The notes under the pieces are model-generated. The model saw nothing but the letters and a program-made list of their open reading frames with translations. It searched no databases and had not been told where the DNA came from. A stretch of 20,805 bases of DNA. Origin: a virus. A program made the position numbers and the translations under genes. Positions 1 to 20,805 of this stretch are shown here, in pieces. The stretch spans positions 1 to 20,805 of the IMG/VR virus record IMGVR_UViG_3300010368_000154; one strand, given 5' to 3'. How positions within the stretch are numbered: position 1 is the first letter of the stretch; each line of letters opens with the position of its first letter.

Positions 1-741
1 CCAAGTGTATCAAACGAGCGGTTCACTTGGTTGGGTAAGTTCCTATACGACCTACGTCCAGACTACGTGGTCGATCTAGGTGACGGCGCTGACATGCGAT
101 CCCTGAACATGTACGATAGTGGCAAGCCTACAAACCTAGTGGCTGAGAACTACGAGCGTGACATCGACGCGTACAACGACAGCCAAGAACGTATCAGACA
201 TCTCTTCAAGAAGAACCGTAAGAAACGGCCAGCGTTCTACGGATTTGAAGGTAACCACGAGAATAGGATCAAGAAAGCAATCTCAATTGATCCACGTATT
301 GAAGGTTCAAAGTATGGCATCTCGTTCAAGCATCTCGAAACAAACCGCTGGTTCGACGAGTACCACGAGTACGAGTACGGCGCACCTAAGATACATAGTT
401 ACAACGGCGTGGACTACGCTCACTACATCACTAGTGGCAACAGTCCTCGCGCTATTTCTGGCATTCACCACGGTTACACCTTGGTCAGGAGCCGTCTCCG
501 TTCTGTCAGTGTTGGTCATAGTCACAAGCGTGACATCTATTTCCACGACAATACGGGCGGTCAAGGCGCTATCGGTCTTGTCGCCGGGTGTTACAAGGGT
601 GCTTCAGAAAGTTGGGCTGGCCAATCGAACGATGGTTGGTGGAAAGGGGTTGTCATCAAGCGCGGTATATCGGATGGTCTATACGGAGTACAGTTTGTTT
701 CTCTTGAGGCAATACGAAGGCAGTATTCAGGAAGAACTTGA
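1..741 (+). CDS. Calcineurin-like metallophosphoesterase, 5'-truncated
   Basis: The reading frame is open from base 1, so the gene begins upstream; a TTG at base 31 is not a credible start. The 246-residue fragment carries most metal-binding motifs of the calcineurin-like (PP2A/Mre11) phosphoesterase fold: a GD motif (DLGDGAD, fragment residues 25-31), GNHE (84-87), an HH pair (156-157) and GHSH (172-175). The first DxH motif is expected just before the window. Such enzymes use two metal ions to hydrolyse phosphomono- or diesters; phage members may act on DNA, RNA or nucleotides, and the substrate cannot be read here. It lies upstream of dNTP genes, and its last bases overlap a promoter. The family call is firm; the role is open. 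Confidence 0.9.
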   Translation, partial: PSVSNERFTWLGKFLYDLRPDYVVDLGDGADMRSLNMYDSGKPTNLVAENYERDIDAYNDSQERIRHLFKKNRKKRPAFYGFEGNHENRIKKAISIDPRIEGSKYGISFKHLETNRWFDEYHEYEYGAPKIHSYNGVDYAHYITSGNSPRAISGIHHGYTLVRSRLRSVSVGHSHKRDIYFHDNTGGQGAIGLVAGCYKGASESWAGQSNDGWWKGVVIKRGISDGLYGVQFVSLEAIRRQYSGRT

Positions 742-765
742 CAAACACCACCATTAAAGTATAAC
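738..765 (+). promoter_or_regulatory. Sigma70-type promoter for the MazG-RNR operon
   Basis: A perfect -35 box TTGACA (738-743) is followed by a 16-base spacer and a 5/6 -10 box TATAAC (760-765). This predicts a start near 772, about 20 bases before the ATG at 793. The -35 box overlaps the stop region of the phosphoesterase gene. Placement in the only sizeable gap before a run of overlapping genes supports use by host RNA polymerase. The call is by motif only. Confidence 0.6.
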
Positions 766-792
766 TAGCAATCTTTGGCAGTAGAGAACAGT

Positions 793-957
793 ATGAAATA
801 TGAGGTAACAATTCTAGTGGAAGTCGATCTTGACGCCAATTTTCTTGGGTCAGACAGTGACTTCTTTTCAGCAGACATAGAGGACCTCATCCGCGCTGTC
901 CTCTACGATGTAGACGACATGAAACCAATTGATGTAAATGTACAGGAAGCAGACTAA
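793..957 (+). CDS. Small acidic conserved phage protein
   Basis: Encodes 54 residues, strongly acidic, with a pattern suggesting a small beta-alpha-beta fold: strand KYEVTILVEVDL, an Asp-rich turn, a helix around DIEDLIRAVLYDVDD, and a final strand. I chose the ATG at 793 rather than an in-frame TTG at 775, because the TTG lies almost on the predicted transcription start. The stop overlaps the next ATG by one base (TAATG), implying translational coupling to the MazG-like gene. Small acidic proteins of this look recur in marine phages, but no function is known to me. Confidence 0.65.
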   Translation: MKYEVTILVEVDLDANFLGSDSDFFSADIEDLIRAVLYDVDDMKPIDVNVQEAD

Positions 958-1436
958 TGACTGAAGAAAAACAAGTAATAACTCCACTCAATCTTGTAGG
1001 CGAATTTATCTACAAGTTCCAAGCTTCGCTAGACCCACGTCTTTGGATTAGTCTATGTCATGAGGAAGCTTCTGAAATCAAGGCAGAAGAAGTTGGCACC
1101 CCAGAGTACCTTAAGGAAGTGTGTGACAGTATCTACGTGGCTGCTGGTCTGGCACTTACTACCAACCAGTTTACAGGAGACCTTCTTTTGGATGAAGACC
1201 GTAAGAAACTAGTGGAGATCGCAGAGTTTCTTGAGAAGTCTAAGATTGAAGCTAAGGAGTTTTATGGAGAAAAGGTTTTGAACCAAGCGTTCCTTGCTGT
1301 CCATGCGTCCAATATGTCTAAGCTAGATGATGATGGTAAACCTATCCGTCGTGAGGATGGTAAGATTATCAAGGGTCCAAACTATCAGGCTCCTGACATC
1401 AAGGCTATCATTGAGGCAGCAAAAGATGACAACTGA
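957..1436 (+). CDS. MazG-like nucleoside triphosphate pyrophosphohydrolase
   Basis: Encodes 159 residues of the all-alpha NTP pyrophosphatase (MazG/HisE/phosphoribosyl-ATP pyrophosphohydrolase-like) superfamily. The Mg-binding signature is visible: EEASE (36-40) and, after a short helix-loop, EVCD (54-57), matching the ExxE...ExxD pattern. A C-terminal extension with HASNMSK (116-122) and KGPNYQAPD (139-147) is typical of the phage HisE-like subfamily. Such enzymes hydrolyse (d)NTPs to monophosphates plus pyrophosphate, cleaning or rebalancing pools; some MazG proteins act on (p)ppGpp, which cannot be judged here. Its place three genes before ribonucleotide reductase suits dNTP-pool control. 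It starts one base inside the previous stop codon. Confidence 0.85.
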   Translation: MTEEKQVITPLNLVGEFIYKFQASLDPRLWISLCHEEASEIKAEEVGTPEYLKEVCDSIYVAAGLALTTNQFTGDLLLDEDRKKLVEIAEFLEKSKIEAKEFYGEKVLNQAFLAVHASNMSKLDDDGKPIRREDGKIIKGPNYQAPDIKAIIEAAKDDN

Positions 1437-1653
1437 AACCAAGTGGATTGTCGGGGTAACAATCCAACAAGGTCCGCAGCGTGAGAAGGTTACGTTGTGG
1501 ACACTGGACAATATTACGACTGATATTAAATTGTTTGACACAAAGGAAGACGCAGATGTTTTTGGCGAGCGATGTTGGCCTAACCAATGGACAACGAAGG
1601 AAGTCAGTGTGGGACCGGATGGAATTTTACAGGAAGAAGAGGCAAACTCGTAA
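1426..1653 (+). CDS. Unknown small protein overlapping the MazG-like gene
   Basis: Encodes 75 residues starting with MTTETKWIVGV. The ATG at 1426 lies 11 bases before the end of the MazG-like gene, with a GAGG Shine-Dalgarno-like sequence at 1413-1416 inside that gene. An upstream ATG in this frame (1327) would overlap far more and lacks support. The protein looks like a small mixed alpha/beta domain, with strands near WIVGVTI, KVTLWTL and KEVSVGPDG and a helix around KEDADVFGERCW. I do not recognise the family. Its tight packing inside the nucleotide operon argues that it is real and co-expressed. Confidence 0.65.
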   Translation: MTTETKWIVGVTIQQGPQREKVTLWTLDNITTDIKLFDTKEDADVFGERCWPNQWTTKEVSVGPDGILQEEEANS

Positions 1654-1744
1654 GCAACTTGAGGCTATGTCTAATCGTGACCTTGCAGACATCGGTATCA
1701 CGAGGGGTGATATTGACACTATTGTAGATGGAATTAAAGAATGA
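1619..1744 (+). CDS. DUF1127 (YjiS-like) small protein
   Basis: Encodes 41 residues. The C-terminal half, LEAMSNRDLADIGITRGDID (residues 14-33), is a near-textbook DUF1127 motif (L..LsdreLaDIGltRgdI), preceded by a basic stretch (YRKKRQTRKQ). DUF1127 proteins are very small, often Arg-rich, common in Alphaproteobacteria, and some studied members bind RNA or affect RNA turnover and phosphate physiology. The ATG at 1619 gives a full-length small member; a GTG at 1607 with GAAGGA just upstream is an alternative. It overlaps the preceding gene by 35 bases in another frame and shares ATGA with the RNR start. The role in infection is inferred to be host RNA or stress modulation. Confidence 0.8.
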   Translation: MEFYRKKRQTRKQLEAMSNRDLADIGITRGDIDTIVDGIKE

Positions 1745-3531
1745 CCACACAGTACAACCACAACGTATTCCGTACACCTATTGCAGAACAGATGTGGGAC
1801 ATGAAGTACCGCCTCAAGAAGTACGACGGTACACCACTAGACATGACAGTACATGACACTTGGGCGCGTGTGGCTAACGCCTTGGCACAAGCAGAGAACC
1901 CCGCAGAACGTACACGGTGGGCTACCTCCTTTGAGGAAGCACTCGAAAGCTTTAAGTTTATTCCAGCCGGTCGCATCAACGCAGGTGCTGGTACTGGTGA
2001 GCGTAATGTGACACTGTTCAATTGCTTTGTGATGGGTACTATTCCAGATAGTCTTGTTGGTATCTACGACGGGCTGAAAGAAGCAGTCCTGACCATGCAG
2101 CAAGGTGGTGGTATTGGCTACGACTTCTCTACGTTGCGTCCACAGGGCGCTGAAGTTAAGGGTGTGGCGTCAGATAGCTCCGGTCCGCTTACCTTTATGG
2201 ATGTGTGGGATTCGTCCTGTCGCACAATCATGTCTGCTGGTACACGTCGGGGTGCCATGATGGCAACGATGCGGTGTGACCATCCTGACGTAGAGAAGTT
2301 TATCGAAGCTAAGCGTGATCCTGCCCGCTTGCGTATGTTTAATATGTCGGTACTGGTAACCGATAAGTTTATGGATGCTGTTCGTGAAAACAAAGACTTC
2401 GAACTTGTGTTCGACGGCAAGGTGTATAAGACGATCAAAGCTAAGTCTCTCTGGGACAAGATCATGCTGTCTACCTACAACTACGCTGAACCGGGTGTGA
2501 TCTTTATCGACCGTATCAACGAGATGAATAACCTCAACTACTGTGAAACGATTGCTGCTACAAACCCGTGTGGTGAACAGCCGCTTCCACCTTACGGTGC
2601 TTGTCTTCTTGGTTCTATTAACCTCGTTGCTCTTCTTAATTATGACTACACAATCAACTACCGTAGCCTAGAGAACACGGTACGTATTGCTGTGCGTATG
2701 ATGGACAACGTTGTTGACGTGTCGAAGTTCCCACTGCCAGAGCAAAAGGAAGAGGCACTGAACAAACGTCGTATTGGCCTTGGTGTCACTGGACTTGCAG
2801 ACGCACTGGCCCTTGGGGGTATTGTGTACGGCTCTGACGAGGCGGTTGAGTGGACAGACAAAGTCATGAAGTTTATTGCTGTTGCAGCGTACCAAGCTTC
2901 TATTGACCTTGCAAAAGAGAAGGGTCCTTTCCCTCTGTTTGATGCCGACAAGTACCTTGCCACGAAGAACATGCGTGGTATGCCTAAGCATATCCGGCAG
3001 CAAATCAAGGAGCACGGTATTCGTAATGCTTTGCTGACAAGCATCGCACCAACAGGTACTATTAGTTTGTACGCTGGTAACGTGTCGTCTGGTATCGAAC
3101 CTATCTTCGCTTTGAGTTATGAGCGCAAGGTAATGCAGAAAGACGGAAGCAAGATTACTGAACTTGTTGAGGACTACGGGGTTACTAAGTGGAAGCGTGA
3201 TAACGTAGGTGTCCCATTGCCTAAGTCATTCGTCACGGCACAGACACTTAATCCGTCTGCCCACATTAAGATGCAAGCAGCAGCACAACGTTGGATTGAT
3301 AGTTCTATCTCTAAGACTGTCAACGTTCCAGAGGACATCAGCTTTGATGACTTCAAGGAAGTCTACATGCAAGCCTACGATACAGGCTGTAAGGGTTGCA
3401 CAACGTACCGGCCTAACGATGTGACCGGTAGTGTCCTTACTGCTACTGAAGAAGGGCAAGTAGAAGAAGGTGGGGCGTGTGAGTTGAAGTTTGACGAGAA
3501 CTCAGGACAACTCATTAGATCATGTGAGTAA
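1741..3531 (+). CDS. nrdJ: Adenosylcobalamin-dependent (class II) ribonucleotide reductase
   Basis: Encodes 596 residues, converting ribonucleotides to deoxyribonucleotides for phage DNA synthesis with a coenzyme B12-derived radical. Visible signatures are NPCGE with N275, C277 (thiyl) and E279; C288 eleven residues later and C95 (LFNCFV) as the active-site redox pair; and GCKGCTTYR near the end, typical of class II enzymes. The C-terminal tail carries C580 and C595, which would re-reduce the active site. There is no room for an N-terminal ATP-cone, so overall activity is probably not dATP-inhibited. No beta subunit or activase is adjacent, consistent with class II. It starts within ATGA shared with the DUF1127 gene and is followed by a terminator. 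It depends on host B12. Confidence 0.95.
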   Translation: MTTQYNHNVFRTPIAEQMWDMKYRLKKYDGTPLDMTVHDTWARVANALAQAENPAERTRWATSFEEALESFKFIPAGRINAGAGTGERNVTLFNCFVMGTIPDSLVGIYDGLKEAVLTMQQGGGIGYDFSTLRPQGAEVKGVASDSSGPLTFMDVWDSSCRTIMSAGTRRGAMMATMRCDHPDVEKFIEAKRDPARLRMFNMSVLVTDKFMDAVRENKDFELVFDGKVYKTIKAKSLWDKIMLSTYNYAEPGVIFIDRINEMNNLNYCETIAATNPCGEQPLPPYGACLLGSINLVALLNYDYTINYRSLENTVRIAVRMMDNVVDVSKFPLPEQKEEALNKRRIGLGVTGLADALALGGIVYGSDEAVEWTDKVMKFIAVAAYQASIDLAKEKGPFPLFDADKYLATKNMRGMPKHIRQQIKEHGIRNALLTSIAPTGTISLYAGNVSSGIEPIFALSYERKVMQKDGSKITELVEDYGVTKWKRDNVGVPLPKSFVTAQTLNPSAHIKMQAAAQRWIDSSISKTVNVPEDISFDDFKEVYMQAYDTGCKGCTTYRPNDVTGSVLTATEEGQVEEGGACELKFDENSGQLIRSCE

Positions 3532-3538
3532 GTAGTAC

Positions 3539-3568
3539 TTGAAAACAACTGGCCGTATCCTATATACT
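3539..3568 (+). promoter_or_regulatory. Possible sigma70-type promoter inside the terminator
   Basis: TTGAAA (3539-3544) and TATACT (3563-3568) each match 5/6 of the consensus with an 18-base spacer, predicting a start near 3575, within the right arm of the terminator hairpin and about 35 bases before the ATG at 3610. It could restart transcription for the PhoH gene set. The AT-rich hairpin may mimic a promoter by chance, so confidence is low. Confidence 0.3.
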
Positions 3569-3592
3569 AACGGTATAGGGTGCGGCTTTTTT
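3552..3592 (+). terminator. Rho-independent terminator after nrdJ
   Basis: A 13-base-pair stem (arms 3552-3564 and 3574-3586, with two G-U pairs) closes a 9-base loop and is followed by TTTTTT (3587-3592). It begins 20 bases after the RNR stop codon and would end the MazG-RNR transcript. Being incomplete in the opposite direction, it reads as a rightward terminator. Confidence 0.88.
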
Positions 3593-3609
3593 GTATAGGG
3601 ATCACACAA

Positions 3610-3810
3610 ATGGTACGACTTGTCTTTAGTAATGCTGACAAAGGTACACCACGAAACACTGTCCTTGAAACTAGGATGAGTGACGTGTCTAATATCATGG
3701 CGTGGTACGGTGCGTATTACGCAGGAGACAGGTACACCGTTACAGTAGATGGACGTAACGTACCAATGGACATCAACGGTGAACCTAAATTTGAGGACTT
3801 GATTGGATGA
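3610..3810 (+). CDS. Unknown small protein
   Basis: Encodes 66 residues from the ATG at 3610. AGGG (3597-3600) lies 9 bases upstream, directly after the terminator U-run, which supports this start over an in-frame ATG at 3580 that falls inside the hairpin. The sequence suggests a small alpha/beta protein: an N-terminal strand (RLVFSNA), a helix around MSDVSNIMAWYGAYYAG, then a beta hairpin (RYTVTVDGRNVPMDINGEP). No family is recognised. It overlaps the next gene by ATGA, so the two are probably co-translated. Confidence 0.6.
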   Translation: MVRLVFSNADKGTPRNTVLETRMSDVSNIMAWYGAYYAGDRYTVTVDGRNVPMDINGEPKFEDLIG

Positions 3811-4124
3811 AAGAAAAACAAACTAAGACTGCTGGTGGACCATCAGCATACTACGACATGCCATTCAAGGATTGGATTACAACTAACGACATGATGGAGT
3901 ACCTCGCTGAACACAAATGGGGTAAGTACGGTATTCATCTAAAGGACATCTTCAAGGGTCTATGTAGGTGGGGTGATAAGAACGGTACTTCAGTTGAGTA
4001 CGATACCCGTAAGATTATTTACTATGGTGTACGTGTATTGCGGTTGGTAATTGGTATTACTGCTACACGGCAGTACCTTCAGAGCCTACTTGACGACCCA
4101 CAATTTCAGGAGAAAGAAGAGTGA
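3807..4124 (+). CDS. Small helical protein, possibly DUF3310-like
   Basis: Encodes 105 residues. The middle resembles the DUF3310-type phage pattern: an aromatic/Pro lead (AYYDMPFKDW), a helix (MMEYLAEHK), then LKDIFKGLCRWGDKNG (45-60) and DTRKIIYYGVRVL (66-78), comparable to the family's 'KYi.R.g.K ... D..KA..Yl..l' layout. DUF3310 proteins are frequent in phage replication/nucleotide regions and have no firm function. The match is by eye and incomplete, since the expected N-terminal H/Y motif is not clear. It starts at ATGA shared with the gene before it and ends at TGATG shared with a micro-ORF. Confidence 0.62.
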   Translation: MKEKQTKTAGGPSAYYDMPFKDWITTNDMMEYLAEHKWGKYGIHLKDIFKGLCRWGDKNGTSVEYDTRKIIYYGVRVLRLVIGITATRQYLQSLLDDPQFQEKEE

Positions 4125-4165
4125 TGGCAGACAAGATACAGACAGACTTTGAGAAGCAATACTAA
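4124..4165 (+). CDS. 13-codon micro-ORF
   Basis: ATG at 4124 overlaps the previous stop (TGATG) and reads MADKIQTDFEKQY before TAA at 4165. A purine-rich GGAGAAAGAAG lies just upstream, a strong ribosome-binding stretch that also falls in the end of the preceding gene. It could be a genuine tiny coupled peptide, a relay keeping ribosomes moving to the ATG at 4188, or the stump of a truncated gene. Nothing beyond start context supports it. Confidence 0.25.
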   Translation: MADKIQTDFEKQY

Positions 4166-4187
4166 CACAACTGAAAGGACTAGGCTA

Positions 4188-4451
4188 ATGGAACAATTCT
4201 TTTTGTACGTATTCTTTGTAGCCAATGGAACCGTATTCATGGACCCTAACTACCCACCACTAGAACAACAAAGACTTAGTACATGTTTTGCTCGTGCAAT
4301 TGCTGCTGATACAATGTTTAATGATCAACTACCTGACGGCGTCATGTGGCAGGTCGGGTGTACCCAAGTTAGTAGTAACGAAACACTGGTCGGAAACCTA
4401 CAAATCATTTACGATAGTCTTGTAGCCGAAGTAGAAGGGGAACGACTGTAA
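4188..4451 (+). CDS. Unknown small protein upstream of phoH
   Basis: Encodes 87 residues starting MEQFFLYVFFVANG. The ATG at 4188 follows AAAGGA (4174-4179) at good spacing, so the in-frame ATG at 4149 is not preferred. The first 18 residues are hydrophobic and aromatic, but there is no basic n-region; they may be a core strand rather than a membrane segment. The rest is mixed (PPLEQQRLSTCFARAIAAD helix, then GVMWQVGCTQVSS strand). It has three Cys and no known motif. Its stop overlaps the phoH start by one base (TAATG), suggesting coupled expression. Confidence 0.62.
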   Translation: MEQFFLYVFFVANGTVFMDPNYPPLEQQRLSTCFARAIAADTMFNDQLPDGVMWQVGCTQVSSNETLVGNLQIIYDSLVAEVEGERL

Positions 4452-5149
4452 TGTTTGACGATCCCAAGCGAACAACACGACGTAAAACAAACTATAAAGG
4501 TGCAGCAAAGAAAGAACAAACAGCCCTGCTACCAAAGAACGATAAACAAGCTGAGTACATCGAGGCTATCAAGTCGTCTAGTCAAGTTGTAGTCTTGGGG
4601 CCAGCGGGTACAGGTAAGACGTACATTGCTGCTACGTATGCAAGCAACCTATACACTACCAAACAGATAGACAAAATTATTATCACGAGACCTAACGTAG
4701 CTGCCGGTAAAAGCATTGGGTACTTTCCCGGTACTATGGAAGAGAAGATGATGCCTTGGGTTATGCCTGTGCTTGAGGTACTGCATTGGAACATGGGTAA
4801 GGGTGCAGTAGAGACTGGCATTAAGAATGGTAACATTGAGATTGCACCATTCGAAACAATGCGTGGTCGTAGTTTTCAAGATGCGTTTGTTATTCTAGAT
4901 GAAGCACAGAACGTTACACCACACGAGATAAAAATGTTCTTGACTCGTGTTGGACAAAACTGTAAAGTAATTCTTAATGGTGACATCCAGCAGTCTGACC
5001 TTGGGTACACCAGTGGACTAAGTAGTGCAATTCATATTGCTAAAAAACATATGATACCTGTTCCTGTTATTGAGTTTACAACAGACGACATTGTACGCTC
5101 TGATCTTTGCAAGCAGTGGATCGTAGCGTTTCTAGCGGAAGGACTATAA
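4451..5149 (+). CDS. phoH: PhoH-family P-loop ATPase
   Basis: Encodes 232 residues of the PhoH family, cytoplasmic P-loop ATPases related to superfamily 1 helicases and associated with phosphate starvation and RNA metabolism. Walker A GPAGTGKT is at 50-57; TRPNVAAGKSIGYFPGTMEEK (79-99 region) is the characteristic PhoH block; Walker B VILDEAQN is at 147-154; and LNGDIQQ (175-181) matches the sensor-like motif. Before residue 30 there is only a basic, probably disordered, tail. Length fits short phage PhoH proteins lacking extra nucleic-acid-binding domains. PhoH is widespread in marine phages; whether it aids phosphate stress, RNA handling or replication is unsettled. It shares single-base TAATG overlaps with both neighbours. 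Confidence 0.95.
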   Translation: MFDDPKRTTRRKTNYKGAAKKEQTALLPKNDKQAEYIEAIKSSSQVVVLGPAGTGKTYIAATYASNLYTTKQIDKIIITRPNVAAGKSIGYFPGTMEEKMMPWVMPVLEVLHWNMGKGAVETGIKNGNIEIAPFETMRGRSFQDAFVILDEAQNVTPHEIKMFLTRVGQNCKVILNGDIQQSDLGYTSGLSSAIHIAKKHMIPVPVIEFTTDDIVRSDLCKQWIVAFLAEGL

Positions 5150-5403
5150 TGAAACAAACCCGAAGTAGAGCAAGCAACTCAACTGCAAAGTCTATTGAGG
5201 AAGAAGCAAAGGAGTTCTTTGAGAAGAACCGTAAGGAAGTACCTGATATAAACAGTCAGGTTACACTACGAAACTACTTTGCAGGTGCAGCACTAGCAGG
5301 ACTTCTGTCAGCAGCAAGGTACGGACGGGCAGAGGAAATAGTAGAAGAAGCCTACCGGTACGCAGACTTGATGGTTGAGCGCAGCAAGGAAATTAAACAG
5401 TAG
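5149..5403 (+). CDS. Small conserved phage protein with RNYFAG motif
   Basis: Encodes 84 residues. The ATG at 5149 overlaps the phoH stop (TAATG). A basic N-terminus (KQTRSRASNS) leads into an acidic helix (SIEEEAKEFFEKNRKE), then TLRNYFAGAALAGLLSAA and a final helix with EEAYRYADLMVERS. The 'R(D/N)YFA..AL.GLL ... AY..AD.M' pattern recurs in many small phage and prophage proteins, to my knowledge without assigned function. It is the last gene of the rightward block and ends 8 bases before a strong terminator. Confidence 0.72.
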   Translation: MKQTRSRASNSTAKSIEEEAKEFFEKNRKEVPDINSQVTLRNYFAGAALAGLLSAARYGRAEEIVEEAYRYADLMVERSKEIKQ

Positions 5404-5411
5404 ACAAAGAG

Positions 5412-5446
5412 AAACCCCCGGTATTACTACTGGGGGTTTTCTTTTA
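5412..5446. terminator. Bidirectional terminator between convergent gene blocks
   Basis: A 12-base-pair stem (arms 5412-5423 and 5428-5439, five G-C pairs in a row, one G-U) closes a TTAC loop. Rightward the stem runs into TTTTCTTTTA (5437-5446), a good U-tract. Leftward the tail is TTTCTCTTTG, weaker but workable. It lies just past the stop codons of both the rightward 84-residue gene (5403) and the leftward 1238-residue gene (5444), so it can stop both transcripts. Confidence 0.88.
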
Positions 5447-8400
5447 GTTACTAGCAGCCCTACTTATCTGGGTTCGAGAGAAGTTAGGTTCTGTTTCTCG
5501 CATACCTTTAGCGGTTGTCATCAGTCTTAGGCGATTAGTAAGTTCTTCAGTTAGAGTTTCTGATTGACCCAAGAAGTCATTAGCAGAACTAACAACACCA
5601 CCAGACAATTCACTAGCTGCTTTGTCGAGCCACTCAAGACCATCACCATTAGCTGCGTAGGTTATGTACGTATTACGCACAAATCCAGCGGCATCCCTTA
5701 CTTCTCCAAGGTTACTGGAGTTAATCCTTTTGTCCAGTGTGTTTGAAACAAAGGTCGATGCTGCGGAAGTTATTTGTCCAATCCAGATAGTAAGTGCTTC
5801 TGCCTTTTGCTCGTTGTTCAGATCAGCGTAACGAAGACGTGTATCTCCAATCGGTTGTTGAAGGAAGTCGTTGTACAACTCGTCAATGTTCTTTGCTAAA
5901 AACTCACGTGCCTGTATGTCTACAACAGGGTTGTTTGTAGGAATACGACCTAGTTCAAACTCCCTGAGTTGTAGCCTAGCCATTTCTTCCTGAATAGCAG
6001 TCTGACTTTGACGTTGCTCAACACCAAACTGTTTTGTGATTGGGTTAGGTGTACGAAGAGGTGACGGATTGAACACGTTGTAGTACGGGCGGTCATAGCT
6101 GGCGTCTTCTGTTGGGCCTTTGTTAGAAGCGTACCTAAATGTAGCCACGTCTGGGAAGAACCGGGTAAGCTGGTTGACGAACTGTTCATTCGTGAATACG
6201 TAGCCAAGCAAAGACAACCCACTATCAGGCTCAATAAATACGTCCTGTTCATCAGAAGCATTACGTGTGTTACGTGTGTAAGGTGATGGTGCAGACAAGG
6301 GGTTGTACTGCCCGACCAAGTCTCTTGCTACAGCGGCGGGGTACGTAAAGTTAGCTCCAAAGTTACCCAAGGACCTAGACAAGAAGTCTGCGTTGGTTGG
6401 CGTTGGGTCTTGCGAGTAGTTGATAAGGTCAGCCACAAGTCCACCATCAGCACCAAGGTCAGTCATACCAGTCGTAATATCAAGAAGCTCTTGTGGTGCA
6501 TCAGTAAGGAATGGGTCGCCTCGCATCATACGGGCGTACTGCTCACCAATATACATGTGTAGCACCCAAGGTCCAGCGGACCGCTTAAGGTCATACCCTG
6601 CGCTACCCTCACCCTCACCGGGACCTTGTAGTGTCTTGTAGTCTGGTGAGTTACCAGAAGCGTTCAACTGAATACCAGCAATGATAAAAGCAAGACCAGT
6701 AAGCTGACGTACTGCACGGTCTTCAGTAGTCTTGAACGGATCACTAAAACGACCGACAGCATCCTTGCCATACATCAGCCGTTCCATAGTAGCAAGTCCA
6801 CCACGAGCGGCCCCACTGAATGGGTTGTAGTCGTTGATGTAGTCAAGCTGGTTGGCAACGTAACGAGGGAACGGTGCACCGATAACTTGTGAGAATAGGA
6901 AAGGTATCTTACGACTAGTCTCAACAGCACTAGCGGATAGCCTACCAAAGTGAGAGTTGTCACCTTTACCTACAAAGCTACGCTGCATAGTCAGACGCTC
7001 TGTGTCGTTAACAGCCCTGTCAATGATAGCGTCCAGTACTTCCTTGATTTGAATGTCTAGCTTTTCTGTGTCAAAGCTTTCATTCTTTTTAAGAAACTCA
7101 CTGACGTTGCGACCAAGCTGGTTACGCATAGCAGGTGTAATAGCTATTTCAACCATCTCACCAGTTACTGGATCAGCCCTCTGAATAGAAGGCATCGCGG
7201 CAACGTCCCGTAGCTGCCTGCTAAAGCTACTGTAGAATATGTTCCGCTTAAAGGTGTTGTCTGTCACAGCATTCATTAGGTTTACGGCTCTTGCTCCACG
7301 AAGAAGCATGGACGTAGAGTTGTCACTAATTTCATCAGACCGTAGTACGTCGTGCCAAACACGTTTGTACGTATTAGGTAGGCTATCCGCAAACATTACT
7401 TCCAAGACTTGCTTGTCGGAGTTACCCATACTCATACCACGAATGATGTCTGTGGCACCCTTGAATGCACTGACAGCACCCGCGCCGTCTTGCTTAATGA
7501 TAGCACGGTACAGGCCACGCATTGTTTGGTCACTGACATCAGCAGCAAGGTTCAAGCCGGTACCTGCAATGTTCGCAACAGTAGTACCAAGCTGACTAGT
7601 CATCATAGCAATAGACGCTTGGTCAAGCTGACGCAAGACCCACATGGCGGTACCTTCGTCTGGCCTTGCTCCTTTGGGTTTGTTCGCTTGTGCTTCACGG
7701 GCTAACCTAGTGGCTAGTTCCATGTCCACGTGTGGGACCTTAGCTGACAATCCACGCAGTACGTCTGTTGCAGCCTTAACGTCAGCAACTTTAAGCCCAC
7801 GTTTCAACTGTGACTGTACGTTCAACAACTTACCTGCGTTAGACAAGTCAGCAAGGTACACATAGCTAAGCTCTTCAGTAGACAGTCCGTACGTACGGCG
7901 AACTTCATCCAAGAACGTTAGGGCCTTTGGAAGGTCAGTCTTTGAGCTAGTCATATACTCAGCTATACGTGCCGATATACGGATGTCAGGATCAAACTTC
8001 TTACCAGCCTGCCATACGTTAAACCTATCCGCAATGTCCAGAGTAGCGGCGGCAACAGAACGCATAGTGTCAAGAGACAGACCAGTTGTAGACAAAGCAC
8101 TGTCTGACTCTTTACCGGTCAGCATAAGCTTCTTGACTGTGTCACCCTTAAGTACAAGATCAGGATCAAGTGCTTGCATAGTAGTTACTGTGCGGTCAAT
8201 AACCATCTGCGCCTTCAAGGCTTCCTCAGTGAGAACACCATCCTTACCTTTACCAGAAGCTTTACGTGCAGCCTTAAGTCTATCTCTGGCAGCTTTAGAA
8301 GCAGCACGTTTAGCGGCACGTCCACGAACACCTTGGTCAATCAAAGTGTCAAACATTTTATTACGTGCGTTGGCGTTAGTGGCACCAGCAACACCACCCA

Positions 8401-9160
8401 TGATGCCACCAAGTGCTCCAGCAAACAGTGCATCACGCGCAACGTCACCGGCAGTGTACTGGTAGTCATCAATAGTTTGTGCTCGTGCTTCCCTATTGGC
8501 GTAAGACATACCAGCACCAATACCAGCCTCTACTACACCAGTCGTAAGAAAAGAACGGGCAGCTTCACGTCCAAGGCTTAGCGGCAAGGCCCGTGCTGCC
8601 TGACGAGAAGTCACACCGACTAGTGCGCCACTAGCAGCTTGGTTACGGACAGTGGCAATAGCTGCCTGCCTTGTCGTTGAGTTAGACAACTGACCAACTA
8701 CAGCACGACGTACAGCGGCCTGTGAGGCTACTGTAGAGGCACGGGCAGCAAGCTTAGAACCGGCACCAAGACCACCTGTACCTACTGTAAGCCACGTACT
8801 AGGGGCCGTAGCAAGGGCTGCACCGTAGTCAAGCGCACCGCCAATAAAGCCAGTACCACCACCGTCAGACGTGTCGTACGCTTCCATAAGACGACCAAAA
8901 GATTCACGTCCTCTTACGTCGTTGTCTTCATTACGTGCATACATCAAGTCTTTGACACCAGTAGTCTCGTTGACTGTCTGATAACGCATATGCTCAACGA
9001 AGTCTCGTGCTAGACCTTCTGCACCTTTTTCAATCATCTCTTCACGAGAAAGGCTGTAACGACCACCACTAAAGAACCTGACAAGATCAGCCTGTGCCTC
9101 TGGGTTACTAGACACCGTTTCTATGAATGACCGACCAGCGGCTTCATCTGTATATGCCAT
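5444..9160 (-). CDS. Large internal virion (DNA-ejection) protein, gp15/gp16-like
   Basis: Encodes 1238 residues, the longest protein here. In T7-like phages such proteins are packaged in the capsid and released into the cell envelope to form the DNA channel. Visible features are an Ala/Gly-rich amphipathic N-terminal third with small-residue hydrophobic segments (residues 103-135, and ALFAGALGGIMGGVAGA at 244-260), a basic helical stretch near 270-300, long helical middle regions, and a C-terminal half with another hydrophobic patch (LTGLAFIIAGIQL). No lysozyme/SLT motif was seen in it; that activity lies in a separate protein at 10893-11609. It is last in the late operon. The start at 9160 has a weak ribosome-binding site, suggesting coupling to the gene five bases upstream. 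Confidence 0.78.
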   Translation of the reverse strand: MAYTDEAAGRSFIETVSSNPEAQADLVRFFSGGRYSLSREEMIEKGAEGLARDFVEHMRYQTVNETTGVKDLMYARNEDNDVRGRESFGRLMEAYDTSDGGGTGFIGGALDYGAALATAPSTWLTVGTGGLGAGSKLAARASTVASQAAVRRAVVGQLSNSTTRQAAIATVRNQAASGALVGVTSRQAARALPLSLGREAARSFLTTGVVEAGIGAGMSYANREARAQTIDDYQYTAGDVARDALFAGALGGIMGGVAGATNANARNKMFDTLIDQGVRGRAAKRAASKAARDRLKAARKASGKGKDGVLTEEALKAQMVIDRTVTTMQALDPDLVLKGDTVKKLMLTGKESDSALSTTGLSLDTMRSVAAATLDIADRFNVWQAGKKFDPDIRISARIAEYMTSSKTDLPKALTFLDEVRRTYGLSTEELSYVYLADLSNAGKLLNVQSQLKRGLKVADVKAATDVLRGLSAKVPHVDMELATRLAREAQANKPKGARPDEGTAMWVLRQLDQASIAMMTSQLGTTVANIAGTGLNLAADVSDQTMRGLYRAIIKQDGAGAVSAFKGATDIIRGMSMGNSDKQVLEVMFADSLPNTYKRVWHDVLRSDEISDNSTSMLLRGARAVNLMNAVTDNTFKRNIFYSSFSRQLRDVAAMPSIQRADPVTGEMVEIAITPAMRNQLGRNVSEFLKKNESFDTEKLDIQIKEVLDAIIDRAVNDTERLTMQRSFVGKGDNSHFGRLSASAVETSRKIPFLFSQVIGAPFPRYVANQLDYINDYNPFSGAARGGLATMERLMYGKDAVGRFSDPFKTTEDRAVRQLTGLAFIIAGIQLNASGNSPDYKTLQGPGEGEGSAGYDLKRSAGPWVLHMYIGEQYARMMRGDPFLTDAPQELLDITTGMTDLGADGGLVADLINYSQDPTPTNADFLSRSLGNFGANFTYPAAVARDLVGQYNPLSAPSPYTRNTRNASDEQDVFIEPDSGLSLLGYVFTNEQFVNQLTRFFPDVATFRYASNKGPTEDASYDRPYYNVFNPSPLRTPNPITKQFGVEQRQSQTAIQEEMARLQLREFELGRIPTNNPVVDIQAREFLAKNIDELYNDFLQQPIGDTRLRYADLNNEQKAEALTIWIGQITSAASTFVSNTLDKRINSSNLGEVRDAAGFVRNTYITYAANGDGLEWLDKAASELSGGVVSSANDFLGQSETLTEELTNRLRLMTTAKGMRETEPNFSRTQISRAASN

Positions 9161-9165
9161 TGTTG

Positions 9166-10302
9166 TTATTTACCTATGTAGTTGGCGTCCAGTATTTCTA
9201 AGTAGTTCGAAGCACCTACATCAGACTCTTCATCGTCTGCCATACTTGTAGTTGGTGTAGTAACTGGTGTAGTAACTGGTGCGGCAGCTACAGGTATAGC
9301 TGGTGCAGCAGTGGGTATATTGACAGTAGGAACGTCGAAGCCACCAGACTGTCGGAAGTCTTCGTAGTATTGCGCAATCTCATTAATGTCCGGTCTACGT
9401 TGCTCACCATTAATTCGTGGTGGAAGTTTAGCAGTAAGGGCGCTAGACAAAGCAGTTATATCAGACTGTAGACTTGTGGTCGTACCAGCTTGTGATTGCC
9501 TTGAAATAAGATCACTAAAAAGTCTTTGAGCAAAGTCAGCTTCTTCAGGGTTTGACTGGTAGTTATACCTAATCTCACCAGTAGGCGAAGTTATAATGTC
9601 CTGACTAGAACCAGTAAGTTCTGCGGTAAGCCTAACAGCCTGATTTCTTGCCTCACTAATTTCAGAAGCACTAGGCCCAAAGGCATTGGAGAAGTTAATA
9701 CCAACAGGTTGTACACTCGTACCTTCTACTTCGTACAGTCCGTCGTACAGAGTAGCTGCTTGTGCAAGCATATCGGTACCAACACCAAAGGCATCAACCT
9801 CTGGATCAGTCAATGCGCTAAGACCCATGATGTTTCCAACAACGTCGCCATCCGGTGTACCTAGTCGTGGGTTCGCCATGATGACAGCAGCAGCCGATAC
9901 GTACCTGTCAAAGTTACCACCAAGCTGGTCTTCAATGCTAGTACGAAGTGTTTCGTCCATGCTTGTAATGTAGTCAGGTGTAAGTTTACCTTGGCTTTGA
10001 GCACGAGAAATAGTATCTACTGCTACGTCAATTTGACCAGAGTTCTGTAGTCCAACAATAGAAACATCACTGACACCGACACTGCGTAGGTACTTCATTT
10101 GTTCAGCAGTTTGTAGCGCAGCCTCCTGTAGTGCAGCACGTTCCCTCATAACGATAGGCAGTACTGTATTGTTACGGTCTGCCCTGATACGGGCAGCAAG
10201 TTCTTTACGGTTCTCTTCGCGGTCCTTCTCGTTTTCACGCTCAGTTGCACGACGCTCAATATTTTCACTGAACCCTTGGCTTAAGCCTACCCAGAAACTC
10301 AT
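9166..10302 (-). CDS. Probable internal virion protein with N-terminal coiled coil
   Basis: Encodes 378 residues. Residues 13-45 are a highly charged helix (ENIERRATERENEKDREE), probably coiled coil. The centre is helical and Gln/Ala/Ser-rich, and residues about 330-355 are a Pro/Thr/Val/Ala linker with PVTT repeats, followed by an acidic end (MADDEESDVGAS). There is no enzyme motif or signal peptide. Its place between the transglycosylase-like gene set and the gp15/gp16-like protein, with ATGA overlap with the gene upstream and five bases to the gene downstream, suggests part of the ejection apparatus, equivalent in position to T7 gp14/gp15. The function is inferred from context. Confidence 0.68.
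   Translation of the reverse strand: MSFWVGLSQGFSENIERRATERENEKDREENRKELAARIRADRNNTVLPIVMRERAALQEAALQTAEQMKYLRSVGVSDVSIVGLQNSGQIDVAVDTISRAQSQGKLTPDYITSMDETLRTSIEDQLGGNFDRYVSAAAVIMANPRLGTPDGDVVGNIMGLSALTDPEVDAFGVGTDMLAQAATLYDGLYEVEGTSVQPVGINFSNAFGPSASEISEARNQAVRLTAELTGSSQDIITSPTGEIRYNYQSNPEEADFAQRLFSDLISRQSQAGTTTSLQSDITALSSALTAKLPPRINGEQRRPDINEIAQYYEDFRQSGGFDVPTVNIPTAAPAIPVAAAPVTTPVTTPTTSMADDEESDVGASNYLEILDANYIGK
9253..9276 (-). repeat. 12-base tandem duplication in a Pro/Thr linker
   Basis: The 12-mer TGGTGTAGTAAC occurs twice in tandem (9253-9264, 9265-9276), followed by a degenerate copy. It encodes the PVTT repeats of the linker near the C-terminus of the coiled-coil virion protein and could change copy number by slippage without breaking the frame. 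Confidence 0.75.
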
Positions 10303-10880
10303 TTGGATTTCCTCGACATAAGACCAACTTCTTTCATGGCTCCACCAAGGTCTAGCTCCAGTTGGTCACCACTGGTAGCTTCTTTCTTTGTGTCAGGTGC
10401 AGGCCGTTTTTTCTTACCGCGCTCAACTGGGATGAAACGTTTACTGTTACTTGCAGCAGGTGGTTGAGAGGATTTCTGAAACAGTCGCCTTGCACGACGC
10501 TTTACTGTAAGCTGCCTACCTTCTGGTGTTTCATCTTCGGGAGTAAGTCCGTCGTCGTAGTCAATGTTAGCTTCCTCAAGAGTATCACAAATAAACTCGT
10601 GCAAGACTGGCCCAACAATCAGGCTTACGTCGATTGTGTGCATACCCTCTGATACAGCGGAACGAAGGATACCCTCTGTTATTGTTTTAACGTCAAGACC
10701 TTCCTCTACAAGACCAATAATAGCCAAGATTCGTTTAGGTGTATTGACCCTAGTTAGGTGCATTTCAATTGCTTCGTCAGGGTCTACAATCTCTGGCGCA
10801 CGTTCCCACTTAGCATTACGAGGCGGTTGAGTAAGAGACTCACCGGGAATAGGACGTTCGAATCTTAAGTCTTGTGCCAT
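10299..10880 (-). CDS. Conserved phage protein with PIPGESLT motif
   Basis: Encodes 193 residues. It opens with RFERPIPGESLTQPPRNAKW (residues 6-25) and ERAPE, a Pro-rich lead resembling a conserved lead I associate with uncharacterised virion-associated proteins of marine phages. Residues about 45-110 are a compact hydrophobic/acidic domain. From about 120 the protein becomes basic and disordered (VKRRARRLFQK, GKKKRPAPDTKK) and ends in a short acidic then Lys-rich tail. There is no catalytic motif. It sits between the transglycosylase-like protein and the coiled-coil protein and overlaps the latter by ATGA, so a role in assembling or packaging ejection proteins is plausible but inferred. TAAGG for its start lies in the end of the upstream gene. 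Confidence 0.65.
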   Translation of the reverse strand: MAQDLRFERPIPGESLTQPPRNAKWERAPEIVDPDEAIEMHLTRVNTPKRILAIIGLVEEGLDVKTITEGILRSAVSEGMHTIDVSLIVGPVLHEFICDTLEEANIDYDDGLTPEDETPEGRQLTVKRRARRLFQKSSQPPAASNSKRFIPVERGKKKRPAPDTKKEATSGDQLELDLGGAMKEVGLMSRKSK

Positions 10881-10892
10881 TACTAGATTGCC

Positions 10893-11609
10893 TTATGCGT
10901 TCTTCATTGCATTATACGTTGACATAAAATTATTCATGTACGCACTTGAGGTATGTCCACGGTTAGTATCAATTGCCGATTGGCTCATGTTACCTTGTGG
11001 ATTACCAGTATACCATACGTTAGGTACAGCAGCCAAGTTGTTATTGTTTTGGTCTAGAATTTCTTCAACGTGCATCGCAGCAATTTGGTCTTGTACTTCA
11101 GGAGGTGCCATGTATGCATCAGTGTACTCAGTACCAACCCCGTACCTTTCTGTAAGGCTTCTCCAAGTAGGTCGAGTAAACTGGTAGGCACCAGAGGCAG
11201 TTGACGGTGGGCTAGTGTCACCCTCTTGCCAAGTAAAGTTACGGATAGAGTAGTCACCCGCAGACTCGTTTTGCTGGATAGTCGCAAGAATTGTCCGAGT
11301 TTCTTCGTCACTTACTTCAGCAGTAATGTCCGAGTATACGCCATTGCCAATTGGGCCAGCGGGTCCGGTGTCTTCAGTCGGACGAAAGGCAGTCATGTAC
11401 TGCGCAGCAACATCCCGCTCAGCTTGACGTTGCGCCATACTATCCGTAAGTGAGTCAAAGCTAGACTCAATCTTATTCCGTGCCTTTCGTCCACCTCTTT
11501 CGGCTAGACCACGGTTTGCAATACCAGAGCTTTTTACGTTGATACCTGTACTAAACCGTAGCCTATCCGCGTTTTGAGCAGACCTACTATACCCGTCTCT
11601 AGTGTACAT
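10893..11609 (-). CDS. Virion-associated lytic transglycosylase-like protein
   Basis: Encodes 238 residues. The first ~100 are polar and probably disordered. Residues 103-205 resemble an SLT/goose-lysozyme-type domain: TILATIQQNESAGDYSIRN with E115 the likely catalytic glutamate, SGAYQFTRPTW (139-149), the small-residue/aromatic block typical of transglycosylases, then ERYGVG and a distal AAVPNVWYTGNPQG block. It would cleave peptidoglycan glycan strands. Lying among ejection-protein genes, with no signal peptide and separate from the lysis cassette, it most likely travels in the virion and opens the cell wall during DNA entry, as the SLT domain of T7 gp16 does. An AAGGA ribosome-binding site precedes the ATG at 11609. 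Confidence 0.78.
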   Translation of the reverse strand: MYTRDGYSRSAQNADRLRFSTGINVKSSGIANRGLAERGGRKARNKIESSFDSLTDSMAQRQAERDVAAQYMTAFRPTEDTGPAGPIGNGVYSDITAEVSDEETRTILATIQQNESAGDYSIRNFTWQEGDTSPPSTASGAYQFTRPTWRSLTERYGVGTEYTDAYMAPPEVQDQIAAMHVEEILDQNNNNLAAVPNVWYTGNPQGNMSQSAIDTNRGHTSSAYMNNFMSTYNAMKNA

Positions 11610-11639
11610 AGTCCAAATCCTTACTATTTGTCACTTGCC

Positions 11640-13595
11640 TTATTCCATCAATGCAAAACCAAGGTCAACAAAGAACTTAGTCATGGCGGCTCTTTTCGTT
11701 GACTGGTCAGCTTTAGCGGTCTGTGCAACTTCTGCTTCAATTTCTTCACGTACGGCCATAAGGTCTTTGTCTGCTAGCAAGAGACTCAACGAACGGTCCA
11801 TTCTATTCTGACTGGAAGTAAAAGTATAGCCCATAATGTCACGCTCTGTCTGCCAGATGTTATCCAAGGCGGCGGTAGTAATACCATTAGCGTCTTTAGC
11901 CAGTGACATGTTGGCTTCGTGTTGTGCAGCAAACTCTGTAGTCTCAACGTTAGCCCGCCATTGGGCATTAGCTTGCTCAATAATCAAACTGTTTTGTGCG
12001 TTAAATTGTTCCCTAGCATTACGTTGCTGTGCATTAAACTGACGCATAGCATTTTGTTCACCAGCATTAAACTGCCTAACAGCATTTGTTTGGGCAGTGT
12101 TAAACTGTTGTGTCTGGTTAATCAGTGAGGCTTCGAACTGGTCTGCCTGCTGTTTACTTGAAGCATTAAACTGCCGGGTAGCATTGGTCATTGACGTGTC
12201 ACTAAGCAGTGCCTGTACACGTGCCTGTGAGTTCATCATGATAGTCTGTTGTTGGTTGTTCAGATTGGTCATATCCATTTCAAGGAATGCCTTAGCGTTC
12301 TGAACTTGTGCTTGCTGGATGTTAGACAAATTAGTCAAGTCAAGCTGTGTCATGGCAGCAGCATCTGCTAGTACCTTGGCGTTCCTAGCATCAAGGTTCG
12401 CAATGTCTACAGTCTGTGCAAGCTTGGCGTTCTCAAGTGCAATCTGTTGGTCAGACGTGAAGTTGATTGTAGCAATCTCACCAATACGAGCAGCATTGAT
12501 TACCTTGGACTGGAAGTCTTGGTCAAACTTCATACCCAAAAACTTGGCCCGTTGCTCAGCACCAAACAGTGCAGCCTGCTGTCTATTCGAAAGATTTTGT
12601 GACTCAAAGCTTGCACGTGTCTGTGCGTCCTGCATAGCAATAGGCAACGCAGCTTCAAGTGAAGCTTGTAGTACAGCCTGACCAGCCATAGACGATGCGC
12701 CAATACCACGAGAAGCCATCTCTGCGTTAGCTGCACGAATAGAAGCAGCAGCCCAAGGAGGCGGGTTCTTTGTGTCAAAGCCTTCGGTAAGGTCTTTCAG
12801 TTGTCCGGCAACAGTAGCCTTCTCTGACGGCAGTGCAGTAGCGGCTTCCATCTTGGCTACTTTGTTAACAGCCGCCATGTCAACAGTTGAACCTTTAATA
12901 AGTTCTCCGGGCTGAAGAGTTAGTTCTCCAACGTCTTGTACAACCTGTGGCTTAGCAATTTGTGCAGCATCAAGACCAAGAGACGCTAGGTCCTGTGGGT
13001 CCATCGTTGCGCCTTCAACCAAAGCATTATCGCTGACAGTACCTTGTGCAGCTTTCGTTTGGTCGGTAATCTTGTTGACACCAGCAGTAGACGTAGCAGT
13101 TTTTACTTGAGGTGCGTCAGGTACATCGGGTACCTTAACGGCAGCAGCCGGAGTAACTTGTGCAGTACTCGCATCCGTAGCACCACCTAGTTCTAGGACT
13201 TTAGTGGGGTCAAGCTGACCCGCAGTTGTACTCATTGTCCCAACGTCAGCAGACTTAAGGACACTCGTGGGGTCATTCACAGAAGCGTTCAGAAGATTAG
13301 TTGTACCTTCTACTTGTGCTGCTACCGCAGGGTCTACTGCCGTACGAGTAGTCGGAGTTGACGGGGCAATACCCAGTACTTGTTGGTCGTATACTGCTCG
13401 TTCAGATATAGTGGTAGGATTAGTACTGTTAGGCGACGGTGGCGCACCACTATTCCCAGCCTTCTTTTGATCCCAAAAGTATTGCAGTTCAGGTTGACTA
13501 ACCTGACCACCAGCAGCATAGCCAGAACCGCCACGGATACGCTTAAGTATCTGGCTTACAGCCTTAGTCAGTCGGCTCTTTTCTTGGCCAGCCAT
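11640..13595 (-). CDS. Virion protein with 11-residue (hendecad) helical repeats
   Basis: Encodes 651 residues. Residues 1-280 are low-complexity (Ala/Thr/Pro/Val/Asp) after a basic start (KAVSQILKRIRGG). From about 280 to 560 the protein is almost wholly predicted helix, rich in Gln, Asn and Ala, with an 11-residue period: QF recurs with Phe at 476, 487, 498, 509, 520 and 531, and a D.xNL motif recurs every 22 residues (397, 419, 441). Hendecads form long right-handed coiled coils or membrane-lying helices. No enzyme motif was seen. It heads the ejection-protein set after the lysis genes, so an internal or ejected structural role is likely. AAGGAA precedes the ATG at 13595. Confidence 0.75.
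   Translation of the reverse strand: MAGQEKSRLTKAVSQILKRIRGGSGYAAGGQVSQPELQYFWDQKKAGNSGAPPSPNSTNPTTISERAVYDQQVLGIAPSTPTTRTAVDPAVAAQVEGTTNLLNASVNDPTSVLKSADVGTMSTTAGQLDPTKVLELGGATDASTAQVTPAAAVKVPDVPDAPQVKTATSTAGVNKITDQTKAAQGTVSDNALVEGATMDPQDLASLGLDAAQIAKPQVVQDVGELTLQPGELIKGSTVDMAAVNKVAKMEAATALPSEKATVAGQLKDLTEGFDTKNPPPWAAASIRAANAEMASRGIGASSMAGQAVLQASLEAALPIAMQDAQTRASFESQNLSNRQQAALFGAEQRAKFLGMKFDQDFQSKVINAARIGEIATINFTSDQQIALENAKLAQTVDIANLDARNAKVLADAAAMTQLDLTNLSNIQQAQVQNAKAFLEMDMTNLNNQQQTIMMNSQARVQALLSDTSMTNATRQFNASSKQQADQFEASLINQTQQFNTAQTNAVRQFNAGEQNAMRQFNAQQRNAREQFNAQNSLIIEQANAQWRANVETTEFAAQHEANMSLAKDANGITTAALDNIWQTERDIMGYTFTSSQNRMDRSLSLLLADKDLMAVREEIEAEVAQTAKADQSTKRAAMTKFFVDLGFALME
11940..12176 (-). 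repeat. Hendecad repeat array (protein level)
   Basis: This encodes residues 474-552 of the 651-residue virion protein, seven 11-residue units. Six begin (R/D/Q/E)QF(N/E)(A/T), and the seventh has QANA in place of QFNA. The DNA copies are recognisable (ATTAAACTG-like on the + strand at 33-base spacing) but diverged, so the pattern is kept by selection on the protein rather than by recent duplication. Confidence 0.85.
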
Positions 13596-13610
13596 GCGTT
13601 GTATTCCTTC

Positions 13611-13865
13611 TTATGGTATCAGGTTAGCGTAAGCGGGACAGGTTGTCTCAAACCGCAGGTATAGTTCTTGTATTTCAGTTTGTGTTTGTAAGGTATCCGA
13701 CCGACTACGTGTAGGTAGCTGCCCGCCAATTAACTCACAAATAGTACTCTCAGTCTCTGAAGCCTGCGTCATCATGTTTAGACAACCGCTCAGAGTTGTT
13801 AGCAGCATCAACACGACGGCGGATTTTAATAGCATTCTCAAGGTCTTTCTCCTTAGCTTCTGCAT
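13611..13865 (-). CDS. o-spanin (Rz1-like outer-membrane lipoprotein)
   Basis: Encodes 84 residues from the ATG at 13865, chosen because AAGGA lies about 6 bases upstream and it gives a classic lipoprotein signal: basic n-region (MQKLRRK), hydrophobic core (LLKSAVVLMLLTTL) and lipobox LSGC with C28 as the lipidated residue. An ATG at 13835 would also keep the lipobox. The mature ~57 residues have two more Cys and end in CPAYANLIP. It overlaps the 3' half of the i-spanin candidate in another frame, the usual Rz/Rz1 arrangement. Its role would be to link the outer membrane to the i-spanin and fuse the membranes in the last step of lysis. Confidence 0.8.
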   Translation of the reverse strand: MQKLRRKTLRMLLKSAVVLMLLTTLSGCLNMMTQASETESTICELIGGQLPTRSRSDTLQTQTEIQELYLRFETTCPAYANLIP

Positions 13866-13962
13866 TAGCATCCTTCTTCGCATCACGCCGAAACCATACG
13901 GCTGCAATAGCAGTAATAGAAGTCAGAACTAGAACAAGGACAACTTTGATTTGACCAAGCAT
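13750..13962 (-). CDS. i-spanin candidate (Rz-like, very short)
   Basis: Encodes 70 residues: an N-terminal membrane segment (IKVVLVLVLTSITAIAAVWF, 5-24), then a charged helix (RRDAKKDANAEAKEKDLENA) and a C-terminus ending HDDAGFRD. One inner-membrane anchor plus a periplasmic helix is the i-spanin plan, and the overlapping lipoprotein gene strongly supports it. At 70 residues it is much shorter than lambda Rz (about 150), so the periplasmic reach must come partly from the partner. It starts one base inside the holin candidate's stop (TAATG). Alternatively it is another small lysis-accessory membrane protein. Confidence 0.72.
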   Translation of the reverse strand: MLGQIKVVLVLVLTSITAIAAVWFRRDAKKDANAEAKEKDLENAIKIRRRVDAANNSERLSKHDDAGFRD

Positions 13963-14159
13963 TACATTGCAGCCCGTAGTCCAATACCAACAAGACCAGC
14001 ATTAATCAACACAGCAGGCTCTACGTTACCAGTCAAGTTGTTTACTGAAGTGACAAGGGCTGCTTGCCCATGTATATCGGCAGTAGCTATAATAATTCCA
14101 CCTGCAATTGGCAAGAAAGACATCCACCATGTCAGGGAAGTTGGCTTAAAGTACTTCAT
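13962..14159 (-). CDS. Holin candidate, two membrane segments
   Basis: Encodes 65 residues with two hydrophobic segments: about 8-27 (SLTWWMSFLPIAGGIIIATA) and about 47-63 (PAVLINAGLVGIGLRAAM), joined by a short polar loop. Small size, two transmembrane segments and position between the lysozyme and spanin genes fit a class II-type holin that permeabilises the inner membrane to release endolysin. It has ATGA overlap with the lysozyme stop and TAATG overlap with the i-spanin start. Sequence alone does not prove holin activity; the 75-residue membrane protein at 14792-15019 is a competing candidate. Confidence 0.65.
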   Translation of the reverse strand: MKYFKPTSLTWWMSFLPIAGGIIIATADIHGQAALVTSVNNLTGNVEPAVLINAGLVGIGLRAAM

Positions 14160-14782
14160 TTCTTTTGTCCAATCAACTCTAAAATAAACTCTACAATAGT
14201 CTCAATAAGGTTAGACTGTTGGCGTACAGGTTTAACCTCGAAAAGTTTTTCAAGTTGCTCAGTAACGTTTACACGTTTGCCAGACGACCAGTCAATACTA
14301 CCATTCTTTCGAACAGTTGTAAACTCAGTAACTGTACCGTTGTTACTCCACTTACCATCAAAGAACAGATCACGTTCCTTTTGACGACGAGGAATAATTT
14401 CTGGAGGTTTACGCCAATTCATAAACTCAGACTTAGACTTGGAGTAGTTACCAGCAAGGTAAGACTTTACCCATGACGCCCGTTTAATAGCACCAGTATT
14501 GTAGTGAAACGACAAGGCGGCAGCAAACTGTTCCTCTGATAAGACACGGCCAGTAAAAGCTTGGTCCACATCGTCAGCGTACTTTTGCAGTACCTTCACA
14601 AATACCTCAAGGCACTTGTCCATCGGTTGTGGGTTACTGATGTACTGGTTTACGTTATAGCCAGAGGCAGACGTAATGCCAATACTCCAAGTCCAGATAC
14701 CAACGCTATCCTTGTAGGCTTCACGAACAATAGCCTCGTGGGAAATAAGTTCCAGTGCTGTACGAAGTGTAATCTTTGTCAT
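14156..14782 (-). CDS. Endolysin, T4-lysozyme-like (GH24)
   Basis: Encodes 208 residues. The N-terminus shows the T4-lysozyme catalytic triad at family spacing: E16 (SHEAIV), D25 (AYKDSVG) and T31 (WTWSIG), equivalent to E11, D20 and T26 of T4 lysozyme. The segment ALSFHYNTGAIKRASW matches the family's second-lobe motif, and KERDLFFDGKW is the usual C-lobe end. Beyond about 165 there is an extra ~40-residue tail ending in an amphipathic helix (NLIETIVEFILELIGQ), which might bind membrane. No N-terminal signal anchor is seen, so a holin is needed for export. It hydrolyses peptidoglycan at lysis. The ribosome-binding site is weak. Confidence 0.9.
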   Translation of the reverse strand: MTKITLRTALELISHEAIVREAYKDSVGIWTWSIGITSASGYNVNQYISNPQPMDKCLEVFVKVLQKYADDVDQAFTGRVLSEEQFAAALSFHYNTGAIKRASWVKSYLAGNYSKSKSEFMNWRKPPEIIPRRQKERDLFFDGKWSNNGTVTEFTTVRKNGSIDWSSGKRVNVTEQLEKLFEVKPVRQQSNLIETIVEFILELIGQKK

Positions 14783-14791
14783 TAGTAAATC

Positions 14792-15019
14792 TTACTTACT
14801 TGCCATGAGTGTCTTAATGTCTTGTCGAATTTCTTTGAGTAGTTCAGCAGTTTGAGTTTGATCGTGTCTACGAAGCTCTAAGTCTTCTTTACGCTGTGAC
14901 TTAATGCTTTCAATTTCAGACGAGTTAGATAAACCCTTACCTTCAAGACGTACCAACCAAACTATAAGTGTAAAAACTCCAACAATGACGGACCACCAGT
15001 CTTTTATAAACTCTGGCAT
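14792..15019 (-). CDS. Small single-pass membrane protein (holin/antiholin candidate)
   Basis: Encodes 75 residues: one N-terminal membrane segment (WWSVIVGVFTLIVWLV, 8-23), then a long charged helix (EIESIKSQRKEDLELRRHD...LLKEIRQDIKTL), probably coiled coil with the C-terminus in the cytoplasm or periplasm. It lies two bases after the tail-fibre gene and just before the lysozyme gene. T7 gp17.5 holin is also a small membrane protein directly downstream of the fibre gene, so this could be the holin, with the 65-residue protein as partner or antiholin. GGGGA precedes the start. Confidence 0.6.
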   Translation of the reverse strand: MPEFIKDWWSVIVGVFTLIVWLVRLEGKGLSNSSEIESIKSQRKEDLELRRHDQTQTAELLKEIRQDIKTLMASK

Positions 15020-15021
15020 TT

Positions 15022-17757
15022 CTACAATTCCCCGTCTGCTGGAACCTCAGTAAGCGGCTCAGTAATGACGCGACCATTTTCATCAGTCCAGTCTGTGTCC
15101 ATCATGTGTTGGTCATGACGTTCGCCAATTACAAGCCAAGAAATACTTGCAGTACACTGAGGGTCTTGTGCTTCAATCGTCAGCAGGTTACCATTAACTT
15201 TACCACGAATTGCAGTCCAGTCGTCTTCATTAGTCGTGAAGCATTGTGTGTTTGTATTCAACGCAACAAAGGTGCCTTCAGTCATACGGGCAGCTTCGTC
15301 AAGATTAACAACTGCTTTACCATCAACTAGTCTAACAACACCCCGATAAATATTGTCAGCAGTAGGACCTTCCACAAACGAGTGAACGAGATCGTGACCT
15401 TCCCGGATGGGGTGTGGGATGCGGAATGAACCAGAGCCTTTGGACAAAGCACCGGCAACAATAAATCCAGTCGGGGTAGCCCTTGCCGAGTAGACGCCAC
15501 CTGCGGCAAAGCCAAGGTTGTTCAAGCCGTACCGATACACCCCTGTGTCTGGGTCTACCCTAAAAGAGAACGAAGGAGATGCCGCCGACCCGTTGTTGTA
15601 GTGCATGATCTGGTCGTTTTCTAGTTGCAGGAGTTCTACTCCGGCGCAACTAAAGCTCAGTCGGTTTGCGGTGGCACTGAACATGCCGGTGTCAGGGTCG
15701 CTTGAGAACGACACCGAAGGCGCAGCCGCCGTGCCGTCCGCTGCAAACAATTCATTGGCAACTACGGTTTGACCGGATGCATTGATCGTAAGGGCGGCGG
15801 CAGTGTCCACATTGAACTGCCAAGAATTGCCGGTCTCGAACACAAAAGCATCCGTGAGGCTATCCGTTGCAGGCGACTTAAACGCCCAGGTTCTGGCTTC
15901 GGCACCAAGATCAACAGTCCCGCCCAACAGTTGAATATTTGTTCCGGTCCCTGTGAAGTTCCAGGCTCCAACGTTATTGACCCGCGCCACCTGTGCACCA
16001 TTCGTTGCAATGGCAAGTTGGTTCGCCGCGCTGCTATAAATCCCGGTGTCAAGGTCAGTGCGAAACGAGTAGGACGGCGCGGCGGCAGTCCCTGCGGCCA
16101 CTCCGAGTTGCCCGTTTATGTCAACGTCAGTGACTGGACTAGCCGTCCCGATGCCTAGACTACCTGACGAAGTAAGACGCATTGCCTCTGTGAATGTCAC
16201 CGGATCGCCATCAGTCCCAGACGCCGCATAATTCCAAATATGAGTCCCGCTGTTTAAAGTGTAGTTGCCAGCGGCTTCGCCTGTGACCGTATACTCCCAA
16301 CCAGACGATCCAATGGCGGCATTCGAGGAAAGGGCCACACTGCTGGCCGCATTGGTTGCCTGAATGGCATGACGGTCAGAAAGCTTAACCCCCCGCCAAT
16401 TTGATGCGAATGTCCAATCACTTGTTGTCCCGATTACTGCATTGCCAGTTGATCGCATGTTACCGGTCACGGTGAGCGGAACTGATGGACTAGACGTTCC
16501 AATCCCCACGTTGCCGTCACTATCTATACGCAAACGCTCAGTGCCGATGTCGACATTGGCGTCAGAAAGGCTTCTTCCTGTGCTTCCGGTATAGAAGGCC
16601 AAAGCTGTTGGCATATCCGATACAGAGTTAAAAGTTGCTTCCGTCACAGCAGCAATAGAGGCCGGGAAACTTATATTCGCTTGAGAACCATCGGTGTGAT
16701 TTCCACCAAAATATATCGTGCCTAGCTTTTTGTCCGTGCCGATGGCCGCATCTGTCCTATTAGATGCAATAGCTAATTTCCCGGCAAATGCCGGAGAAGT
16801 GTTGCCGTCGCTTCTTTTTCCAATTACCTGAATAGCAGGGCTGGCAGCGCTCGCGCTAGTGTCCTCTACAAGTATGCCGCCTTCAGGGTTTGCTCCTGCA
16901 ACATGGAGTTTATAGTCTGGAGTGGTTGTGCCGATTCCTAGGTTACCAGAAACTGCGGCGCTGCCAGTGACATCAAGGTCAGTGAGTGGGTTGGTTGTGC
17001 CGATTCCGAAATTTCCACCGGTAAATCGCGCCCATTCTGTTCCGGCCTGACTGCGGAAACGGTGAACGTCCGCGTCCATGATCGCGTTATTCGGGGCCGC
17101 CGTCCCAGACCCGTGCATCCTCAAGTTCGCCCCGTCACCGTTTGTGCCACCGAAAATAACCAGAGTGTCGGTGTTTGCAGGGCTGTAGATGCTGCCCCCA
17201 ACTTCGACGTTTGCGGTGATGCCGACGGTGCCAGAGAACGTGCCAGTCGTCCCGCTTATCGCCGCCGGGGTCGTCCCACCAACAATAGTGCCATCAACTG
17301 CACCACCATTAATGTCTACAGTAGTTAGAGTAGTTGTACCAGTAGCTGTGACATCAGTAAACGTACCAGCAGCGGCAACAGAAGCACCAATAATAGTACC
17401 ATCAACTGCACCACCATTAATGTCTACAGTAGTAGCATTCAGTGTAGTAACATCAGCTTGGTCTAGGTACGCGACACCATCAATGTACAAGTCCTTCCAC
17501 TCAAGAGTAGCAGAACCTAGATCATAAGTACCGTCAGTCTTAGGGTAGAAGGCACCTGTCGTAGAAACGTACTCTTGGTTAGGACCAATTACTTCTACTG
17601 CTCCGCCTTCAGCCGCAGTACCATCGTGCGTATGTCCAGAGACTGCAACAAAAGCTGCTTGGATAGCATCAAACTCTCCATCAAGGTCAGCAGCATTAAC
17701 AACGTTACCGTTAGCAATGTTGTTACCAGCGTCATTTCTAGTGTATCCGGTTCCCAT
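15022..17757 (-). CDS. Tail fibre protein
   Basis: Encodes 911 residues, the likely receptor-binding fibre. Residues 1-100 are a conserved-looking base (NAADLDGEFDAIQAAF, then a HTHDG turn) that would attach to the tail. Residues about 105-770 are a repetitive beta-rich shaft: VDINGGAVDGTI twice (111-122, 147-158), GIGT four times (251, 274, 418, 535) as in fibre repeats, and D(L/P)DTG three times (568, 687, 735). The C-terminus (776-911) begins GSFRIPHPIREGHDLVHS, a tip/trimerisation domain seen in other phage fibres, and has paired Cys. The central part differs in base composition from both ends, a sign of module exchange. No peptidase or depolymerase motif was recognised. Confidence 0.87.
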   Translation of the reverse strand: MGTGYTRNDAGNNIANGNVVNAADLDGEFDAIQAAFVAVSGHTHDGTAAEGGAVEVIGPNQEYVSTTGAFYPKTDGTYDLGSATLEWKDLYIDGVAYLDQADVTTLNATTVDINGGAVDGTIIGASVAAAGTFTDVTATGTTTLTTVDINGGAVDGTIVGGTTPAAISGTTGTFSGTVGITANVEVGGSIYSPANTDTLVIFGGTNGDGANLRMHGSGTAAPNNAIMDADVHRFRSQAGTEWARFTGGNFGIGTTNPLTDLDVTGSAAVSGNLGIGTTTPDYKLHVAGANPEGGILVEDTSASAASPAIQVIGKRSDGNTSPAFAGKLAIASNRTDAAIGTDKKLGTIYFGGNHTDGSQANISFPASIAAVTEATFNSVSDMPTALAFYTGSTGRSLSDANVDIGTERLRIDSDGNVGIGTSSPSVPLTVTGNMRSTGNAVIGTTSDWTFASNWRGVKLSDRHAIQATNAASSVALSSNAAIGSSGWEYTVTGEAAGNYTLNSGTHIWNYAASGTDGDPVTFTEAMRLTSSGSLGIGTASPVTDVDINGQLGVAAGTAAAPSYSFRTDLDTGIYSSAANQLAIATNGAQVARVNNVGAWNFTGTGTNIQLLGGTVDLGAEARTWAFKSPATDSLTDAFVFETGNSWQFNVDTAAALTINASGQTVVANELFAADGTAAAPSVSFSSDPDTGMFSATANRLSFSCAGVELLQLENDQIMHYNNGSAASPSFSFRVDPDTGVYRYGLNNLGFAAGGVYSARATPTGFIVAGALSKGSGSFRIPHPIREGHDLVHSFVEGPTADNIYRGVVRLVDGKAVVNLDEAARMTEGTFVALNTNTQCFTTNEDDWTAIRGKVNGNLLTIEAQDPQCTASISWLVIGERHDQHMMDTDWTDENGRVITEPLTEVPADGEL
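15533..17283 (-). other. Foreign-composition segment inside the tail fibre gene
   Basis: Hand counts of single 60-base lines give 55% GC (15841-15900), 62% (16081-16140) and 58% (17101-17160), against 47% (17461-17520) and 37% (17881-17940) outside. GTAC, frequent everywhere else, is absent from 15533 to 17335, about 1.8 kb. The segment encodes roughly residues 159-742, the fibre shaft with GIGT and DxDTG repeats. This suggests a swapped-in shaft module; edges are approximate. Confidence 0.75.
17284..17433 (-). repeat. 42-base direct repeat in the fibre gene (108-base offset)
   Basis: Two 42-base copies, 17284-17325 and 17392-17433, differ at one position (G17290 versus A17398). Each encodes TTVDINGGAVDGTI (residues 109-122 and 145-158). 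The left copy lies exactly where composition shifts to the GC-richer segment, so it could have served as a recombination site or arisen with the module junction. Confidence 0.88.
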
Positions 17758-17766
17758 TGTTTATCC

Positions 17767-19737
17767 TTACTGCCTGTCGTTGTTCTGATATTCGAGTGTT
17801 ATTGCGTCTAGTGAAAACGGAGGGTCAGTCCCTTCAAACAAATACTGGAAACTAACTGTACGACCTGATCCAATAATTTGATGATTGAATACGTACTTTA
17901 GTTTACCACCATAACTACTAACACCATATACAGCACTGCCGTAAAATGAAGCAGCGTTACTATCACTTATCAATGAAATAGGTTCTGGTTGAATTGTATT
18001 GGTTTCATCAAAGTCTAACTTAGGCGTGACTTGACCAGTAACTGCACCTTCTGGATCAATGTAAGTTGTAAGTTTGTAGAATGTTTTACGAAGTCTTGGG
18101 TCAGTTACAGAAAAGTATGGGGTATCGTAGAAAGCCGAAATGTCATTACCACCAAAGGTGTTACCAGTTTCCATAAGATAAACGAAACCATCGCTACCAG
18201 CAAATACGATTACTTCGTTTTCCTCTTGAGTACTATCTGCTACATACGCCTTGATACCTTCAAGCTGCGACCAAGCCATACCTTCAGATGTCTGGTCAGC
18301 AAACTGCACACCAATAATACCCTTAGCATTAGCTCTTGTAGTACTGGCAGCGTAACCAAAGATACGGTACTGGTTTTTTTCACGAACAACACAAGAGCAG
18401 AAAGAAGTATTAGAAGAAACAAGATCACGTACTTTGTCTTGAATAGGACGAGAAGCAACCGCAAGACCAAAGTCACCGATACGTTGAGTAGCAGTCAACA
18501 ATCGAATACCATCAGGGCCAAGGAAAGCAATATCACCACCAACTTCCTGTATAGTGTCCGGGCGTATACAACCCACGTCGTGTGTAATTGGTTTGACTGT
18601 AAAGTCTGATACTGTGCTACCTTGAAGTGAAACAATATGGTTTGTGCTAAAGATAATAAGCTGGTCACGAAAGACACGCATACCTGTAATGTCTTTAGTA
18701 ATATTTATAACACCGGCACCACTAGCAACATTAAAGTTTGTTTCGTCAAAAGGTGCGGTAAATGCTACATAGTTAGCTTCCCCAAAGAATACCGCATTCT
18801 TAAATACCGCAACGTGGTCAGCGGATATTACATCAGATGGGGCATCATTAAGAACAACAAACGTACTACCATCGTAAGTGAACGGCTTATTTTGTCCGTC
18901 AACACATACAATCTTCTGGGTACCACTGAAGTTCAGCGTATCATACCGAAGCTTTCCACCACCACTACGGTCAACACTAAGGAAAGTAATGGCTGCATTA
19001 TTGGCAGGTGAAGACGCTAGTGCTGGCGTAATAGTAAGTGTAGCTGCACCACTGGTTACTGTAGGCAGTACCGTAACAGTATATACAAGTTCAATACCGG
19101 CAATACTAAATGTGTCACCGACCTGTGGGACACTGGTCAAACCATCCACATTAAAGGATGTACCAGTCTGTGCGCCACCAGCAGTAAGGACAGTACCATA
19201 AGAAGGTACGTTTATCTTTGTCCAGCCAATAGTATCCGAAGACCACAACGACCCACCACGGTAAGCAATCACACTTCCACCGTAGTAAATAACACCCTTA
19301 ATAAGGCTGGTAGTATTACTGAACGTAATAGCAGCCTTGTCGGCAGGTGAAGAATCCAAGGATGTCGTCAGCGTCAGTGTAGCAGTCTTGTTGGTACTAT
19401 TGAAGGATACACCCGCCGCATCAATTGTGTATGTGCCGGATACACCATCAATAGTAAAAGTATCGCCATCGGCTGGTTCTTCGTAGATATTCGCAATGTT
19501 AATTGTGGTGCCAGTCTGACCACTAGCTTGAACAACAGGGTCACCATACGGTGGAACATAATCGTCGTCGTACTGTGTGTATCCTTGTACCCGACGATAC
19601 CCGCCCTCAATCGAAGGTTCAAAGTTAATTAGTGTACGGGCAGAACCCGGATTACTAATACCTTGTTGTAGCGGCGAGATGTTAGTCACCAAGCCCCCAC
19701 GACACTCTACCGGAAATGTATCCCACCTAGTCGGCAT
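17767..19737 (-). CDS. Tail nozzle protein (T7 gp12 / P22 gp10-like)
   Basis: Encodes 656 residues. The start (MPTRWDTFPVECRGGLVTN, then NPGSARTLINFEPSIEGGYRRVQGY) is the standard opening of podovirus tail nozzle (tubular protein B) proteins, which form the lower tail tube below the adaptor. Downstream beta-strand repeats (KPFTYDGSTFVV, HVAVFKNAVFFG, RDQLIIFSTNHIVSLQG, DIAFLGPDGIRLL) indicate the nozzle beta-propeller. Two related ~65-residue segments (74-139 and 190-252) are inserted near the N-terminus. It follows the tail-adaptor gene with a one-base overlap and precedes the fibre gene, matching T7 order gp11-gp12. The homology is at motif and context level. Confidence 0.85.
   Translation of the reverse strand: MPTRWDTFPVECRGGLVTNISPLQQGISNPGSARTLINFEPSIEGGYRRVQGYTQYDDDYVPPYGDPVVQASGQTGTTINIANIYEEPADGDTFTIDGVSGTYTIDAAGVSFNSTNKTATLTLTTSLDSSPADKAAITFSNTTSLIKGVIYYGGSVIAYRGGSLWSSDTIGWTKINVPSYGTVLTAGGAQTGTSFNVDGLTSVPQVGDTFSIAGIELVYTVTVLPTVTSGAATLTITPALASSPANNAAITFLSVDRSGGGKLRYDTLNFSGTQKIVCVDGQNKPFTYDGSTFVVLNDAPSDVISADHVAVFKNAVFFGEANYVAFTAPFDETNFNVASGAGVINITKDITGMRVFRDQLIIFSTNHIVSLQGSTVSDFTVKPITHDVGCIRPDTIQEVGGDIAFLGPDGIRLLTATQRIGDFGLAVASRPIQDKVRDLVSSNTSFCSCVVREKNQYRIFGYAASTTRANAKGIIGVQFADQTSEGMAWSQLEGIKAYVADSTQEENEVIVFAGSDGFVYLMETGNTFGGNDISAFYDTPYFSVTDPRLRKTFYKLTTYIDPEGAVTGQVTPKLDFDETNTIQPEPISLISDSNAASFYGSAVYGVSSYGGKLKYVFNHQIIGSGRTVSFQYLFEGTDPPFSLDAITLEYQNNDRQ
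18982..19518 (-). repeat. Duplicated domain within the tail nozzle (protein level)
   Basis: Residues 74-139 (DNA 19321-19518) and 190-252 (18982-19170) share a template: QTGT(T/S)(I/F)N, GDTF(T/S)I.G, YT(I/V), TLT(L/I)T and SSPA(D/N)(K/N)AAITF. They look like an early duplication of a small beta-sandwich module inserted into the nozzle; the DNA copies are well diverged. Confidence 0.82.
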
Positions 19738-20459
19738 TAGTTGCCAAGCCTTCCGTTCATGCGGACACCACGATCAATACGAGTATCCCTAACGTAATCG
19801 TATCGGTTGATATACAAGGATCGCATGTCCTTGATACCTTCCATAAACTTCTCTTCAATTAGTGCAGCGTCCTGTGTGTTACCACGAAACAAGAACGAGT
19901 GGTACATAGCACCATCTACAATAACGTACCTAAACTGTTCTGGAATATCAGGCACGTCAGAGTATAGCTGTAGGTCTACCGGCAACCGGTAGTACTCATA
20001 CACAATCTCATACGCTTTGTCAGGTACAGGATGAACACCGTACTCTTGGTTAGGTGTACGGAATACGTGACGGGGAAGCGCCCGGATACCAGTGTCAGAA
20101 GTATTGTACTCATCGTCAACGTAGCGGTTCAGGTAGTCTTCATATGAAAGAATAGAAAGCTTCTGAGTAGCATTCCCAAAAGTACTATTACGTTTAATTC
20201 TAAATGATTCAAGATCAACAGTCTTGCAGTCAGATGGGTACGAATAACGTGTCGTGCCAGCAGTCAGTGTTTCTTCCTGCTCGACATGATTGAACGGCCA
20301 CTCGTAGGCAACTTGGTTAATGCTACGAATTGATGCATTGATTGAGTCTTTAGCTGACGAGTAAAATCCAGTAGCAGTACTAAAGTTGCTAGATGTAAGG
20401 GCCACCTCATTAAGACGACGGTTAACATCGTTTACAAGCCCAAGGAAATTGTAAGCCAT
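19737..20459 (-). CDS. Tail adaptor / head-to-tail connector (T7 gp11-like)
   Basis: Encodes 240 residues, the ring under the portal that joins capsid to nozzle. The pattern is that of T7 gp11/P22 gp4-like adaptors: an N-terminal helical part (FLGLVNDVNRRLNEV... SSAKDSINASIRSINQ), a WPF aromatic motif (EWPFNHVEQEETL), a beta domain (RYSYPSDCKTVDLESFRI), then PDIPEQFRYVIVDGAMYHSF, where proline and aromatic residues precede a long helix, and a C-terminal helical arm (IEEKFMEGIKDMRSLYINR). It overlaps the nozzle start by one base and the upstream gene's stop by one base (TAATG). Confidence 0.85.
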   Translation of the reverse strand: MAYNFLGLVNDVNRRLNEVALTSSNFSTATGFYSSAKDSINASIRSINQVAYEWPFNHVEQEETLTAGTTRYSYPSDCKTVDLESFRIKRNSTFGNATQKLSILSYEDYLNRYVDDEYNTSDTGIRALPRHVFRTPNQEYGVHPVPDKAYEIVYEYYRLPVDLQLYSDVPDIPEQFRYVIVDGAMYHSFLFRGNTQDAALIEEKFMEGIKDMRSLYINRYDYVRDTRIDRGVRMNGRLGN

Positions 20460-20782
20460 TATCGTTCCTTTACTCGTAGCTTGATGACACGTTCAGTTAC
20501 AAGACCAACACTGTCAGTCATACTACAGTAAAACTTATAGTCAGTATTAGCAGTACCAGAATTTAGGTTAATTGTAGTCACTGTATTAGTATTTGTTTCG
20601 GATACGTTCTGGATACCATTAACAGTTTCACCAGCATTAATACTAGTCTTTACACCATCAGCGTCATCAACATACCAGTTAACACTAACAGCAGTGACAC
20701 CTTCTTCACCAAGGAACCGGGACCAGTCAACATTGTAGTCTAGCTCTTCGTCAGGGTCCTTGTTAGGCCAGCGGAAACTCAT
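20459..20782 (-). CDS. Small virion protein, Ig-like / adaptor type
   Basis: Encodes 107 residues. The opening FRWPNKDPDEELDYNVDW and the end VTERVIKLRVKER match a widespread small phage structural family ('K.Pde..dY..DW ... Y...c.v.ts.G...e..i.l.v.') found between capsid and tail genes and predicted to be an Ig-like beta-sandwich; some members are annotated as fibre-tail adaptors or head-tail proteins. AAAGGA lies 9 bases before the ATG at 20782. It is first of the late genes visible here and has a one-base overlap with the tail adaptor. Capsid and portal genes would be expected beyond the window's right edge. Confidence 0.72.
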   Translation of the reverse strand: MSFRWPNKDPDEELDYNVDWSRFLGEEGVTAVSVNWYVDDADGVKTSINAGETVNGIQNVSETNTNTVTTINLNSGTANTDYKFYCSMTDSVGLVTERVIKLRVKER

Positions 20783-20805
20783 GGTGAAATCCTTTAAGCG
20801 TAGAC

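Follow-up and report, generated by a model that had tools for sequence, protein, structure and literature searches.

The window analysed here, a 20,805-bp virus record (IMGVR_UViG_3300010368_000154), is a partial, metagenome-derived contig of a marine (ocean) phage. The structural genes in its right half were annotated as below, and the tail fibre gene was recognised from its ORF, its PHROG tail fibre matches and its N-terminus.

20462-20782, minus strand: Gp77-like fibre-tail adaptor
19737-20459, minus strand: TTPA-like protein
17767-19737, minus strand: TTPB-like protein
15022-17757, minus strand: tail fibre, 911 aa, downstream of the TTPA-like and TTPB-like genes
14792-15019, minus strand: small protein, probably with a membrane segment
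14156-14782, minus strand: lysozyme

The fibre N-terminus matched the fibres of Roseobacter phages CRP-345 and CRP-603. The TTPB-like protein showed 54% identity to the TTPB of CRP-345 with 99% covered, and was related to other HMO-2011-type TTPBs. TTPA, TTPB and the fibre N-terminus were all present in the gene order of CRP-345, and on this predicted tail module the fibre gene is assigned to an HMO-2011-type marine podovirus. The DNA polymerase with a DnaJ-like domain that is typical of the HMO-2011 type was not found in the partial contig; HMO-type tail modules have been found with other replication modules too (PMC8528129). Megablast of the whole window against phages gave no match. The best PHROG for the TTPB-like protein (17767-19737, minus strand) was phrog_5107 'amidase', a name also used in an HMO-2011 record; it looks like an annotation error, since a tail tubular protein is indicated both by where the gene lies and by its relatives. 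A 1238-aa protein at the structural module's end (5444-9160, minus strand) had no Pfam or PHROG match and may, by its position, be an internal virion protein. A PhoH-like gene (4451-5149, plus strand) adjoins the convergent structural module, and a perfect 12-bp tandem repeat, 2.4 copies of TGGTGTAGTAAC, lies at 9253-9281 within the gene at 9166-10302.

In HMO-2011-type podoviruses such as Roseobacter phage CRP-345 and Puniceispirillum phage HMO-2011, the fibre is reported to be the variable gene of the group (PMC6918029, PMC8528129). These phages have the same TTPA/TTPB-fibre order and the same fibre N-terminus as the window, but only the N-terminal fibre part is common to them, and the shaft and tip of the window are not theirs. 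Of the loci carrying HMO-type tail tube genes, 113 aligned to the fibre at residue 85, 48 at residue 160, 8 at residue 260 and only 1 at residue 610. The anchor is conserved among HMO-type relatives and the remainder of the fibre is not, the alignment thinning out past codon ~160. A structure model of the anchor was of low quality (pLDDT 66) and was left out of the interpretation. The following parts could be distinguished within the fibre gene; L163 is a contig of 58% GC (IMGVR_UViG_3300021378_000103).

17278-17757, minus strand: anchor, codons 1-160 (GC3 0.26, 8 GTAC), conserved in HMO-2011-type relatives
17278-17436, minus strand: two direct-repeat copies of VDINGGAVDGTI, codons 109-120 and 145-156, located by codon listing and edge scan
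15370-17277, minus strand: putatively foreign shaft, codons 161-796 (GC3 0.54, GC 0.548)
16444-16956, minus strand: shaft sub-block, codons 268-438, 45-55% identical to the fibres of S-TIM5 and S-TIM66 and to contigs L115, L116 and L027
16045-16137, minus strand: repeat-unit head, codons 541-571, with 93 of 94 bases identical to L163, up to GACACCGG (Asp-Thr-Gly)
15794-16056, minus strand: continuation of the same unit, codons 568-655, matching a different L163 repeat (77% DNA identity over 263 bp)
15370-15447, minus strand: first part of the tip domain, codons 771-796, resembling L163 (26/26 residues, 18/26 codons), with the right joint at its end
15022-15369, minus strand: rest of the tip, codons 797-911 (GC3 0.34, resident-like), a beta-rich domain found in many unrelated phages

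The tetramer GTAC was over-represented in the window (160 sites compared to 115±8 in dinucleotide shuffles). No GTAC occurred at 15533-17335, and this gap of 1807 bp was the longest in the window, the next being 777 bp. When codons 142-741 were recoded with the usage of the other window genes while the protein was kept fixed, 18.7±2.6 GTAC sites were expected and 0 were observed; the same recoding gave an expected GC3 of 0.360±0.018 compared to the observed 0.527. As the shift lies at synonymous sites with the protein fixed, it is not accounted for by the shaft being rich in Gly, Thr and Ala. A best-deviating-segment scan selected codons 161-795 with z = 10.2, while the maximum in any other window gene was 4.9. 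Gly-Thr pairs were encoded as GGT-ACN in 0 of 22 cases in the insert; resident DNA often has GGT-ACT. The GTAC excess outside the shaft could be explained at the trinucleotide level, and partly by GGT-ACN coding of Gly-Thr. A role of GTAC as a selected or avoided word was rejected, as the counts fit the Markov-2 expectation both inside and outside the block. Since these counts follow trinucleotides, GTAC is only a marker or by-product of codon choice. The window's second composition outlier was the ribonucleotide reductase gene (1741-3531, plus strand; GC3 0.50, z 4.9 over codons 2-565), which is perhaps also of separate origin.

The sequence-only reading had drawn attention to a GTAC-free middle of the fibre gene, placed at 15533-17283. 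The absence of GTAC is real and far beyond chance, and composition does shift sharply, with edges at codons 160/161 and 796/797; the block, however, extends over 15370-17277, ~160 bp longer at its low end. A GC content of 55-62% had been given for the segment; GC is raised but not uniformly so, with 200-bp windows of 15370-17277 ranging from 0.46 to 0.625 around a mean of 0.548. Both ends had been described as keeping the composition of the phage, which is correct for the anchor and for codons 797-911, but the first ~27 tip codons still fall inside the block.

At the left edge, the number of codons with G or C at the third position increased from 5/40 to 30/40 across codons 160/161 (p = 2e-8, with the edge picked from the data). 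The edge follows directly after the second copy of VDINGGAVDGTI, a repeat with a 35-bp exact core, ACTACTGTAGACATTAATGGTGGTGCAGTTGATGG, that encodes TTVDINGGAVDG (the VDINGG repeat). This type of repeat is widespread. Comparison of 53 motif-bearing fibres revealed the left edge of the window to be the sharpest, with z 6.3 followed by 4.7. The DINGG motif as a general recombination seam was rejected, as a composition edge lay near the motif in only 1 of 32 clear-edged fibres, that of the window, where 1.7 were expected. With no coinciding composition edges in other fibres, the motif does not act as a general seam on this criterion, which counts against the explanation preferred below. No donor could be found at the DNA level for codons 161-530.

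Further into the shaft, fibre codons 531-908 matched L163, which carries a portal of phrog_1216 and a major head protein of phrog_1328. No HMO-type tail tube genes were detected in L163, and the 13.9 kb of L163 compared showed no further DNA similarity to the window. An exact 29-bp piece of the near-identical stretch at codons 541-571 occurred in IMG/VR only in the L163 contig. Beyond GACACCGG, the window continues with IYSSAANQLAIATNGAQVARVNN, which showed 47% identity to L163's own continuation at the 94-bp site and agreed in 52/60 bases with a different L163 repeat. The head of that other L163 repeat is carried by a second window repeat (54/68 bases). On these alignments, the heads and tails of the units have changed partners at the Asp-Thr-Gly core. 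It is tentatively suggested that marine phage fibres of this kind draw on a shared library of repeat units, in which crossover at GACACCGG would recombine heads and tails from unrelated phages and thereby rebuild the fibres unit by unit and not as a whole.

The GC3 of the shaft varied among its sub-blocks, being 0.68 for codons 161-266, 0.41 for 267-425, 0.50 for 426-531 and 0.58 for 532-796, which makes an origin as a single piece unlikely. At least three sub-blocks make up the insert, which is itself a mosaic; they differ in GC3 and in their homologues. The fibres of the cyanomyoviruses S-TIM5, S-TIM61 and S-TIM66 (Aurunvirus) are homologous to the shaft block at codons 268-454 and to the tip with 45-57% identity, but these phages are of a different virus type, show no resemblance in the anchor and are too diverged to be the donor. 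Known phages provided only ~50-80 bp pieces at the DNA level, from Roseobacter phages CRP-1, CRP-2 and CRP-9. The swapped-in shaft that had been proposed from composition thus has support in its foreign history, given the codon shift and the DNA identity with L163, but not as one imported module, given the patchwork of sub-blocks and homologues. The alignment with related phages agreed with the proposal in the case of the HMO-type contig L179 (TTPB 56%, TTPA 57%). Here the ends aligned as DNA (anchor codons 12-94 and tip codons 787-901), whereas the shaft was not alignable and the middle gave only weak protein matches of 28-35%.

At the right edge, third-position G or C decreased from 34/60 to 16/60 codons across 796/797 (p = 1.5e-3, with the edge picked from the data), inside the conserved beginning of the tip. 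Over codons 771-796, one alignment gap pattern is common to the window and L163 and absent from the other tips. Same-codon agreement with L163, corrected for composition, was 18/26 in codons 771-796 (8.7±2.2 expected) and 20/78 in codons 797-911 (23.3±3.4 expected), indicating silent-site kinship with L163 up to codon 796 and no recent kinship in 797-911. Agreement with L179 was 6/18 before the joint and 40/78 after it (31.1±3.9 expected, P 0.015); uncorrected counts overstated this switch towards L179. Residues at which the window matched only one of the two contigs favoured L163 by 8:0 before the joint and were 14:17 after it. A triplet permutation test gave p = 1e-4 with a breakpoint near codon 804-808, part of this signal being codon composition.

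The sequence-only reading had treated the tip as a conserved end of the fibre family; this does not hold, as the tip is a promiscuous domain. Among the HMO-type-tail loci compared, only L179 and L011 carry it, and many unrelated phages, cyanomyoviruses among them, have it as well. The tip clade is common to HMO-type and GC-rich phages, and the family occurs in contigs of 33-58% GC with a GC3 that roughly follows each genome. In a protein tree of codons 797-911, the window grouped with L163 (96/92), then with L179 and L180. Since this tree still joins the tip to L163, a resident tip is not established and the tip may instead be a separate import, which counts against the history preferred here. 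The same grouping, together with the fact that a single L163 gene carries both the tip and shaft units like those of the window, would fit an import of the whole distal fibre (shaft and tip, codons 161-911) from an L163-like phage, the AT-leaning tip codons meaning that the donor itself was mosaic. This is considered rather unlikely, as the silent sites after codon 797 are without recent L163 kinship and have weak kinship with L179, and the GC3 of the tip matches that of the resident genome.

The fibre is very probably a recombinant, composed of an HMO-2011-type anchor, a shaft from other, mostly GC-richer phages, and a tip with resident-like codon usage. This is based on the sharp codon-controlled edges, the sharing of both ends but not the middle with L179, the 93/94 identical bases in L163, the exchange of unit partners, the kinship lost at the right edge, and the sub-blocks. 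The joints would lie in short stretches common to unrelated fibres, namely the VDINGG repeat, the Asp-Thr-Gly core and the SFRIPHP..HSFVEGP tip start; at the last two, the joint sequence is shared by both parents. Annealing or homology-assisted strand exchange at such shared stretches may have taken place in cells that contained a prophage or two phages, after which selection would have kept the in-frame fibres still able to assemble on the resident tail. We infer this recombination pathway, and likewise the number of events, the residence of the tip and the effect on the fibre.

Neither junction was found in independent IMG/VR contigs, although near-identical records may be absent from the set searched. 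This counts against a recombinant fibre and would suit an assembly chimera, with reads from two phages merged at repeats that both contain, as would the metagenomic derivation of the 20,805-bp contig and the position of the left edge after a 35-bp repeat. Such an artefact is nevertheless improbable. It needs two false in-frame joints in one gene with a return to the resident genes. Nor is there a plain assembly overlap at either place, as the 94 bp of L163 identity lie isolated between dissimilar flanks and just 18/26 codons agree in the segment that precedes the right joint. A resident shaft without any transfer, its codon usage set by amino-acid make-up, expression or local selection, could draw on the Gly/Ala/Thr-richness of shafts, which increases GC at the first two codon positions, but is hardly credible, as the shift affects synonymous sites and switches within a codon or so, most relatives' shafts follow the codon usage of their own genomes, and near-identical foreign DNA in the block contradicts it for that part at least.

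The recombinant fibre was further considered for its function. The tip model (pLDDT 82.6) was beta-rich. It resembled the terminal part of the P-SSM2 tail fibre (TM 0.85) and, to a weak degree, the receptor-binding domains of phage tailspikes; by analogy, the tip is predicted to be a likelier receptor binder than the shaft. Neither the fibre nor the tip gave any Pfam match, and so none to the C-terminal S74 domain of fibres with an intramolecular chaperone, and a profile match of the tip to CD276 (E 0.001) was weak and taken as chance. A change in host recognition by the shaft exchange, as first proposed, is possible, but as the tip is likelier to bind the receptor, a change of fibre length or reach is at least as likely with the tip kept or separately sourced. 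The exchange would most likely change the length, reach or side-surface contacts of the fibre rather than bring a wholesale receptor change. A foreign-looking shaft alone thus does not imply a new receptor, as the tip may be retained or have another source.

Phages are known to remodel their fibres by swapping parts, and tail-fibre mosaicism is usually observed long after the event. The fibre of the window is classic tail-fibre mosaicism that is unusually legible, and not a new kind of process. Because its codon usage is not yet adapted and an unrelated phage carries nearly the same DNA, the joint stretches and the single-unit partner swaps can be read, and it is the swapping of units at the Asp-Thr-Gly core that deserves wider testing. 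L163 and the window have the tip domain and the shaft repeat units in common, the latter with near identity over 94 bp, but the head genes of L163 are unrelated and its units are in a different order. The distantly related Alteromonas phages A5, V22 and P24 share host-recognition modules (PMC10579305), and there too marine phages of different type have exchanged parts of their tail fibres; theirs is a multi-gene module of whole fibre and chaperone, whereas the exchange in the window lies within one gene, down to single repeat units.

A resemblance outside phages was seen in Bd2133, a Bdellovibrio MAT (mosaic adhesive trimer) fibre (8ond; PMC10769870) that matched shaft residues 404-567 by sequence (E 8e-8); such fibres are chimeric trimers in which a beta-helix body bears variable tips. 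The shaft repeat units at 15457-16434 (codons 442-767) also resembled Bdellovibrio-group proteins (31%). Together, these resemblances suggest that phage and predator fibres share a body type, although Bd2133 is a bacterial adhesin, not a phage tail, and has no reported match to the tip of the window. A bacterial or prophage donor was rejected, as the scan of genome contigs gave only two Bdellovibrio-group loci at ~31%. Two further loci (L004:7523-9944 and L105:3947-5555) had an HMO-type anchor with resident-like GC3 over the first ~180 codons and then a higher GC3, a pattern suggesting that shaft replacement may recur in the HMO-type group.
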